Positions 1-64,000 of a stretch of 64,000 nucleotides of DNA are shown piece after piece. The notes beneath the pieces are model-generated. The model was given only the letters and a program-made list of their open reading frames with translations. It did no database searches and was not told the DNA's origin. A program made the position numbers and the translations under genes. The stretch is from Bacteroidota bacterium (lineage in GTDB: Bacteria; Bacteroidota; Ignavibacteria; Ignavibacteriales; Ignavibacteriaceae): positions 1 to 64,000 of the forward strand of contig JADFLR010000007.1 in NCBI GenBank assembly GCA_022564295.1, in the 5' to 3' direction. Position 1 is the stretch's first letter, and the number at the start of each line of letters is the position of its first letter.

Positions 1-178
1 TGGAAGGATATAAAGAAATAAGTTTTTCTTTTATCAAATTATGTGCTGCTAAATCTGCCCGTGTGAGGGGAGAATTATCCGATTTTATTTCAACATTAAA
101 ATCATCTGAATTATATATTTCAATAATCATAGTGCCTGCGTCAATAGCAATTTCAATAATTTTCTGAATTTCTATCAT
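1..178 (-). CDS. cysQ: CysQ-like 3'(2'),5'-bisphosphate nucleotidase, N-terminal part (cut by window edge)
   Basis: This is the first 59 or so codons of a PAP phosphatase, reading leftward from an ATG at 176-178 and running off the window. It is nearly base-for-base identical to the first 178 bases of the complete cysQ at 28336-29109, with only a few substitutions. Identity stops a few bases upstream of the start codon. CysQ-family enzymes remove 3'-phosphoadenosine 5'-phosphate, the by-product of sulfotransferases. The catalytic part lies outside the window, so I cannot say whether this copy is intact. Its position beside the wbp genes, like that of the other copy beside a wbpA relic, suggests duplication of a glycan/sulfation locus edge. 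Confidence 0.85.
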   Translation of the reverse strand, partial: MIEIQKIIEIAIDAGTMIIEIYNSDDFNVEIKSDNSPLTRADLAAHNLIKEKLISLYPS

Positions 179-308
179 ATTAAGAATTTATAATTTTTAG
201 ATACGATTATCTCATTGTTCATCATGAATATCATATCGGTGTATTGCTAAAATAAAATTGTGAAAAATTCGTTAATATATTCTAAAGATTTAAGCCGGTT
301 GACTTAAT

Positions 309-896
309 CTATAAATTAATTTCAGAAACAATTTCATTCTCAATTTTATATCTCTTTTTAGATTTCTCACAGTATGCGTAACCGTCTTTATCGAAAGCCA
401 ATTTTTTACCTGCTTCACTCACCCAGCCAACCACTCTTGCAGGGGTTCCGATTACAAGAGCAAAGTCTGGAACATCTTTTGTAACAGTTGCGCCTGCCCC
501 AACAATTGCGCTCTTACCTACATTGTTTCCGCATACTATTGTGCAGTTTGCTCCTAAAGAAGCCCCCTCTTTAACTAAAGTTTTTATATAGAATTTACTA
601 CCAACCTGGGGGTATTTGCATCTTGGGTCGAGAATATTAGTGAACACCATGGACGGACCACAAAAAACATAATCTTCAAGTGTTACACCTTCATAAATGG
701 AAACGTTGTTTTGTATTTTGCAATAATCTCCTATTGAAACGTTGTTACCTACATTAACATTTTGACCAAACACACAATTCTTTCCGATCTTTGCACCACT
801 CTGAATATGACAAAAGTGCCATATCTTTGTACCCTCACCGATTTCGACCGGCTTATCAACATATGCTGAATCATGTTTGAAGTAATTCATTTTCAT
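309..896 (-). CDS. wbpD: WbpD-like N-acetyltransferase (left-handed beta-helix)
   Basis: This 195-residue acyltransferase is built almost wholly from hexapeptide repeats (for example IGKNCVFGQNVNVGNNVSIG), which form a left-handed beta-helix. Its length and layout match WbpD/WlbB, which acetylates the 3-amino group of UDP-2-acetamido-3-amino-glucuronate using acetyl-CoA. The glycine- and cysteine-rich middle (GANCTIVCGNNVG) and the IGTPARVVGWVS end are typical. It lies 3 bases downstream of the WbpB-like dehydrogenase, so the two are clearly co-transcribed. With the WbpA-like enzyme at 3339-4667 it gives three of the four enzymes leading to UDP-diacetamido-glucuronate. The WbpE aminotransferase is not in the window. 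Substrate is inferred from context. Confidence 0.85.
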   Translation of the reverse strand: MKMNYFKHDSAYVDKPVEIGEGTKIWHFCHIQSGAKIGKNCVFGQNVNVGNNVSIGDYCKIQNNVSIYEGVTLEDYVFCGPSMVFTNILDPRCKYPQVGSKFYIKTLVKEGASLGANCTIVCGNNVGKSAIVGAGATVTKDVPDFALVIGTPARVVGWVSEAGKKLAFDKDGYAYCEKSKKRYKIENEIVSEINL

Positions 897-899
897 TTC

Positions 900-1859
900 C
901 TATTTCTGGTAATATTTTTCTACCATCGGGTGAATGATTGCATCACTCTTTTCAATTATTTTAGCACCTCTCAGTTCGTGAACAAGATGAATGGAGGGTC
1001 TTGCATCTTCAATTCCGAAGCCGTTACCGGATAATGTTTCCTCATAAACTCTTGTATGTAAATCAGTGAATCCTGAGCTAAATTGGATTTCATTTCCATC
1101 GTATTCAATGGATCGAAACGTAGGGACTTTCTTCTCAATTAATTCAGCGGGTAAGTCGTCCCTGTCTGCTGATAGAAACCAGGTTACATCAGCATTATCA
1201 AGTTCAATGAAACCGGCCATCTTTTTTGGTTCGGATAAATGAAGTTCGCTGGTTTGAACAGAACCAAAAAGCCAAATAAGTAAATCAAAAAAGTGGATAC
1301 CAATATTAGTGCCTACACCGCCTGATTTCTCCTTGATCCCTTTCCACGAGAAATCGTACCAAAGACCACGTGATGTAATATAAGTTAAACTCACCTGGTA
1401 TTTTTTCGACTTCTTTTCAGAAGCAATTTTATTTTTCAATTCTATTAAACTTGGATGAACTCTTAGTTGCAAAATTGTGTAAACTTTGGAACCGGTTTCG
1501 GATTCTAATTCTTGCAAAGCATCTAAATTCCAAGGATTGAGAACCAGAGGTTTTTCACAAATTGCGTCAGCACCAATTCTTAAAGCAAGTCGTATATGGG
1601 CATCGTGAAGGTTATTCGGTGAACAAATTGTTAAAAAATGTACTTTGAATTGCTCACCTTTCCGCTTTATTTTTTCAAGGTGTCTGTCAAATCTCTCAAA
1701 TTCAGTGAAAAAGCTGGTATGAGGAAAAAACTGATCCAATATTCCAACAGAATCGTGCGGATCGACTGCCGCTATTAAATCGTTCCCGGTTTCTTTTATT
1801 GCTTTAAGATGTTTGGACGCAACGTATCCGGCAACACCTGTTATTGCGAAATTTTTCAT
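900..1859 (-). CDS. wbpB: WbpB-like Gfo/Idh/MocA-family UDP-sugar 3-dehydrogenase
   Basis: This 319-residue protein has an N-terminal Rossmann domain whose dinucleotide loop reads GVAGYVA (residues 8-14). The family's EKP motif, with the catalytic-region lysine, is near residue 103, followed by the C-terminal alpha/beta domain. In the WbpB/WlbA branch the enzyme oxidises C3 of UDP-N-acetylglucosaminuronic acid with NAD, which prepares it for transamination. The gene directly precedes the WbpD-like acetyltransferase. The WbpA-like dehydrogenase that would supply its substrate lies 1.5 kb further upstream on the same strand, separated by an oppositely oriented glycosyltransferase. Family assignment is firm; the exact substrate is inferred from neighbours. 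Confidence 0.85.
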   Translation of the reverse strand: MKNFAITGVAGYVASKHLKAIKETGNDLIAAVDPHDSVGILDQFFPHTSFFTEFERFDRHLEKIKRKGEQFKVHFLTICSPNNLHDAHIRLALRIGADAICEKPLVLNPWNLDALQELESETGSKVYTILQLRVHPSLIELKNKIASEKKSKKYQVSLTYITSRGLWYDFSWKGIKEKSGGVGTNIGIHFFDLLIWLFGSVQTSELHLSEPKKMAGFIELDNADVTWFLSADRDDLPAELIEKKVPTFRSIEYDGNEIQFSSGFTDLHTRVYEETLSGNGFGIEDARPSIHLVHELRGAKIIEKSDAIIHPMVEKYYQK

Positions 1860-2207
1860 TTAAATATATTGAGAAAATTGTAATAACTATTTCTAAATCA
1901 AATCTTTAACAGCTAAAACTTATACAAAATTTTAATAAATAATTAACCTGGGGAAGCATTACCCAAGGCAGAATTTAATATATAAAACAATAATATTTTA
2001 TAAGTCCATGCGATTAGTTTTAATAATTTTCAAATATTTACTTAATTTATTATGTAAATATTTAGTTTAATAATTTACGTAGAAAAAGTAATATGATTAT
2101 TTATATTGATTTTAATAATCTATATTATCAAATCTAACCAAATTGACAATAAATGTTTTAGTTAATGAAGTATAATTATAGTAAAACTATCTTAAAATAA
2201 ATATAAT
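1860..2207. other. AT-rich intergenic region between divergent genes
   Basis: About 350 bases separate the divergent wbpB and glycosyltransferase starts. The DNA is very AT-rich with many short A/T tracts. It must hold promoters for both directions, but I cannot single out convincing elements. No coding potential or RNA gene was seen. Confidence 0.5.
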
Positions 2208-3314
2208 ATGCTTAAATATAATTGTAGATATTTCACAGGGGACCGACCATGCAAATTCCATAAGAAATATGAAATAAAATGTGATTCTTGTAATTACTAC
2301 TCTCCAATAGGATTAAAAATATTAATAATCAAACTTGATGCCATAGGTGATGTACTTAGGACTACTTCAATACTTCCGCCGTTAAAACAGAAATATCCTG
2401 ATTCATATATCATGTGGTGTACAAAGCAAAATGCCAGAGCACTGTTTAGCGGAAATTATTATGTTGATGAAATCATTACTATTGAAGAAGATGCACAATT
2501 CAGATTAATAGTTGAGGAATTTGATATTGTAATTAATCTTGATTCTTCTAAAATGAGTTCAGCAATTGCTACTTCAGCTAAAGGCAAAGAAAAAATGGGA
2601 TTTGTGCTTAACGAAAAGGGCTCTGTAATACCTAAGTCCGCAGAAGCTGATTATTGGCTGCAGATGAGTGCATTTGACGATGTGAAAAAGAAGAATCAGA
2701 AAACTTACCAGCAAATTATTTATGATGTTGCGGCATTAGAAAGTAAAATTGCTCATCCCATCTTAAATGTAACTGATGATTTATTGAAGATGAAGAAAAG
2801 ACAACTTGTAAAAAACGGATTTAATCCTAAGTTTAAAACGATTGGGTTGAATGTTGGTGTTGGTAATAAATGGCCTAATAAAGGATGGCCCATAGAAAAT
2901 TGGATTGGATTAATTAAATTAATTAACGATAAAAAATTTAACATCTTGCTTTTAGGCGGGCGTGATGAACAAAAGACTATGCACAAGTTATCTAACCAAT
3001 TTATTTTTCTTATCAATACCGGCTCTGATAACAATATTAAAGAATTTGCCGCAATTGTAAATCTTTGTGATGTGGTGATTACTGCTGATACATTTGCGCT
3101 ACACATTGCTGCCGCTGCAGGTAAAAAAATAATAGCGATGTTTGGTCCAACTTCAATGACAGAAGTTGAACTATATGAGAACGGGTTTAAACTTCATTCC
3201 ACGGAAGAGTGTAATTGTTATTATAATAAGACATGTACAGAAAATGTTTCGTGTATGCAAAAATTAAGTGCCGATGAAGTTTACTCGGCTCTCTGCTCTT
3301 CGATTAATTTATAA
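2208..3314 (+). CDS. Glycosyltransferase family 9 (heptosyltransferase-like) with N-terminal Cys motif
   Basis: This 368-residue GT-B enzyme of the ADP-heptose:LPS heptosyltransferase superfamily has IIKLDAIGDVLRTTSILPPL at about residues 40-59 as the N-terminal loop. NVGVGNKWPNKGWP and GGRDE lie mid-protein, and the C-terminal nucleotide-sugar site includes ITADTFALHIAAA followed by MFGPT. Before the first GT9 strand is a roughly 30-residue extension with cysteines at about 6, 15, 25 and 28 (CRYFTGDRPCKFHK, then CDSC). The C-terminus also has a Cys cluster (CNCYYNKTC). This points to a small metal- or redox-linked element. The gene is transcribed against its wbp neighbours, so it has its own promoter. 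The acceptor and donor sugar are unknown. Confidence 0.85.
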   Translation: MLKYNCRYFTGDRPCKFHKKYEIKCDSCNYYSPIGLKILIIKLDAIGDVLRTTSILPPLKQKYPDSYIMWCTKQNARALFSGNYYVDEIITIEEDAQFRLIVEEFDIVINLDSSKMSSAIATSAKGKEKMGFVLNEKGSVIPKSAEADYWLQMSAFDDVKKKNQKTYQQIIYDVAALESKIAHPILNVTDDLLKMKKRQLVKNGFNPKFKTIGLNVGVGNKWPNKGWPIENWIGLIKLINDKKFNILLLGGRDEQKTMHKLSNQFIFLINTGSDNNIKEFAAIVNLCDVVITADTFALHIAAAAGKKIIAMFGPTSMTEVELYENGFKLHSTEECNCYYNKTCTENVSCMQKLSADEVYSALCSSINL

Positions 3315-3338
3315 GTGAATTATCATTAATATAAAATT

Positions 3339-4667
3339 TCATGCTTTATATATCTTATTGCTCGAGATCTTGTTTTTTTCAAAAGCATTTCGAGTATCAA
3401 TAATAAGCTTGGCATTTTCAGCAATCATTTTATAATCAAAATTTGAATGGTCGGTGCTAAGAACTATTAAATCATATTTACTTACCGTCTCTGCAGTTAA
3501 CTCAACGGATTCCATTTCGTAATTGTATCTTCGTGTTTTAGGAAGCTTCGGAACATATGAATCACTGTAGTAAACTTCGGCGCAGCGTTCTCTAAAAATT
3601 TCAATCAGTTTAAGTGATGGGGACTCTCGCATATCATCAATGTCTTTTTTGTAGGATGCACCAAGTATCAATACTTTCGAACCGTTTAATGGCTTTTTAA
3701 ACTTGTTCAAAATTTCCATCGATCGTTCAACTACATAGTATGGTTGATAAGTATTTATCTCACCTGCCAGCTCTATAAATTTAGTATTAATTTCAAACTC
3801 TCGTGCTTTCCAGGTAAGATAAAACGGATCAATTGGAATGCAGTGTCCACCCAAGCCGGGACCAGGATAAAAAGGAGTGTAACCGAACGGTTTTGTTGAT
3901 GCAGCGCGAACGACCTCCCAGATATCAATATCCATTCTGTCGAAAACCATTTTCAGTTCGTTTACCAGAGCAATATTTACTGATCGGTAAATATTTTCAA
4001 GCAGCTTGGTTGCTTCTGCTACTCTTGGAGATGAAACTGTCACGGTTTCCACAATTACCTGGTCATACAGCGCTTTTGTTACTTTGAGGCATTCTTGCGT
4101 AACTCCGCCAATAACTTTTGGAATAGTAGATGTTGAATATTTTGGATTGTTAGGGTCTTCTCTTTCAGGACTGAAAGCAAGATAAAAATCTTTTCCCACT
4201 TTAAAACCATTATTACCAGCTGGTTCAGCTTTCTCAAAAAGCGGAAGTAAAATATCTTCTGTGGTTCCAGGATAGGTTGTTGATTCCAAAATAATCAATT
4301 GACCTTTCTTTAAATACTTAGCTATTGTTTTGGCAGTACCCTCAACATAGGACATATCCGGTTCCCTATGCTCGTTCAGTGGGGTTGGTACGCAAATAAT
4401 TATTGCATCCATCTCGCTAATTTTTGAAAAATCTAATGTGGCACGAAGTTTACCATCGGAAACTGTCTTTTTTATTTTCTCGCTGCTAATATGTTTTATA
4501 TAACTTTTACCTTCTTTCAGGAATTCAATTTTTCTTTCATCAAGATCAAATCCCAATACATCGAATCCCTTCCCTGCAAACTCTAATCCAAGCGGTAGTC
4601 CAACGTAACCGAGCCCAATTATGCCTATTTTAACTTTTTTATTATTAATTTTTTCTAGTAGTTCCAT
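3339..4667 (-). CDS. wbpA: UDP-N-acetyl-hexosamine 6-dehydrogenase (WbpA/WecC family)
   Basis: This 442-residue nucleotide-sugar dehydrogenase oxidises C6 twice to a uronic acid with two NAD. The Rossmann loop GIIGLGYVGLPLG spans residues 15-27. The catalytic Cys276 lies in GLGGHCIPIDP, with an upstream conserved Lys/Asn segment ([11 protein letters not shown]). The C-terminal domain has LGASYKKDIDDMRESPS. WbpA makes UDP-GlcNAcA and WecC makes UDP-ManNAcA; the nearby WbpB- and WbpD-like genes favour the WbpA role. A decayed second copy lacking the catalytic Cys lies at 29223-30068. The gene is convergent with the glycosyltransferase. Confidence 0.9.
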   Translation of the reverse strand: MELLEKINNKKVKIGIIGLGYVGLPLGLEFAGKGFDVLGFDLDERKIEFLKEGKSYIKHISSEKIKKTVSDGKLRATLDFSKISEMDAIIICVPTPLNEHREPDMSYVEGTAKTIAKYLKKGQLIILESTTYPGTTEDILLPLFEKAEPAGNNGFKVGKDFYLAFSPEREDPNNPKYSTSTIPKVIGGVTQECLKVTKALYDQVIVETVTVSSPRVAEATKLLENIYRSVNIALVNELKMVFDRMDIDIWEVVRAASTKPFGYTPFYPGPGLGGHCIPIDPFYLTWKAREFEINTKFIELAGEINTYQPYYVVERSMEILNKFKKPLNGSKVLILGASYKKDIDDMRESPSLKLIEIFRERCAEVYYSDSYVPKLPKTRRYNYEMESVELTAETVSKYDLIVLSTDHSNFDYKMIAENAKLIIDTRNAFEKNKISSNKIYKA

Positions 4668-5121
4668 AATTCCTTAATTAATTAATTGATAAATTTAATT
4701 GAGTTTATTCCTCCGATGAGCCAAGAGGACAATCAGTTTTAATGCCTCCTTTAAAACGTATATTTTCATCAAAATAATAACAGACTATTTTATCGTTATC
4801 TTAAAATGAAACGTACAATATTATTTTGTACTAAAGTGTTACAAGAATTGTTCTTTCATTAAATTATGTAATCAATATAGTATCCTAAATCAGGTTAAGA
4901 ATCCTAATAACCCCCCCAAAAACAAAATAACTACTATAAACCATGTTGATATTAATTATTTAATCTTGTTATGATATTGATGAGATATGGTGCAATATTT
5001 GCGTTGATTTATTAGTGAATATTTTGAATATTATTGTTAAGAAACTAAGCCATACTAAGCAGTTCTAAAAATTAATAATTCTCATAAAAATGATCAATTA
5101 AAATAAAATTTAAGTTTTTGG
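4668..5121. other. AT-rich intergenic region between divergent genes
   Basis: About 450 bases lie between the divergent wbpA and the exported T9SS protein. A run of eight C followed by A-rich sequence sits near 4911. I see no open frame of quality, no RNA gene and no clear operator. It probably holds promoters in both directions. Confidence 0.45.
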
Positions 5122-6912
5122 ATGAAAACAATCATAAGTATTATTTTTAAGAAATACAAAATCCTGTTGATGTTTCTGGTTATTGCCTGTTATCTTCCTT
5201 CAGAAAATAGTTTTGCTCAGGGATTTGGAAGTACGTCAGCAATTACTGACATTACGGCTGCAAAAAATTCCGCTTGGAAACCTCAGTCAAAAGTTTGGAA
5301 GCACGGTGGTATCTGGTGGGCTGTTATTCCCACTTCTTCAGGTACGGCAGGAACTTATATATACAAATTAGTAGATACTAATTGGGAACAAGGATTATTA
5401 CTTTCAACCCTTACTAATTTTCAAGCAGATGCGAAAAACGTTGGAGATATTACTTATATCTTGCTATTTAAAGCTGGAACCTCTGAATTTGTAACCGTAA
5501 CATATAATTCTGGTACAGAAACATATATGAAAACAGGCCCAACAAACATTAATTTGAGTGCGGTTGAGACTGCTACTATAGATATTGATAGTAATGGGAG
5601 AATGTGGTTAGCATACGAAAAATCTAATGACATAAATGTTCAGTGGAGTGATTCTCCGTACGATAGTTGGAGTGGTCCAATTGTATTAGAGAGCGGTGTA
5701 GATGGGGACGATATCTGTGTTGTAACAGCTTTTAATGATGCTGATGCCGGGGAAAAAATTGGTGTGATGTGGTCAGACCAAGATACCATAGGAACTTTCC
5801 CAACAAGATTTGGGTTTAGGTACCACAATGATAATGATGACGTGAATACTTGGTCCACTCTGGAAGTAGCCTCTGGTTCAGCAACAGGTAGTGTAGCAGA
5901 CGATCATATAAACTTTGCAGTTGCAGGCGATGGAACTATATATGCAGCAGTAAAAACTTCATACGATACTAACGGTGAGGTACAAGTTGCCTTATTGATA
6001 AGAAGACCAAATGGTACTTGGGACGATCTTTATAGTGTCCGGGATCGAGAGGGGTCTAGTAGAGAACCAACCAGACCAATTGCATTATTGGACGAAACAA
6101 CTGATATAATTACTGTTGTTTACACACAAGATGTAGGCGGAAATGACATAATGTACAAATCTACATCTACTGGTTCTATTGACTTTTTCCAGGGTGATGA
6201 CGGATTTGAATTAATAACTAATGATGGTGGTACTGATTGGGATAATGTTACGAGCACAAAGCAAAATTTTAATCCTGATGTTGTAATTTTAGCTTCAAAT
6301 ACTGTATCTGGAACATGGACAGGAGTAATAGGGTCGAACATCACACCAACACCAGTTGAGCTTGTCTATTTTGCTGGTAACTTAAACGGTAACAATGTTG
6401 AGTTACGCTGGAGAACGGAGACCGAAATAAACAACTATGGCTTTGATATCGAGCGCACTAAAGACAATTCAGACTGGTTAACAATTGGTTTTATAGAAGG
6501 ACACGGCAATTCAAATTCACCAAAACAGTATAACTTTAGTGATGATGATATTAATCAATCCGGCACTTATTATTACAGGTTAAAGCAAATAGATAATGAT
6601 GGCACTTATGAATACTCTGATGTTATAAGTGTTGAAGTTGGCGTACCAAACAATTTCTATCTAAGCCAAAATTATCCCAACCCGTTTAATCCGGAAACAA
6701 GGATTGACTTTACACTTCCGGAAAAACAGTTGGTATCATTAAGGATTTATAACACTTTAGGTGAAATAGTAGAGGAGTTAGTTAATGAAGAAAGAGAAGC
6801 CGGGAGTTATTCAGTAATATTTAATGCATCCAGATTACCTAGCGGAGTTTACATTTATAGACTTCAAACATCATCGTTTGCTGCTAATAAGAAGATGACA
6901 TTGTTGAAATAA
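5122..6912 (+). CDS. Exported beta-propeller-like protein with T9SS type A sorting domain
   Basis: This 596-residue protein begins with a basic N-terminus and hydrophobic core that form a signal peptide ending about residue 33 (SFAQ). Residues 34-410 are a beta-rich region with repeated short motifs (DIDSNGRMWLAYE, AGDGTIYAAVK) like BNR/sialidase-type propeller blades, but I cannot name an activity. Residues 415-510 form an Ig-like linker (RWRTETEINNYGFDIER). The last 80 residues are the T9SS type A sorting domain with NYPNPFNP and SGVYIYRLQ. It should cross the outer membrane by the type IX system and be surface-anchored or released. The tail closely matches those of the proteins at 31057, 33742 and 35522. 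Confidence 0.75.
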   Translation: MKTIISIIFKKYKILLMFLVIACYLPSENSFAQGFGSTSAITDITAAKNSAWKPQSKVWKHGGIWWAVIPTSSGTAGTYIYKLVDTNWEQGLLLSTLTNFQADAKNVGDITYILLFKAGTSEFVTVTYNSGTETYMKTGPTNINLSAVETATIDIDSNGRMWLAYEKSNDINVQWSDSPYDSWSGPIVLESGVDGDDICVVTAFNDADAGEKIGVMWSDQDTIGTFPTRFGFRYHNDNDDVNTWSTLEVASGSATGSVADDHINFAVAGDGTIYAAVKTSYDTNGEVQVALLIRRPNGTWDDLYSVRDREGSSREPTRPIALLDETTDIITVVYTQDVGGNDIMYKSTSTGSIDFFQGDDGFELITNDGGTDWDNVTSTKQNFNPDVVILASNTVSGTWTGVIGSNITPTPVELVYFAGNLNGNNVELRWRTETEINNYGFDIERTKDNSDWLTIGFIEGHGNSNSPKQYNFSDDDINQSGTYYYRLKQIDNDGTYEYSDVISVEVGVPNNFYLSQNYPNPFNPETRIDFTLPEKQLVSLRIYNTLGEIVEELVNEEREAGSYSVIFNASRLPSGVYIYRLQTSSFAANKKMTLLK

Positions 6913-6944
6913 AAAATAACCGTACTGCTCTTACTAATATTCCA

Positions 6945-8283
6945 GTTGCCTCAAAATAAAAGGTATCCATGAATTAAGTAGGGAATAGATATATGTTGAT
7001 AACTAAGTTCATAAGATAATTTAATTTAAAATATAATAATAATAATAGTTTCTTTCTTTTTTTGGTTCTTTTTTCTTTCTTTGTTGATATGTTGACAAGT
7101 CAATTTATACCAGCGAAAGTATCTTTTTAATTTTAGAATTTAATGCCTTTTGCAATTCAAATGGGTTAAGACAATTGCGTGTTTTCATTAGTTCTTTCTT
7201 TGTTTTCTTTGAGATATCATCTGAAGTTAACAACCGTTCAAAGGGTGTCTTCGGAGAGTCTAATTTTTTGATAATCTTAGAGGCAATCCTTTCTTTGGAA
7301 ATTATTTTAGCAGATGGAAAAAAGAAGTTAAAGAAATGACTCCACTCATTATTGTATAAATCGTTGAGCAAAGGAACTGTTTCATTTTGTTCAAACCTAT
7401 GGTAACCAAGGTATTGTCTTATATGAGTCCAGTTTTTTCCTTCAATGTGTGCGTTATCATTCTTTTTATAAGCTCTTGAGCGAGTATACAGAATAGGTCT
7501 TTTACGTTTAGTAAAATATGCTAACAAATGCCAATTAAGAAACTCTCCACCATTATCTGAATCAAATCCTTTGATCTTAAACGGCAGTGCAGTCTCAATA
7601 GAACTTAGAACTTCAACGGTCGCTTTCTGCCCTTTACACCAAATAGCGCGTGATTCTATCCATCCGGTAGCAATATCAACAGTATTGACAGTATAAACAA
7701 ATTGACCTGAGACAGACCCTCCACAGTGGGCTACGGTATCTGCTTCTATGAATCCGGGTTTTCTTTCATCCCACTGGTTTGTTTTTATTGGTACTTGTTT
7801 TCGTATCAGTGATCCCGGCTTTGTTGTTGTAAATCCTGATTTCTTGTATCTCTTTCTTATCCTCCAAAGCAGTCTATCTATAGTTGCAGCAGAGATCCCC
7901 AATAACAGCTCTTTATTTAGTTCGCTTAGTTCTCCTGAGTAATATTCAATCCACAAGGGAATGATAGCTTTAAGTCTTTTCGAGCAAATTAAATTAGTTG
8001 ATATCCAGAGTTTCTTCAAAAAGTTAAATATCTGCGGATCGTCATATTTTCTTCTTCTACCTGGTTTGTTCCATATTGTCTTTAGCTTTTCTTTTGAATT
8101 GATCAGTCTAATAGCATATTTTCGGTTATATCCACAATTGCTACAAAATTCATCAAGTATCATTTTCTTTTCTTCTTTAGTTGCATTAGGATATCTTTTT
8201 CTTATTTCTGCCAAATATTCTTTCTTTGCTTTTTTGCTCATAAATATGCCTCGTTTTTTGGGTTACATATATTATGAGGCAAC
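6945..8283 (-). mobile_element. Insertion sequence with DDE transposase (ends tentative)
   Basis: An element of about 1.3 kb surrounds the transposase gene at 7105-8241. Candidate terminal inverted repeats are GTTGCCTCA at 6945-6953 and its complement TGAGGCAAC at 8275-8283, with AATA-like similarity just inside both. I see no obvious target-site duplication, so the exact ends are uncertain. The left end would lie only 33 bases after the stop codon of the T9SS protein. Just beyond the right end, the ten-base stretch TTGGGTTACA occurs twice (about 8258 and 8304), so the true end might lie a little further out. Confidence 0.5.
7105..8241 (-). CDS. DDE (rve-type) transposase
   Basis: This 378-residue transposase starts with a lysine-rich helical DNA-binding region (residues 1-140, including a KPGRRRKYD hinge typical of helix-turn-helix transposases). 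It then has a retroviral-integrase-like core: the first Asp lies in GFIEADTVAHCGG, the second in GFDSDNGGEFLN, and a downstream Glu in NDNAHIEGKNW. The layout resembles IS481- or ISNCY-type elements, but I cannot fix the family by eye. The frame is uninterrupted and all three acidic residues are present, so it may be active. It is the only IS in the window with an intact transposase. Confidence 0.8.
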   Translation of the reverse strand: MSKKAKKEYLAEIRKRYPNATKEEKKMILDEFCSNCGYNRKYAIRLINSKEKLKTIWNKPGRRRKYDDPQIFNFLKKLWISTNLICSKRLKAIIPLWIEYYSGELSELNKELLLGISAATIDRLLWRIRKRYKKSGFTTTKPGSLIRKQVPIKTNQWDERKPGFIEADTVAHCGGSVSGQFVYTVNTVDIATGWIESRAIWCKGQKATVEVLSSIETALPFKIKGFDSDNGGEFLNWHLLAYFTKRKRPILYTRSRAYKKNDNAHIEGKNWTHIRQYLGYHRFEQNETVPLLNDLYNNEWSHFFNFFFPSAKIISKERIASKIIKKLDSPKTPFERLLTSDDISKKTKKELMKTRNCLNPFELQKALNSKIKKILSLV

Positions 8284-8646
8284 GACTATTTTGCAACCTA
8301 CCTTGGGTTACATTAATTGTGATTCAAACCTAACCTCCCTTTTGAGAGTGGGAGTATTGATTTTTAGAAAAAAGTTTTTTATATTATTATTAACAAAATT
8401 AACATATGCCTCGTTTGAGGCAGAAAAAGAAGGAAAAGCAATTAAATAAAAGAACAACCCAATTACATTAACAATGATTCTAACTTTTTCCTTACTGGAG
8501 CGGCATCAAAAAACTGATAGCAACAGTGAAATGTTATTAACGGATGTTGCTTATACGGATTCTCGGTTTGGCAAGTTCCAAAGGGAGACGAGATAACTTT
8601 TTTTTACACTTACAGAACCAAACGATAAATTCTGTTTTTCCTATAG
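8284..8646. other. Non-coding stretch between IS and ATP-grasp gene
   Basis: About 360 bases hold a second TGCCTC...GAGGCA inverted motif near 8406-8422, possibly part of an IS end. Short frames here overlap the next gene out of frame and lack family features. The base composition becomes less AT-rich toward 8600, marking entry to the accessory metabolic island. Confidence 0.4.
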
Positions 8647-9798
8647 GTGAAGACTGGCGTGATATTAAATGGATTGCTCAATACACTTACTATTTTAAAC
8701 CTGGGCCAGAGATTTCTCAGAGGGCAGTGGGCTGATCCTGATAAAAGGGCAATAAGACGTCATAGATCAGAATTTTACGCTAAAGCCTGGGAAGGCGCAG
8801 CCGCCCAAACAGGTTCGACTATCGAGCTGTTAGGCGAGGGTATTTTTAGAATTACCAACGGCGGCAGCAGCTTTGTTGTATACCAGCATTATACTCCATT
8901 AATAGACGCCGCGGTCGAACGGTTAATTCTAAACAAGGTGATTATCAATAAATTTTTAGGTAAAATGGATGTACCCATACCGCGCTACATCCACTTGAAG
9001 GATGTTAATATTTCCGCTGCCAAGTCATTTATGTCTGAAATTGACGGTCCACTGGTTGTTAAGCCAGCTTCTGGCACTGCCGGAGGTGATGGTGTAGTGA
9101 CCAACATCACAAGAGCACGCGGCCTCTACCAAGCCATGGCCTGGTCCAGAGCATTTTGCAAGGAAACTATAATAGAAGAACAGATCAAAGGTGACAACTA
9201 TCGACTCCTTTTCCTTGATGGAAAACTCCTCGATTGCATCATCAGACGGCCTCCCACTGTCAAGGGTGATGGTGTGTCCTCAATTCGTCACTTAATTCGT
9301 CAGGAAAACAAAAAGAGAATAAAACTTGGTTCGCAGTTGGCCCAAGATCTCATTTATATGGATCTGGATGCAAAGAGCACACTAGCGGCACAAGGATTCA
9401 GTTTGAATACGAAGCCGGCTAAGGGACAGATCATTAAAGTAAAGGACGTGATAAATTGCAATCGGGGCGAAGAAAATGAGAGTCCGCCGGAAGGACCTGC
9501 GGAATCGCTGCTTTCAATTGGTAGGAAGATATCAGAAACCATCGGAGTGAGGTTGTTTGGAGTCGACATTATCACAAATGATCTTACAGTGGATTTAAGA
9601 GAGTCTGGCGGACGGGTTATTGAAATCAACACGCCGCCCGGTCATTATTATCACCACATGAAAAAAGGTGAGGGATGTTCAGTAGCCTTGCGTCTATTAC
9701 AACAGCTTCTTAAGGATCAGACGGGTAAATCGCAATCTTCTCAGCCGTTTCAGCAAACGAGCACTACCGGATTCGTCAAGCCTCAGATTAAAAGTTAA
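8647..9798 (+). CDS. ATP-grasp ligase, cyanophycin-synthetase-like (stand-alone domain), copy 1
   Basis: This 383-residue protein is homologous to the central ATP-grasp domain of cyanophycin synthetase and to GshF-type ligases. It has the glycine-rich ATP loop VVKPASGTAGGDGV, then the family's long signature YRLLFLDGKLLDCIIRRPP...GDG, and the metal-binding end GVDIITND...VIEINTPPGHYYHH. It lacks the Mur-ligase domain of CphA. Such enzymes form an amide bond from an acyl-phosphate. A divergent paralogue lies at 18700-19809. The coding DNA is less AT-rich than its surroundings, consistent with transfer. It heads a plus-strand run with RraA and Ldh genes. Substrate unknown. Confidence 0.8.
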   Translation: MKTGVILNGLLNTLTILNLGQRFLRGQWADPDKRAIRRHRSEFYAKAWEGAAAQTGSTIELLGEGIFRITNGGSSFVVYQHYTPLIDAAVERLILNKVIINKFLGKMDVPIPRYIHLKDVNISAAKSFMSEIDGPLVVKPASGTAGGDGVVTNITRARGLYQAMAWSRAFCKETIIEEQIKGDNYRLLFLDGKLLDCIIRRPPTVKGDGVSSIRHLIRQENKKRIKLGSQLAQDLIYMDLDAKSTLAAQGFSLNTKPAKGQIIKVKDVINCNRGEENESPPEGPAESLLSIGRKISETIGVRLFGVDIITNDLTVDLRESGGRVIEINTPPGHYYHHMKKGEGCSVALRLLQQLLKDQTGKSQSSQPFQQTSTTGFVKPQIKS

Positions 9799-9827
9799 CT
9801 CATAATAGAATCAATAGAAGATTATCT

Positions 9828-10494
9828 ATGCACGGTAATAATAAAGATAAAACGATGAAACCAAGATACAAAGGACTGCATCATATTTCGGATCTAATGA
9901 ATCGGCTCTATGCCATGGATTCGGGGATAAAGAATCTGATCAATGACAAACAGATTCTTAGGACCTGCCTGTACGGTAAATGTTTTTCCTGGAGATAACT
10001 TAATGGTTCACAAATCCCTGGACATTGCCAAACCCGGTGACATTATCGTTGTGAATGCCAGGGCCACGTCGATTAATACTATTATTGGTAAATTGGTTTG
10101 CCATAAAGAAAAACATCGCGGTATTGCTGCTTTCGTGATCGATGGATTGTGCAGAGACGTGCCCGGAGTTAAAGAAGTCGATTATCCAGTCTTTGCTCGG
10201 GGTGTTTCACCAATAGGCATGTCGAATCGCGGTCCAGGGAAAATTAATTACCCGATTAGCTGCTGTGGTATTGCGGTCAATCCCGGCGATATTATCTTCG
10301 GAGACGAAAATGGAGTTACTGTCGTGAGAAAAGAACTAGCCGAAGAGTTGCTTGCAAGGCTTATCAAAAAAGAAAATTCACTTCGAGAATATATTGCCAA
10401 TGTGGAAATGGGTATATTTTCAAACGAGTGGATTGATGAGGTGTTGGATGCCGTAAATTGCGAATATCATTACAATTACAGGAAAGCCATTTGA
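9828..10494 (+). pseudogene. RraA-family protein, frameshifted (copy 1)
   Basis: The main frame (9943-10494, 183 residues) carries the RraA/HMG-aldolase-like core: FPGDNLMVHKSLDIAKPGDIIVV, then GIAAFVIDGLCRDVPG, and NPGDIIFGDENGV. It lacks the family's N-terminal helix region. That region is found in another frame from an ATG at 9828, giving ISDLMNRLYAMDSGIKNLIN, which aligns with the N-terminal part of the paralogue at 13469. The two frames meet at about 9950-9960, so a single-base frameshift splits an otherwise full-length gene. Family members include 4-hydroxy-4-methyl-2-oxoglutarate aldolases and RNase E inhibitors. Either a genuine mutation or a sequencing error could explain the break. 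Confidence 0.75.
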
Positions 10495-10638
10495 GGCGGT
10501 CTCAGAGATTACTGAATAGATGATGTGAAATGGCCAACCGAATGTGTAATAATAAGAGCCTGTTTTGATGCTGAGCTAAGAAAACATCAGCATGCATAAA
10601 AAAGCGGGACATAAGTTTAAACAGGAGGATTACTTCGA

Positions 10639-11688
10639 ATGAGTAGCATAAAAATCGACCATAAGACACTCAAAAAATTCACCTTTGATATCTTATGTTC
10701 CACGGGTGTGGACCCCAAAGAAGCTACAATCATCGCTGGCGTATTTGTGTGGTGCGATCTGTTTGGTCGCTACACACAAGGCATTTGGCGTATACCAGTT
10801 TATATTCGTAGATTTAAAAAAGGTTTAATTAGCTCGCCTTGTAATTATAAAATTGAACAAAAATCTGAGGTTATGGCTCTTATTGATGGGAATAGTGCAT
10901 TTGGACAATATATTGGACATGTTGCAATGTCTATGGCAATAAATTTGGCAGAACAGTTTGGCGTTGGCGTAGTTGGAGTAAAACGAAGCAACCATTGGGG
11001 TGCTGGTGCTTATTATGTTGAACTTGCAGCTAAAAGAGCACAATTAGGTTTTGCTTTTAGTAATGCCGTACCCCATGTTTCGGCATACGGTGGTATTCCA
11101 CCAGTTATTGGTACCAATCCTTTTGCATTCGGTGCTCCAACCAGGGATGGTCATTCCGTACTGGTTGATTTCTCAACCGGCTCAAGTGCTGGTTCAATGA
11201 TTATGAAGGCAAAAGAAGAAGGTAAGAGTATTCCAGAAGGGATTATCATTGATGATCAAGGTAACAGCATTACTGATCCAAATTTAGCTTCAAATGGAAC
11301 AGTATTACCGTTTGGCGGAGCCAAAGGATTTTGCCTGGGATTACTGGTCGAAATTTTAAGTGGGGTGATTACAGGGGCAGGTGTTTCCCATGAAATAGCA
11401 TCTTTACATAATAATTTTGAGAGAATTTCGAATGTAGGACATCTATTTATCTCAATAGATATTTCTAAATTTATACCCATGGATTTTTATTATGATCGTA
11501 TGTCTAGGTTAATCAATATTATTAAAGCTTCGAAAACAATGACAGGATTTGATGAGGTTTTAATCCCAGGAGAGACACGCTGGCGATATTTTGATGATCA
11601 ATCAAAAAATGGAATAAGACTCGATAAAAAAACTGTAGAATCGTTGTCAAAATTAGCAGAAGATTTAAAAGTTCGAATACCTTGGTAA
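10639..11688 (+). CDS. Ldh-family (malate/L-lactate/ureidoglycolate) NAD(P)-dependent dehydrogenase, copy 1
   Basis: This 349-residue member of the COG2055 2-hydroxyacid dehydrogenase family has full family length. Conserved features are VGVVGVKRSNHWGAGAYY with the catalytic-region histidine (about residues 112-130), FSNAVPHVSAYGG, GTNPFAFGAPT, and a C-terminal GGAKGFCLGLLVEILSGVITGAG. These enzymes interconvert 2-hydroxy and 2-keto acids. A strong Shine-Dalgarno AGGAGGA at 10623-10629 fixes the start. It follows the frameshifted RraA gene. The same pair recurs at 13469-15320, where the Ldh copy is the broken one. The substrate is not deducible; a 2-keto acid linked to the RraA aldolase is plausible. 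Confidence 0.85.
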   Translation: MSSIKIDHKTLKKFTFDILCSTGVDPKEATIIAGVFVWCDLFGRYTQGIWRIPVYIRRFKKGLISSPCNYKIEQKSEVMALIDGNSAFGQYIGHVAMSMAINLAEQFGVGVVGVKRSNHWGAGAYYVELAAKRAQLGFAFSNAVPHVSAYGGIPPVIGTNPFAFGAPTRDGHSVLVDFSTGSSAGSMIMKAKEEGKSIPEGIIIDDQGNSITDPNLASNGTVLPFGGAKGFCLGLLVEILSGVITGAGVSHEIASLHNNFERISNVGHLFISIDISKFIPMDFYYDRMSRLINIIKASKTMTGFDEVLIPGETRWRYFDDQSKNGIRLDKKTVESLSKLAEDLKVRIPW

Positions 11689-11809
11689 AATGTTGAACAA
11701 TAGTTGTATGGTTTGTATATTGAAAAAGTCCTTACTGATTAGAAGAAAGTAAATTCTTTAACTAGGGTATTAATTACAGTCCAGTAAAGTAATTTCGTAT
11801 CTTGCCAGT

Positions 11810-12305
11810 ATGGAATTACCGGAGTACCAAATTGGTTTTGAGAAAATGTTTAATACCGAAGATCAATGCTTGCAATATGTTATTGAGATGAGATGGCCTG
11901 ACAGATACGAATGTTTTCGTTGTAAGAATAAGTCCTTTTGGATTGGAAGTAAAAAACGGATTATATGCACAAGATGTGAATTTCAAACAACAGCTATTGC
12001 AGGAACCATATTTGAACAAACTAATAAACCATTATTATTATGGTTTATGGCAATTTGGTGGATGATATCTCAAAAAAATGGAGCGAGTGCAAGTGGATTG
12101 CAAAAAATACTAGGATTAGGCAGTTATCTAACAGCGTGGACTTGGTTACAAAAACTAAGATTATTAACAGTAGCTCCCGATAGGAAAAAATTAATAGGGA
12201 AAGTTGAAGTGGATAGAACATTTGTAGGGGGAAAAAAGAAGGTAAAAGAGGAAGAGGTTCCGAGAACAAAAGCTTGGTGGTAATTGCTGTGGAAGCATTA
12301 AAGAA
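11810..12305 (+). pseudogene. IS1595-like transposase, N-terminal fragment
   Basis: The first about 165 residues look like the start of an ISXO2/IS1595 transposase. There is a zinc ribbon (CFRCKNKS ... CTRCEFQTT), then the stretch GTIFEQTNKPLLLWFMAIWW, and the first catalytic Asp in GKVEVDRTFVGG. The frame ends at 12283, but the family's next segment (KRGRGSENKSLVVIAVE) continues in the -1 frame after an A AAA AAG heptamer at 12232-12238. After about 12305 the sequence changes to an unrelated IS1182-type transposase, so the rest of this element is gone. Confidence 0.75.
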
Positions 12306-13134
12306 AGGTACGGCAAGAAAACCTGGTAAACCTTTGGCGATGTATTATTCTACACATTATGGTTTAGATAGCAAGAATAAAATTATTACAGATGTTTTAA
12401 CAACCTATGCAGATATAATAGACTCACGGGCGTTAATAGATGTATTTAACAGAACAGAAAACAGGTTAAATGATTTAGGATTAACAATACAAAAAGTATC
12501 AGCAGATAGAGGATATTGTTCAGGAGAAAATTTAAGGGACCTTGAGAGCAGAGGTATAACCCCATATATCCCAATACAAAAACAAGTAAATTTTACGAGT
12601 GGATTTACTATTGAAAAATTTATTTATGACGAAGAAAAAGACTTATTTATATGTCCAAACAATAAGGAGTTAAGCTTCCAAAGCTATAATAAGAAAAACA
12701 ATCAAACCGGCTATGTAAGTAATAAAGAAGACTGTAGAGGATGTCCTCTTAAACAAAAGTGCTGCCCTAATTCCAGCAAAAGATATCTAAGCAGAACTAT
12801 CTTTTATAAAAAATATGAAAGACTATCATTAAGGCTTAAAACGCCCGGTGGAAGAGAAGCATATGTATTAAGAAAAACAGATCCCGAAACACTATTTGCT
12901 GAAGCTAAAATGTATCACGGATTATCAAAATTTATGACAAGGTGAATAGATAAGTGCCTCAAGAACTCTCTGATGATCGCTACAGTACAGAACCTAAAGA
13001 GATTAATGAGCGTTAAGAAGCGAAAAATGAGAGTGGCAATCTCTCAGAAAAATTATTTAATTGAATTTATAATTGAAAAATTAAAAAAACTCTTTTATTT
13101 AGAATTATGTTTTCCAACTGAGTCTATTCGTTAA
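12306..13134 (+). pseudogene. IS1182-like transposase, C-terminal fragment with in-frame stop
   Basis: From about 12306 the frame encodes the DDE part of an IS1182-type transposase: KPLAMYYSTHYGLDSK, then VSADRGYCSGENLRDLES, and a Cys-rich insertion (CRGCPLKQKCC). A TGA at 12943-12945 interrupts it. The same frame then continues for about 62 residues with IATVQNLKRLMSVKKRK, the usual C-terminal end, to a stop at 13132-13134. The TGA probably replaced a glycine codon (RG is usual here). The N-terminal half is missing and replaced by the IS1595 piece. GTGCAACAGACTC just after (13141-13153) may be the element's terminal repeat. Confidence 0.75.
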
Positions 13135-13151
13135 GCAATTGTGCAACAGAC

Positions 13152-13406
13152 TCTAATAATCAGAAGTTTGCAGACAATTATAAAAAGAAAATGGAAGGGA
13201 AAGTTGCGCTGGAAAAGATAAAAAAACGAAAGGCAATAATAGAGCATACATTTGGAATAATAAAATGTTTAATGGGAAAGATATCATTGCTACTCAGTAG
13301 GAAAGAAAAGGTAGCTACAGAGATAAACATATATACAACTGCGTATAATTTAAGAAGACTAATTAATATTGTGCAATTTGATGAGTTAGTTAAAGAAATA
13401 AAATGA
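13152..13406 (+). pseudogene. Second IS1182-like transposase C-terminal fragment
   Basis: About 84 codons encode a different IS1182-family C-terminus. KFADNYKKKMEGKVALEKIK is followed by the family's catalytic-Glu segment RKAIIEHTFGIIKCLMG and ending AYNLRRLINIV. It does not continue the fragment at 12306-13134, because that one has its own C-terminus. At least two IS1182-type elements have therefore been reduced to relics between the Ldh and RraA genes. Confidence 0.7.
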
Positions 13407-13468
13407 TACAATTCGGTTTTATCTATAGAAATATCTAATTGTCTAAAAATAATATAGGTGAGGTAAAT

Positions 13469-14188
13469 ATGAAAAAAAACAATAAAGTTTATGGTCAGCC
13501 CGGATTTTGCCTGGTCAAGGAAGTTGATAGGATTCAGAAGGAAACTATTGAGAAATTAGGAAAGTTTAAGTCGGCCATTATAGGTGATGGAATGGGACGC
13601 CGGGGAATTATGGACCACGGTATAAAGCCGCTTAACCCAGAACTTATAATGTGCGGTTCTGCAATAACGGTTGAACTACGTCCCGGCGACAATCTTATGC
13701 TCCATGCAGCACTCAAGATTGCCCAGCCCGGCGACGTGATTGTTGTCAATGCGCATGGCAATCTTTCTACCTCTTGCTGGGGTGAGTTAACCACGCGAAT
13801 GTCGATTCGCAAGGGTCTGGCTGGCTGCGTGATAGATGGGGCTTTACGCGACAGCCGTGAACTTGCCTCAATCGGTTTTCCGATGTTTTGTCGTGGCATT
13901 AATCCTTGCGGAGGAGGCAAAGAAGGGACGGGGCAGGTGAACATGCCTATTTCATGCGGCGGGGTGATCATCCATCCTGGAGATGTTGTGGTCGGTGATG
14001 CTGATGGTGTGGTTGTTATTCCTCACCAAATTGCGGAAAATGCGATTAAGTGGGCTCAGCATCGCCACGAAGTTGAAAAGAAACGATTTGCAGCCATTGC
14101 CGGCGAAGATCTAGAGGGTATCTATCCGAAATGGGTTATTCCCACACTGCGTGCCAAAGGTATTTTAGGTGATGACGAAACGCTTTAG
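13469..14188 (+). CDS. RraA-family protein (HMG/CHA aldolase-like), copy 2
   Basis: This 239-residue RraA-like protein starts at the ATG at 13469, chosen because GGTGAGG lies just upstream; an alternative TTG is ten codons earlier. Core features are LGKFKSAIIGDGMGRRG, RPGDNLMLHAALKIAQPGD, and GLAGCVIDGALRDSRELAS with the catalytic-type Arg-Asp pair. HPGDVVVGDADGVVVIP follows. In this family such residues bind a metal and oxo-acid for aldol cleavage or decarboxylation. It is intact, unlike copy 1 at 9828-10494. Its coding DNA is distinctly less AT-rich than flanking IS debris. It is followed by a broken Ldh gene. Confidence 0.85.
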   Translation: MKKNNKVYGQPGFCLVKEVDRIQKETIEKLGKFKSAIIGDGMGRRGIMDHGIKPLNPELIMCGSAITVELRPGDNLMLHAALKIAQPGDVIVVNAHGNLSTSCWGELTTRMSIRKGLAGCVIDGALRDSRELASIGFPMFCRGINPCGGGKEGTGQVNMPISCGGVIIHPGDVVVGDADGVVVIPHQIAENAIKWAQHRHEVEKKRFAAIAGEDLEGIYPKWVIPTLRAKGILGDDETL

Positions 14189-14218
14189 TTTCATTAATTA
14201 GGAAACGAAGAATTACAT

Positions 14219-15320
14219 ATGAGTGAACAAACAATAGAGTTTAGAGAATTAGAACAATTTGTGTATGATATTCTATGTTCTGCTGGCTTGGATACACAGG
14301 AGGCCTAGAGCATAGCGAAGGTCATGGTATGGGCTGACATGATCGGTAGATCGACTCATGATCTAAAACGGTTACTAGTCGTTGTCAAACGATTTAAGCT
14401 GAACCTAATTAATTTTCCCTGTCATGCGAATTTTGTGTATAAATCCGATGCAATTTGTCTATTGGAAGAAAACAACGGCCTTGGTTAATTCACGGGTTGT
14501 ATGGAAATGTCCGAAGCTATTGAGATCGCTGATCAATGCAGTGTCGGTTTGGTGAGTGTTCGAAATAGCAACCACTCGAGCCTCGATGCCTATTACATTC
14601 AATTAGAAGCGGAAGCAAATAAAATCAGTATAGTCACCTCCAATGCCACTCCTCTCGTCGTGCCCCATGGTGGTATGTCGCCTGTTTTAGGAACTAATCC
14701 ATTTTCTTTTGGCGCACCCGTAAGAGGGGGTCAATCCATTCTCACTAATTTTTCCACAAGTGCTATATCGGGCTCGATGATTCGAAAAGCCATTACTGAT
14801 TCAGAGCAAAATACCCTTAGGATTGGCACTCGATGAAAACGGGAACGATACTGATGATCCAAAGAAAGCCAGCAAAGGGAGTATATTGCCAATAGTCGGT
14901 GCCAAAGGTTATTGCTGGGCTTAATGGTTAAGATTTTAAGTGGTGTCATAACCGGTGCAGCGATTTCACATGAGGTTGGTTCTATGTGGACGGATTTTAC
15001 GAAGCACAGTCGTGTTGGTCATCTTTACTTGGCTATTGATATTTTCAAGCATCATCCCTTTAAATCTATATTACGACCACATGGTACAGCTGATTGAGTA
15101 TTTGAAGGACGCGCAAAAAAGAAACGGTTTCGAGGAAATACTGCTCCTTGGCGAAACCAGATGGCACAATTATCAAGAAAGCCTCAAGCATGGTGTCCGA
15201 TTAGGTGATGACATTGTCAATGGATTACAATCTTTGGCTGATGAATTCAAGATTATGGCTCCGTGGAAGAAAATGAAAAGCTGTGTAATCGTAAAAAAAG
15301 ATGAGTTTATGATTTCTTGA
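14219..15320 (+). pseudogene. Ldh-family dehydrogenase pseudogene, copy 2
   Basis: This is a paralogue of the intact Ldh at 10639-11688, readable end to end only across frames. From the ATG at 14219 the first frame gives FVYDILCSAGLDTQEA and hits a TAG near 14307. It resumes, hits TAA near 14486, then encodes SVRNSNHSSLDAYYIQLEAE and GTNPFSFGAPVRGG to a stop at 14834-14836. Other frames then supply LMVKILSGVITGAAISHEVG and finally LLGETRWHNYQESLKHGVRL, ending at 15320. At least two nonsense changes and two or more frameshifts make it non-functional. Confidence 0.9.
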
Positions 15321-15354
15321 CATTCTTATTTGATTGATTATCAGGAGGATAGAT

Positions 15355-15429
15355 ATGTCATTTCCGGAAAAAAGATATAGGGAGGAGAGGGTGTTGAAGA
15401 TAGAGATGTCTTATAAAAAAATAATATAA
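15355..15429 (+). pseudogene. Possible start of a truncated GmhA-like (SIS) gene
   Basis: A strong Shine-Dalgarno (AGGAGGA at 15343-15349) precedes a 24-codon frame starting MSFPEKRY. This resembles the MAFPNKKY start of the GmhA-like gene at 16785-17405. The similarity is lost within about 10 codons and the frame stops 15 bases before the IS5-like element. I read it as the stump of a second SIS gene cut by IS activity. The match is short, so this is tentative. Confidence 0.35.
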
Positions 15430-15443
15430 GATATCTAACTATA

Positions 15444-16674
15444 ATTAGTCGTTACTGAAAAACTCATTTATTTTTAATAAAGACAAATGACTGGACATTT
15501 AATTTGGGGAATAAGAGAAAATATTTTTCTATAATCTGATTTTTCAACCAGTTCAAAATTGGCAATAAGAAAACTCCATAGAGTTTTCTCAAATTAAATC
15601 CATCCTGCAAAGCGGCACTAGCACTGCATTGATATGATCGCCGTCTTTGCCTTTTAGTAAATTCCTCTCAAGTCTATTGTCCGATTTTAAGTGGCCAAAT
15701 ATTGGTTCAATAGCACTTCTTCTCTTCAAACATTTTATTAAACTTTTTGATTTGTTTTTCATTGTTCGTCGGTTTACTATGTTAACCTGTGCCTGCCCAT
15801 CGTAATCGTGCCCTCTATAGCCTTAGTCTACATTGACATTCCTTGCTTCCCAGTTCGTTATTTCCTCTGCCTTTCTTAGCATGTCCCGATAGACTCGCCC
15901 CAAATATGTCTTCAGCTTCTTTGTCATTTTTCTTGCCCGTTTCATCTGCCTGGCGTGTGCATAGCCGGCTTGTTTGGTCAATGCTTTCTTTGATACAAAT
16001 TTATAGCTCTGCCGAAGTTTTATCCCTCTTGACTTGGACTGCTTTACTAAGTCTTCCAGCATTTTGTAATACAGTTTTGCATCCGTAGGAAAACTGATCG
16101 CTTTCTCTTGCACCGTAGTATCTACATTTAGGTGTTCAAAATCATTTTCTTTTAGTTGATTGCTGCTCTCTGCACTTTTTAATGTCTCTTTGAATAGTTC
16201 CTCTATTGTTTGATTACCCATTCTTTTTCTGAATCTTGTCATACTGCTCGAGTCTATTGGTAGGTTGTGTTCAAAGTATTCGTTACCACGGAAGTATTGA
16301 TAATATGGATTCTCTATAAACTTTTGCACTATCATCTCATCACTTTCATTATACATATACTTTAAATACTGCAAGCCCACCATTAAGCGTATCTCTTTTG
16401 CTGGCGCTCCCATTTTCTCTGAGTATTTCTCTGAGAGTTTCTCCTCCAGATTTTTCCAGTTAATAGCATCTGATAATTTTACCAATGGGTGTTTTTTATT
16501 GATGATTTCCTCTAAGCGTACTTTGAAGATTTCCAGGGTCTTTTTCTTGTTCTTTGGTTTTATTTTTTGCAAGCTTTTGTTATTGTTTTTTTTTGCTTGC
16601 AATTTATTAATTATTTTTCTCTTTATAAATTCTTTTATTACTTTATGTTAACTGTTTTTTCAGCGACGACTAAT
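15444..16674 (-). mobile_element. IS5-family insertion sequence with visible terminal inverted repeats
   Basis: Imperfect terminal inverted repeats bound a 1.23-kb element. The left end ATTAGTCGTTACTGAAAAA (15444-15462) matches the complement of the right end, ATTAGTCGTCGCTGAAAAA (16656-16674), at 17 of 19 positions. The enclosed transposase gene fills the element. Any short target duplication is hard to define because the outermost bases are themselves palindromic. The element separates the decaying plus-strand half of the metabolic island from the intact minus-strand operon. Confidence 0.8.
15464..16602 (-). pseudogene. IS5-family transposase with one internal stop and one frameshift
   Basis: From the ATG at 16600-16602 the frame encodes the IS5-type N-terminal domain (GAPAKEIRLMVGLQYLKY), then IDSSSMTRFRKRMG, and the first catalytic Asp in LNVDTTVQEKAISFPTD. 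A TAA at 15823-15825 interrupts it exactly where family members have VDxGYRGHD. The frame then continues with GYRGHDYDGQAQVN and the catalytic-Glu region RRSAIEPIFGHLKSDNRL. Near 15596 a frameshift moves the normal ending NLRKLYGVFLLP to another frame, which stops at 15464-15466. Two lesions therefore disable a gene that is otherwise full length, indicating recent death. Confidence 0.85.
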
Positions 16675-16784
16675 CAGTTATGCGGTATTCTCACCGTCTA
16701 TTAATAACCTAGATTTGAGTTGAAGATTAATTGTGACTATAAATGCAAGATAAAAAAATTTGCAAATAGAGACCTTACCTCGAA

Positions 16785-17405
16785 CTAAAATTTTCTTGGT
16801 CCAATTAATTCTTCCTCCATATGCGTCATGCGTATGTATTGAGCTAAGAGGTGCATTATAGACTGATGAACATCTTCTATGACACCATAATTTGCAGCAC
16901 TAACGTGTAAATTGACATCCGCAATTTTAGCCGATCGACCACCAGAAAATCCAGTCAAAGAAATTACTGGCACATTGTTTTGCTTTGCCCAATTTGCAGC
17001 CCGTACGATATTTTCCGAATCCCCTGATGAACTAATAGTAATTAATACATCTCCAGCCTTGGCCAAGGATTTTAATTGATATTCAAAAATCTCATCGTAT
17101 GATAAATCATTTCCAATAGCAGTAATAATTTCCACAGTGTTACTGAGAGAATAGATTCGTGAGACAAGATCAGTATCCGTGCGCACAAGTTTACAATGGT
17201 CGCAAACCAGATGGTTTGCAATAGCTGCCGAGCCGCCATTTCCACAGGAGAAAACCATACTACCCTTGGTATAGGCATTATTAAGAATTTCAATCGCCTC
17301 GTTAAGTTTAGATCCATCAATCGATGAAGCAGCCAGATTAATCTCCTTAAAATAGTCTTCAGCATAACTTTCAATATTTGCATATTTCTTATTCGGAAAA
17401 GCCAT
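16785..17405 (-). CDS. gmhA: GmhA-like phosphoheptose isomerase (SIS domain)
   Basis: This 206-residue protein is one SIS domain. Features are FSCGNGGSAAIANHL (about residues 52-66) as the phosphosugar-binding loop, AIGNDLSYDEIF, the second phosphate loop TISSSGDSENI, and SLTGFSGGRSAKIADVN. Length and motifs match GmhA, which isomerises sedoheptulose 7-phosphate to heptose 7-phosphate. GmhA homologues in polysaccharide loci also act on other phosphosugars. It is the last gene of the seven-gene minus-strand operon, 90 bases after the ATP-grasp gene. No heptose kinase or adenylyltransferase is nearby, so an ordinary LPS-heptose role is not assured. Confidence 0.8.
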   Translation of the reverse strand: MAFPNKKYANIESYAEDYFKEINLAASSIDGSKLNEAIEILNNAYTKGSMVFSCGNGGSAAIANHLVCDHCKLVRTDTDLVSRIYSLSNTVEIITAIGNDLSYDEIFEYQLKSLAKAGDVLITISSSGDSENIVRAANWAKQNNVPVISLTGFSGGRSAKIADVNLHVSAANYGVIEDVHQSIMHLLAQYIRMTHMEEELIGPRKF

Positions 17406-17495
17406 AATATGTTTCCTGATTTAAATAATTAAAATTTTTTTATTTAAGGCATCATTTTTTTAAAATCGCCGTAACATTGAGATAATCATTGATTT

Positions 17496-18716
17496 CTATT
17501 TTTTCCTCTTAAATAGTAATACTCTTTTTAAGTAATGGAAACCCAGCATCAGCCAGGGGAGGGGATCTTTCCATGAGAATACTTCATAGCAATGTATTTT
17601 AGCAATACTCTTTAAATAAGATCTCAAAGTATTTTTATTTTTCCGATGAGCTTCCAAAAACGATAAAAAATCCCGGACAGGTCTGATCAAAGTTGTGTCT
17701 TTACGATAGTTTTCGTAAGGTGGAAGTTCTCTCCCAACTAATCGATTATAAACGAAGAGAGCAATATCAAAACCAGATCTTATAATTAATTCAGTAGCAT
17801 TTGTAAGACGGGGATTACACTCCATCAATTTTAAAATACCATCACGAGGATCAAGTTTAAATTCAATGTTGCCCAGACCCAAATAGTCCGCCCCTTGCAT
17901 AAATTTTAAACCAAGCTCTGCAACTTGAGGATTCCAATCTCCAATCGTTTGATAACTACCAAATCCAGAATATATTGGGTACTGTCTTGGTTTACGTTTT
18001 GTGAAATGCATGAGAGGGATTCCGTTTTCGTCCAGATAAGAATAATAACTTTGAATCTGGTTTTCTCCTACTCCGGGAATGATCTCAGTTACAATCAGGT
18101 CCGATCGAAATTTATATTTTTTGCCAAGTTTATACAGTCTTTTAAATTCAGATAATAACTCAACTTGATTTTTAACTATAAAAAGTTTTTTTAGAAAGTT
18201 ACGCCCCCGAAACTCGTGAGAAAATCGTGGTTTCAATGCACAAGGATAAGGGAGAGAAGACATAATACCCTCTAATTCTTCCACTGAATTTATACACCAT
18301 GTTTTAGGTGCTGGAATGCCAATTTTATCTGCAATTTTATAAGTTTCAGCTTTATCTAGCATTGCAAGCATAAGACTATCATTCGATTCAGGTAAAATAT
18401 AGTGATCAGCAAGCTGCATCCGATACCGTGAAACCATATCAATAATATTATCAGAACAAGGGAAAATAACTGCTCCTCGAAATTGCTCTAAAGCATCGCT
18501 AGTTAACCAATGTACCCAGTCCTCTATACATTTCCCAGTAAATTGAATTCGATTACTATATTTTGAAAATCGACCATAGTTTTGAGGAATATTCAGCGTA
18601 TAAATTGGAATACCTTTATTGCCCAAACTTCTTGCCACTGAAAGTGAAACAACGCCCCCATCTAAAAGAAGCACAGGAGGTGATTCAGAAATGTCTCTTT
18701 TATGTCTTATTTGCAT
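17496..18716 (-). CDS. ATP-grasp ligase (COG3919-like)
   Basis: This 406-residue ATP-grasp protein has a Rossmann-like pre-ATP domain (VLLLDGGVVSLSVARSLG, residues 16-33). The ATP-binding start is KIGIPAPKTW...YPCALKPRFSHEFR, and the C-terminal metal-binding segment is LGLGNIEFKLDPRDG...LMECNPRL, with paired Glu/Asn for magnesium. It resembles predicted carboxylate-amine ligases such as D-aspartate ligase relatives rather than the CphA type next door. Its start overlaps the preceding CphA-like gene by 17 bases, implying translational coupling and probably a shared pathway. Two dissimilar ligases in one operon suggest two successive condensations. Substrates unknown. Confidence 0.8.
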   Translation of the reverse strand: MQIRHKRDISESPPVLLLDGGVVSLSVARSLGNKGIPIYTLNIPQNYGRFSKYSNRIQFTGKCIEDWVHWLTSDALEQFRGAVIFPCSDNIIDMVSRYRMQLADHYILPESNDSLMLAMLDKAETYKIADKIGIPAPKTWCINSVEELEGIMSSLPYPCALKPRFSHEFRGRNFLKKLFIVKNQVELLSEFKRLYKLGKKYKFRSDLIVTEIIPGVGENQIQSYYSYLDENGIPLMHFTKRKPRQYPIYSGFGSYQTIGDWNPQVAELGLKFMQGADYLGLGNIEFKLDPRDGILKLMECNPRLTNATELIIRSGFDIALFVYNRLVGRELPPYENYRKDTTLIRPVRDFLSFLEAHRKNKNTLRSYLKSIAKIHCYEVFSWKDPLPWLMLGFHYLKRVLLFKRKK

Positions 18717-19809
18717 GATCTATCCTCTCAGTTTTATTTATATTTAGTAAACAGCTAAGTATGGGAATGGCAACTAGTACCCTATTCTCAGAATTTAGTA
18801 CCTGGTAGTGATAATGAAGACCGGGAGACGCATTAATTTCAATTATCTTTCCGCCAGTTTGTTTCAAAGGAGATTCAATATTAGTGGTAATTACATCTAC
18901 TCCTGCCAGTTTTATACCCAATACACTCACAGCTCTTCTACATTCTTCTACTATTTCATCATTAATAATATTGATTACTGACTCGCATTCATTCGCTCCA
19001 CTATCGTTTGTTGTTGATTTTATTTCTATTATTTGACCTTCTTTCGGTACATCTTTTAAGGAGAGACCAGATCTTTGAAGTGTCATTTTACAATCGACAT
19101 CTATAACCAGAACTTTCAATGAAATAAACCCTGCTAGTCCAGTCCGCCGTTTATTTTCTTTTTTTATTAAACTTCGTATTGTTGAATTTCCATCTCCAAT
19201 AACCTGTGGTGGAATTCTGCGAATTACATCAAGCAATTCCCCGTTAAGAAATAACAATCGATATACATTACCCGGGATCAATCTCTCTATGATAACAGTA
19301 GGGCTAAAAGCAGATGCAAACAATGCAGCACGTTTTAAATCAAGACTAGATTTTATATGTGTAGTAACTCCCTTTCCACCTGCGCTATCTAATGCTGGTT
19401 TCACAACACAAGGTGCATCCTGGGAATCTAAAAAGTCTTTTGCCAATTCAATATTATTAATCGAAAAAGTGCGAAAAGGCGGAACTGGAATCCCATTTTC
19501 TAATAAAATTTTGCTGACAAGGGGCTTATTTCTTGCCACCTGAAGCAGCGCATAACTATCAATTCCAACTAAATTGTCCATTATCCATGTTGTCATTCCC
19601 TTATAAGTGGCTTTATAAAAACCCCCCGAATAATTTTTTATATCGACAGAAAGTTTAGATGCAGCATCAAACCACATATTCTTATGAAATTCTGAAAAGG
19701 TGTCCTTAAGCCCTAGACCATGACCTGCTAATTTATTCCAATAATGTCTTAGAAAATATAGTATACGCAGAGAACTATTAATCCATTTATTTAATTTGAT
19801 AAACTTCAT
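18700..19809 (-). CDS. ATP-grasp ligase, cyanophycin-synthetase-like (stand-alone domain), copy 2
   Basis: This 369-residue paralogue of the protein at 8647-9798 shares family landmarks: CVVKPALDSAGGKGVTTHI, IIERLIPGNVYRLLFLNGELL, RIPPQVIGDGNSTIRSLI, and the C-terminal GVDVITTN...IIEINASPGLHYHY. The N-terminal 80 residues are divergent. Like copy 1 it lacks the Mur-ligase part of cyanophycin synthetase, so polymer formation as in CphA is unlikely. It sits mid-operon after the HpcH/HpaI aldolase (57-base gap) and overlaps the next ATP-grasp gene. It probably activates a carboxylate as acyl phosphate for amide formation. Confidence 0.8.
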   Translation of the reverse strand: MKFIKLNKWINSSLRILYFLRHYWNKLAGHGLGLKDTFSEFHKNMWFDAASKLSVDIKNYSGGFYKATYKGMTTWIMDNLVGIDSYALLQVARNKPLVSKILLENGIPVPPFRTFSINNIELAKDFLDSQDAPCVVKPALDSAGGKGVTTHIKSSLDLKRAALFASAFSPTVIIERLIPGNVYRLLFLNGELLDVIRRIPPQVIGDGNSTIRSLIKKENKRRTGLAGFISLKVLVIDVDCKMTLQRSGLSLKDVPKEGQIIEIKSTTNDSGANECESVINIINDEIVEECRRAVSVLGIKLAGVDVITTNIESPLKQTGGKIIEINASPGLHYHYQVLNSENRVLVAIPILSCLLNINKTERIDHANKT

Positions 19810-19866
19810 ACTGAAATTTGCTTTATATATAATACATAGATGTTATTTTAAACTGATGATAATTTA

Positions 19867-20658
19867 TTACTTCTGTATTAATGTATTCCTTACTCCTTCG
19901 ACTTCCTGTTTAGCTCTTGACATCAAAAAGCGGTCATCGCTTTGGAGTGAGACTAGTTGAAATCCTTCCTTAATCATTTCCACGGCTACATTCACTGAAT
20001 TTGTATGTATGCCTGCTGGTATACCATAATGTTTTGCCTTTTTCAGGATCTCTTGTCTCGCCTCTATAAACTCAGGATCGCTTTGCCCTTTACGTGGTTC
20101 TTTACCGAGCGCCATGGCCAAATCTGATGGGCCTATGTAAATGGCACCAATTCCTGGAGTAGTAAGAATCTCATCAAGATTTCTTATCGCCTCACGAGTT
20201 TCAATCTGCGGGATGACCAATGTTTCCTCATTCGCATAATTGTGATAATCACCACCTCCGTGTATAGCACCTCCACTAGAGTATTTTGTCCTAATTGGTC
20301 CAAAACTGCGATAACCTTGTGGCGGATACTTGCAAGCACGTACAAGTGATTCGGCATCTTCAGAATTATTAATCATCGGACAAATAACTCCATATGATCC
20401 AGCATCTAATATTTTCATTAGTATGGCAGGATCATTCCAGGGTACTCGAGTAAGTGGTATTACACTCGTCGATGATATCGCTTGTAACATTGTAACAGCA
20501 ACTTGGTAATCAACGAGCCCATGCTGCATATCAATTGTGATAGAGTCAAATCCCTGATGAGCCATGATCTCAGTAGAGAAAGAACTTGGAATTGAACACC
20601 AACCATTAATTACTGATTCACCACGATTCCATATTTCTTTTATAGTATTTTTTCTCAT
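19867..20658 (-). CDS. HpcH/HpaI-family class II aldolase
   Basis: This 263-residue TIM-barrel aldolase is related to 4-hydroxy-2-oxoheptanedioate and 2-keto-3-deoxy-L-rhamnonate aldolases. Signature segments are DSITIDMQHGLVDY, IPLTRVPWND, GSYGVICPMINN, the metal-binding IPQIETREAI, and IYIGPSDLAMALG. These enzymes reversibly condense pyruvate or a 2-oxo acid with an aldehyde. In this operon, preceded by a lactonase-like protein and two dehydrogenases, it could make or cleave a 2-keto-3-deoxy sugar acid. A full set of metal-binding residues is visible, so it should be active. Confidence 0.88.
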   Translation of the reverse strand: MRKNTIKEIWNRGESVINGWCSIPSSFSTEIMAHQGFDSITIDMQHGLVDYQVAVTMLQAISSTSVIPLTRVPWNDPAILMKILDAGSYGVICPMINNSEDAESLVRACKYPPQGYRSFGPIRTKYSSGGAIHGGGDYHNYANEETLVIPQIETREAIRNLDEILTTPGIGAIYIGPSDLAMALGKEPRKGQSDPEFIEARQEILKKAKHYGIPAGIHTNSVNVAVEMIKEGFQLVSLQSDDRFLMSRAKQEVEGVRNTLIQK

Positions 20659-20771
20659 CTAAAGCTCCTATGCTAAACTATTTATCTTAATTAATCTCAA
20701 ATATTGATAACTCATCTTAAGAAAATATGACTAAAAGTAAAAAGTAAAATGTAACATTCTATTTTTTCTAA

Positions 20772-21455
20772 TTATGGTGCACAATAGACAGCGACCGGTA
20801 TGTCAACCTGCGATAGAATAAGCCGTAGAGGAATCTCATTGTGAGGTCCAGGAGTTTTGGCTCTAAGGTATACCGAATGTTTTTCCTCACCCGAAAACAA
20901 TAAATAAATCTTTCGTGCTTTAAGAATAGCCGTTGCTGTAAGAGAAATTCTCGCTAACCGGGAATTTGTACCTGCAATGGCGACACAAAGAGAATCAGAT
21001 ACATTAAGAGCATCATCTCCTGGGAAAAGAGAAGCAAAATGTCCGTCGGTTCCCATTCCCAGATATACAGCATCAAATGGTAATAGTAAAGTTTTAAGTC
21101 GCGATTCACAAGATTTCACATCTGCCTCGAGAGATCCATGCCCTCCGTATAATGGAATGAAAGTGGTATCTTCTGACAAATATTTCAACAAATACGAACG
21201 CACTAATTGCTCGTTACTCTCCGCATGATAATTTGGAATCCATCTTTCATCTGTGAGAGTTATTGTAACATTATTCCAATTCAACCTGTGTTCACGTAAA
21301 TATTTAAATACTTTTCTGGGGGTTTTTCCACCAGAAACCGCGAGGAGTGCCTGACCACGGATGGATATTGCTTCACGCAGAGTACTCACCAAGTCTATTA
21401 CTAACGCAGAAGCAGCGTCTTCAAGGGTTAAGAATTTTCGTTCGTCTACTACCAT
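20772..21455 (-). CDS. 6-phosphogluconolactonase-like protein (NagB/Pgl superfamily)
   Basis: This 227-residue protein has the superfamily's phosphate loop ALLAVSGGKTPRKVF (about residues 36-50), then VTITLTDERWIP and LGMGTDGHFASLFPG, all characteristic of the DevB/SOL-type 6-phosphogluconolactonase. The reaction is hydrolysis of a phosphorylated aldonolactone. No glucose-6-phosphate dehydrogenase is present. Instead a Gfo/Idh oxidoreductase two genes upstream could generate the lactone. A role in a dedicated sugar-acid pathway seems likelier than the oxidative pentose phosphate route. The preceding gene is 23 bases away. Confidence 0.82.
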   Translation of the reverse strand: MVVDERKFLTLEDAASALVIDLVSTLREAISIRGQALLAVSGGKTPRKVFKYLREHRLNWNNVTITLTDERWIPNYHAESNEQLVRSYLLKYLSEDTTFIPLYGGHGSLEADVKSCESRLKTLLLPFDAVYLGMGTDGHFASLFPGDDALNVSDSLCVAIAGTNSRLARISLTATAILKARKIYLLFSGEEKHSVYLRAKTPGPHNEIPLRLILSQVDIPVAVYCAP

Positions 21456-21478
21456 TTTCCTTTTCTAATTTAATACCT

Positions 21479-22426
21479 TCACATATTATCCTGATCGGGT
21501 ATTTCATTTTTATCAAGTCCTGCAATTGCCGCTCTTCCCATAGCCAACACTGCTTCTTCAGAACTCCCACCAATGTGCGGTGTTGCCATAAAATTAGGTA
21601 ACTTTAATAGCTCTAAATCTTCTGGTGGTTCTGTGCCAAAAACATCAAAGCCTGCCCCCGCAAGTTTTCCGCTCTTTAGCAATCGTTTAACCTCATCTTC
21701 GTCAACCAATCCACCGCGAGCAGTATTGATAAGAATCGCACCTGATTTCATCATTCGCAACTGATCAGGACCTAATATACCACGCGTAGTATCATTTAGA
21801 GGGACGTGTATAGTAACGATATCAGATCGACGTAAAATTTCATTCAGCGTTACTGACTCAACATTATGAGATTTATAAAAATCAGGAAAATCCAAAATGT
21901 CATTTGCAAGTACCGCGCATCCGAATGATCGCAAAATGATAGTTAAATCTTTACCAACATTACCACAACCAATAATTCCGACGGTGTGATTTGAGAGTTG
22001 CTTACCTATAATATTCCTCCAAATACCTTTACGGATATCTAGCTGTATTTGAGGTAATCTTCTAAGAATTGAAATCATAAAAGCGATTGTTAATTCGGTT
22101 ACAGAACGTTTATTAACACCTGGTGTCCAACCCAATCTAACACCATGCCTGGACATAGCAATTATGTCCAGCATATCAGTTCCAACTCCATATTTACTGA
22201 TCACTTTTAGTTCAGGGAGTTTTGATAGCATAGATTCATCAATCTTTTCTAAACCAATAATCAATTTTTCTTTCCCTTTAGCAAAATTGACTAATTCCTG
22301 ACCGCTCAAAGATATACCTTTATCATTAAAATGTACATTTATATATCTTTCCAATAACTCAGCACACAATTTTGTATGTTTTGAGAATGAACGTGAAGCG
22401 ACAGCGATTGGAGTTGTTGATTTCAA
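21479..22426 (-). CDS. D-isomer-specific 2-hydroxyacid dehydrogenase (phosphoglycerate dehydrogenase-like)
   Basis: This 315-residue protein has the NAD-binding loop VGIIGCGNVGKDL. The catalytic Arg lies in INTARGGLVDEDEV, followed by a Glu-containing segment and the catalytic His in ATPHIGGSSEEAV. It lacks the ACT/regulatory domain of SerA, so it is a short-form enzyme. Members reduce 2-keto acids to D-2-hydroxy acids or the reverse. It starts 22 bases after the Gfo/Idh gene. The order Gfo/Idh, 2-hydroxyacid dehydrogenase, lactonase, aldolase suggests stepwise handling of a sugar acid, though the true substrate cannot be read from sequence. Confidence 0.88.
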   Translation of the reverse strand: MKSTTPIAVASRSFSKHTKLCAELLERYINVHFNDKGISLSGQELVNFAKGKEKLIIGLEKIDESMLSKLPELKVISKYGVGTDMLDIIAMSRHGVRLGWTPGVNKRSVTELTIAFMISILRRLPQIQLDIRKGIWRNIIGKQLSNHTVGIIGCGNVGKDLTIILRSFGCAVLANDILDFPDFYKSHNVESVTLNEILRRSDIVTIHVPLNDTTRGILGPDQLRMMKSGAILINTARGGLVDEDEVKRLLKSGKLAGAGFDVFGTEPPEDLELLKLPNFMATPHIGGSSEEAVLAMGRAAIAGLDKNEIPDQDNM

Positions 22427-22448
22427 ATTTTGTAGATATTTATTCTAT

Positions 22449-23504
22449 TTACAATTTGGAGGATTGTTTTTCCACAAAAGTTTTATCTGCCTCATAAATT
22501 CTAAAAACTAAGCGCATGGTTTCATATGCATCAAGGGTGGTGCCATTAGAAACGGGGCTGCCGCTTTTTATACAATGAACAAATTCTTTCAATTCAAGCT
22601 CCCAAGATGGATCGGTATTGCAAAAAGTAAATTCTTCATGTGGATTACCTATTGCAAATCCAGTATGTTTTTGTCCTTGAATTATCCATTCATCACGATA
22701 ACTTCTACTTGCAGAAGGCATGCCATCCACGATCACATATCCATCCTCCATAAAGATTTCAAACAAAAAACGATGTTTCCATTGAGTAAATGAGCTATGT
22801 AACATTGAGATCTGACCTTTATTATTTCGTAGCAATGCAAATACATTATCTTCAAGCGGAATGTCCCAATAGGCAGTTGTACACATGCTTTTTATCTCAG
22901 TGAATTCACCGCAGAAGTAACGGAAAAGATCAATCATATGAATACCCTGATCAAATAATATTCCCCCGCCTGCAATTGATGGATCGTGACGCCATTCATT
23001 TGGTTTTCCAAAAAGCTCAGCTTTTCCATAAATACCGCGCATCCATAGGATGTTTCCATATTTACCGCTATCAACTATCTTTTTCGCCTCCATGATACCG
23101 AAATGGTATCTATGATTGAATCCAATCTTAACAATTTGACCAGGATTTCTTTTTTCAGCTTCCATTATTTTTTCTATGTCTGCCAGATTAATCCCCGGTG
23201 GCTTCTCACAAAATACATGTTTACCAGCATCCAATGCCGCCACAACCACTTCAGGAATAAATCTATTGGGAGTACAAACAAATACGGCATCAACTCCGGA
23301 ATTTATTACCGATTTATAATCCGGAAGAAACTGCATATCTTTAAAACCATTAGTAGGTGGATTTGGATCTGTTCCTGAGATTAAAATAGTCTCATCATTT
23401 TCACGAATAGTTATTTCCCTAGTAGAACCCATTTTACCAAGCCCAACTATTCCAAATTTAATCGGTTTAGTCATAGATGTTAAATCCTTTATTCGATTGT
23501 TCAA
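22449..23504 (-). CDS. Gfo/Idh/MocA-family sugar oxidoreductase
   Basis: This 351-residue NAD(P)-dependent dehydrogenase opens with FGIVGLGKMGSTRE (residues 17-30), followed by AVFVCTPNRF, the EKPPG motif, and the second-domain GGGILFDQGIHMIDLFRYF with the substrate-binding Asp/His pair. It is the first gene of the seven-gene minus-strand operon, with 451 bases of non-coding DNA upstream where the promoter must lie. It is only distantly like the WbpB-type protein at 900-1859. In the operon it may oxidise a phosphosugar or cyclic polyol to a keto or lactone product. Confidence 0.88.
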   Translation of the reverse strand: MNNRIKDLTSMTKPIKFGIVGLGKMGSTREITIRENDETILISGTDPNPPTNGFKDMQFLPDYKSVINSGVDAVFVCTPNRFIPEVVVAALDAGKHVFCEKPPGINLADIEKIMEAEKRNPGQIVKIGFNHRYHFGIMEAKKIVDSGKYGNILWMRGIYGKAELFGKPNEWRHDPSIAGGGILFDQGIHMIDLFRYFCGEFTEIKSMCTTAYWDIPLEDNVFALLRNNKGQISMLHSSFTQWKHRFLFEIFMEDGYVIVDGMPSASRSYRDEWIIQGQKHTGFAIGNPHEEFTFCNTDPSWELELKEFVHCIKSGSPVSNGTTLDAYETMRLVFRIYEADKTFVEKQSSKL

Positions 23505-23955
23505 TAGACACGTTCATTCGTGCATTCATTTGTCAATTTCCGTTCCAGTTCTCATCCTAAATGCCAATTGTCTCTATCCAGCAGTAAATCTAATATCAGT
23601 ACACTTTTTCAATATATGTTAAGTTTATATCTGTATCAGAATGAGAGTATCGTTATTTTCAGTTAAAGAGGAAACGAAGAACTATTGATAAAAATATTCT
23701 ATATCCCATTTTGTTTTACTTATTAAGAGCATTTATAGGTAAAAATATAACTTAATTTATTCCTTTCAGATATTTTACAATTATTATATTACAAAAAATA
23801 GAATTGATTCTAAAACATTTTATTTAAAAATAATTAAAAAGTCAAAAACAAAATCAATAGGAATTACAATTCAGTGTTTAAATCAAGATTTAAAAACATT
23901 TTTATTATTATTAAAATCTGAAAATGCATTTCTTTTACAATTATAATTTTGCACT
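23505..23955. other. Intergenic region upstream of the seven-gene operon
   Basis: AT-rich DNA lies between the sulfotransferase stop and the Gfo/Idh start, both on the minus strand. It should contain the operon promoter. No gene, RNA or strong hairpin was recognised. The part from 23700 to 23955 is extremely AT-rich. Confidence 0.45.
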
Positions 23956-24912
23956 TTAAGTATTCATCATATAATTAAAATAATAGCGATACTTTGTTAG
24001 TATATATTTAAATAACGGAATAGAAATGATCGAAACCAAAATCTTATAGGTCCATTTTAATTCATCTCGCCATTTTACGTCTTCAATGATAGGGATCTTG
24101 CCAGTGGTTAACCTGAGTCTATTGCCTGAAAACACGTGTCCCCCCAGTTTCTGGTTCAATGAAACTCTGCCATTTTCTACAATATATTCAAACTTAAGAT
24201 TCAGGGATTTCTCTAATATATCTAATACATGAACCGAATTATTTGTAAAATAACTATACGACAAATAGATTTTATTTGTTGTGTTAAAGCTTTTCATGGC
24301 ATTCAGACTTAGAAGACTCTTGATACCCCATTTAAGAATCTGCATTATAACACTATGTTTCTTTTTGCCATAGTTCCTAATATCCTTTTTAATATAAGAG
24401 TTGACTACGCCTCTGGGGTCTCTTATTATATAAATCGGAAACACATCCAATTTTGTGGATTGCGAAATAGCGAGTAATCTCACAGGGGTTCTGGAAGTAT
24501 CAACTATAATTTTTCCACCGCTAAGTTTAGAAATAATTTCATACAGCTTTTCAGTATGTTTCAAGTAATTATCTAAAAAAAGCTGATATGATTTATCATT
24601 TTTATTTCTAATAAATTTTTTTAATTTAAAATAATTTGTCCATTTCTCAAACTTTCCAAGTTCTTCTGTTATTTTCTCTATACTTTCTGAAGGAAATGAA
24701 TTTATATATTCATTCTTTACATTTTGCCAAAAGTTACAGTTACTGAACCTCTCGCCGCAACTGCATTGTTGATTGGTTATTATTCCAAATGTATAGAAGT
24801 CTCTTACTTCGCCGACAAAAATCACTTCCTTTGAACTCATTAAACTTTTGCCAAGGATAGTTCCACCGCTGAGCCAGAATCCTGTTATAAATACAACTTT
24901 TGTTTTTCCCAT
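23956..24912 (-). CDS. PAPS-dependent sulfotransferase
   Basis: This 318-residue sulfotransferase has the 5'-phosphosulfate-binding loop TGFWLSGGTILGKSL (about residues 10-24) and the 3'-phosphate-binding segment IYIIRDPRGVVNSYIKK (about residues 164-180). A Cys-rich insertion CSCGERFSNCNFW, common in this bacterial subfamily, lies near residue 53. It would move sulfate from PAPS to an acceptor, most likely a sugar hydroxyl of a surface glycan, given the adjoining nucleotide-sugar and glycosyltransferase genes. APS kinase and ATP sulfurylase genes lie immediately upstream on the same strand. No membrane segment is obvious, so it acts in the cytoplasm. Confidence 0.85.
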   Translation of the reverse strand: MGKTKVVFITGFWLSGGTILGKSLMSSKEVIFVGEVRDFYTFGIITNQQCSCGERFSNCNFWQNVKNEYINSFPSESIEKITEELGKFEKWTNYFKLKKFIRNKNDKSYQLFLDNYLKHTEKLYEIISKLSGGKIIVDTSRTPVRLLAISQSTKLDVFPIYIIRDPRGVVNSYIKKDIRNYGKKKHSVIMQILKWGIKSLLSLNAMKSFNTTNKIYLSYSYFTNNSVHVLDILEKSLNLKFEYIVENGRVSLNQKLGGHVFSGNRLRLTTGKIPIIEDVKWRDELKWTYKILVSIISIPLFKYILTKYRYYFNYMMNT

Positions 24913-25071
24913 ATGATTTTCAACTCCTCTAAAGTTTTTCTATAATAATAAATTTAATCTTAACCTGCAAAAAACGGCAAGTTTTTAAGTGCAGTTTAAA
25001 ATATTGAGTGTTTAGGTCTCAATTGTTATGATTCATTGATTTACGAATATTTAGTGACTGAAAAACCTTTT

Positions 25072-25551
25072 TTACAGAATTTTCAGGGGATATAATATTT
25101 GTCTTATGATAAGGTCAGGATGACCAGGTTCTTGATAAGGTATTTTATCACTGAATCCTATTAGGTTATCCAGCTCGCCGTTAAGCGCCTTTTTATAAAG
25201 TCCCTTTGTATCTCTTTCGATTAAAGTGTCTTTATCACATTTAAGATAAACTTCAAAATAATCATTACCGAATGTTTTTCGTGCATACTCCCTTACCTCA
25301 TTAAAAGGTGTAATTAATGAGATTATTATATAATCAACTTTACCTTTAACCTTATTGATTTTATTAATTACTTCGAAATTATTTTTTAGAATACCTTCTT
25401 TAGAAAAATCCGATTCAATCTTCAATTCTTCCCTAACTCTGTCTCCATCATACCATTCAACAGAATAATCATTACTCTTCAACATATCCGCAAGTAAACT
25501 GCAGATGGTTGTTTTACCGGAACCTGAAAGACCTGTACACCAAATAATCAT
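25072..25551 (-). CDS. cysC: Adenylylsulfate (APS) kinase
   Basis: This 159-residue P-loop kinase converts APS plus ATP to PAPS. The Walker A is GLSGSGKTT at residues 7-15, followed by EWYDGDRVREEL, and the family lid region ERDTKGLYKKALNGELDNLIGFSD. It is about 15-40 residues shorter than typical CysC, with a minimal N-terminus. The segment TPFNEVREYAR replaces the commoner SPFRADRDxxR. The gene begins 18 bases after the pyruvate kinase-ATP sulfurylase fusion stops, so the two are co-transcribed and act in sequence. The sulfotransferase follows 159 bases downstream. Confidence 0.9.
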   Translation of the reverse strand: MIIWCTGLSGSGKTTICSLLADMLKSNDYSVEWYDGDRVREELKIESDFSKEGILKNNFEVINKINKVKGKVDYIIISLITPFNEVREYARKTFGNDYFEVYLKCDKDTLIERDTKGLYKKALNGELDNLIGFSDKIPYQEPGHPDLIIRQILYPLKIL

Positions 25552-25569
25552 TCTAAAATCCTTGAAAAT

Positions 25570-27768
25570 TTAACTTATAAATATTTGTTCGTTTTCTTCC
25601 ATCATGTTTACCAGTAAGTCTGAAATCTCTTCCCTTAATAAATATTCAGGGGGTCTTTTATTACTGATCAGGCAGTTTCTTATTTCGGTTGCGCTAAGCT
25701 TTATTTTATCTTTATCCAGATGCTGACATCCATTGGTTACATATCCGCACGTATTACAGTAATACGCTGTTTCAAAGAAAATCGGCTTTATTCCAATTTC
25801 CCCTATCTTATTGAAAATTTCTTTTGAGGCATTTGCACTATAATAATCGCCAACTCCTGTATGATCTCTTCCTATTATAAAATGACTGCATCCAAAGTTC
25901 TTCCTGCATAATGCAGTAAATACTGCTTCACGAGGACCGCTGTATCGTGAGTAAGTACTAAATGCACCGAGCAAAACTTTGAAAGGATCGTATAACCCTT
26001 TTGAAATGATTTTCTCATAGCTTCCGATAATTGCTTTGGATACAAAATCACCTTTTTTCTTAGGCCCGATGACAGGACTGATTAACAGTCCATCTGCATT
26101 AACCATTTCTAAAGCTTTCTTTTGTATAAATTCATGTCCCCGGTGTAGTACGTTTCGTGTATGAAACCCTACTACAGTAGCCATATTAAGATCTCTTAAT
26201 ATTGATCTAATCTGTTTGGGAGTTAATACATAAGGCGTGTAAACACTTTCTCTTCTTAACCTAAATACATCTCCGCTTATTATATAATCACCTCTGCTTT
26301 TAAAATATCTTACTCCCGGGTGTTCATCATCACTACTGTTAAACCATCTCTTTGCAACAGAATTCAAGTCTGAAATTCTCTCAATATTTTTTACTTCCAG
26401 CATTCCAATTAGTTTATCTTCCTGCTTGCTAAATAAAAGAACCTTTTCATTTATTTTAAATCCAATATCTTCTTTATTCATCTGAAGCAAAATTGGCAGA
26501 GTCCAAACATTTCCATCAATCAATCTGCAAGCATCCAGCACGGAATCCATTTCCCTTAAATCCATAAAACCGGTAATGGGTGAATAAGTACCTGATGCTA
26601 ATTGTTCCAGGTCTAATGCTGTTTGTTCATCGAGATAAATTTTTGGTAAGTTTTTGCTTTCAATTTCCTTCGCATCTTCATCCCAATAATTTTGTACAAG
26701 TTCGCCGCCGTGAGGAAGTATCAAACTATTCTCGTATACTTTATCTATGTACTTGTGAATATTAAGTTCAGTGTAGTGATTTAAATAATTTGTAGTCTCT
26801 TCAATTATTCCTGCTGCCATCCTTACAACCTCAACAGGATGATTACCAATAGCAGTTTCTGCAGCTAATACTAAACCCTGAGCACCGTTGAAAAGGGTGC
26901 TTGTTATATCATTTATTTCTGCCCTGTTTGGTTGTAAACCTGATATCATGCTGTCTAAAAGATTAGTAGCAACATAAACCGGTTTTTCAAATTTATTTGC
27001 AAAGTTAACTATATACTTTTGCATTACACCTACCTTTTGCAGCGGGATTTCTTTAGACAAATCTCCTCTGTCAATTAATATTGCATCTGTTGCTCTTACA
27101 ATATCTTTTAGATTTGAAAGAGCGTTATAGCTTTCTATCTTACTTATAATAAAAACAGGATAATCAAATTGTTCTCTTACCCAGATTATGTCTTCTTTTT
27201 TATATGTAAAAGATAAAGCATAATGAGTTATTCCTAACTCTTTTCCTTTTAGTAAAGCCGCGTAATCTTTATCTGTAAAAGCCGGTAAATACGGCATACG
27301 ATCAATAGATATTCCTTTATTGCTTCCTACAATTCCTCCTTCTATCACCCTGCCTAAAACTGATTTGTCCTCAACCTTTATCACTTGAACTATTACAGAA
27401 TGAAAATCTATCCTTAATACATCTCCAACCCTTAAAATTTCCTCCGGTATTATAGGATAAATTGACAACCTTGTACCGCTTTCAATCTCATTATACTTTA
27501 CAATTTCAATTAATGTATTTGCCTGCAAAACAATTTGACCATTTAAGTATTTTCCGGTTCTTATTTGTGCACCTTCAGTGTCAAGACATATCGGCTTTTT
27601 AGTCCATGATCTCAGTTTATTTATTACTTCATCTAAATCTTCAATTGCAGTATGTGATAAATTAATCCTGAATATATCCGTACCCCATCTGTCCATTTCT
27701 TCAATAATGTTTTCTTTTAAAGATGTTGGTCCTATTGTTGCAATTATTGTAATTCCGCTGTTCTTCAT
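25570..27768 (-). CDS. Fusion protein: pyruvate-kinase barrel + ATP sulfurylase
   Basis: This is a 732-residue two-part enzyme. Residues 1-330 match the pyruvate kinase A and B domains: FRINLSH (Arg34, Asn36, Ser38), CLDTEGAQIRTG (Asp63), ISKIES (Lys210, Glu212), DRGDL (Asp236), ATNLLDSM (Thr268), and RAEINDI. The regulatory C-domain of pyruvate kinase is absent. Residues 360-732 are ATP sulfurylase: HTRNVLHRGHE (536-546, usually QTRN), GPKKKGD, GRDHTG (633-638), a Cys cluster (671, 674, 681), and LSATEIR. One polypeptide could regenerate ATP from PEP and use it to make APS. Alternatively the kinase part may be regulatory. It is first in an operon with cysC. Confidence 0.9.
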   Translation of the reverse strand: MKNSGITIIATIGPTSLKENIIEEMDRWGTDIFRINLSHTAIEDLDEVINKLRSWTKKPICLDTEGAQIRTGKYLNGQIVLQANTLIEIVKYNEIESGTRLSIYPIIPEEILRVGDVLRIDFHSVIVQVIKVEDKSVLGRVIEGGIVGSNKGISIDRMPYLPAFTDKDYAALLKGKELGITHYALSFTYKKEDIIWVREQFDYPVFIISKIESYNALSNLKDIVRATDAILIDRGDLSKEIPLQKVGVMQKYIVNFANKFEKPVYVATNLLDSMISGLQPNRAEINDITSTLFNGAQGLVLAAETAIGNHPVEVVRMAAGIIEETTNYLNHYTELNIHKYIDKVYENSLILPHGGELVQNYWDEDAKEIESKNLPKIYLDEQTALDLEQLASGTYSPITGFMDLREMDSVLDACRLIDGNVWTLPILLQMNKEDIGFKINEKVLLFSKQEDKLIGMLEVKNIERISDLNSVAKRWFNSSDDEHPGVRYFKSRGDYIISGDVFRLRRESVYTPYVLTPKQIRSILRDLNMATVVGFHTRNVLHRGHEFIQKKALEMVNADGLLISPVIGPKKKGDFVSKAIIGSYEKIISKGLYDPFKVLLGAFSTYSRYSGPREAVFTALCRKNFGCSHFIIGRDHTGVGDYYSANASKEIFNKIGEIGIKPIFFETAYYCNTCGYVTNGCQHLDKDKIKLSATEIRNCLISNKRPPEYLLREEISDLLVNMMEENEQIFIS

Positions 27769-28335
27769 TAAGTGCTTATCCTTATTGGTTTTAGTGGTTT
27801 TATGTTCAAATTAAAAAAATTATTAATACACACAGTTTAGATTCTTATAGCTTGAATGATTAGTATTTCTCATCCTTGTTAGGTCTTATTGCTATTTGCA
27901 TATAAATCGGTTTCACCTAATATTTTTAGAAACACTATTTTTTGCCTGCAGGACAAAAATATTCCATCAGGAAATGATGATTAATTTCGTACAAATATTG
28001 TAATTTCAATGACAGAAGTAATTAATCCAATAGAATCTCACTAATTTCGTGCCATTATACTTTTTTTTTTGGTAAAAAAACAGAAGTAATTTAATTACCA
28101 ATTCGCTTTAATATATGATTTCAAAATTTGACCTTAAGAAAAGTTTTTACCTATCAGAGGATAAAAGTAATTATGTGAGACACAATTTAGAGGAAAATCT
28201 CAAATTGATTCTTATTGTTTTATTATCCCGCTCATCGATAAACAGCACAATAATTATTTCTGAGTAATCCGGAAAGGGTGTAATTTATTTCACACCAGAT
28301 GAAGTTCGTTTTTCGCTTCTAAACTGTTTATTTAA
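27769..28335. other. AT-rich intergenic region between cysQ and the PK-Sat fusion
   Basis: About 570 bases lie between the start of the fusion gene and the stop of cysQ, both on the minus strand. It should hold the promoter of the sat-cysC operon. Homopolymer runs (T run near 28063, A run near 28074) are present. No frame or RNA gene was recognised and I see no convincing riboswitch. Confidence 0.45.
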
Positions 28336-29109
28336 TTAAATTATACGCTTTACCACAAAGGAATTATTTAACAAATTTTGTTTGTTAAAACTCAACCCTG
28401 ATATATCTGCACCGGCATATTTAGCGATAGCATAACCTGCAGCCACATCCCATTCATTAGTTGGTCCATGACGATAATAAATTTGTGCAAGACCCTCTGC
28501 AACAATACAAAACTTTAATGAACTTCCGACTGAAATCGTTTCTTTAACATTATACTTCCTGAAAATCTCTTCTTCTTCAGATGAAGCATGTGAGCGGCTT
28601 CTTACGGCTTTAATATTACCCATATTATCAGTAAAGGGTAACTTAATAACCTCACTACCAGCAACCTTTTTGAATGAGCCTATTTCTTTTCCCCCATAAT
28701 AAAGAACGCCGGGGAAAGAAGCGGAATTGTTTATATTATTATTATATGCCGGAGCATAAATTATTCCTAATATTGGTTCGTTATTCTCTATGAGGGCAAT
28801 ATTAACAGTAAATTCACCATTCTTTTTTATAAATTCTTTTGTGCCGTCCAATGGGTCAACAAGCCAAAAACGATCCCAGTTTTTTCTCTCTTCGTATGAA
28901 ATATTCTTTCCTTCTTCTGATAAAATTGGGATGGAAGGATATAAAGAAATAAGTTTTTCTTTTATCAAATTATGTGCTGCTAAATCTGCCCGTGTGAGGG
29001 GAGAATTATCCGATTTTATTTCAACATTAAAATCATCTGAATTATATATTTCAATAATTATAGTCCCTGCTTCAATAGCAGTTTCAATAATTTTCTGAAT
29101 TTCTATCAT
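28336..29109 (-). CDS. cysQ: 3'(2'),5'-bisphosphate nucleotidase (PAP phosphatase)
   Basis: This 257-residue member of the inositol-monophosphatase-like family has the metal-binding residues in LSEEG (about 63-67), WLVDPLDGTKEF (Asp85, Asp88) and NEWDVAAGYA near residue 218. It hydrolyses PAP left by sulfotransferases, relieving product inhibition. It is complete, unlike the copy at the window start, with which it shares nearly identical sequence over the first 178 coding bases. Its location upstream of the sat-cysC operon and sulfotransferase completes a PAPS cycle. Start ATG at 29107-29109. Confidence 0.92.
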   Translation of the reverse strand: MIEIQKIIETAIEAGTIIIEIYNSDDFNVEIKSDNSPLTRADLAAHNLIKEKLISLYPSIPILSEEGKNISYEERKNWDRFWLVDPLDGTKEFIKKNGEFTVNIALIENNEPILGIIYAPAYNNNINNSASFPGVLYYGGKEIGSFKKVAGSEVIKLPFTDNMGNIKAVRSRSHASSEEEEIFRKYNVKETISVGSSLKFCIVAEGLAQIYYRHGPTNEWDVAAGYAIAKYAGADISGLSFNKQNLLNNSFVVKRII

Positions 29110-29222
29110 ATTAAGGAAAAGGTACTTACAATTGTAAAATAAGTTTGTTCTTTACGGTTGCCCACTGCGATCATTAGGTTGTTCAACTCATTACTCTTGA
29201 TATGGTATTGTTATATTACAGA

Positions 29223-30068
29223 TCAAGCTTTATTGATATTATTTTTTGTATTATGATTAACAAAAGCATTTCGTGTATCGATAATAAGCTGAGCATTTTC
29301 AGCAATCATCTTGTAATCGAAGTTAGAATGATTTGTACTTAAAACAACCAAATCAAATTCCCCAATTATCTCTTCATTTATATCAATGGAATCTATTTTA
29401 TAATAATAATTTCTTGTTTTTTGAATCTTTGGGACATAAGGATCATTGTAACTAACCAGGGTACTTTTTTTACTGAATATTTCTATTAGTTTCGATGTTG
29501 GTGATTCTCTCATATCATCAATATCTTTTTTATAGGAGGCACCAAGTATTAAAACCGACGAACCATTTAAAGATTTCTTGACTTTATATAATGCTTCAAT
29601 AGATTTTTCAACAACGTAAAGGGGTTGAAATGTATTTATCTCACCAGCCAATTCAATAAATTTTGTATTTATTTCAAATTCACGTGCTTTCCATATAAGG
29701 TAAAATGGATTAATAGGAATTCGGTGACCTCCCAAACCCGGACCAGGGTAGAAAGCTGTATATCCGAATGGTTTTGTTGGCACTGCTTTAACGACTTCTC
29801 AAATATATATATCCATCCGATCAAATACCATTTTTGATTCATTTACAAGAGCTATGTTAACAGATCTATAATTATTCTCAAGTAATTTTGTTGCTTCGCA
29901 ACTCTTGGTGAAGATACAGGCACTTTTTCAACAATAACTTTGTCGTAAACTGCTAAAGCAACTTTTAGTCAATTTTCTGTTACACTGCCAACAATTTTAG
30001 GTATTGTTGATGTTGAAAATATTGCATTATTGGGGTTTTCTCTTTCCGGGCTAAATGTCAGTATAAAA
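29223..30068 (-). pseudogene. Decayed UDP-sugar 6-dehydrogenase (WbpA/WecC-like), second copy
   Basis: This aligns along its length with the functional enzyme at 3339-4667 but lacks about the first 160 codons. The readable C-terminal frame (29223-29783) keeps FGYTAFYPGPGLGGH and LGASYKKDIDDMRESP. The catalytic cysteine is replaced by arginine (GGHRIP instead of GGHCIP) and the following Asp by Asn (PIN). Upstream, a Trp codon has become TGA at 29799-29801, and a small deletion near 29900 shifts the frame. Similarity ends abruptly near 30055-30068, where an oppositely oriented T9SS tail begins. It is an inactive relic of a duplicated glycan locus. Confidence 0.9.
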
Positions 30069-30236
30069 GTCTATAATATTCTTGGTGAATTAGTTATTGA
30101 GTTGGTAAATGAAGAGAAGTCGGCAGGGAGTTATTCTGTTACATTTGATGCTTCAAATTTACCAAGCGGTGTTTATATATATAGGCTTCAAACAACATCG
30201 TTTGCTGCTAATAAGAAGATGACATTTTTAAAATAA
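30057..30236 (+). pseudogene. Orphan T9SS type A sorting-domain tail
   Basis: About 59 codons encode only the end of a T9SS sorting domain: VSIKVYNILGELVIEL, then SAGSYSVTFDA, SGVYIYRLQ and a lysine-rich end, stopping at 30236. Signal peptide, body and the NYPNPFNP part are missing. The 5' side joins directly to antisense dehydrogenase sequence at about 30057-30068. It is the severed 3' end of an exported-protein gene, not a gene of its own. Confidence 0.85.
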
Positions 30237-30326
30237 TAATAAAAAGATGAGCTAAAATAAATTATTGTTTGAATTTTTTCTCCGAAGGTTTTTCAAATTC
30301 CTCTTTTTTATGTGGCTTTAGTTATT

Positions 30327-30538
30327 TAACAATCGAAATTACACCAAGAGCTATAAAAGGGGCAGAAAGTAATTGCCCCATATTAAAAGCCATGCCTTCC
30401 TCAACACCGGTTTGATTTTCTTTAACAAATTCTACAAAAAATCTGAATGAGAATAACATCATAAGGAACAACCCGAATATAAATCAATCATTTAACTAAT
30501 TATACTTATTCTTACAAATAAAAAATAAAATAAGGAAA
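30327..30538 (-). pseudogene. Fragment of lgt (3' end)
   Basis: About 210 bases are clearly similar to the 3' part of the functional lgt gene (equivalent to about 38348-38563). For example, the shared segments CAGAAAGTAATTG and CATATTAAAAGCCAT are followed by CCTTCCTCAA and GAACAACCCGAATATAAATC. It would encode the last membrane helices of Lgt, but start, catalytic region and frame are lost. It shows that material from the region near 38 kb was duplicated into this scar. Confidence 0.85.
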
Positions 30539-31056
30539 TTAATGAAATTAAAGTAAACTGCTTATCCGCTTTATTGAAATTACAAAAAAGACTGAAATAA
30601 AATATAGCAAAAACTCTTGTATTGTGACTATGAAACGTAAAGGCAAACAAATAGGAGGTGTTTAGTTTATATTTATTGATGTTTACCGACTTATCCATAC
30701 AAGTTGTAGTCTTAGCTCTCGCATAAATAGGATTATACATGGAAGATTAACACTTGAAGTGTGAGGAGTAAACTTGATAACTGAAGACCGACTTAAAAAC
30801 TTCCCTTTATATTTCTTAAATATATCAACCTATATGTAATACGCTTTCCATTAATATGGCTTAATTGTTGTTGTCTTTATAGGGGACTATCATTCACTGA
30901 TGAAAAAGGAAATGTGTGTGTTATTATCATAGAAAATTTAATATTAATACTAAGGATTTAGCCAATGGAGATTATTTTTTTAATAATAGATGAACGCAGG
31001 GTTAAAAGAAATGCAACAAAGAAATTAACAGAAAAATTGGAAGGTCGGATATTATT
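30539..31056. other. Non-coding DNA downstream of the rearrangement scar
   Basis: About 500 bases precede the repeat protein. AAATAGGAGGTG near 30650 looks like a ribosome-binding site but is followed by no meaningful frame, so it may be another relic. The promoter for the gene at 31057 must lie here. Nothing else was recognised. Confidence 0.4.
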
Positions 31057-33426
31057 ATGAAATCAAAAAGAATATTTTATCTTGTTACAGTAGTTTTCTT
31101 ACTCTTTATTTCTCAAGCAGTTTTAGCACAGTGGTTTTGGCAAAACCCTTTGCCTCAAGGGAATACACTCACAGGGATTTCATTTACCGACGCAAATCAT
31201 GGTATTACTGTAGGATTTGCTGGAACTGTACTCAGAACAACGGATGGTGGAAGTACCTGGGTAATTAAATCAAGCGGAACAAATCATCGTCTGTATGGGG
31301 TTTGTTTCTATGATGAAAATAACGGTATAACTGTGGGAAATTTTGGCACAATACTTAGAACAACAGACGGTGGAAACAACTGGGTAATTCAATCAAGCGG
31401 AACAAGCAATCATCTTCGCGGTATTTCCTTCATTGATTTAAATGTTGGTATAGCTGTTGGTTGGAATGGCACAATACTCAGAACAACGGATGGTGGAAGT
31501 ACCTGGGAAAGTCAATCAAGCGGAACCAGTAATCATCTATATGGCGTTTTTTTCAGTGATGTAAATAATGGTATTGCTGTTGGCTCGAGCGGTACAATTC
31601 TCAAAACAACAAATGCTGGAAATAATTGGGAAAACCAAATAAGTGGAACGAATAATAATTTACGCGGAATTTATTTCTCTAATGTCAATCTTGGTACGGT
31701 TGTAGGTTGGAGTGGTACTATTCTTAGAACTACTGATGCTGGTACTAGTTGGAAAAACCAAATAAGTGGAACGACTAATATTCTCCGTAGTATTTCCTTC
31801 ACAGATGTAAATAATGGTATGATAGTTGGGGATTCTGGTACAATATTCAGAACAACAGATGGTGGAAATAACTGGGAAAGTCAATCGAGTGGAACAAAAA
31901 ATAATCTTCGTGGTATTTCCTTTATTGATTTAAATATCGGTATGGTTGTAGGATTGTATGGCACTATCCTTGGGACAATAGATGGTGGAAGTACCTGGGA
32001 AAGTCAATCAAGCGGAACGATTAATAATCTCAACGGAGTTTATTCTATTACTGTAAGTAACAGTACGGCAGTTGGACGAAGAGGCACTATTCTTAAAACG
32101 ACTGATGGTGGAGTTACCTGGGAAAGTCAAACAAGCGGAACAAATAATCGTCTATATGGGGTTTGTTTCTATGATGATAATAACGGTATAACCGTGGGAG
32201 ATTTTGGCACAATACTTAGAACAACAGATGGTGGAAATAGCTGGGTAAGTCAATCAAGTGGAACAAGCAATAATCTTCGCGGCATTTCCTTCATTGATAT
32301 AAATGTCGGTATAGTTGTAGGTTGGAATGGCACAATACTCAGAACAACAGACGGGGGTACCAACTGGGTTAATCAGCCGAGCGGAACGATAAATAGCCTA
32401 TATGGAGTTTATTTTGTTGATGGAAGTAACGGTTTTACAGTTGGCTCGAACGGTACAATTCTCAAAACAACTGACGCTGGAAATAGTTGGGAAAACCAAA
32501 TAAGTGAAACGAGTGATAGTCTCCGTGGAATTTATTTTTCCAATGTCAATATAGGTACGGTTGTAGGTTGGGGTGGTATTATCATCAGAACAACAAACGG
32601 TGGAAATACCTGGGTAAGTCAATCAAGTGGAATGACTAATATTCTCCGTAGTATTTTCTTCACAGATGTAAATAATGGTTTTACAGTTGGGGATTTTGGT
32701 ACAATACTCAGAACAACAGATGGTGGAAATAGCTGGGTAAGTCAATCAAGCGGAACAAACAATAATCTTCGTGGTATTTTCTTTACAGATGAAAAATATG
32801 GTATAACTGTCGGATATCACGGAACAATACTCCAAACTTCAAATGGAGGTGTACCTGTTGAATTAACTTCTTTTACGGCAAATGTTAAGAATTATGGTCA
32901 GGTTGTTCTTAGCTGGTCTACCGCTACAGAGTTGAATAACCGGATATTTGAAATTGAAAGAAAAGCTGAGAACGATGAGTATGTAACTATTGGTTATATT
33001 GATGGACACGGTACAACGACGGAACAGCAGGATTATACTTATGTTGACATAACCGTTGAAGGAGGCACATATTTTTACAGATTGAAGCAAATTGATTTTG
33101 ATGGTACATTCGAATATTCAGATGTAGTAACTGTGGAAATTGGTGTTCCAGATAATTTCTATCTAAGCCAGAATTATCCAAATCCATTCAATCCTTCTAC
33201 AAGAATAGAATTTACTCTTCCTGAAAAACAGTTGGTATCATTAAGGATTTATAACACGTTAGGTGAATTAGTAGGGGAGTTAGTGAATGAAGTAAAAGAA
33301 GCCGGGGGTTATTCTGTAACATTCGATGCTTCATCCGGCGTTGGCGGATTACCGAGCGGTGTTTACATTTATAGACTTCAAACATCATCGTTTGCTGCTA
33401 ATAAGAAGATGATACTTCTTAAGTAA
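31057..33426 (+). CDS. Exported Ycf48/BNR-like repeat protein with T9SS sorting domain
   Basis: This 789-residue protein has a signal peptide (residues 1-27, ending VLAQ) and then 14 tandem 41-residue repeats from about residue 38 to 600. Each repeat follows the pattern LRGIxFxDxNxGxxVG, then GTILRTTDGGxxW. The pattern matches Ycf48/BNR-type beta-propeller blades, as in photosystem assembly factor Ycf48 and many surface proteins. After that come an Ig-like linker (LSWSTATELNNRIFEIER) and the type A sorting domain (NYPNPFNP, SGVYIYRLQ). It is likely surface-displayed through T9SS; ligand or activity unknown. Fourteen blades would form two seven-bladed propellers. Confidence 0.85.
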   Translation: MKSKRIFYLVTVVFLLFISQAVLAQWFWQNPLPQGNTLTGISFTDANHGITVGFAGTVLRTTDGGSTWVIKSSGTNHRLYGVCFYDENNGITVGNFGTILRTTDGGNNWVIQSSGTSNHLRGISFIDLNVGIAVGWNGTILRTTDGGSTWESQSSGTSNHLYGVFFSDVNNGIAVGSSGTILKTTNAGNNWENQISGTNNNLRGIYFSNVNLGTVVGWSGTILRTTDAGTSWKNQISGTTNILRSISFTDVNNGMIVGDSGTIFRTTDGGNNWESQSSGTKNNLRGISFIDLNIGMVVGLYGTILGTIDGGSTWESQSSGTINNLNGVYSITVSNSTAVGRRGTILKTTDGGVTWESQTSGTNNRLYGVCFYDDNNGITVGDFGTILRTTDGGNSWVSQSSGTSNNLRGISFIDINVGIVVGWNGTILRTTDGGTNWVNQPSGTINSLYGVYFVDGSNGFTVGSNGTILKTTDAGNSWENQISETSDSLRGIYFSNVNIGTVVGWGGIIIRTTNGGNTWVSQSSGMTNILRSIFFTDVNNGFTVGDFGTILRTTDGGNSWVSQSSGTNNNLRGIFFTDEKYGITVGYHGTILQTSNGGVPVELTSFTANVKNYGQVVLSWSTATELNNRIFEIERKAENDEYVTIGYIDGHGTTTEQQDYTYVDITVEGGTYFYRLKQIDFDGTFEYSDVVTVEIGVPDNFYLSQNYPNPFNPSTRIEFTLPEKQLVSLRIYNTLGELVGELVNEVKEAGGYSVTFDASSGVGGLPSGVYIYRLQTSSFAANKKMILLK
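31168..32853 (+). repeat. Array of fourteen 123-bp repeats with an 861-bp super-period
   Basis: Units begin at 31168 and recur every 123 bases without insertion or deletion (checked at units 2, 7, 9 and 14: 31291, 31906, 32152, 32767). Units 2-7 resemble units 9-14 in order better than they resemble each other (for example LYGVCFYDENNG with LYGVCFYDDNNG). This shows that a seven-unit block was duplicated as a whole. The last unit is truncated as it enters the linker. Confidence 0.9.
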
Positions 33427-33741
33427 TATTTGAACATTATACAAATATTTAGATTTTCTTTGAACGCTTTAGTGTTTGTAACTATGATATTGTTACGTAA
33501 TAAAATTTAATAATGGCTTTTCAAAGAGTTTAAAATCTTGTTTCAATCCTAAAAAGTTGTAAATAATATTTACTATTTCCTTTTATTACTGTTAGTCAAC
33601 GGTAATTATTCAAATCAGAACATTTCAAAACAGCTAAATTTTAACCACATCTTAGAAAATGTAAGTGGCACAACCATTGATTTTGATCTTAGGGGAAGTA
33701 TATTTTATTCTTGAGGTCGGATTCTAAAAGAAGGATTGAAA
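33427..33741. other. Intergenic region upstream of the phytase gene
   Basis: About 315 AT-rich bases lie between two exported-protein genes on the same strand. No terminator hairpin or RNA was recognised. A Shine-Dalgarno-like AGAAGGA at 33728-33734 serves the next gene. Confidence 0.45.
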
Positions 33742-35343
33742 ATGTATAATCAATGTAAATTGATATTGCAAGTTTTTCTATTCTTGGTAATGCATACATT
33801 AATCTTTGCCCAAACATTGGTATCGCCGGTTTTGGAATTGCAAACTCCTGAAGTACTTGACCAAGATGATATGTGTATATGGCTTCATCCTACCGACCAT
33901 TCACTTAGTACTATTATCGCTTCAGATAAATCTGCCAAAAAACTATTTGTATATAAATTGGATGGAAATATACTCCAGACAATCGACGTTTCGGGAAAGC
34001 CGGGAAATATTGATATTCGATATAATTTCAACATCTCAGGACAACCAACGGATATCGTTGGGTACAACGATAGGACTAATAACACTATAGTTTTTTATAA
34101 AGTGGACCATTCTACCAGACTGTTATCTTTTATAAGTAGTTTTGCATCCGGTAGTAATTACGGATTTTGTTTCTATTTAAATCATAACACCGATAAATAT
34201 TATGCCTTTGCAAGTAGCAAAAGTGGTCAGATAAGCCAGTGGGAATTAGTGGATAATGGCAACGGTACTATCGGTGGAGTTGCAAAAAGAACCTGGATTA
34301 ATGGATCCAATGAACAGACTGAGTGTCTTGTTGCGGATGACGAAGCTGGTAAACTTTACGCTGCAAACGAAAAGCAAGGGATTTATAAATACGATGCAGA
34401 ACCTAATGATCCAAATCCTACTGGAGTATTGATTGCACCTACAGGAGTTAATGGTTTTTCCTCAGATGTAGAAGGAATCACTATATATTATGCTGCAAAT
34501 GGAGAAGGATACTTAATTGCTTCGAGTCAGGGAAGCGATAATTTTAAAGTATATGAACGCAAGGAACCACATGCTTTTGTAAAAACTATCGATGTAGTAG
34601 GAGTTAACGACGCCGATGGTATTGATGTTATAAATTTGAACTTAGGATCAGCATTTCCGCAAGGAATATTTCTTACACACGATGGTTCTGGTCCTGGTCC
34701 ATATACAATAAAAGTTTGTAAATATGAGGATTTAGGTTTGGTAGTTGACGTTAGTTACTGGAATCCACGCGTCTATCCATTACCAGTTGAACTTGCCTAC
34801 TTTGCTGGCAACTTAAACGGAAATAATATTGAGTTACGCTGGAGAACAGAAACAGAAGTAAACAATTATGGATTTGATATCGAGCGCACTAAAGACAATG
34901 CAGACTGGTTAACGATTGGTTTTGTTGAAGGACATGGAAATTCAAATTCACCAAAACAATATAATTTTATTGATACTGATATTAATCAATCAGGCACATA
35001 TTATTACAGGTTAAAGCAAATAGATAATGATGGTACTTACGAATACTCCTTTGTTGTTAGTGTTGAAGTTGGTGTGCCAGATAATTTCTATCTTAGCCAG
35101 AATTATCCCAATCCGTTCAATCCTGAAACAAGAATAGACTTCACTCTACCTGAAAAGCAACTAGTCAGTTTAAGAATCTATAATACTCTTGGTGAATTAG
35201 TTACGGAGCTGGTAAATGAAGAGAAGCCAGCGGGGAGTTATTCTTTTAAATTTGATGCATCCAGATTACCAAGCGGAGTTTACATTTACAGGCTACAAGC
35301 TTCAGAATTTTCAGAAAATAAGAAGATGACCCTTATAAAGTAA
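33742..35343 (+). CDS. Beta-propeller phytase (3-phytase) with T9SS sorting domain
   Basis: This is about 533 residues. The ATG at 33742 is preferred over a TTG two codons earlier because of AGAAGGA just upstream. A signal peptide ends near residue 25. Residues 27-345 match the six-bladed beta-propeller phytase: PEVLDQDDMCIWLHP, TIIASDKSAKKLFVY, QPTDIVGYNDR, QTECLVADDEAGKLY, SDVEGITIYYA and YLIASSQGSDNFKVYER. The conserved acidic residues bind calcium and phosphate. It releases phosphate from phytate outside the cell. An Ig-like linker and type A T9SS tail follow. The tail is almost identical in DNA to that of the next gene. Confidence 0.9.
   Translation: MYNQCKLILQVFLFLVMHTLIFAQTLVSPVLELQTPEVLDQDDMCIWLHPTDHSLSTIIASDKSAKKLFVYKLDGNILQTIDVSGKPGNIDIRYNFNISGQPTDIVGYNDRTNNTIVFYKVDHSTRLLSFISSFASGSNYGFCFYLNHNTDKYYAFASSKSGQISQWELVDNGNGTIGGVAKRTWINGSNEQTECLVADDEAGKLYAANEKQGIYKYDAEPNDPNPTGVLIAPTGVNGFSSDVEGITIYYAANGEGYLIASSQGSDNFKVYERKEPHAFVKTIDVVGVNDADGIDVINLNLGSAFPQGIFLTHDGSGPGPYTIKVCKYEDLGLVVDVSYWNPRVYPLPVELAYFAGNLNGNNIELRWRTETEVNNYGFDIERTKDNADWLTIGFVEGHGNSNSPKQYNFIDTDINQSGTYYYRLKQIDNDGTYEYSFVVSVEVGVPDNFYLSQNYPNPFNPETRIDFTLPEKQLVSLRIYNTLGELVTELVNEEKPAGSYSFKFDASRLPSGVYIYRLQASEFSENKKMTLIK
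34930..35343 (+). repeat. T9SS tail repeat, copy A (matches 36569-36982)
   Basis: These 414 bases, encoding the linker end and sorting domain of the phytase, match the last 414 bases of the phosphatase gene with few differences and no length change. The bodies of the two proteins are unrelated. This indicates recent duplication or gene conversion of the sorting module. Confidence 0.85.
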
Positions 35344-35521
35344 AAAATAAATACCACCATATTTCATTTAGAAGTTCGATATTCACCCACCCAATATTTG
35401 CAAAATAATCCTATTATTATTTGCTAATTTCCATAAATCCTGTTATGTTCTGCTATATTAATATTGAGTATGAATTGCGTAACTAATATTTTAGATCATT
35501 TATTTTAAAGAGTGATTATTA

Positions 35522-36982
35522 ATGTTAAGGACATTAAAAACAATATTACTATTGTTCTTTTTCGTATTAACCATTAATAAGGTAGTTTCTCAAACAAAAT
35601 TTGCTGTGATAGGAGATTATGGAGATGGTGATAATGATGAATTGGCTGTAGCCAATATGGTTAAGAGTTGGAATGTTGATTTTATAATCACATTAGGAGA
35701 TAATAATTATGATAACGGTTCAGCTTCAACCATTGATGATAACATAGGAAAATATTATCAGCAGTTTATTGGTAACTATACAGGTATTTATGGAAGTGGT
35801 GCTACAAGTAATGAATTTTTTCCGAGTTTGGGAAATCACGATTGGAACACAACTAATGCACAGCCGTACATTGATTATTTTACATTGCCCGGAAGTGGAT
35901 TTACAAATACAAGTGGTAATGAGAGATATTATGATTTTGTATTTAATAACATTCACGGATTTAGTATTGATGATGCAACACAAGAACCTGATGGTACAAG
36001 CGAAGGGAGTACACAGGGGCTATGGTTAAAGGCACAACTTGAAAACTGTGTTGCAAATCATTTACATTGGAGAGTTGTATTTATGCATCATCCACCTTAT
36101 AGTACGGAATATAGTTCTGGCGGACATGGTAGTAATAGTTATTTGCAATGGAATTATGTTACGTGGGGTGCTAATGTTGTACTTGCCGGACACGCTCATA
36201 ATTATGAAAGATTATTTATTGGTGGTTTAACATATTTTGTAAATGGTTTAGGTGGTAGGAATGTAATGTCCTCCGGCACTCCGATTTCGGGGAGCGAATT
36301 AATTTACGGTGATGATTTTGGAGCACAAAAAGTTATAGTTGATGGAACTACAATGAAATTTGAGTTTCATTCTATAAGTGATGGATTAGTTGACACTAAA
36401 ACTATCATCGATGAAGCATTGCCTGTTGAACTTGTATCATTCACCGGAAAGTATATTAATAATAATATATTACTTGAATGGCAGACAGCTACCGAAGTAA
36501 ACAACTACGGTTTTGATGTTGAACGTACTATAGACAGGTCAAGTTGGATAGCAATAGATTTTGTAGATGGACACGGAAATTCAAATTCACCAAAACAATA
36601 TAATTTTATTGATGCTGATATTAATCAATCAGGCACATATTATTACAGGTTAAAGCAAATAGATAATGATGGTACTTACGAATACTCCTTTGTTGTTAGT
36701 GTTGAAGTTGGTGTGCCAGATAATTTCTATCTTAGCCAGAATTATCCAAACCCGTTTAATCCTGAAACAAGAATAGACTTCACTCTTCCTGAAAAGCAAC
36801 TAGTCAGTTTAAGAGTCTATAATACTCTTGGTGAACTAGTTACAGAGCTGGTAAATGAAGAGAAGCCGGCGGGGAGCTATTCTTTTAAATTTGATGCATC
36901 CAGATTACCAAACGGAGTTTATATTTACCGGCTACAAACTTCAGAATTTGCAGAAAATAAGAAGATGACCCTACTTAAATAG
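35522..36982 (+). CDS. Purple-acid-phosphatase-like metallophosphoesterase with T9SS sorting domain
   Basis: This 486-residue protein has a signal peptide to about residue 24. The metallophosphoesterase motifs appear in order: GDYGD (Asp32, Asp35), LGDNNYD (Asp60, Tyr63), GNHDW (105-109), FMHHPPY and GHAHNYER. The tyrosine in the second motif is the iron ligand typical of purple acid phosphatases such as TRAP. It should dephosphorylate organic phosphates outside the cell. Residues from about 300 on form the Ig-like linker and the T9SS type A tail. It follows the phytase on the same strand, suggesting joint release of phosphate from phytate and its products. Confidence 0.9.
   Translation: MLRTLKTILLLFFFVLTINKVVSQTKFAVIGDYGDGDNDELAVANMVKSWNVDFIITLGDNNYDNGSASTIDDNIGKYYQQFIGNYTGIYGSGATSNEFFPSLGNHDWNTTNAQPYIDYFTLPGSGFTNTSGNERYYDFVFNNIHGFSIDDATQEPDGTSEGSTQGLWLKAQLENCVANHLHWRVVFMHHPPYSTEYSSGGHGSNSYLQWNYVTWGANVVLAGHAHNYERLFIGGLTYFVNGLGGRNVMSSGTPISGSELIYGDDFGAQKVIVDGTTMKFEFHSISDGLVDTKTIIDEALPVELVSFTGKYINNNILLEWQTATEVNNYGFDVERTIDRSSWIAIDFVDGHGNSNSPKQYNFIDADINQSGTYYYRLKQIDNDGTYEYSFVVSVEVGVPDNFYLSQNYPNPFNPETRIDFTLPEKQLVSLRVYNTLGELVTELVNEEKPAGSYSFKFDASRLPNGVYIYRLQTSEFAENKKMTLLK
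36569..36982 (+). repeat. T9SS tail repeat, copy B (matches 34930-35343)
   Basis: This is the second member of the near-identical 414-base pair described for the phytase gene. Differences are scattered single bases, mostly synonymous (for example AATCCG versus AACCCG in the NPFNP codons). Confidence 0.85.
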
Positions 36983-37180
36983 TCAGGGTAGAAAATTATT
37001 TAAGATAAGCCTTGCCGTTGTACTTTTCTATTCCTGTTGCATTACTATGCTTAACCGGCATTTAAGAAATCACTTGCCAATATTAACTAATACTTTCCGC
37101 TCTTTTTCTATCCCTTGATTCATAAAGATAATATTGTAATCTTAAAATAATTATTCACTCAAAAAACTATTGGAGATAAA

Positions 37181-37777
37181 ATGATTTTTAAGAGAATTGT
37201 TTTGATACCTTTTTTATGTGCGGTTGTATTATTATCAATTGCTTTACTGCCAAATAATTATTCATACAACTCCGGTTCTGGTAATAAATATGAAGGATTT
37301 ACTTTAACTGATTATGATGGCAGTAAACACTCTCTTTCGGATTATACTGAATCAAAAGCAATTGTGATTATGTTCATCGCAACAAAATGTCCTGTTTCAA
37401 ATGATTATAATTCAAGAATGGAAGAGATTTTTAACGAGTACAAAGACAAAGAAGTTTCTTTCTTAGGAATTAATTCTAATAAATCGGAGGATATTTCGGA
37501 AATTAGAAATCACGCTAAAGATAACAGACTTACCTTTACTATCTTAAAGGACGAAAAAAATATAATAGCCGATAAATTTGAAGCCTCATACACTCCGGAA
37601 ATATTTGTTTTGAGTAATGATTTTGAACTACTTTATCATGGTCGGATTGATGATTCAAGAAGAGAATCGGAGGCTAAAACCACTGATCTGAGAGATGCAT
37701 TAGATGAAATTTTATCGGGTAAAAGTGTAAGTAAGCCTGAAACAAAAGCGTTTGGATGTACTATTAAAAGAATCTAA
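37181..37777 (+). CDS. Thioredoxin-fold peroxiredoxin/AhpC-TSA-like protein, membrane-anchored or exported
   Basis: This 198-residue protein has an N-terminal hydrophobic segment (residues 5-24) that is a signal or anchor. A thioredoxin fold follows with the redox-type motif IATKCPVSNDY (Cys about 70) and then LGINSNKSED. The late segment ASYTPEIFVLS has the cis-Pro expected before the last strand, and GRIDDSR follows. It ends with GCTIKRI, whose Cys could be a resolving residue. Such single-Cys redoxin proteins are common in Bacteroidota and of uncertain substrate. The next thioredoxin-like gene starts 2 bases after its stop, so the two form an operon. Confidence 0.75.
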   Translation: MIFKRIVLIPFLCAVVLLSIALLPNNYSYNSGSGNKYEGFTLTDYDGSKHSLSDYTESKAIVIMFIATKCPVSNDYNSRMEEIFNEYKDKEVSFLGINSNKSEDISEIRNHAKDNRLTFTILKDEKNIIADKFEASYTPEIFVLSNDFELLYHGRIDDSRRESEAKTTDLRDALDEILSGKSVSKPETKAFGCTIKRI

Positions 37778-37779
37778 TA

Positions 37780-38295
37780 ATGATAATAAAGCGGACACTA
37801 AAAGTAGTATCATTAATTCTGTTTTTTAGTATTAATAATTATGGACAAACAGATCAGACAATTCAGGAAAATCTTGAAGTCTCTGAAATTACCATAGATG
37901 AATTGAATGATATGATCAAAAACAGAGAGGGAAGAGTTCTTCTAATTAATATATGGGCTACCTGGTGCGTACCGTGCAAAGAGGAATTCCCCGACCTGAT
38001 AAAAATTTCAGACAAGTATGGTAAACAGATTGAGTTGATTGGAATCAGCATTGACTATCCAGATGAAGTTGAATCAAAGATAATACCTTTTCTAAATAAA
38101 TTAAAACCTAACTTCATTAATTATGTTAACGTAGAAAATGATATTGAAAGGTTCATCAACAATTTGAACCCGGATTGGAGTGGCGCAATTCCCGCTACTT
38201 TCTTTTATGATTTAGAGGGAAAGCAATTTTTATTTTATGAGGGGAAAATGTCTTTTAAGGAAATTGAAAACGAAGCATTAAAAAAGATTAATTAA
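37780..38295 (+). CDS. TlpA/ResA-like exported thioredoxin
   Basis: This 171-residue protein has a short signal peptide (ending near residue 22, NNYGQ) and a thioredoxin fold with the CxxC active site in NIWATWCVPCKEEFPDL. The cis-Pro loop is SGAIPATFFYD. TlpA-type proteins keep cysteines reduced in the envelope, for example for cytochrome c maturation or repair. It is tightly coupled to the preceding redoxin gene and convergent with lgt, whose stop lies 6 bases away. Confidence 0.88.
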   Translation: MIIKRTLKVVSLILFFSINNYGQTDQTIQENLEVSEITIDELNDMIKNREGRVLLINIWATWCVPCKEEFPDLIKISDKYGKQIELIGISIDYPDEVESKIIPFLNKLKPNFINYVNVENDIERFINNLNPDWSGAIPATFFYDLEGKQFLFYEGKMSFKEIENEALKKIN

Positions 38296-38300
38296 TTACA

Positions 38301-39116
38301 TCATTTAGAGATTTTCGCTGGTGTAACGTTCTTGTTTTTCTTTAAAGATCGAACAATCAAAATTACTCCGAGAATTACAAACGGCACAGAAAGTAATTGT
38401 CCCATATTAAAAGCCATACCTTCCTCAAAACCGGTTTGGTTTTCTTTAAAAAATTCTACAATAATTCTGAATGTGAATAGCAGAAAAAGAAACAACCCGA
38501 ATATAAATCCATCATTTAATACTTTGTACTTATTCTTATAAATAAAAAATAAAATAAGAAAAATGACCAGGTATCCTAATGATTCATATAATTGTGTCGG
38601 ATGCCTCGGAACGTTATCAACTTTAGTAAATATAAATGCCCATGGAACATCAGCGGCTTTTCCTATTATTTCCGAATTAAATAAATTACCCAATCTTATG
38701 AAAGATCCACCTAAAGCAGTTGCAACAACAACTCTATCCATTTGCCATAAAAAGCTCACTTTTTTCTTTTTAGTATAAACGTAAAGCGAGATGAGAATAC
38801 CGATAGATGCTCCGTGACTTGCAAGTCCGCCTTTCCATACCATCAGAATTTCTAATGGATTTGCAAAATAATATTCCGGATTATAAAAAAGGCAATGACC
38901 AAGTCGTGCACCAATCACTGTCCCAACAATCATATAAACAGTAAGTTGTTCTACATCACTTTCGGGCTTATTCTCTCTCTTATACATCCATTGCATAATT
39001 TTAAAGCCGACAATGAATGCCATCGCAAATAGTAACCCATACCATCTTACTGAAAATGGACCGATATTAAACAGTTCCGGACCTACATCCCATGTTATGT
39101 AAGAGAGAATTATCAT
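38301..39116 (-). CDS. lgt: Prolipoprotein diacylglyceryl transferase
   Basis: This 271-residue polytopic membrane enzyme moves diacylglycerol to the lipobox Cys of prolipoproteins. Typical segments are IGPFSVRWYGLLFAMAF, MIVGTVIGARLGHCLFYNPEYY (His-Gly-Arg type region), VWKGGLASHGASIGI with the catalytic histidine, GNLFNSEIIGKA, and HPTQLYESLGYL. The ATG at 39114-39116 is preferred. A longer reading to 39188 would add a lysine-rich leader overlapping topA that is the antisense-like shadow of its tail. Usual Lgt proteins start about ten residues before the first helix, as here. A fragment of this gene lies at 30327-30538. Confidence 0.92.
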   Translation of the reverse strand: MIILSYITWDVGPELFNIGPFSVRWYGLLFAMAFIVGFKIMQWMYKRENKPESDVEQLTVYMIVGTVIGARLGHCLFYNPEYYFANPLEILMVWKGGLASHGASIGILISLYVYTKKKKVSFLWQMDRVVVATALGGSFIRLGNLFNSEIIGKAADVPWAFIFTKVDNVPRHPTQLYESLGYLVIFLILFFIYKNKYKVLNDGFIFGLFLFLLFTFRIIVEFFKENQTGFEEGMAFNMGQLLSVPFVILGVILIVRSLKKNKNVTPAKISK

Positions 39117-39141
39117 ATTTGAATTAATTAATTTTTGATGA

Positions 39142-41478
39142 TTATTTTTTTTTGCTTTTTTTCTTTGTCCTGGATTTTCCCGGTACATAGTTCTCGGCTA
39201 ATTCAATACACTCTTCCAGAGTGAATGAATCCGGCTCACGGTCTTTCGGCAGACGAACATTTTTCTTCCCTGCTTTTAAATAAGGTCCCCATCTTCCGTT
39301 TAATATTTGATACTCAGGATTTTCATCAAATATTTTTATAACCTTTTCTGCATCGGCTTTACGCTTTGCTTCAATTACTTCAATGGCTTCTTCCAGAGTA
39401 ATTGTATGAGGATCGTAATCTTTTTTGAGAGAATAAAACTTACCTTTGTGCTTAACGTAAGGACCGAATCTGCCTATTGCTGCAGTAACTTCTTCATCTT
39501 CATATTCGCCAATAGTTCTTGGTAGTATAAATAATACCAGCGCTTCATCTAAAGTGATTGATTCTAATTTATGCTCTCTTCTCAATCCTGCATACTGAGG
39601 TTTTGCATCTTCATCTTTCAAATCTGTTAGCTGTGCAACGGGACCGAACCTTGCCATTCTTACAGAAACTTGTTTCCCTGTTGCCGAATCGATTCCGAGT
39701 ATTCTTTCACCTGAAACTCTGTCGGAATTTTCAATTGTGTGATCAACTTTTTCTTTAAATGGAAAATAAAATTCATCAAGCATAACCTTTTTATCTATTT
39801 CTCCGCGTGCTATTTCATCAAGCTCTTCCTCTATGTGTGCCGTAAATTTATAATCCATTATTCGCGGGAAATGCTCAACCAGGAAATCCGTAACCAGCAT
39901 TGCAATATCATTTGGAAAAAGCTTCCCTTTATCAATTCCAATAATTTCAGTTTTTAATTCTTTGTTTACTTCTTTATCCGGGTTGAGAGTTAGAACTTTA
40001 TACTCTCTTTCGGTTCCCATGCTTTCTTCTTTATGAACATAACCACGTTTTTGGATTGTACTAATGGTTGGTGCATAAGTAGATGGTCTGCCGATTCCAA
40101 GTTCTTCAAGTTTTTTAACCAGGCTTGCTTCAGTGTAACGTGCGGAAGAACGTGTGAATCTCTCAATTGCTGTGATTATATTGTATCGAAGCTTTTGTCC
40201 TTTATCTAACGTTGGGAGTAAACCGCTTTCTCCATTTTCGATGTTATCTTCATCGGAAGATTCAAGATATACTTTAAGGAAACCGTCAAACTTTATCACT
40301 TCGCCCCTGGCAATAAAATTTTCTTTACTGTTTGAAAGACTAATTTTTATTGTTGTTCTCTCAATTTCCGCCTCACTCATTTGTGATGCAATTGCTCGCT
40401 TCCATATCAGTTGGTATAAAGCTTTTTCCTTTGAACCTGGAATTGATTCTACATTAAAATCTGTAGGACGTATTGCTTCGTGTGCTTCTTGGGCAGTTTT
40501 AGATTTAGTTTTAAATTGTCTGTGATGAGAATATTCTTCACCGTAATCTTTAATTATTTGCTTCTTGGCTGCGTCTAAAGCTTGTTCTGCAAGATTAACA
40601 GAATCAGTTCTCATATAAGTAATCTTGCCCGCCTCATAAAGTTTTTGTGCAACCAGCATTGTACGCGCTACTGAATAACTCAGCTTACGGCTTGCTTCCT
40701 GCTGTAATGTTGACGTAGTGAACGGCGGTGCAGGAGATTTTTTAACCGGCTTTTTTTCTAAACTGGAAACTTCAAACTGTGCATCTTTACATTTCTTCAG
40801 AAACTCTTCGGCTTCTTTTTCAGTATCAAAGAATATAGAAAGCTCAGCTTTAAGACTAACTTTTTTACCATCACAGTCGTCACAAATAAAAATTGCACTA
40901 ATTTTAAAACGCGGTACAGGTGTGAATGCATCAATCTCTCTTTCACGCTCAACGATCAATCTTACAGCAACCGACTGCACTCTTCCTGCAGATAAGTTTG
41001 CTTTGATCTTCCTCCATAATATCGGAGACAATTCAAATCCAACCAACCTGTCAAGTATTCTTCTTGATTGCTGTGCTTCTACAAGATGATAATCTATGTT
41101 TCGTGGATTGGCTACTGCTTCTAGTATGGCAGATTTGGTTATCTCGTGAAATACTATTCTTTTTGTTTTTTCATCGGGAAGTTCTAATACTTCCTTTAAA
41201 TGCCACGATATTGCCTCACCTTCACGGTCCTCATCAGTTGCAAGCCAAACGGTATCGGCTTTTTTTGTTAACTTTTTAAGTTCTCTTATAATAGCTTTTT
41301 TATCTTCCGGTATAATGTATTTGGGAGTGAAGTTGTTTTTAACATCAATTCCCATATCTTTCTTTTCGAGATCTCTAATATGACCGTAACTTGATGTAAC
41401 TAGAAAATCCTTCCCCAAAAATTTCTCTATAGTATTAGCTTTTGCAGGTGATTCAACGATCACAACATTTTTTGACAT
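39142..41478 (-). CDS. topA: DNA topoisomerase I
   Basis: This 778-residue type IA topoisomerase has an N-terminal Toprim domain (VIVESPAKANTIEKFLG, then WLATDEDREGEAISWHL with the acidic triad). The catalytic tyrosine is in GKITYMRTDSVNL, and the HxxRPT-type motif is EAHEAIRPTDF. LEELGIGRPSTYAPTISTI follows. The C-terminal third has glycine-rich repeats (IGRFGPYVKHKGKFY, NGRWGPYLKAGKKNV) of the zinc-less Toprim-C type seen in Bacteroidota, ending in a lysine-rich tail. It relaxes negative supercoils. The gene stops 25 bases before the lgt start. Confidence 0.97.
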   Translation of the reverse strand: MSKNVVIVESPAKANTIEKFLGKDFLVTSSYGHIRDLEKKDMGIDVKNNFTPKYIIPEDKKAIIRELKKLTKKADTVWLATDEDREGEAISWHLKEVLELPDEKTKRIVFHEITKSAILEAVANPRNIDYHLVEAQQSRRILDRLVGFELSPILWRKIKANLSAGRVQSVAVRLIVEREREIDAFTPVPRFKISAIFICDDCDGKKVSLKAELSIFFDTEKEAEEFLKKCKDAQFEVSSLEKKPVKKSPAPPFTTSTLQQEASRKLSYSVARTMLVAQKLYEAGKITYMRTDSVNLAEQALDAAKKQIIKDYGEEYSHHRQFKTKSKTAQEAHEAIRPTDFNVESIPGSKEKALYQLIWKRAIASQMSEAEIERTTIKISLSNSKENFIARGEVIKFDGFLKVYLESSDEDNIENGESGLLPTLDKGQKLRYNIITAIERFTRSSARYTEASLVKKLEELGIGRPSTYAPTISTIQKRGYVHKEESMGTEREYKVLTLNPDKEVNKELKTEIIGIDKGKLFPNDIAMLVTDFLVEHFPRIMDYKFTAHIEEELDEIARGEIDKKVMLDEFYFPFKEKVDHTIENSDRVSGERILGIDSATGKQVSVRMARFGPVAQLTDLKDEDAKPQYAGLRREHKLESITLDEALVLFILPRTIGEYEDEEVTAAIGRFGPYVKHKGKFYSLKKDYDPHTITLEEAIEVIEAKRKADAEKVIKIFDENPEYQILNGRWGPYLKAGKKNVRLPKDREPDSFTLEECIELAENYVPGKSRTKKKSKKK

Positions 41479-41643
41479 AACGTTCCGAATAAAATGGTAA
41501 AAAACGATTGCAAATTAAGTTATATTTGCAACAAAATTCAAAGGGAAATAATATCTTATTAGAATTAAATGCTTAAGATGTTTTAATTATAGAAAAGGTT
41601 CATCTATTTTTCCCGAAAATAATTCTTTAACATAAACATTAAA

Positions 41644-41892
41644 ATGGATTCAAAGCAAATTTATAATATCATAATAAAAACCATTACGTTTCCTTTTATA
41701 ATTGTAATTAAAATATATCAGCTGCTTATCTCACCACTTTTCCAATCATCTTGCCGGTATACGCCAACATGTTCTCATTACATAATAATAGCACTGAATA
41801 AACATGGGTTATTTAAAGGCGGATGGCTCGGCATTAAAAGAATATCAAAATGTCATCCCTGGGGAGGAAGCGGTCACGATCCTGTTCCTTAA
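41644..41892 (+). CDS. yidD: YidD-type membrane protein insertion efficiency factor
   Basis: This 82-residue protein has the family's hallmarks: an N-terminal amphipathic helix, then [20 protein letters not shown], and [24 protein letters not shown]. YidD assists YidC in inserting inner-membrane proteins. It is not in the usual rnpA-yidC neighbourhood; here it precedes the peptidoglycan transglycosylase by 38 bases. Divergent from topA. Confidence 0.95.
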
Positions 41893-41930
41893 GAATATTA
41901 TGTTATAATATAATTCCCATTTAAGAAAAG

Positions 41931-42641
41931 ATGAAAAAGAAAATAAAGACATTCTTCAATAAGATTAAGATTCTCGCACTTAAATTATTACTGGTGTTTT
42001 TTTTGTTTTCTTTGCTGCAGGTATTGTTACTTAAATGGATTGACCCATTAATAAGCTCGGTAATGTTCCAAAGAGAATTCAATCTTTTTTCTTCTGATAA
42101 AAAGCCAATCAGTTACCAATGGTATGATTATGATGATATTTCAAACGAGATTACCTTAGCTGTTATTGCTTCGGAGGACCAGAATTTCCCATCTCATTTT
42201 GGATTTGATTTTGAACAGATAGGTAAAGCATTTAAAGAAAAAAATAAAAGGGGAAGTTTAAGAGGAGCAAGCACAATTACACAACAGGTCGCTAAAAATT
42301 TATTTCTTTGGGAAGGGAAAAGTTTTATAAGGAAGGGATTCGAAGCCTATTATACAATACTGATTGAAGTGTTTTGGAGTAAAAGAAGAATAATGGAAAT
42401 TTATATTAACATTGCAGAAATGGGAGATAATATTTTTGGTGTTGGCATTGTAAGTAAAATTTATCTTAAAAAGATTCCCGCAAAACTCACCAAACAAGAA
42501 AGTGCTTTGATAGCAGCAGTTCTTCCAAACCCCAAGAAATTTTCCGTGAAAAATCCATCGGTTTATGTAAGAAAAAGACAAGCATGGATTTTGGAACAAA
42601 TGCGTTTGCTTGGCGGTGTTTCATACATTAAAAACTTATGA
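41931..42641 (+). CDS. mtgA: Monofunctional peptidoglycan glycosyltransferase
   Basis: This 236-residue GT51 enzyme has one N-terminal membrane helix (residues 15-38). The catalytic Glu82 is in AVIASEDQNFPSHFGFD, followed by GASTITQQVAKNLFLW, and KRRIMEIYINIAEMGDNIFGV. It polymerises lipid II into glycan strands at the inner membrane and lacks a transpeptidase domain, which defines MtgA. Followed by non-coding DNA and an oppositely oriented small gene. Confidence 0.95.
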   Translation: MKKKIKTFFNKIKILALKLLLVFFLFSLLQVLLLKWIDPLISSVMFQREFNLFSSDKKPISYQWYDYDDISNEITLAVIASEDQNFPSHFGFDFEQIGKAFKEKNKRGSLRGASTITQQVAKNLFLWEGKSFIRKGFEAYYTILIEVFWSKRRIMEIYINIAEMGDNIFGVGIVSKIYLKKIPAKLTKQESALIAAVLPNPKKFSVKNPSVYVRKRQAWILEQMRLLGGVSYIKNL

Positions 42642-42715
42642 AATTAAACTAAGCAATAATATAGCTTTTGTAGTATCGGTTTGAAGGATAACCTTGCAGC
42701 GAAGAAATGCATTTG

Positions 42716-42922
42716 CTATGAAGGAATCTTCTTTTTAGATTCTTTCATCCTTTGAACAAAGTTCTTATAGCATTCATTGAACTTTGCAAGATCATCTTCA
42801 GAAAAATCATATACCACACCACAGTGCGGACATTCTAGTTTTTTCTCCTCAAAGGATTTTTCAAAATCAAGATGAATTGTTTCCTCGCAAACATCACAAG
42901 TATAATTTAACTGTAATTGCAT
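42716..42922 (-). CDS. Small zinc-ribbon protein
   Basis: This is 68 residues starting at MQLQLN. That start is supported by AAGGAGGG ending about 6 bases upstream; six further codons upstream would swallow the ribosome-binding site. Two CxxC pairs (YTCDVCEET and ECPHCGVVY) form a rubredoxin/zinc-ribbon fold, with a charged C-terminal helix (KNFVQRMKESKKK). Small zinc ribbons of this kind often bind RNA or protein, but no function can be assigned. Not obviously part of an operon. Confidence 0.7.
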   Translation of the reverse strand: MQLQLNYTCDVCEETIHLDFEKSFEEKKLECPHCGVVYDFSEDDLAKFNECYKNFVQRMKESKKKIPS

Positions 42923-43279
42923 TTTACCCTCCTTGTTCATTTTGGATTATTGTATCTCATAGTAAAACAAATTGATGTTAAAATCAAGTGATACAATCCG
43001 CAAGTAAATAAATCATTCTAAATTAAACAAATAACTAAAAATTTTAATTTTTGTATTTAATTAGTAAAATTTACTAATGCTGCATTGTTCAAATGATTCT
43101 AAAACAAATTATATCTCTTTTTAGTTTAATGGTCTGTATTTAATCCTTGAAGAATTTTTATAGTATATATCGTGTGGAAATTGTTAAGATTATATGTATT
43201 ATTTATTACTGATTATTTATTCTTCATGCATTCCTAATAATCCAATCAATTATCAAGATTAATTTTAAAGGATATTATT
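42923..43279. other. AT-rich intergenic region
   Basis: About 350 very AT-rich bases lie between divergent genes. Ribosome-binding sequences lie at each end (AAGGAGGG complement near 42928; AAAGGA at 43267-43272). No RNA gene or clear operator was recognised. Confidence 0.45.
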
Positions 43280-43993
43280 TTGCAATTATTAGTTAAAGTA
43301 TTTGCTGCATTATTAATTATAATATTTATAAGTAGCCATAATTTTGCACAATTCGCTCATCTTTCTCCCAAATCGGTTTCTCCTAAAAGTATTGATAAGG
43401 ATTATTATCCATTAGATATAAATACAAAAATGATTTACGAATCTACATTTGGTGAAACAACCTGTATTACCAGGAAAGATGGTGATAATTATCAGCAGGA
43501 ATTCAAATCGGATGCTTTTGAAATGTTTCAGCGTTTAGGCTTCATCGATAACAGTTACGTTGTTATAGATATTCAGCAGGAAATAGATGTGATTTTATTT
43601 ATTACTCACAGTGTTGATGTAAAATATAGTGAACCAGCACAGATGATCGGCTTGCCTCTGGTTCAAGGTGAAATCTGGGAATGGACGGGAGTGGAATATA
43701 TTAATGATAATGTTGATACACTTTTTATTACCGCCGAATATACCGGTGATGAAATCATAACAACTCCTGCGGGAGAGTTTAACTGTAAGAAAGTGAATTA
43801 TGTGATAAATAAAAGCTCCGGAAAAATAACACGATATTATGAATGGAGAGCACCGGGGATTGGATTAGTTAAATTGGAAGCTGATTTAGATCCAAAAGGT
43901 TTTGTCGGAATGATACAAAGTCTGTTAGGTTATGATGATATTTATTTCATATTAAAATCAGTTGAAAGTATTAATGTAGCGGATAAAGAGTAA
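43280..43993 (+). CDS. Exported protein of unknown function
   Basis: This 237-residue protein has a signal peptide ending near residue 24 (HNFAQ). The TTG start at 43280 is supported by AAAGGA seven bases upstream and by the position of the signal peptide. The mature part is beta-rich with SPKSIDKDYYPLDINTKMIY near the start, and later TPAGEFNCKKVNYVINKSSG followed by YYEWRAPGIGLVKLE. This arrangement recalls lipoprotein-like proteins with a DUF3108/TapB-type beta-sandwich, where the AGxFxC and W-x-x-P-G-I-G-L motifs recur. No enzymatic motif is visible. Confidence 0.7.
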   Translation: MQLLVKVFAALLIIIFISSHNFAQFAHLSPKSVSPKSIDKDYYPLDINTKMIYESTFGETTCITRKDGDNYQQEFKSDAFEMFQRLGFIDNSYVVIDIQQEIDVILFITHSVDVKYSEPAQMIGLPLVQGEIWEWTGVEYINDNVDTLFITAEYTGDEIITTPAGEFNCKKVNYVINKSSGKITRYYEWRAPGIGLVKLEADLDPKGFVGMIQSLLGYDDIYFILKSVESINVADKE

Positions 43994-44067
43994 TTATAGA
44001 TTTTAATTTTAATATCTTATAAATCGATAATTGATAATTTATTAACAATTACTTTTTAGATAAGATA

Positions 44068-44952
44068 TTGTTCGGTGAACTATTAGCACTTCTTACTGCC
44101 TTCCTTTGGTCGGGCACATCAATTGCATTTACAGAAGCATCCCGGAGAATCGGTTCGCTGCAATTGAACATAACAAGGATGATGCTCGCATCGGTTATTT
44201 TATTCTTTATCATCACCATAGCCGGTTTCTCTTTTGATATCAGTAACACGCAACTATACTTTTTAATAGCAAGTGGTTTTGCAGGATTGGTTTTCGGTGA
44301 TTCATTTCTTTTCAAATCTTTTCAAACTATTGGTGCAAGATTAGGAATGTTATTAATGGCGCTTGTTCCTGCTTTCAGTACTATTCTCGCCTATGTGTTT
44401 CTTAACGAAAATCTCTCTTCGGTTGCAATTGCCGGAATAGTAATTACTATTGCAGGAATTGTTATTGTCATTCTCGATCGCAGTGGCAATTCGAAATCAG
44501 TTTTTCAATTCAACAAATCCGGTTTACTATACGGGGTATTTGGTGCATTCGGTCAGGCATCCGGTTTGATTTTAGCCAAATCTGCTTTTGAAATGGGCGA
44601 AGTTAATGGGTTTGTTGCTGCATTTATCAGGATAGTCGCTTCGGTTATTATCATTTTTCCTATAGTTGTATTGCTAAAGAGATTTAAAAATCCCTTTACA
44701 ATTTTTAAAAATGATTTCACAGCTTTAAAAGCAACAGTTACGGGCACTATCCTTGGACCGGTATTAGGGATAACATCGAGTTTAATTGCAATTAGTTATG
44801 CGAAAATAGGAATCGCCTCAACACTTATGTCAACAATGCCTATCATTATGCTTCCGATAGCTAAATTTTATTACAAAGAAACCCTTAGCCGGGGAGCGAT
44901 ATCCGGTGCTTTTGTAGCGGTTGTTGGGGTTGCAATTTTGCTGTTATTATAA
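44068..44952 (+). CDS. EamA/DMT-family membrane transporter
   Basis: This 294-residue protein has ten predicted membrane helices in two EamA repeats. The first repeat begins LALLTAFLWSGTSIAFTEAS and the second GLLYGVFGAFGQASGLILA. Each repeat ends with a glycine/proline-rich helix (ALVPAFSTILAYVFL; STMPIIMLPIAKFYY). The family exports or imports metabolites such as amino acids and nucleotide sugars; specificity is not predictable here. The TTG start has little ribosome-binding support, but the first helix begins immediately, so a later start would break the fold. Confidence 0.88.
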   Translation: MFGELLALLTAFLWSGTSIAFTEASRRIGSLQLNITRMMLASVILFFIITIAGFSFDISNTQLYFLIASGFAGLVFGDSFLFKSFQTIGARLGMLLMALVPAFSTILAYVFLNENLSSVAIAGIVITIAGIVIVILDRSGNSKSVFQFNKSGLLYGVFGAFGQASGLILAKSAFEMGEVNGFVAAFIRIVASVIIIFPIVVLLKRFKNPFTIFKNDFTALKATVTGTILGPVLGITSSLIAISYAKIGIASTLMSTMPIIMLPIAKFYYKETLSRGAISGAFVAVVGVAILLLL

Positions 44953-45043
44953 CAAATAAAAATGCAAAGTAAAACAACATTTCATAATTATTGAATTTCT
45001 TAAAGCTAATAATTTTTATAGATTTGAAATATCGAATAATGGA

Positions 45044-45457
45044 ATGGAAATACTTACACAGGATAAAAGCAGTTATTTAAAAGGATTACTCATCATTGCT
45101 AAAAAGGATAATGTCTTGGCTGAGGCTGAGGAAAGCATCATAAAACAGTTGGCTAAGAGATTAGGATTTTCAGAGAGCTTTTATGAAGAAACTCTTCAAA
45201 GTCTGTTATCGAATGAATACCTGAGCGAAGACCCGCTTAAATTTTCTGATAAAAAACTATCTCATTCATTTATAATAGATGGCTTAATGCTCGCTTATTC
45301 GGATAATTTACTTGATGAACGTGAAATTGATTGGTTGAGACAAACCGCTGAATTAAATAATATTAATACACAGTGGTTTGGGGATAAAGCAAAAGAAGTT
45401 CAACGCAATTCAATCGCTGGTGTTAAAACTGAATTTGCACTCTATTCTATTATTTAA
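45044..45457 (+). CDS. TerB-like helical protein
   Basis: This 137-residue all-helical acidic protein contains YLKGLLIIAKKDNVLAEAEE and, in the second half, IDGLMLAYSDNLLDEREIDWL. The two related helical segments, each with an acidic D/E-rich turn (KDNVLAEAE; SDNLLDERE), match the TerB/TerB-like fold linked with tellurite-resistance and stress proteins. A metal-binding role has been suggested for the family. It stands alone between the EamA transporter and tdh. Confidence 0.6.
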   Translation: MEILTQDKSSYLKGLLIIAKKDNVLAEAEESIIKQLAKRLGFSESFYEETLQSLLSNEYLSEDPLKFSDKKLSHSFIIDGLMLAYSDNLLDEREIDWLRQTAELNNINTQWFGDKAKEVQRNSIAGVKTEFALYSII

Positions 45458-45598
45458 TTAGATTTTACTTACAGTAATTTTCTCTATTCGTCTTGTGAAA
45501 TTTTATTGTTGTTTTCTTTCCTTATATCTAATTTTAGGTATAAATAATTTACTTCTATAAATGAACCTCATTATCAATCTTTTCTGCAGGAATATCTG

Positions 45599-46639
45599 AT
45601 GAAAACAATGAAAGCACTTGTTAAAAAATTTCCAAAGCCGGGGCTATGGCTTGAGGAAGTACCGGTGCCTGAATATAGCTCGAATGATGTATTAATAAAA
45701 ATCCGAAAAACTGCAATTTGCGGAACCGATATTCATATTTATAACTGGGATGAATGGGCAAGCAAAACCACCCCTGTCCCAATGGTTGTTGGGCATGAGT
45801 ATGTCGGAATAGTTGAAGCTTTCGGCAGCAATGTGCAGGATGTTAAAAAGGGTGAATTGGTTAGCGGCGAAGGTCATATTGTTTGCGGACATTGCAGAAA
45901 TTGCCGTGCAGGAAGAAGACATCTCTGCCCGAACACATTAGGAGTTGGCGTAAACCGACCGGGATGTTTTGGTGAATATCTTGTAATTCCTGTTTCAAAT
46001 ATTTGGCATTGCGATCCGAATATTGATGAAGATGTACTTTCTATTTTTGATCCATTCGGTAATGCAGTACATACAGCTTTGAGCTTTGAAGTTTTAGGTG
46101 AAGATATTTTAATAACGGGCGCAGGTCCAATTGGTATTATAGCAGCGGCAATTTGTAAACACGCAGGAGCACGTTATGTTGTAATAACAGATGTTAACCC
46201 TTACAGGTTGGAGCTTGCACAAAAAATTGGTGTAACCCGCGCGGTAAATGTTTCTAAAGAAAAACTTTCAGATGTTGTAGATGAATTGGGAATGATGGAA
46301 GGTTTTGATGTGGGACTTGAAATGTCTGGCAATCCTAAAGCGTTGAATGATATGATTGATGTAATGTTTCATGGCGGAAACATCGCTTTGCTTGGTATCC
46401 TTCCTTCCAGTGCAGCAATTGATTGGGAGAAAGTTGTGTTTAACGGATTAACCATACGTGGTATTTATGGAAGAAAGATGTTTGAAACATGGTATAAGAT
46501 GCAGATAATGGTTCAAAGCGGTTTGGATGTAACACCAGTTATAACACATCGTTTTGATTATACAGATTATAAAGAAGCATTTGAGCTAATGAAATCAGGT
46601 AATTCCGGAAAAATTATTTTGAATTGGATAGAAAAATAA
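45599..46639 (+). CDS. tdh: L-threonine 3-dehydrogenase
   Basis: This 346-residue zinc alcohol-dehydrogenase-type enzyme has the catalytic zinc site in ICGTDIHIY and [13 protein letters not shown]. The structural zinc cysteines are in [16 protein letters not shown], and the NAD loop is [14 protein letters not shown]. It oxidises threonine to 2-amino-3-ketobutyrate. The next gene, kbl, cleaves that to glycine and acetyl-CoA, and lies 36 bases downstream. Confidence 0.96.
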
Positions 46640-46675
46640 AATTTAATCATACGGAATTTTATAAGAGGTTAAATA

Positions 46676-47866
46676 ATGACTGAATCAACGAAAAAATATT
46701 ATGATGATATTCTCACTGGAATTGAAAGCGAAGGACTGTATAAAAAAGAAAGAATTATCACAAGTCCGCAAAGTGCTAATATTGAAGTGATTGGTGGACA
46801 GAAAGTCTTGAACATGTGTGCGAATAATTATCTTGGTCTTGGAAATCATCCCGAAATAATTAAAGCTGCTAAAGAGAGCTACGATAAATGGGGCTACGGT
46901 CTTTCATCAGTAAGATTTATTTGCGGTACTCAGCAAATACATAAGGAACTTGAGAAAAAAATATCAGAGTTTCTTGAAATGGAAGAGACAATACTTTACA
47001 CATCCTGTTTCGATGCGAATGGAGGTTTATTTGAAACTATTCTTACAGCTGATGATGCAATAATAAGTGATGAATTAAATCACGCAAGCATAATTGATGG
47101 AGTGAGATTGTGTAAAGCACAGCGATTCCGTTATAAGAATAGCAATATGAATGACCTTGAAGAAAAATTGAAGGAAGCAAAAGCAAACAACGCAAAGCAA
47201 ATTCTTATTGCAACCGATGGTGTTTTTTCGATGGATGGATATGTTGCAAACCTAAAAGGTATTTGCGATCTGGCTGATAAGTATGATGCTATGGTAATGG
47301 TTGATGATTCTCACGCAGTTGGTTTTATGGGCAAGAATGGTAAAGGCACACATGAATACAACGATGTGATAGGAAGAATTGATATCATCACAGGAACTTT
47401 AGGAAAAGCTCTCGGTGGTGCAAGCGGGGGCTACACAAGCGCCAGAAAAGAAATTGTAGATCTATTAAGACAAAGATCACGCCCGTATCTTTTCTCAAAT
47501 ACAGTTGCTCCAAGTATTGTGGCTGCCTCACTTAAGGTGTTGGATCTTCTTAGTTCTACAACCGATTTGAGAGACAAACTTGAAGAGAATACCAAATACT
47601 TTCGTGAGAAAATAAAAGAAGCCGGATTTGAAATTAAAGAGGGTATTCATCCAATCGTACCAATTATGCTGGGCGATGCAGTTCTCTCACAAAAGATGGC
47701 AGCAAAGTTATTAGAAAAAGGAGTGTATGTTATTGGTTTCTTTTTCCCTGTAGTTCCTAAAGGCACAGCAAGAATAAGAGTGCAGATATCAGCAGCACAC
47801 ACAAAAGAAGATCTTGATTTTGCAATTGAGAAGTTTAAAGAAGTAAAAAAAGAAATGGGAATTTAG
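46676..47866 (+). CDS. kbl: Glycine C-acetyltransferase (2-amino-3-ketobutyrate CoA ligase)
   Basis: This 396-residue PLP enzyme of the alpha-oxoamine synthase family contains [15 protein letters not shown], then [24 protein letters not shown], and the PLP lysine in [14 protein letters not shown]. It is co-transcribed with tdh for threonine degradation or glycine formation. A ribosome-binding AGAGG lies upstream. The next reading frame (macro domain) begins essentially at its stop codon. Confidence 0.96.
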
Positions 47867-47871
47867 GAAAA

Positions 47872-48390
47872 ATCAAAAAAATAGTAAATAAGATAGAAAT
47901 ACACAAAGGCGACATAACAAAACTAAAAGTTGATGCAATTGTTAACGCAGCTAACACTACTCTACTTGGCGGAGGAGGAGTGGATGGTGCTATTCATCGT
48001 GCTGCAGGAAAAGAACTTTTGGAGGAGTGCAAAACACTTAACGGATGTAAAACGGGCGAAGCAAAAATAACAAAGGGTTACAATCTTTCAGCAAAATATG
48101 TTATTCATACAGTTGGTCCTGTTTGGAACGGGGGAAAACACAATGAAGATGAGCTGCTTGCAAGTTGCTATCGTAATTCCCTAAAACTTGCTGTTGAAAA
48201 CGGAATAAAGTCAATTGCATTCCCCGCAATAAGTACAGGAGTTTATAGATTCCCGTTAGAGAGAGCAAAAAAAATAGCAATATATGAAGTAACAAAATTC
48301 CTGAATGACAATGATGAAATCGAAAAAGTTATCTTTGTTGCATTCGATGATTCTACTTATTACTGTTATGAAGAAAAGTTAAAATCATAG
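47872..48390 (+). CDS. Macro-domain protein (ADP-ribose / O-acetyl-ADP-ribose hydrolase type)
   Basis: The frame encodes a complete macro domain of about 170 residues: [19 protein letters not shown], then [39 protein letters not shown] and [15 protein letters not shown]. These bind and deacetylate ADP-ribose-type ligands. The first usable standard start, GTG at 47980, would delete the essential NAAN segment, so translation must begin upstream. Between the kbl stop (47866) and there, only ATC (47872), ATA (47881) or similar codons are available in frame. I place the start at about 47872-47881, probably coupled to kbl. Confidence 0.8.
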
Positions 48391-48518
48391 TGTCACAAAG
48401 TATCCTAAATGTCGTAGTGATTACTACTGCTTCTTAATTTCTCATATAAAAAAATTGTAATTTTCAGTTATCAACTATTTAGAATATTTATTGTTAAATC
48501 TAACAGGAAGATGATAAA

Positions 48519-49910
48519 ATGGAATACAGAATGGAAACAGATTCGATGGGCGAAATAAAAGTTCCCGTTGATAAATATTACGGTGCTCAAACTGCCAGAT
48601 CATTGATGAATTTTAAAATCGGTGGAGAAAGATTTCCAAGAGAGATAATCCGGGCGCTTGGAGTTCTTAAAAAAGCTGCAGCTCTTACTAATAAAGAACT
48701 CGGGAATTTATCATCAGAAAAAACAGAGCTAATTGTTAAAGCGGCTGATGAAGTAATTGAGGGAAAGCTTGATGAACATTTCCCGCTGGTTGTTTGGCAA
48801 ACCGGAAGTGGAACACAGACGAACATGAACTCCAATGAAGTTATTGCCAACAGGGCAATCGAGATTGCAGGCGGCGAACTCGGCAGTAAAAAACCAATTC
48901 ATCCAAATGATGATGTGAACAAAGCTCAATCATCAAACGATACATTCCCAACTGCAATGCATATTGCTGCTGTTGAAGAGATACATAGACGGCTGATACC
49001 AATGGTAGCAAAGCTTCGTGATGCTCTTCAAAACAAATCAGATGAATTTAAAAATGTTATAAAAATTGGAAGAACCCACTTAATGGATGCAACTCCGTTA
49101 ACACTTGGGCAGGAATTTTCAGCTTATGTTCAACAATTAACAAACGGACTTGAACGAATTGATGCCGCTCTCCCAAGGTTATACGAAATTGCTCTTGGTG
49201 GAACAGCCGTTGGTACAGGATTAAATACTCATCCCGAATTTGCAGTTAAAGCAGCAAAAAACATTGCTGAAATCAGCGGCTTACCTTTTATCACAGGTAG
49301 AAATAAATTTGAAGGACTTGCTGCACACGATGCTTTAGTTGAGTTTAGCGGTGTGCTAAAAACTCTTGCTGTTTCGTTAATGAAAATTGCAAACGATATA
49401 AGATTACTCGGTTCCGGTCCGCGTTGCGGAATTGGAGAATTAAATCTCCCTGCAAACGAACCCGGAAGCTCAATTATGCCGGGAAAAGTTAATCCAACTC
49501 AATCTGAAGCACTGACAATGGTTTGCGCACAGGTTATGGGTAATGATGTGGCGGTTAATATTGGCGGTGCAACAGGGCATTTTGAATTGAACGTATTCAA
49601 ACCTGTTATTATTTACAATGTTCTTCAATCAATAAGATTAATTTCCGATGCTTGTGAAAGCTTTACAGATAACTGCGTGGTTGGAATTGAAGCAAATGAA
49701 AAAAATATTAACAAACATTTAACTGAATCCTTAATGCTAGTAACAGCACTCAATCCTCATATAGGTTACGATAACGCAGCCAAGATTGCAAAGAAGGCTC
49801 ACGCAGAAGGTAAAACATTAAAAGAAGTTGCAGTTGAACTTGGTTTGTTAACTGAAGAAAAGTTTGATGAAGTTGTAAGACCGGAACAAATGATTGGACC
49901 GAAAGCATAG
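48519..49910 (+). CDS. fumC: Fumarate hydratase class II
   Basis: This 463-residue member of the fumarase/aspartase superfamily contains [18 protein letters not shown], then [40 protein letters not shown], and the signature [15 protein letters not shown] with the catalytic serine loop. It hydrates fumarate to malate in the TCA cycle. It has its own upstream region of 128 bases and lies after the macro-domain gene. No anomalies. Confidence 0.97.
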
Positions 49911-49965
49911 ATCAGTAGTATTTTTGAAAGTCACAATATATCGGGGCAAAGTAATTCACTTCATC

Positions 49966-50042
49966 TGTCATTGCGAATCCGCTTTTGCGGGTGAAGCAAT
50001 CTGATTAATATAACGGATTGCTTCGCTATGCTCGCAATGACA
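49966..50042. repeat. REP/MITE-like palindromic hairpin repeat
   Basis: This 77-base imperfect palindrome has outer arms TGTCATTGCGA (49966-49976) and TCGCAATGACA (50032-50042). Inner arms are GAAGCAATC (49993-50001) and GATTGCTTC (50016-50024). The sequence type (GTCATTGCGA with GAAGCAATC) is familiar as a dispersed intergenic repeat in many bacterial genomes. It sits between fumC and a membrane-protein gene and is less AT-rich than its surroundings. It could also act as a transcription terminator for fumC, although no T-run follows. Confidence 0.8.
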
Positions 50043-50065
50043 AAGAGAATTCATAAGGACTGAAT

Positions 50066-50773
50066 ATGGATAACTGGAACGGAATAGGTTCACTTCTTAT
50101 TGCCTGCGTTGAATTAATTCTTCTAATAAATCTATTCATATTTGCTGAAAAGAATAAGTTTAACAAAACAGCGATTCTGATAATATTTGTATTAATGGTT
50201 TACCAATCCCTCGAATTTTTTATGTGCCAGGTAGGATTGGACTTTCCGATTATGCCTTACCTTGCTTTTGTTGATATAATTTTTCTCCCGCCATTAATTA
50301 TCGTTCTTATTTCGAGGTTATATAGTTATGAAAATAAATTTCTGAATCTTGTTTTTTTACCGGCAATAGTATTCATAATTTATTACACTATTGTAATTGA
50401 CAAGTTTGTGGTAACAAGCTGCACGGTTCTCTATGCAACTTATTCATTTCCTCTGGGAGATCTGTATGGAGCTTTTTATTATTTACCGATCATCATCGCC
50501 ACTATAATCCTTATAAAAAAAGTCTCACACAATACAGACAAAAAGATCCTTAAAATTTCTAAGATTCTTTTATTTGGAAATTTTATTATTAGTATTCCTG
50601 TTATTATTGCATTTGTAATGAGATTTACGGGCAGCTACTATTTTATTGAAATGATTGAAAGTGTGATGTGTAAGTTTGCATTTTTTTATGTTGTTTGTTT
50701 ATCAATAGCAATGTTATATAATTCAAAAGGAAGAGATGAACGAGATAATTCTGAACATATACTTGATAATTAA
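50066..50773 (+). CDS. Seven-helix membrane protein of unknown function
   Basis: This 235-residue protein consists of about seven hydrophobic segments separated by short loops (for example LLIACVELILLINLFIFAE and FVDIIFLPPLIIVLIS). The C-terminal tail is charged and cytoplasmic-looking (YNSKGRDERDNS). The layout resembles the N-terminal membrane sensor part of some Bacteroidota signalling proteins, but no effector domain follows and I do not recognise a family. Its end overlaps the next small gene by 38 bases, suggesting coupling. Confidence 0.7.
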   Translation: MDNWNGIGSLLIACVELILLINLFIFAEKNKFNKTAILIIFVLMVYQSLEFFMCQVGLDFPIMPYLAFVDIIFLPPLIIVLISRLYSYENKFLNLVFLPAIVFIIYYTIVIDKFVVTSCTVLYATYSFPLGDLYGAFYYLPIIIATIILIKKVSHNTDKKILKISKILLFGNFIISIPVIIAFVMRFTGSYYFIEMIESVMCKFAFFYVVCLSIAMLYNSKGRDERDNSEHILDN

Positions 50774-51065
50774 TAATGGATTGGTTGATGAATTCCGTGC
50801 TGTTGCATACGAAAAAGAAGGCGGCGATGACAACAAAATCAATTTTCTTAAAAATCGTGCAAAGAAAGACTTTAATAAAGCTTATAAGTTTGATGCTCCG
50901 ACTGACGAAAAAGGAAAATTCATGAGCTATAAGAGATTTCATAAGTTTGAAAAAAGAGGTATGCATATTCAATTGTTCGAAGAGATATTTTCCAAATTTA
51001 ACGTTCCCGAACATCCGCTAATTTGTGTAACTCCAGTTGTAGATGGTGAAATTTATTCCGCGTAG
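50736..51065 (+). CDS. Small hypothetical protein overlapping the membrane-protein gene
   Basis: This 109-residue basic soluble protein contains NGLVDEFRAVAYEKEGGDDN, then AYKFDAPTDEKGKFMSYKRF, and VPEHPLICVTPVVDGEIYSA. Codon use looks coding and the overlap with the upstream frame is short, but I do not recognise a family. The start at 50736 is the first ATG; a GTG-type start nearer 50780 would remove the overlap and is also possible. Confidence 0.5.
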   Translation: MNEIILNIYLIINNGLVDEFRAVAYEKEGGDDNKINFLKNRAKKDFNKAYKFDAPTDEKGKFMSYKRFHKFEKRGMHIQLFEEIFSKFNVPEHPLICVTPVVDGEIYSA

Positions 51066-51132
51066 TAGTAATTTACATACCGTATCTATTTAATCATTCA
51101 AAAATCTTATATAATTTTTATGTATTAATGGT

Positions 51133-53250
51133 ATGAAGATTGAAATTAAGAGTTTTGTTATATTAATAATTATTCTAACATTGACAATTATGGGAAGCAA
51201 ATTGTTTGTAAATGAAAATAGTGTGGAACAATTAAAAGTTGACCCGCCACAGCAAGAAAAGTTCGATCAATTATATTCAGATAAAAAACTCGGCTCATTC
51301 GTTATAGAAGGAAGAACATTTTTCCGAGTATTTTCTCCCTCAGCCGAAGATGTAAAACTGATAATGTTCGAAAATCCTGAACAAGTTTTCGGTAAAGCTA
51401 ATGATATGGAAAAAGATGAAAACGGTGTTTGGGAGGTGTCTCTTGAAGGAGAATTATACGGTTCATATTATGGATATAGAGTTAAACACAGAGATATCCC
51501 TGGTATAGAAAATATAATTTGCCTGGATCCGTATGCTAAAGCCGTTACAACTTTTAACACTTACTTTAATCCGCGCCGCGCCATTGTTATTAAAGAAGAT
51601 AATTATGATTGGGAGGGCGATGAGTGGTTGCAAATGGATTGGCGCGATCTTATCATTTACGAAATGCATATTCGCGATATGACTGAACACCATTCTTCCG
51701 GTGTAGAAGAAAGAGGAACTTATAAAGGCCTAGTTGAAAAAGGAAAAACCGGCGGAATAGATTACTTAAAAACTCTTGGTGTAAACGCCGTTGAATTATT
51801 ACCCGCCCAGGAATTTGCAAATATTGAAATTCCATTTAAAGATTCTTTAAAAGGCAAGTTTAATTCGTGGAATCCGTACGAAAGAAATCATTGGGGATAC
51901 ATGACCGCGGCATACTTTGCACCTGAAGCTTATTACAGTGAAAATGTTAGAAACATCGAATGGAATAAATGGAGCGGTAAGGAAGCAAATGCAGTTAATG
52001 ATTTTAAAGATATGGTAAAGGCTTTCCACAAAGAAGGAATAGCGGTGATAATGGACGTGGTTTACAATCACATATCGGAATATGAACTTGGAAACCTGAA
52101 AGAAATTGATAAACAATATTATTTCCGTTTGGATGAACATGGTGACTATATTGCTCAAAGTTATTGTGGAAACGATTTTAAAACAGAGCGTCCTATGTCT
52201 CGGAAATTAATTGTTGAAAGCATTTTATATTGGATGAAGGAATATCACGTAGACGGTTTCCGTTTTGATCTTGGAAAGTTAATTGATTGGGAAACAATTG
52301 AAGAAGCAATTCACGAAGCGCAGAAAATCAATCCACAAGTAATTTTTGTTTGCGAGCCGTGGGGCGGCGGATATGACCCATCCGGTTTTTCAATACGCGG
52401 CTGGGGTGCATGGAACGATCAGATACGAAACGGAATTAAAGGAGAAAACCCATTTGATGGTCAAGGTTGGATCTTTGGTAAATGGTACGGAAATAATGAA
52501 GCCGGCAGAATTAAAAGTTATGTAAATGGAACTCTTACAAGAGATAAACATGGACTTTTTAAATTACCCGAACATTCTGTTAATTATTTGGAATCACATG
52601 ATGGTTACACTCTTGGAGATTTTATTCGTTTAGGATTGGGTGACGTTAAAAAAGATCAAATAATTGAAGACGTACATGAATATGTTAAATTAACAGAGCA
52701 GCAGTTAAAACTAAATAAGCTTGCTGCATTATTCCTCTTTACTTCTCGCGGTATTACAATGATATCCGAAGGACAGGAATTTGCTCGCAGTAAAGTTATT
52801 CCCAAAGATATAGGTGTGAGCGATAAACACAAAGGAATGATAGATCACAACAGTTACGATAAAGATAACGAAACAAATTATATCAATTATAATCACGCAA
52901 AAATTAATGAGGACTTGCTGAATTATTATAAAGGATTAATTGAACTCAGAAAAAAATATGAAGCATTTCGGCGTGCGGATTACGAGCAAGTTCACTTTTT
53001 TGATGTAAAGGAGAATCCTTTTGCGATGGGATATATGTTAGATTATAAAAGCGATAAGTTTATTATTCTGTTCAATGCAAGTACGAAAATGGAAGAGTTT
53101 TTCCTTCCGAAAGGTAAATGGGAAATTTTAGTTGATGCCCGCATCGCCGGTGTTGAACCGCTTGCCGTAATATTCTCCAAAGCAGTTCTTGATCCATCAA
53201 CCGGAATTGTTTTAAAAAAAGATGAAGAACAGAGTGATGTACAAATATAA
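51133..53250 (+). CDS. GH13 pullulanase/glycogen-debranching-type enzyme, membrane-anchored or exported
   Basis: This 705-residue protein has an N-terminal hydrophobic segment (residues 7-21), then a CBM48-like beta-sandwich (FRVFSPSAEDVKLIMFE). The GH13 barrel follows with the four conserved regions: VIMDVVYNH, DGFRFDLGK (nucleophile Asp), VIFVCEPWGG (acid/base Glu), and VNYLESHDG. A C-terminal beta domain follows. The YEMHIRDMT segment is typical of type I pullulanases and isoamylase relatives that cut alpha-1,6 bonds. The anchor suggests it acts in the envelope on alpha-glucans. It overlaps the next gene by 29 bases. Confidence 0.88.
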   Translation: MKIEIKSFVILIIILTLTIMGSKLFVNENSVEQLKVDPPQQEKFDQLYSDKKLGSFVIEGRTFFRVFSPSAEDVKLIMFENPEQVFGKANDMEKDENGVWEVSLEGELYGSYYGYRVKHRDIPGIENIICLDPYAKAVTTFNTYFNPRRAIVIKEDNYDWEGDEWLQMDWRDLIIYEMHIRDMTEHHSSGVEERGTYKGLVEKGKTGGIDYLKTLGVNAVELLPAQEFANIEIPFKDSLKGKFNSWNPYERNHWGYMTAAYFAPEAYYSENVRNIEWNKWSGKEANAVNDFKDMVKAFHKEGIAVIMDVVYNHISEYELGNLKEIDKQYYFRLDEHGDYIAQSYCGNDFKTERPMSRKLIVESILYWMKEYHVDGFRFDLGKLIDWETIEEAIHEAQKINPQVIFVCEPWGGGYDPSGFSIRGWGAWNDQIRNGIKGENPFDGQGWIFGKWYGNNEAGRIKSYVNGTLTRDKHGLFKLPEHSVNYLESHDGYTLGDFIRLGLGDVKKDQIIEDVHEYVKLTEQQLKLNKLAALFLFTSRGITMISEGQEFARSKVIPKDIGVSDKHKGMIDHNSYDKDNETNYINYNHAKINEDLLNYYKGLIELRKKYEAFRRADYEQVHFFDVKENPFAMGYMLDYKSDKFIILFNASTKMEEFFLPKGKWEILVDARIAGVEPLAVIFSKAVLDPSTGIVLKKDEEQSDVQI

Positions 53251-54010
53251 TTTATTTCTTCTCAGTTTTATTCTCTCTTTAATATCATTCGTCACAGTTC
53301 CCGCTCAAAAAAGTATTTATCCTAAAAACTCACCCGAATGGTTAGTTGATATGTTCTTCAAACAAACTCAATTCCCCGAAAAAGAAAAATATCTTATCGG
53401 TGAAATAATGCAAGATGTGAATTATCCAACTATTGGCGAAGAACTAAACGGCAGAGCGATAGTTACCTTTAGAAAAATTGAGTTAAATAATCGAACCGGT
53501 GTTTATGGGGTTGTTATTAAAGATGATGGCAATACGGCTAATTTTTACTGTTATGTGCGAAACATTTCAGGAAATTGGAAAATTGAAGCTGTGAGAAAAT
53601 TTCAACTGCCAGGTTTTGTTTACAGCTCCGCCGATTCTCTATCACGAATTGAAAATATTCCCGACTCCGTATCATCATTATTAAAAATTCTTAAATTAAT
53701 TATTGGAACTGACGAACAGCTTAAATTTTTTCTCTCGGAAAACATTAATGATTTTTACAATATTGTTGGAGCGTTTGATAATAAACGCGCTGATGACTTA
53801 AATCTTATAATGAATAAACTAAACCTTGAATATATTTTCATTGATGAAATTTATCCGCAATGTATTTTCATTCTTGTTGGTGGGTTTGATAGAATAGAAG
53901 TTGGATATATTTTCAGTAAAAGCAAATCGTCTGTGCCAACAATTTCGCCGGAACGATTTATTTATATAGAAGAAGCATTTCCAAACTGGTATGTTTACAG
54001 GGCAATGTAG
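53222..54010 (+). CDS. Exported protein of unknown function, coupled to the pullulanase gene
   Basis: This 262-residue protein has a signal peptide ending near residue 28 (VTVPAQ). A second ATG at 53237 would give a tighter signal peptide. The mature part is mixed alpha/beta with WLVDMFFKQTQFPEKEKYLIGE near its start and repeated charged segments. I recognise no domain. The 29-base overlap with the GH13 gene implies co-translation. It is convergent with the histidine kinase, whose stop lies 2 bases away. Confidence 0.65.
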   Translation: MKNRVMYKYNLFLLSFILSLISFVTVPAQKSIYPKNSPEWLVDMFFKQTQFPEKEKYLIGEIMQDVNYPTIGEELNGRAIVTFRKIELNNRTGVYGVVIKDDGNTANFYCYVRNISGNWKIEAVRKFQLPGFVYSSADSLSRIENIPDSVSSLLKILKLIIGTDEQLKFFLSENINDFYNIVGAFDNKRADDLNLIMNKLNLEYIFIDEIYPQCIFILVGGFDRIEVGYIFSKSKSSVPTISPERFIYIEEAFPNWYVYRAM

Positions 54011-54011
54011 C

Positions 54012-57000
54012 TCACCTGTTTCCGGTAAGATATTTTCTTAATGATTTTTCAACAGCTTGCTTAAAGCTTCTAAGGTTTACCGGTTTTTGAAATACATATT
54101 CAACACCAAGTTGATTATAATCTTCGATAATATTTCTATCCATCTCGGTGCTTAAGACTATAACCGGAGGTTTTCCCAATAATCCTTCTTTCTTTAATTG
54201 TTTTACAAAATTATAGCCATCCATTTCAGGCATCGAATGATCTGTAATTACAAGAGCAGGAGGAGAGTCCTTTATTTTTTCAAGTGCTTCCACACCGTTT
54301 GAAGCTAAATCAACAGTATAATCGGGTGTGATGTTTTTAAGTATCTTTGAATAAAGCAAACCGTCGGTTCTGTTATCATCTACAATTAAAATATTAGCAG
54401 AAGCAACTGGAAGAGTAAATTTAAAATTAGAACCGTTTCCATATTCGCTTTCAGCCCAGATAATTCCGCCATGTTTATCAACTATCTCTTTAACAAGAGA
54501 AAGACCCAACCCGCTTCCTTTTTCACCTGCGGTTCCTTCTGTAGTAAACTTTGTGTCAACGCTGAACAGCTTGTCGAGGTTTTCTTCTTTAATTCCCTGC
54601 CCGGAATCTCTAACTGAAAATTCCAGAAAACTTAATGTTGATGCTGGTTTCACAGAGATAGTAATTTTACCGTCGCCGTTTGTAAACTTAATTGCATTAG
54701 ATAAAAGATTGTTAAAAACCTGGTTAATAAGACTTTTATCCACAAAAATAAATTTTCCTTTGCTTACCGTTGAATATATTTCTATTCGTTTACGCAACGC
54801 ATCGCCGGATACTGAGTGAATTGATTTTTCAATCAGCGAGCTTGAATCAATTCTTTCCGGCTCGAATTTAATTCTTCCTGTTTGCAAACGTGTCCAATCG
54901 AGCAGCGAATTTACAAGCGACAACATTGATTTGGAAGATTCCTGAATATACTTAACGTACTGTTTGCGTTCTTCATTAGTTAATTCTTCATCATTAGTCA
55001 ACAAATCGGTAAATCCTAAAATTGAACTGAAAGGTGTTCGTAAATCGTGTGATATGATTGAAAGGAACCTGTCTTTTGTTTCGTTAAGTTTTATAAGGTC
55101 TTCAGTTGATTTTTTCATTTCTTCTTCGGCTCGCTTCTTAAGAGTTATATCACTTACCAAACCGTAAACTTTTTGAATCTTTCCGGAAGAATTTTTAATG
55201 AAATTAATTTTATTTCTAACCCAAACAATATTTCCTTGTTTATTAATTATCCTTAAGTCCATTTCGCCGGAATTCTGAATATTACTTCTCATTAAAGCGG
55301 ATAGTTTTTTCTTTACATCAGCAAAATCGTCCGGATGGATGATCTTCAAAAACAATTTTGAATCGCCAAGGAATTCAGCTTGATCATAACCGGTTATCTT
55401 TTCAACTGCAACTGTATAGAAGAGCGGTCTCATATAATTTCCCACTCTCTCAAATGTATATAAAAAGTCGTCGATGTTCTCGGTAATATTCCTGTATTTT
55501 TCCTCCGATTCACGTATTACTTTTTGTGCTCTCTTTCTTTCTGTAATATCTCTTGTAACCATCACAATATATTTTTTATCATTCGATTCGAAAGAAGAGA
55601 TTGAAAGTTCTGTATAGAAGAAAGTGTTATCACTTTTCTTTCCTAAAAACTCAAACCTGTCCGGAGCACTTTTCCCGTGTTCTTTTAATCTGAAATATTC
55701 TGCTATTTTAAGAATGTCATCGTTGGAAACAAGATCGAGCAGATCTTTTCCTGCTAATTTTTCGCCGCTGTCATAACCAAATATTTGTGCAAATGAATCG
55801 TTTGCGACTACAATCCTACCGTCTGCTTCGACAGCAATCCCATCCTGCGAAGCTTTAAAAAGTGCTGGATATAACAACTCAATTTCATCAACTTCTTCTG
55901 CTGCCGGAATTTCTGTGATGTAGCATAAATAGTGAAGAGAAGTTCCGCCTTCCCTTTTAGGTATGAAGGTTACGTTAGCTAGAAACGAAGAACCTTCATT
56001 AGTAAGTAAGGGCAGCTCAATTATAGTGGGCATTGTTTTACCGAAGGTATTAACATTGAAGATATTATTTTCAAAATATTTTGGCTGGATAAGATGATTA
56101 AACTGTTTTTGTTTTATTTCATCTTTATTATAACCGAGAACTTCTAAAAACGTTTTATTGGTGAAAATTATGTTCCCTTTGTCATCAACTTTGCATATCA
56201 ACTCACTCGTGTTTTCCAATAAATTTTTATAGGATTCCTCGGTAAGTTTTAATTTATCCTCCTCTTTTACTTTGCGGGTTATATTCGAACAAAGAACAAC
56301 AATTGTATTTTGATAATCATCGAGGTAAGAAAATTTTGCTTCGAAGATTTCTTTTTTATGCTCTTTGCCAAATATGTTTAAATTTACTTTCCAGATTTTT
56401 TCCTTCTCTAAATCTTTTTTTATATTTTCAAAAAATCTTTTATCAAACAATTCAAGTGTGCTGCCGAAAAATTTTCCCAAAACATCTTTTCCTGGTAAAC
56501 CGAAAAGCAATTCGGATTGTTCATCCCAGTAGATTATTTTTCCTTCTTTATCAAGTACAAATAATGCATTTTTAAGATTATTGGTGATGGATTTATAATA
56601 AGACAGCTCATCAACTTTTATTATCAGCCGTATCTTTTCCGAAACATCAACAGTTATGTTATTGAAAAAGAAAAAGAGAAATTGCAAGGTGCCGCGTTTG
56701 TTTAGTATTGGTTCTAATTTACACTCGAAACTATAGTGTTCTTCAGCTTGTTCAATATTAAATTCAAATCTGGATGCTTCAATATTTAAATTAACTTTTT
56801 CAATTTTGTCTGAAATGAGAGATTTAAATTCTCTATCAAAAAGATCAAGAATGCTTCCGCCAACAATTTTTTTATCAGCTATATTTATTTTCTTTAACGC
56901 TTTGCCTGTGGCAAACTGAACAATTCCTTTAGGGTTGGTAACGATCATCACATCATTTACATAATGAATTGCCTTTTCAAAATACTCCGCCCTGAGCTCT

Positions 57001-57374
57001 AATTCTTCTTTTGATTTCAGAAGAATTTTTATATCCTCAATTAAAATTATTCCCCCTATAATTTCATCTTTTTCAAAGATCGGCGAACCTTTTACTATCA
57101 AATCAATTTGACTGCCGTCATTTGTAATTATTTGTTTTATCTCCTTCTCGAAAGGAAGCCCTTTAAGAAGTTGATGTAATTCATCTTTTATACTGATATT
57201 TGGAAAGGGATCTATTTGCAGAATATTAGTACCAAGGAGGGTTGAAGTTTCAAAATGATATAGTATTCCAAATTTTCTGAAATTTTGATTTACATAATCA
57301 ATTTCGCCACCTGCAGAAAATGTGATGATTCCTACCGGAACTTGTTCTATGATTTTAATAGTTTTTTCTTCCAT
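54012..57374 (-). CDS. Hybrid histidine kinase with six PAS domains and a receiver
   Basis: This 1120-residue cytosolic protein has about six PAS-type sensor domains from residue 5 to 755, starting near VPVGIITFSAGG, HYVNDVMIVTNPKG, LKNALFVLDKEG, NTSELICKVDDKG, ASQDGIAVEADG and ENIDDFLYTFERVG. The H-box is SIISHDLRTPFSSILGF, the N-box NQVFNNLLSNAIKFT, and the G-boxes RDSGQGI and GEKGSGLGLSL. The receiver domain (residues about 1000-1115) has LIVDDNRTD, ITDHSMPEMDG and VLSTEMD. No membrane helix is apparent, so it senses an intracellular cue through PAS ligands. No partner regulator is adjacent. A hairpin lies just upstream. Confidence 0.9.
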   Translation of the reverse strand: MEEKTIKIIEQVPVGIITFSAGGEIDYVNQNFRKFGILYHFETSTLLGTNILQIDPFPNISIKDELHQLLKGLPFEKEIKQIITNDGSQIDLIVKGSPIFEKDEIIGGIILIEDIKILLKSKEELELRAEYFEKAIHYVNDVMIVTNPKGIVQFATGKALKKINIADKKIVGGSILDLFDREFKSLISDKIEKVNLNIEASRFEFNIEQAEEHYSFECKLEPILNKRGTLQFLFFFFNNITVDVSEKIRLIIKVDELSYYKSITNNLKNALFVLDKEGKIIYWDEQSELLFGLPGKDVLGKFFGSTLELFDKRFFENIKKDLEKEKIWKVNLNIFGKEHKKEIFEAKFSYLDDYQNTIVVLCSNITRKVKEEDKLKLTEESYKNLLENTSELICKVDDKGNIIFTNKTFLEVLGYNKDEIKQKQFNHLIQPKYFENNIFNVNTFGKTMPTIIELPLLTNEGSSFLANVTFIPKREGGTSLHYLCYITEIPAAEEVDEIELLYPALFKASQDGIAVEADGRIVVANDSFAQIFGYDSGEKLAGKDLLDLVSNDDILKIAEYFRLKEHGKSAPDRFEFLGKKSDNTFFYTELSISSFESNDKKYIVMVTRDITERKRAQKVIRESEEKYRNITENIDDFLYTFERVGNYMRPLFYTVAVEKITGYDQAEFLGDSKLFLKIIHPDDFADVKKKLSALMRSNIQNSGEMDLRIINKQGNIVWVRNKINFIKNSSGKIQKVYGLVSDITLKKRAEEEMKKSTEDLIKLNETKDRFLSIISHDLRTPFSSILGFTDLLTNDEELTNEERKQYVKYIQESSKSMLSLVNSLLDWTRLQTGRIKFEPERIDSSSLIEKSIHSVSGDALRKRIEIYSTVSKGKFIFVDKSLINQVFNNLLSNAIKFTNGDGKITISVKPASTLSFLEFSVRDSGQGIKEENLDKLFSVDTKFTTEGTAGEKGSGLGLSLVKEIVDKHGGIIWAESEYGNGSNFKFTLPVASANILIVDDNRTDGLLYSKILKNITPDYTVDLASNGVEALEKIKDSPPALVITDHSMPEMDGYNFVKQLKKEGLLGKPPVIVLSTEMDRNIIEDYNQLGVEYVFQKPVNLRSFKQAVEKSLRKYLTGNR

Positions 57375-57388
57375 AGTTTAAACAATAA

Positions 57389-57409
57389 AAGACCGGACGA
57401 ACCGGTCTT
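57389..57409 (-). terminator. Strong hairpin just upstream of the histidine kinase start
   Basis: A perfect 8-base stem (AAGACCGG / CCGGTCTT) with a 5-base loop lies 15 bases before the kinase start codon. Read on the minus strand it is followed by TTTATTGTTT, so it looks like an intrinsic terminator for a transcript coming from the 57.4-57.8 kb region. It could end a short RNA or attenuate the kinase message. Confidence 0.6.
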
Positions 57410-57817
57410 ATACTTACCCTCCGAAGTTTCGCCCTCTCAATGATTGTCCCTATGCTCTTGATTCTAACAATAATGGTGCTAAAAAATTTATCTTAGCAAA
57501 ATACTCTGTAAAATTCTTCTCCCTGTGTAATTTTAAAATACTTCTCTTTATAACGAATTATAAATCAATGGTTTATGCCATTTGTTCTTGCGGTGTAAAT
57601 ATCATCCTTGCAATTGCTTATTCCACGCAGCTATTTAGCACCAAAAGAGGAGATGCGGATGTGTCTCATAATGAATCCCAACGATTATTTTAGCACAATA
57701 TTAAATTTGTGGAACCTCTTAGCAAATTTAATAAAGTTTATCCACAAGCAAATATAATTTATTAACAAATAGAATTTTTTAATTAAATTAGAGGAACAAA
57801 TAAAAGGCAAAGATTTA
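57410..57817. other. Intergenic region, possibly transcribed as a leader or small RNA (minus strand)
   Basis: About 400 bases lie between divergent genes. On the minus strand it contains ACTTCGGAGGG close to the hairpin at 57389. Further upstream, within about 57740-57760, is a TATATTTG sequence resembling Bacteroidota -7 promoter elements. I tried to match it to tmRNA, RNase P, SRP and 6S RNA without success. No protein-coding frame is convincing. Confidence 0.35.
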
Positions 57818-58591
57818 ATGGTAAGCAGATTTTTTGAAATAATCGGTCGTAAAGTATTAAACTTTCTAATGGAACTTGGGCAGGTTACAATTCTGTTAAT
57901 TGGAATCATAAAAAGTCTTCGTTTTTTAAAAAAAAATAAACGCAATGTGTTATACCAGATGGAGCATATTGGAATTGGTTCACTTCCGCTGGTACTTATC
58001 ATTGCTGCATTTACAGGGGCTGTAGCTGCCTGGCAGGCGGCTTATCAGCTAAAGGGGATTGCACCTATGTCGCTTTTGGGAGGCACTACAAGCCGTGCTA
58101 TAATCACAGAGTTAGGTCCTGTCCTTACAGGAATTGTTATTGCTGGAAGAGTTGGTGCATCTATTGCCGCAGAGTTAGGAACTATGAAGGTTACAGAGCA
58201 AATTGATGCACTTGAAATTATGGCTGTACCGCCCGTTAGGTTTTTAGCAATGCCGCGTGTAGTTGCTTCGGTATGTATGATGCCTGTTCTGGTGGTGTTT
58301 GCAAATGTCATTTCTGTTTTTGGTGCTTTTTTAGTTTCTAAGTATTTTATCGGTGTTTCTTTTTCTGTTTTCTTTATTTCTGTAAAAAAGTTTTTTTTAT
58401 TTTCGGATTTTACTGGCGGCTTAATTAAGACAGTTGTTTTCGGTGGTGTTACCGCACTTTTGGGCTGCCATATTGGATTTCATACATCGGGAGGTGCAGA
58501 AGGGGTTGGGCAAGCAACAATACGCTCTTTTGTTTTATCTGCTGCTATGATCCTGATTTTGGATTATTTTCTATGGATGCTTCTCTTTTAG
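57818..58591 (+). CDS. mlaE: MlaE-family lipid ABC transporter permease
   Basis: This 257-residue permease has the family's N-terminal amphipathic helix and five or so membrane helices. Typical segments are MEHIGIGSLPLVLIIAAFTG, ITELGPVLTGIVIAGRVGAS, IAAELGTMKVTEQIDALEIM and GAEGVGQATIRSFV at the end. MlaE-type permeases move phospholipids between membranes with an MlaF ATPase and MlaD. The ATPase and MCE-domain genes are not next to it; the downstream gene is ilvE. Partners must be elsewhere. Confidence 0.92.
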   Translation: MVSRFFEIIGRKVLNFLMELGQVTILLIGIIKSLRFLKKNKRNVLYQMEHIGIGSLPLVLIIAAFTGAVAAWQAAYQLKGIAPMSLLGGTTSRAIITELGPVLTGIVIAGRVGASIAAELGTMKVTEQIDALEIMAVPPVRFLAMPRVVASVCMMPVLVVFANVISVFGAFLVSKYFIGVSFSVFFISVKKFFLFSDFTGGLIKTVVFGGVTALLGCHIGFHTSGGAEGVGQATIRSFVLSAAMILILDYFLWMLLF

Positions 58592-58729
58592 CAAAATAGT
58601 TCGGGATATATAACTCTATAAAATGTTCTATTAAACATAATTTTATGTCTGAACTGTTGACTTATCTTTAAATTATGCTTATTATGAAATTAATAGACTA
58701 CTCTTTCAAATTAATTTATGGGCTGAAAG

Positions 58730-59818
58730 ATGAAACAAATCATTTTTAACATAAAAGAAAGAACTGAGAAAATTCAATTCCCGGATAATCTTGGCTTTGG
58801 CAAAATATTTACCGATCACGTGTTCGAAATGGATTATACCGAAAATAAGGGATGGCATAATCCGGTAATTAAACCATTAAGTAATTTACAGATGCACCCC
58901 GCAACTATGTTCATCCATTACGGGCAGGCAATCTTCGAAGGATTAAAAGCTTATAAAACAGTTAATGGCGAAGTTGTTATGTTCAGACCGGATCAGCATA
59001 TCCAAAGATTAAATATTTCCGCACGTAGAATTTGTATCCCTGAAGTTGATAATGATGTTCTGCTTACTGCATTAAATGAACTGATTAATATTGAGCGTGA
59101 TTGGATCCCAACTAATCAGGGGGAATCTTTATATATAAGACCATTTATATATGGCAACGATCCTTTCCTTGGAGTTAACCCTGCAAATTCTTACAAACTG
59201 ATAATATTACTATCCCCTGTTGGTGCTTATTACCCAGAGGGTTTTAAACCTGTAAAAATTCTTGCACAAGATGACTATGTGCGCGCAGTACGTAAAGGAT
59301 TGGGCGAATGTAAAACTCCTGCTAATTATGCGGCAAGTTTATTAGCCGGTAAAAAGGCAATGAAACAGGGTTATACACAGGTACTATGGCTTGATGGAGT
59401 AACACAACGGTACATCGAGGAAGTCGGCACAATGAATATCTTTATAAATATGAAAGACGAGATTGTAACTCCTAAACTGAATGGAAGTATTTTACCCGGT
59501 ATAACCAGGAAAACTGTTATCCATCTGCTTAAAGAGTGGGATATGAACATTGTTGAAAGAGAGATCACGATAGATGAAGTAATTGAAAAATATGATTCGG
59601 GTGATGTGTTAGGTGTATTTGGTACAGGTACTGCGGCAGTAATTTCATCCGTTGGCTGGCTTACTTTTAAAGATAAAGAAATGGTCATTAATAATGGTGA
59701 GGCGGGAGAATTAGCAATAAAATTATTTGATGAAATTACATCAATTCAATACGGTATTAAAGAAGATGCACATAACTGGCTATTTACAATAGAAAAAAAA
59801 GAGGTGAGTGTTAGTTGA
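58730..59818 (+). CDS. ilvE: Branched-chain amino acid aminotransferase
   Basis: This 362-residue fold-type IV PLP transaminase contains NPVIKPLSNLQMHPATMFIHYGQ near the start (given here in part), LYIRPFIYGND, the Lys-containing GGLGECKTPANYAASL-like region (here GLGECKTPANYAASLLAG), and EEVGTMNIF with GTGTAAVIS. It transfers amino groups between leucine, isoleucine or valine and 2-oxoglutarate. The ATG at 58730 follows GGCTGAAAG. Its stop codon overlaps the TTG start of the alkaline phosphatase gene. Confidence 0.93.
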   Translation: MKQIIFNIKERTEKIQFPDNLGFGKIFTDHVFEMDYTENKGWHNPVIKPLSNLQMHPATMFIHYGQAIFEGLKAYKTVNGEVVMFRPDQHIQRLNISARRICIPEVDNDVLLTALNELINIERDWIPTNQGESLYIRPFIYGNDPFLGVNPANSYKLIILLSPVGAYYPEGFKPVKILAQDDYVRAVRKGLGECKTPANYAASLLAGKKAMKQGYTQVLWLDGVTQRYIEEVGTMNIFINMKDEIVTPKLNGSILPGITRKTVIHLLKEWDMNIVEREITIDEVIEKYDSGDVLGVFGTGTAAVISSVGWLTFKDKEMVINNGEAGELAIKLFDEITSIQYGIKEDAHNWLFTIEKKEVSVS

Positions 59819-60918
59819 ACCGATTTACCCGGTTAATTTTTTTTCTGTTAATCCTTCCATCATTAATATTTGCCCAGGAAAATGAGAGCCCGAAAAATAT
59901 CATTTTATTAATCGGGGATGGAATGGGGTTGAATTATGTATCCGCAGATGTCTTAAAACACAATAACAGTCCCTTCAAAAGGTTTTCTACCGTAGGATTA
60001 GCAATTACAAAATCTATTGATGATTTGATTACTGATTCTGCTGCAGCCGCAACTGCCATTGCGACAGGTTATCCCACAAAAAATCGTTATATCGCGATGG
60101 ATACGAGCTACAATAAACTTTACACAATATTTGAACATGCTGAAAAATTAGGATTATTAACTGGTGTGGTAGTTACGGGTGAGATTGTTGGTGCAACTCC
60201 CGCAGCCTTTGTAACTCATCATTACAACCGAAGTGAAAAGAGAGAAATTGCAGAACAATTTTTAAATATTGATATCGATGTTGTTATCGGGGGCGGTGCA
60301 AAATATTTTTTACCTTCAGATTCAAGTCATTCGGATAAAGATAAAATAAATTTGGTCGATGAGTTAAAATCAAAAGGATATAATATTTATTATGATTTTA
60401 ACGGACTATTCAAATCGGTTAGTTCTGATAAAGTATTTGCATTGCTTGATGATGAAGGATTACCGGAAACCGTTAAAAGAGATTATTCCTTAGGGGATTT
60501 AACTTCTCTTGCATTAAAACATCTAGCTGCTAATGAAAAAGGATTTCTGCTTATGGTTGAAGGTGCTCAGATTGATTGGGCAGGGCACGATGAAAATGTT
60601 AATTATCTTTTATCTGAAATGGATGATTTTTCTACAGCATTAAAAGTCGCAATAGATTTTGCTGAAAAGGAAGGCAACACTCTTGTTCTTGTTACTGCAG
60701 ATCACGAAACGGGCGGAATGACTATTACCGATGGTTCGTTTGATGGTGAAAACTTAAAGATTGAGTTTTTAAATTCACATCATACTGCAGGTTTTGTCGG
60801 AGTTTTTGCTTATGGTCCGGGTGAAAAACTTTTCGGGGGAATTTATGAAAATTATTTGATTGGTCGTAAAATATTTCATTTGATGGATGAATCCTACCAG
60901 TTTTCATCTAACCACTAA
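59815..60918 (+). CDS. phoA: Alkaline phosphatase, exported
   Basis: This 367-residue protein has a signal peptide ending near residue 20 (LIFAQ). It carries the alkaline phosphatase motifs: NIILLIGDGMG (metal-binding Asp35), ITDSAAAATAIATG with the phosphorylated Ser75, MVEGAQIDWAGHDEN and VTADHETGGM. It hydrolyses phosphomonoesters in the periplasm with zinc and magnesium. It starts with TTG overlapping the ilvE stop (TTGA), an unusual coupling for a phosphate-starvation enzyme. It is shorter than E. coli PhoA (about 470), as in many Bacteroidota forms. Confidence 0.92.
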   Translation: MNRFTRLIFFLLILPSLIFAQENESPKNIILLIGDGMGLNYVSADVLKHNNSPFKRFSTVGLAITKSIDDLITDSAAAATAIATGYPTKNRYIAMDTSYNKLYTIFEHAEKLGLLTGVVVTGEIVGATPAAFVTHHYNRSEKREIAEQFLNIDIDVVIGGGAKYFLPSDSSHSDKDKINLVDELKSKGYNIYYDFNGLFKSVSSDKVFALLDDEGLPETVKRDYSLGDLTSLALKHLAANEKGFLLMVEGAQIDWAGHDENVNYLLSEMDDFSTALKVAIDFAEKEGNTLVLVTADHETGGMTITDGSFDGENLKIEFLNSHHTAGFVGVFAYGPGEKLFGGIYENYLIGRKIFHLMDESYQFSSNH

Positions 60919-60962
60919 GAAAAACGAAAAAAGCCGGCAATTTACATTTCATCATTTATCCC

Positions 60963-60991
60963 TTGACAAGTGTTCATATGTTCACTATATT
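60963..60991 (+). promoter_or_regulatory. Sigma-70-type promoter of lexA
   Basis: TTGACA (60963-60968), a 17-base spacer and TATATT (60986-60991) make a near-consensus vegetative promoter 28 bases before the lexA ATG at 61019. It lies just downstream of the alkaline phosphatase stop, showing that lexA has its own promoter. Confidence 0.8.
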
Positions 60992-61001
60992 AGTAGTGAA
61001 C
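60980..61001 (+). promoter_or_regulatory. Palindromic operator overlapping the lexA promoter
   Basis: GTTCACTA (60980-60987) and TAGTGAAC (60994-61001) are a perfect inverted repeat around a 6-base centre. It covers the -10 region. Nearby half-sites (GTTCATATG at 60972; GAGCACTA at 61006) add further partial symmetry. This is the expected place and form for a LexA self-repression site, although the motif differs from the E. coli and Bacillus boxes. Confidence 0.75.
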
Positions 61002-61018
61002 AATTGAGCACTATTAAA

Positions 61019-61666
61019 ATGAAAAAAAAACTTACAGACAGACAAAACGAAATTCTGATTTTCATAAAAGAATTCGTTAGAGAGAACGGCTACCCGCCAA
61101 CTCTTAGAGAAATCGGCAAGAGATTTCAAATATCTTCTACATTTGGAGTAAAGAGGCATCTCGATGCACTTGAGAAAAAAGGATACTTGAATGTGGTAAG
61201 TAATGCAAGCAGAGGTATTTGCGTAATTCGTGATGAAGAGGATTATCCGGATATTTCTGGAAATATTAAAAATGAATTCTTCAATAAAATACCCATTGTT
61301 GGAAGAGTAGCTGCCGGCTCACCTATTCTTGCAATGGAAAACATAGATGGCTCGGTTATTATCGATCCCTCGTTTATTAAAAAAGCTGAAGATGCTTTTG
61401 CTCTTAGAGTACAAGGTGATAGCATGATAAATGTCGGAATATTTGAAGGTGATTTGGTGATCGTTTCGCCAAACGACAAAGGTAAGAACGGTGATATTAT
61501 TGTTGCAATGCTTGATGATGAAGTTACCGTTAAATCGTTGGAACTAAAAAATGGAAATATCAGGTTGATACCCAAGAATGATAACTATCAACCTATCGCG
61601 GTTGAAAAAAATAATAATTTTTCAGTCATTGGAAAAGTTAAAGGGGTTGTTAGATGGCTGAATTAA
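61019..61666 (+). CDS. lexA: LexA repressor
   Basis: This is 215 residues from the ATG at 61019. A reading from 60887 would overlap the alkaline phosphatase gene and start before the promoter, so it is rejected. The winged helix includes NGYPPTLREIGKRFQI. The S24 peptidase domain has the cleavage site Ala99-Gly100 in VGRVAAGSP. The catalytic Ser135 is in VQGDSMI and Lys172 in EVTVKSLEL. It represses DNA-damage genes and is inactivated by RecA-stimulated self-cleavage. It heads an operon with two small genes. Confidence 0.95.
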   Translation: MKKKLTDRQNEILIFIKEFVRENGYPPTLREIGKRFQISSTFGVKRHLDALEKKGYLNVVSNASRGICVIRDEEDYPDISGNIKNEFFNKIPIVGRVAAGSPILAMENIDGSVIIDPSFIKKAEDAFALRVQGDSMINVGIFEGDLVIVSPNDKGKNGDIIVAMLDDEVTVKSLELKNGNIRLIPKNDNYQPIAVEKNNNFSVIGKVKGVVRWLN

Positions 61667-61680
61667 GAAAGGAGCAACTA

Positions 61681-61929
61681 ATGAAGACAGATATTTTCTC
61701 AGCGGCTATTAATAACAGAAGTAATTTAAGATTTCTATATGGTCTGAAGGAAATTTTTATTGAACCATATTATATAACCAGGGAAAGAAGCGGCAAGAAG
61801 GTTATATACGGAAGAGTAAGGAAAACAAATGAAGTAAGAAAATTTGAATACGAAAAAATATCGAATATCAGGGTGCTTAATAATTTTAGATTTTCTCCAG
61901 TAATCCCGATTATTCCTCAAGCATCCTAA
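61681..61929 (+). CDS. Small WYL-like domain protein in the lexA operon
   Basis: This 82-residue protein starts at the ATG at 61681, chosen because AAAGGAGC lies just upstream; an earlier frame start overlaps lexA. The sequence IFSAAINNRSNLRFLYG, then IEPYYITRERSGKKVIYG, and KFEYEKISNIRVL matches the pattern of a WYL domain. WYL domains are ligand- or nucleic-acid-responsive modules found in regulators of DNA damage and CRISPR. It has no helix-turn-helix. It is 14 bases from lexA, so it is likely SOS-controlled. Confidence 0.65.
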   Translation: MKTDIFSAAINNRSNLRFLYGLKEIFIEPYYITRERSGKKVIYGRVRKTNEVRKFEYEKISNIRVLNNFRFSPVIPIIPQAS

Positions 61930-61947
61930 AAATTAGGAGGATTAAAA

Positions 61948-62376
61948 ATGAATGAAAATTTAAGAGAAAATGTTGATCAGTTAGTAGAACAATTTTGGAA
62001 AAAAGGATACCTTACAGTCAGCAGGAGATTTGGAACTTACCTGCCTGAACCATCCAAAGTTGGGAGTTTTGATGTTGATATTATTGCAAGGTATAAAAAG
62101 GATTATGCTATTGGATTAACTCTTACTGAACAAGATCTTCAAAATATAAATCTTAGCAAGAAGCTAACTTATTTAGCTACACGGCACACAAAATACACAA
62201 ATAAAAAAGTAAAACTTTTCGTTGGTGTTTTGTCTATTTGTTTTAAACAAGCAAAAATATTAATTGAACGACTGGATCCGGATGTTCAAAAAAATATTAA
62301 GCTATTTCAAATTATAAATGAAAGACTTCCTTCTGTAAGAAAAAATAAACGTGTACCGAATGTTCTTTTTTCATAG
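61948..62376 (+). CDS. Small protein, possibly nuclease-fold, in the lexA operon
   Basis: This 142-residue protein is preceded by AGGAGGA. Its N-terminal helix NVDQLVEQFWKKGYLTVSRRFG, then GSFDVDIIARYKKDYAIGLTL, has the secondary-structure order and the Asp of a PD-(D/E)xK-type nuclease core. The usual E-x-K pair is not evident (GLTLTE instead), so catalysis is doubtful. It is 18 bases after the WYL-like gene and probably co-transcribed from the lexA promoter. I do not recognise a named family. Confidence 0.55.
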   Translation: MNENLRENVDQLVEQFWKKGYLTVSRRFGTYLPEPSKVGSFDVDIIARYKKDYAIGLTLTEQDLQNINLSKKLTYLATRHTKYTNKKVKLFVGVLSICFKQAKILIERLDPDVQKNIKLFQIINERLPSVRKNKRVPNVLFS

Positions 62377-62580
62377 GTTCGTTTAACTTTGTAATTAAAT
62401 CTGATAATTCCATACTTCACTTATAAATAATCTCCCCTATTTTTTTACCTTTTCCAGCAAAACTATACTCTATATTATTAACTGTTCAATTAATTTTAGC
62501 TATTAAAATGTATTGATATCTTGACATTATAGAACTGTAAGTTTAATTTTACAAGCTTAATCATTTTTAAAGAGTCAACT

Positions 62581-63399
62581 TTGGGTAAAAAACAACCTAA
62601 CTCGGATAAACTGTTACAAGAGGAACTTAAAAAATCAGGAGAAATGCCTGCTCATATTGCTATAATAATGGATGGTAATGGAAGGTGGGCGAAGCGGAAA
62701 GGACTACCCAGGGCGGCAGGGCATAAGAGAGGTGTTGATACAGTTAGGGATATAGTGGAAGCTTGTGCTGAAATTGGAGTTAAATATTTAACTCTTTATA
62801 CTTTCTCAACGGAAAATTGGAACAGACCAAAGGACGAAGTTTCTACTCTTATGAGACTGCTGTTAAGCAGTTTAAAAGCACGCTTAAGAGAGTTGGATAA
62901 AAATGACATCAAACTTACCTCTGTTGGCGATTTAAGTTCTTTACCTGTTGGGGTACAAAAGCAGTTAAATACTGATATTGAAAAAACCAAGAATAATAAA
63001 AGAATGACATTAAATCTTGCTCTTAGCTATAGTGGACGGTGGGAACTAATTAAAGCGGTAAAGAGTATTTCAGAGCAGGTTGCTGAAGGTAAATTAAGAA
63101 CCGAAGATATAGACGAAAAAATCATTTCTGATAATTTAACAACAAGGGATTTACCCGATCCTGATTTACTGATTAGAACCAGCGGTGAATTCAGAGTGAG
63201 TAACTTTTTGCTATGGCAAATTGCATACACAGAGTTTGTAATTTTAGATGTATTGTGGCCCGATTTTAAACGGGAACATCTCTATAATTCAATCAAAGAA
63301 TTTCAGAACAGAGAACGAAGATTCGGCAAAGTAAGTGAACAAATTCAGAATAGTAAAGGCGTTAAGGATGTTCAGAATCTCCCTACGGAAATCATTTAG
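62581..63399 (+). CDS. uppS: Isoprenyl transferase (undecaprenyl diphosphate synthase)
   Basis: This 272-residue cis-prenyltransferase has the signature HIAIIMDGNGRWAKRKGLPR (catalytic Asp31), AGHKRGVDTVRDIV, YTFSTENWNRP, and the C-terminal DPDLLIRTSGEFRVSNFLLWQ. It makes the C55 carrier for peptidoglycan and glycan assembly. The TTG start at 62581 is followed by a 22-residue lead-in typical of the family. Its end overlaps the bamA start by 32 bases, the common uppS-bamA arrangement. Confidence 0.95.
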   Translation: MGKKQPNSDKLLQEELKKSGEMPAHIAIIMDGNGRWAKRKGLPRAAGHKRGVDTVRDIVEACAEIGVKYLTLYTFSTENWNRPKDEVSTLMRLLLSSLKARLRELDKNDIKLTSVGDLSSLPVGVQKQLNTDIEKTKNNKRMTLNLALSYSGRWELIKAVKSISEQVAEGKLRTEDIDEKIISDNLTTRDLPDPDLLIRTSGEFRVSNFLLWQIAYTEFVILDVLWPDFKREHLYNSIKEFQNRERRFGKVSEQIQNSKGVKDVQNLPTEII

Positions 63400-64000
63400 T
63401 TTTTTTATAGTAGTTATTTTATTTCCTTTTTTTGCAACGGTAATTGCACAACAGCCAACCACCTATAAAATATTAGGTATTTCGGTTGAGGGTAACAAAA
63501 CCGCTGACCCTTCTACAATTATCCTGAACAGCGGGTTAAAGGTTGGTGATGAAATTCAAATACCGGGAGACAAAACTCTTAATGCCATAAGGCAGCTTTG
63601 GGCGCTTAATATATTTAAAGACATTCAGATACTAATTGACAGAGAAATTGCTGATGGTGTATTCCTTCTTATTAAAGTATCAGAGTATTCGAGAGTTGAA
63701 CGTGTAATTATTGAGGGGAATGATGGAATTGATACAGATGATATCGAGAAGGAAATTACTTTCCTGAGGGGATCAATTTTAAAACCACAGGATATATCTA
63801 AATTAAAAGGGAGAATATTGGACCTCTATAAAAAAGAGGGATATTTAAACGCATTCGTGAAAATCGAACGGTTCGTTTATTTTTCTGCCGATACATTAGA
63901 TGATGATATAACTGTAATCTGGAGAAATGAAAAAGACCTTTCGGATGAGTTACCGGTGGAATATTTTTCAGGAGAGAGATCCTATTCCAATTTGATAAGC
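63368..64000 (+). CDS. bamA: Outer-membrane assembly factor BamA, N-terminal part (cut by window edge)
   Basis: The frame from the ATG at 63368 runs 211 codons without a stop to the window end. A signal peptide (residues 1-28, ending TVIAQ) is followed by POTRA domains: ILGISVEGNKTADPSTIILN, then LNAIRQLWALNIFKDIQI, and VERVIIEGNDGIDTDDIEKE. BamA inserts beta-barrel proteins in the outer membrane, confirming a diderm envelope. It overlaps uppS by 32 bases. The barrel lies beyond the window. Confidence 0.92.
   Translation, partial: MFRISLRKSFSFFIVVILFPFFATVIAQQPTTYKILGISVEGNKTADPSTIILNSGLKVGDEIQIPGDKTLNAIRQLWALNIFKDIQILIDREIADGVFLLIKVSEYSRVERVIIEGNDGIDTDDIEKEITFLRGSILKPQDISKLKGRILDLYKKEGYLNAFVKIERFVYFSADTLDDDITVIWRNEKDLSDELPVEYFSGERSYSNLIS

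Follow-up and report, generated by a model that had tools for sequence, protein, structure and literature searches.

A conserved fusion of a pyruvate kinase core with ATP sulfurylase as the possible core of a PAPS-making module

The window analyzed here, a stretch of 64,000 nucleotides, carries on its minus strand (25570..27768) a single open frame of 732 amino acids in which a pyruvate kinase (PK) core is fused to an ATP sulfurylase (ATPS). Three Pfam domains were recovered on that strand: the PK A/B core (PF00224, residues 7-315, 26824..27750; 197.4 bits versus a cut-off of 30), the ATPS N-terminal domain PUA_2 (residues 351-502, 26263..26718; 122 bits versus 27), and the ATPS catalytic and C-terminal part (PF01747, residues 513-720, 25609..26232; 226.3 bits versus 24.3). 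The ATPS half contains the motif FHTRNVLHRGH, and the Pfam scan found no match to the PK C-terminal domain family in the 732 residues. The initial annotation of this DNA, which described one uninterrupted frame joining a PK A/B core to an ATP sulfurylase, is thereby confirmed. Both halves belong to known superfamilies, yet score under the stricter curated cut-offs of ordinary members: 251.6 bits versus 306.4 for the pyruvate kinase equivalog TIGR01064 and, for the ATPS half, 292.6 versus 322.95 (TIGR00339) and 368.4 versus 387 (NF003166).

An AlphaFold2 model of the fusion was built from an input alignment of 46 family members, all of which match the PK, PUA_2 and ATP-sulfurylase Pfam domains above cut-off. 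Its mean pLDDT was 89.0 and its pTM 0.70 with weak confidence in the linker, so that the placement of the two halves relative to each other should be read as a prediction. In comparisons with solved structures (Foldseek, VIA-align), residues 348-732 matched ATP sulfurylase 8a8g (Z 48.4, rmsd 1.8, 375 aligned residues, 38% identity) and residues ~1-344 matched solved PKs with Z of ~34-36 (5ws8_A, Z 35.8, rmsd 4.7; 2vgf_B, Z 35.2, rmsd 2.1). The model, a check that the initial annotation had proposed, thus agrees with a PK A/B core followed by a domain resembling solved ATP sulfurylases; a PK-ATPS fusion chain was absent among the solved structures listed as matches.

Genes around the fusion point to sulfation. 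An APS-kinase-like gene (25072..25551, minus strand; PF01583, 119.5 bits versus 21.1) starts 18 bases past the fusion's stop codon and retains the P-loop and DGDxxR, while scoring below the TIGR00455 cut-off (126.3 versus 138.7). Beyond it lies a tentatively assigned sulfotransferase-like gene (23956..24912, minus strand), which has no Pfam or NCBIfam match but shares 24% identity with the protein at +4 in another family locus (L092), which clusters with a Sulfotransfer_3 protein. CysQ, the 3'(2'),5'-bisphosphate nucleotidase that acts as PAP phosphatase, is encoded 566 bases upstream of the fusion (28336..29109, minus strand; TIGR01331, 263.5 bits, cut-off 228.8). Elsewhere, the genome encodes a 494-aa PK of the ordinary kind on the same contig, and contig C33 carries a second ATP sulfurylase, read as a 408-aa frame and a 61-aa piece, together with two more APS kinases; the fusion is therefore an extra system rather than the housekeeping one.

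A UDP-glucose/GDP-mannose dehydrogenase at 29223-29783 (minus strand) is readable as its C-terminal part only. After the sulfation genes come an HpaI-type aldolase, a 6-phosphogluconolactonase and a 2-hydroxyacid dehydrogenase (19867-22426, minus strand), and two ATP-grasp ligase-like genes (17496-19809, minus strand), one of which resembles the ligase part of cyanophycin synthetase at a score below cut-off. Transposase fragments (DDE_Tnp, DUF772) at 12274-12945 (plus strand) and 15823-16602 (minus strand) lie on one side of this glycan/sulfation block, which may be a mobile island.

To sample the family, one genome per species (84,980 species) was scanned using a pair of PK-half octapeptides, CLDTEGAQ and AILIDRGD. 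The scan returned 214 stretches, of which 128 were confirmed; the best 80 of these 128, the window and two megaplasmids make up the family set of 83 sequences. The megaplasmid members, from Sinorhizobium chiapasense and Ensifer adhaerens, came from a plasmid protein search as full-length homologues with 40% identity, and lie in regions of their records that have no gene annotation. An ATPS-half BLAST match was present in the PK frame in 72 of the 83; one of these members, L018, is divided between two frames, and single-frame fusions accordingly number 71. Two sequences, L036 and L093, are cut off by a contig edge, and eight PK cores stop without an ATPS (L050, L066, L068, L070, L072, L076, L084 and L092), among them L076, which begins at a contig edge and comes from the same isolate as L070. 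L067 retains only an ATPS remnant, which was found where a C-terminal APS-kinase domain had been looked for.

The family spans at least 16 named phyla, one of them archaeal, and many members are metagenome assemblies. Among 395 genomes of the window's own phylum, including its own, a full-length match at E≤1e-60 was found in its own genome only and two others matched the ATPS half alone, a weak negative, since for most genomes the first pass scored no more than two candidates; by this strict limit the fusion is rare in the phylum. Viral contigs scanned with the window protein, a search that reaches close relatives only, gave no match. A phage origin was rejected: 23 phage records matched, none over more than 80% of the query. 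In three small candidate-phylum genomes (G395, G396 and G397, carrying L014, L015 and L016) the fused PK was the sole PK match listed. The idea that it serves as the cell's only PK fails for G398 and G399 and, as the completeness of G395-G397 is not given, was not used.

This spread also settles whether the frame is real. The window by itself could not exclude an assembly or annotation artefact, and the initial annotation had named a join between two genes, or loss of both activities with no conserved relatives sharing the fusion, as findings that would overturn it. Conserved relatives do exist: a single frame encodes the two halves in 71 of the 83 sequences, across many organisms and on two closed rhizobial megaplasmids. 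We therefore regard an artefact as ruled out, with a probability that is negligible.

In the ATPS half, residues expected to touch sulfate have changed. In the structures described in passages of PMC3779200, Gln199, Arg201 and the amide of Ala299 bind the oxygens of the APS sulfate group, and the substrate site is called virtually identical across functions. The Gln of the QxRN motif is replaced by His (His536 in the window) in 65 of the 72 members that have an ATPS region and in all 63 intact fusions (nine of the 72, with a decayed or odd ATPS motif, were set aside), versus Gln in 29/29 ordinary enzymes. The Ala of GRDHA is Thr or Ser in 58 of the 63 (Thr637 in the window) versus Ala in 29/29, and His618 has become Thr in 60 of the 63 versus His in 28/29. 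The two other fully conserved contacts are retained, and Arg538 and Asn539 are kept in all 63. Both His of HxxH (H542 and H545 in the window) are present in 65/72, and HxxH, RN and GRDH are retained in most members; one or both HxxH His are lost in seven (L039, L049, L067, L074, L079, L080 and L091). Compared with Sat-type ATP sulfurylase of Methanothermococcus thermolithotrophicus (8a8d/8a8g), then, the fusion is alike in fold over residues 348-732 and mostly keeps the three motifs, and differs in having a PK core in front, His for Gln, Thr or Ser for the GRDHA Ala, and Thr for His618.

Most of the adjacent kinases have also changed at a sulfate contact. Passages of PMC4373884 describe Arg483 and Arg497 of Mycobacterium tuberculosis CysC as binding phosphosulfate, with Arg497 contacting both sulfate and adenine. 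The equivalent of Arg483 is kept in the partner kinases. The equivalent of Arg497, the Arg of GFSxxDR, is Ile54 in the window's kinase and is missing in 25 of 36 adjacent same-strand kinases, where 24 have Ile and one has Val; among 24 ordinary kinases, a single one lacks it. The other 11 adjacent kinases keep it; the rhizobial partner kinases retain it but differ elsewhere.

The PK half combines an almost invariant catalytic set with family-wide substitutions. Eight kinase residues that had been proposed as conserved are present in the window and nearly invariant across the 83 aligned sequences (Arg34, Asn36, Ser38, Asp63, Lys210, Glu212 and Thr268 in 83/83; Asp236 in 82/83). The family and ordinary PKs have R34, N36, D63, R70, K151, K210, E212, D236 and T268 in common, which we take to correspond to the PK residues that bind PEP, metal and ATP. 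Also borne out, and now seen to be family-wide, are two oddities read from the window: the Glu of LDTEGAQ in place of the usual Lys, and HTRN for QTRN in the ATPS half. Glu65 occurs in 81/83 and Gln68 in 83/83, although the search octapeptides bias counts at their own positions; among the 23 rows without an exact CLDTEGAQ the figures are 21/23 and 23/23, and among the 39 without an exact AILIDRGD Asp233 is found in 39/39.

We compared the family with 28 ordinary PKs from the window's phylum and two plasmids (all of the Lys117 class), counting a column as fixed differently when each set was at least 95% uniform. Ten columns qualified (family/ordinary): 65 E/Q, 67 A/P, 68 Q/K, 231 L/M, 233 D/A, 238 S/G, 269 N/Q, 270 L/M, 300 V/M and 302 A/S. 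Asp233 is present in 83/83 and Ala302 in 82/83, where the ordinary PKs have Ala (just ahead of RGD) and Ser in 28/28; in ordinary PKs this Ser has a part in the relay that protonates enolpyruvate. The A-to-D, Q-to-N and S-to-A changes are also seen against E. coli PykF, in which position 65 is Lys. At positions 113/114/117/120 (rabbit numbering) the window has T/E/Q/T and matches neither of the cation classes described in passages of PMC8835810, T113/K114/E117/T120 and L113/Q114/K117/(L,I,V)120. Other residues at position 117, Gln included, are known in some Crenarchaeota, according to a passage of PMC4374775. Eleven checked PK residues remain intact in six of the seven members that have lost HxxH and in seven of the eight standalone cores. 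Relative to solved or well-known PKs (E. coli PykF; M. tuberculosis PYK, 5ws8), the barrel, B domain fold and catalytic residues are thus alike, whereas the fusion is without the C-terminal domain and has ten columns fixed differently from the 28 ordinary enzymes.

These substitutions bear on what the PK half does. It may no longer be a pyruvate kinase, having kept the phosphate and metal site but passing phosphate to, or drawing it from, another small acid or an acceptor of the sulfation pathway, for example the precursor of a sulfated product; we consider this possible though unlikely. The fixed Ala233Asp, Gly238Ser, Gln269Asn, Met270Leu and Ser302Ala changes and the 65/68 loop, alongside retained phosphotransfer residues, would suit such a switch, and the T/E/Q/T set, fitting neither signature, agrees with it. 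So does a catalytic set that outlasts HxxH loss in 6/7 members and stands alone in 7/8. On the other hand, the swaps are placed in the pocket by sequence alignment, there is no substrate candidate, and the ATPS half and APS kinase partner would be left unexplained.

A second proposal is that the PK half is a regulatory domain whose binding of PEP or nucleotides controls sulfate activation. Enzyme-like domains fused to metabolic enzymes are often regulatory, and several PK pocket residues have changed, but the catalytic residues are fixed over 83 sequences even where the ATPS half is decayed or missing, which makes this proposal improbable. PEP sensing, suggested for the window's protein at the outset, is accordingly less likely as its main role. 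The companion suggestion that the kinase may be active holds as regards its retained catalytic residues; given the family-wide active-site swaps, ordinary PK or ATPS activity cannot be assumed.

Gene calls were usable in 78 of the 83 loci (five were without). Within three genes of the fusion or core, 38 of the 78 have an APS-kinase-like gene, which in 34 is the +1 gene on the same strand, and 32 have a sulfotransferase-like gene; either partner is present in 57 and both in 13, while 21 have neither and 40 have no APS kinase nearby. Of the 427 near genes, 39 were APS-kinase matches, compared with a single one of the 439 genes at a distance of six or more; for sulfotransferases such a contrast is circular, as their profiles were built from the neighbours themselves. 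Ten neighbour representatives comprised one APS_kinase, seven Sulfotransfer_1/_3, one Na_H_Exchanger and one NKWYS match, and of nine more, two matched sulfotransferase families, one below cut-off. An APS-kinase-like gene adjoins three of the eight standalone PK cores (L050, L068 and L070). Besides APS kinase and sulfotransferase there is no common extra partner, homologues of the other window neighbours being found in at most five other loci: 2-hydroxyacid dehydrogenase relatives occur in five, and a lactonase relative adjoins one (L048). In 13 loci, non-rhizobial ones included, a CPA2-type Na+/H+ exchanger is found close by (within two genes in L020, L035, L074 and L080, among others).

For 22 member genomes we looked up other sulfate-activation genes. 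A separate ordinary ATP sulfurylase is present in the genomes of five standalone cores (L050, L066, L072, L084 and L092), with none in L068 and L070; among decayed members it is found in L079, L080 and L091 but not in L039, L049 and L074. All eight of these enzymes carry the Gln and Ala. An APS kinase match was found in 21 of the 22 genomes, the exception being that of L074. In L066 and L072 a sulfotransferase-like gene lies directly upstream of the standalone PK core, and the ordinary ATPS and APS kinase are encoded elsewhere, an arrangement that also suits a PK half acting on another substrate.

Ordinary sulfate activation alongside a lone PK core favours a sulfation role and weakens the idea that the module makes a PAPS-like donor from a non-sulfate oxyanion, which the ATPS half would adenylylate before the kinase adds a 3'-phosphate. 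The Campylobacter O-methyl phosphoramidate pathway follows a comparable logic. Sulfate contacts are altered in two enzymes (Gln to His and Ala to Thr/Ser in the ATPS, Arg mostly to Ile in the kinase), and His618 to Thr (60/63 versus His in 28/29) adds a third ATPS swap. Yet the sulfotransferase-family neighbours and CysQ fit PAPS; 8 of 22 genomes, including ones with a lone core or decayed ATPS half, in which no special adenylyltransferase would be left, have an ordinary Gln-type ATPS; 11 adjacent kinases keep the Arg; and the Gln-to-His and His-to-Thr swaps could offset each other. We judge a non-sulfate donor to be improbable.

Family history was examined with trees from quick searches, with SH-aLRT support only. 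The 83 PK cores are separated from the 28 ordinary PKs by a branch with SH-aLRT 100, and the 29 ordinary ATP sulfurylases form one side of a tree with 69 fused ATPS halves (SH-aLRT 100). Standalone cores are scattered at several places inside the family in the PK tree, as are members with a decayed ATPS in the other; both trees place the window's protein alongside candidate-phylum (Parcubacteria-like) members. The best-fitting history would be one old fusion followed by losses or decay of the ATPS half. By sequence, the fusion is a separate subfamily with further active-site swaps beyond the Glu and His noted initially.

Taken together, the observed architecture, its conservation, the retained PK phosphotransfer residues, the ATPS motifs kept in most members and the gene neighbourhood lead us to prefer, tentatively and at somewhat less than an even chance, that the fusion lies at the heart of a module supplying PAPS to sulfotransferases, whose catalytic steps, substrates and coupling we infer as follows. 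The ATPS half would convert ATP and sulfate to APS and PPi, and the neighbouring kinase would phosphorylate APS to PAPS, releasing ADP. Sulfotransferases would spend PAPS on a glycan or other acceptor, with CysQ clearing PAP. Using PEP, the PK half would return ADP to ATP and keep ADP low beside the APS kinase, preventing a dead-end kinase-ADP-APS complex.

The original proposal that ATP regeneration from PEP could drive sulfate activation holds in its link to sulfate activation but not in its mechanism. ATP sulfurylase releases PPi and no ADP, APS kinase releases ADP, and PK acts on ADP; the fused PK therefore cannot directly pull the ATPS step. In an in vitro cascade described in passages of PMC9885120, hardly any PAPS was present when PK/PEP was left out, and including it gave a strong rise, an effect ascribed there to a dead-end kinase-APS-ADP complex. 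ADP recycling explains both the APS-kinase neighbour, beside three standalone cores too, and the kept PK residues. The PAPS-making module is further supported by Arg538, Asn539 and HxxH in the ATPS half, by sulfotransferase neighbours, by the in vitro effect, and by the ordinary Gln-type ATP sulfurylase of genomes that have a standalone core or in which the ATPS half is decayed. Recycling leaves unexplained the ten fixed PK columns, His for Gln among the ATPS sulfate-contact swaps, and the Arg lost from 25/36 adjacent kinases, all of which count against the module, as do the 21/78 loci with neither partner and the 40/78 without an APS kinase. Moreover, with an ordinary PK and ample ATP in the cell, local recycling may bring little. 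A broader proposal, which we regard as doubtful, is a PAPS-like pathway whose substrates have been re-specified, in at least 16 phyla: a PK-fold phosphotransferase not acting on pyruvate/PEP, a His-type adenylylating enzyme and an Ile-type 3'-kinase would together supply sulfotransferase-fold enzymes with a new donor or a co-made acceptor.

Several known systems offer comparison. Bifunctional PAPS synthases (human PAPSS1/2; Aquifex, 2gks) likewise couple sulfate activation to the next energy-using step and have an alignable ATPS half, but there the fused partner is the APS kinase, whereas the present protein joins its ATPS to a PK core, with the kinase encoded separately. The ATPS of CysDN/CysNC has a fold unrelated to the Sat type, with a GTPase where the fusion has PK. 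That system, too, ties sulfate activation to an energy source, namely GTP hydrolysis, as passages of PMC4373884 describe. Laboratory PAPS synthesis, in passages of PMC9885120, brings PK, ATP sulfurylase and APS kinase together, with PK removing ADP; those are separate enzymes mixed by chemists, whereas the activity of the natural fusion is predicted. A literature search, mostly outside subscription journals, found no description of the PK-ATPS architecture or its setting.

Sulfate activation is unfavourable and is known to be coupled either to hydrolysis of GTP, in CysDN, or to APS kinase through fusion; a widespread PK fusion would add a third arrangement. The family-wide swaps make PEP-driven PAPS synthesis and new donor chemistry directly testable against each other, and the fusion could yield a self-recycling PAPS enzyme for the synthesis of sulfated sugars. 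For the organisms that carry it, among them rhizobia, Planctomycetota, Omnitrophota and small-genome candidate phyla, the fusion marks candidate sulfated-glycan clusters.
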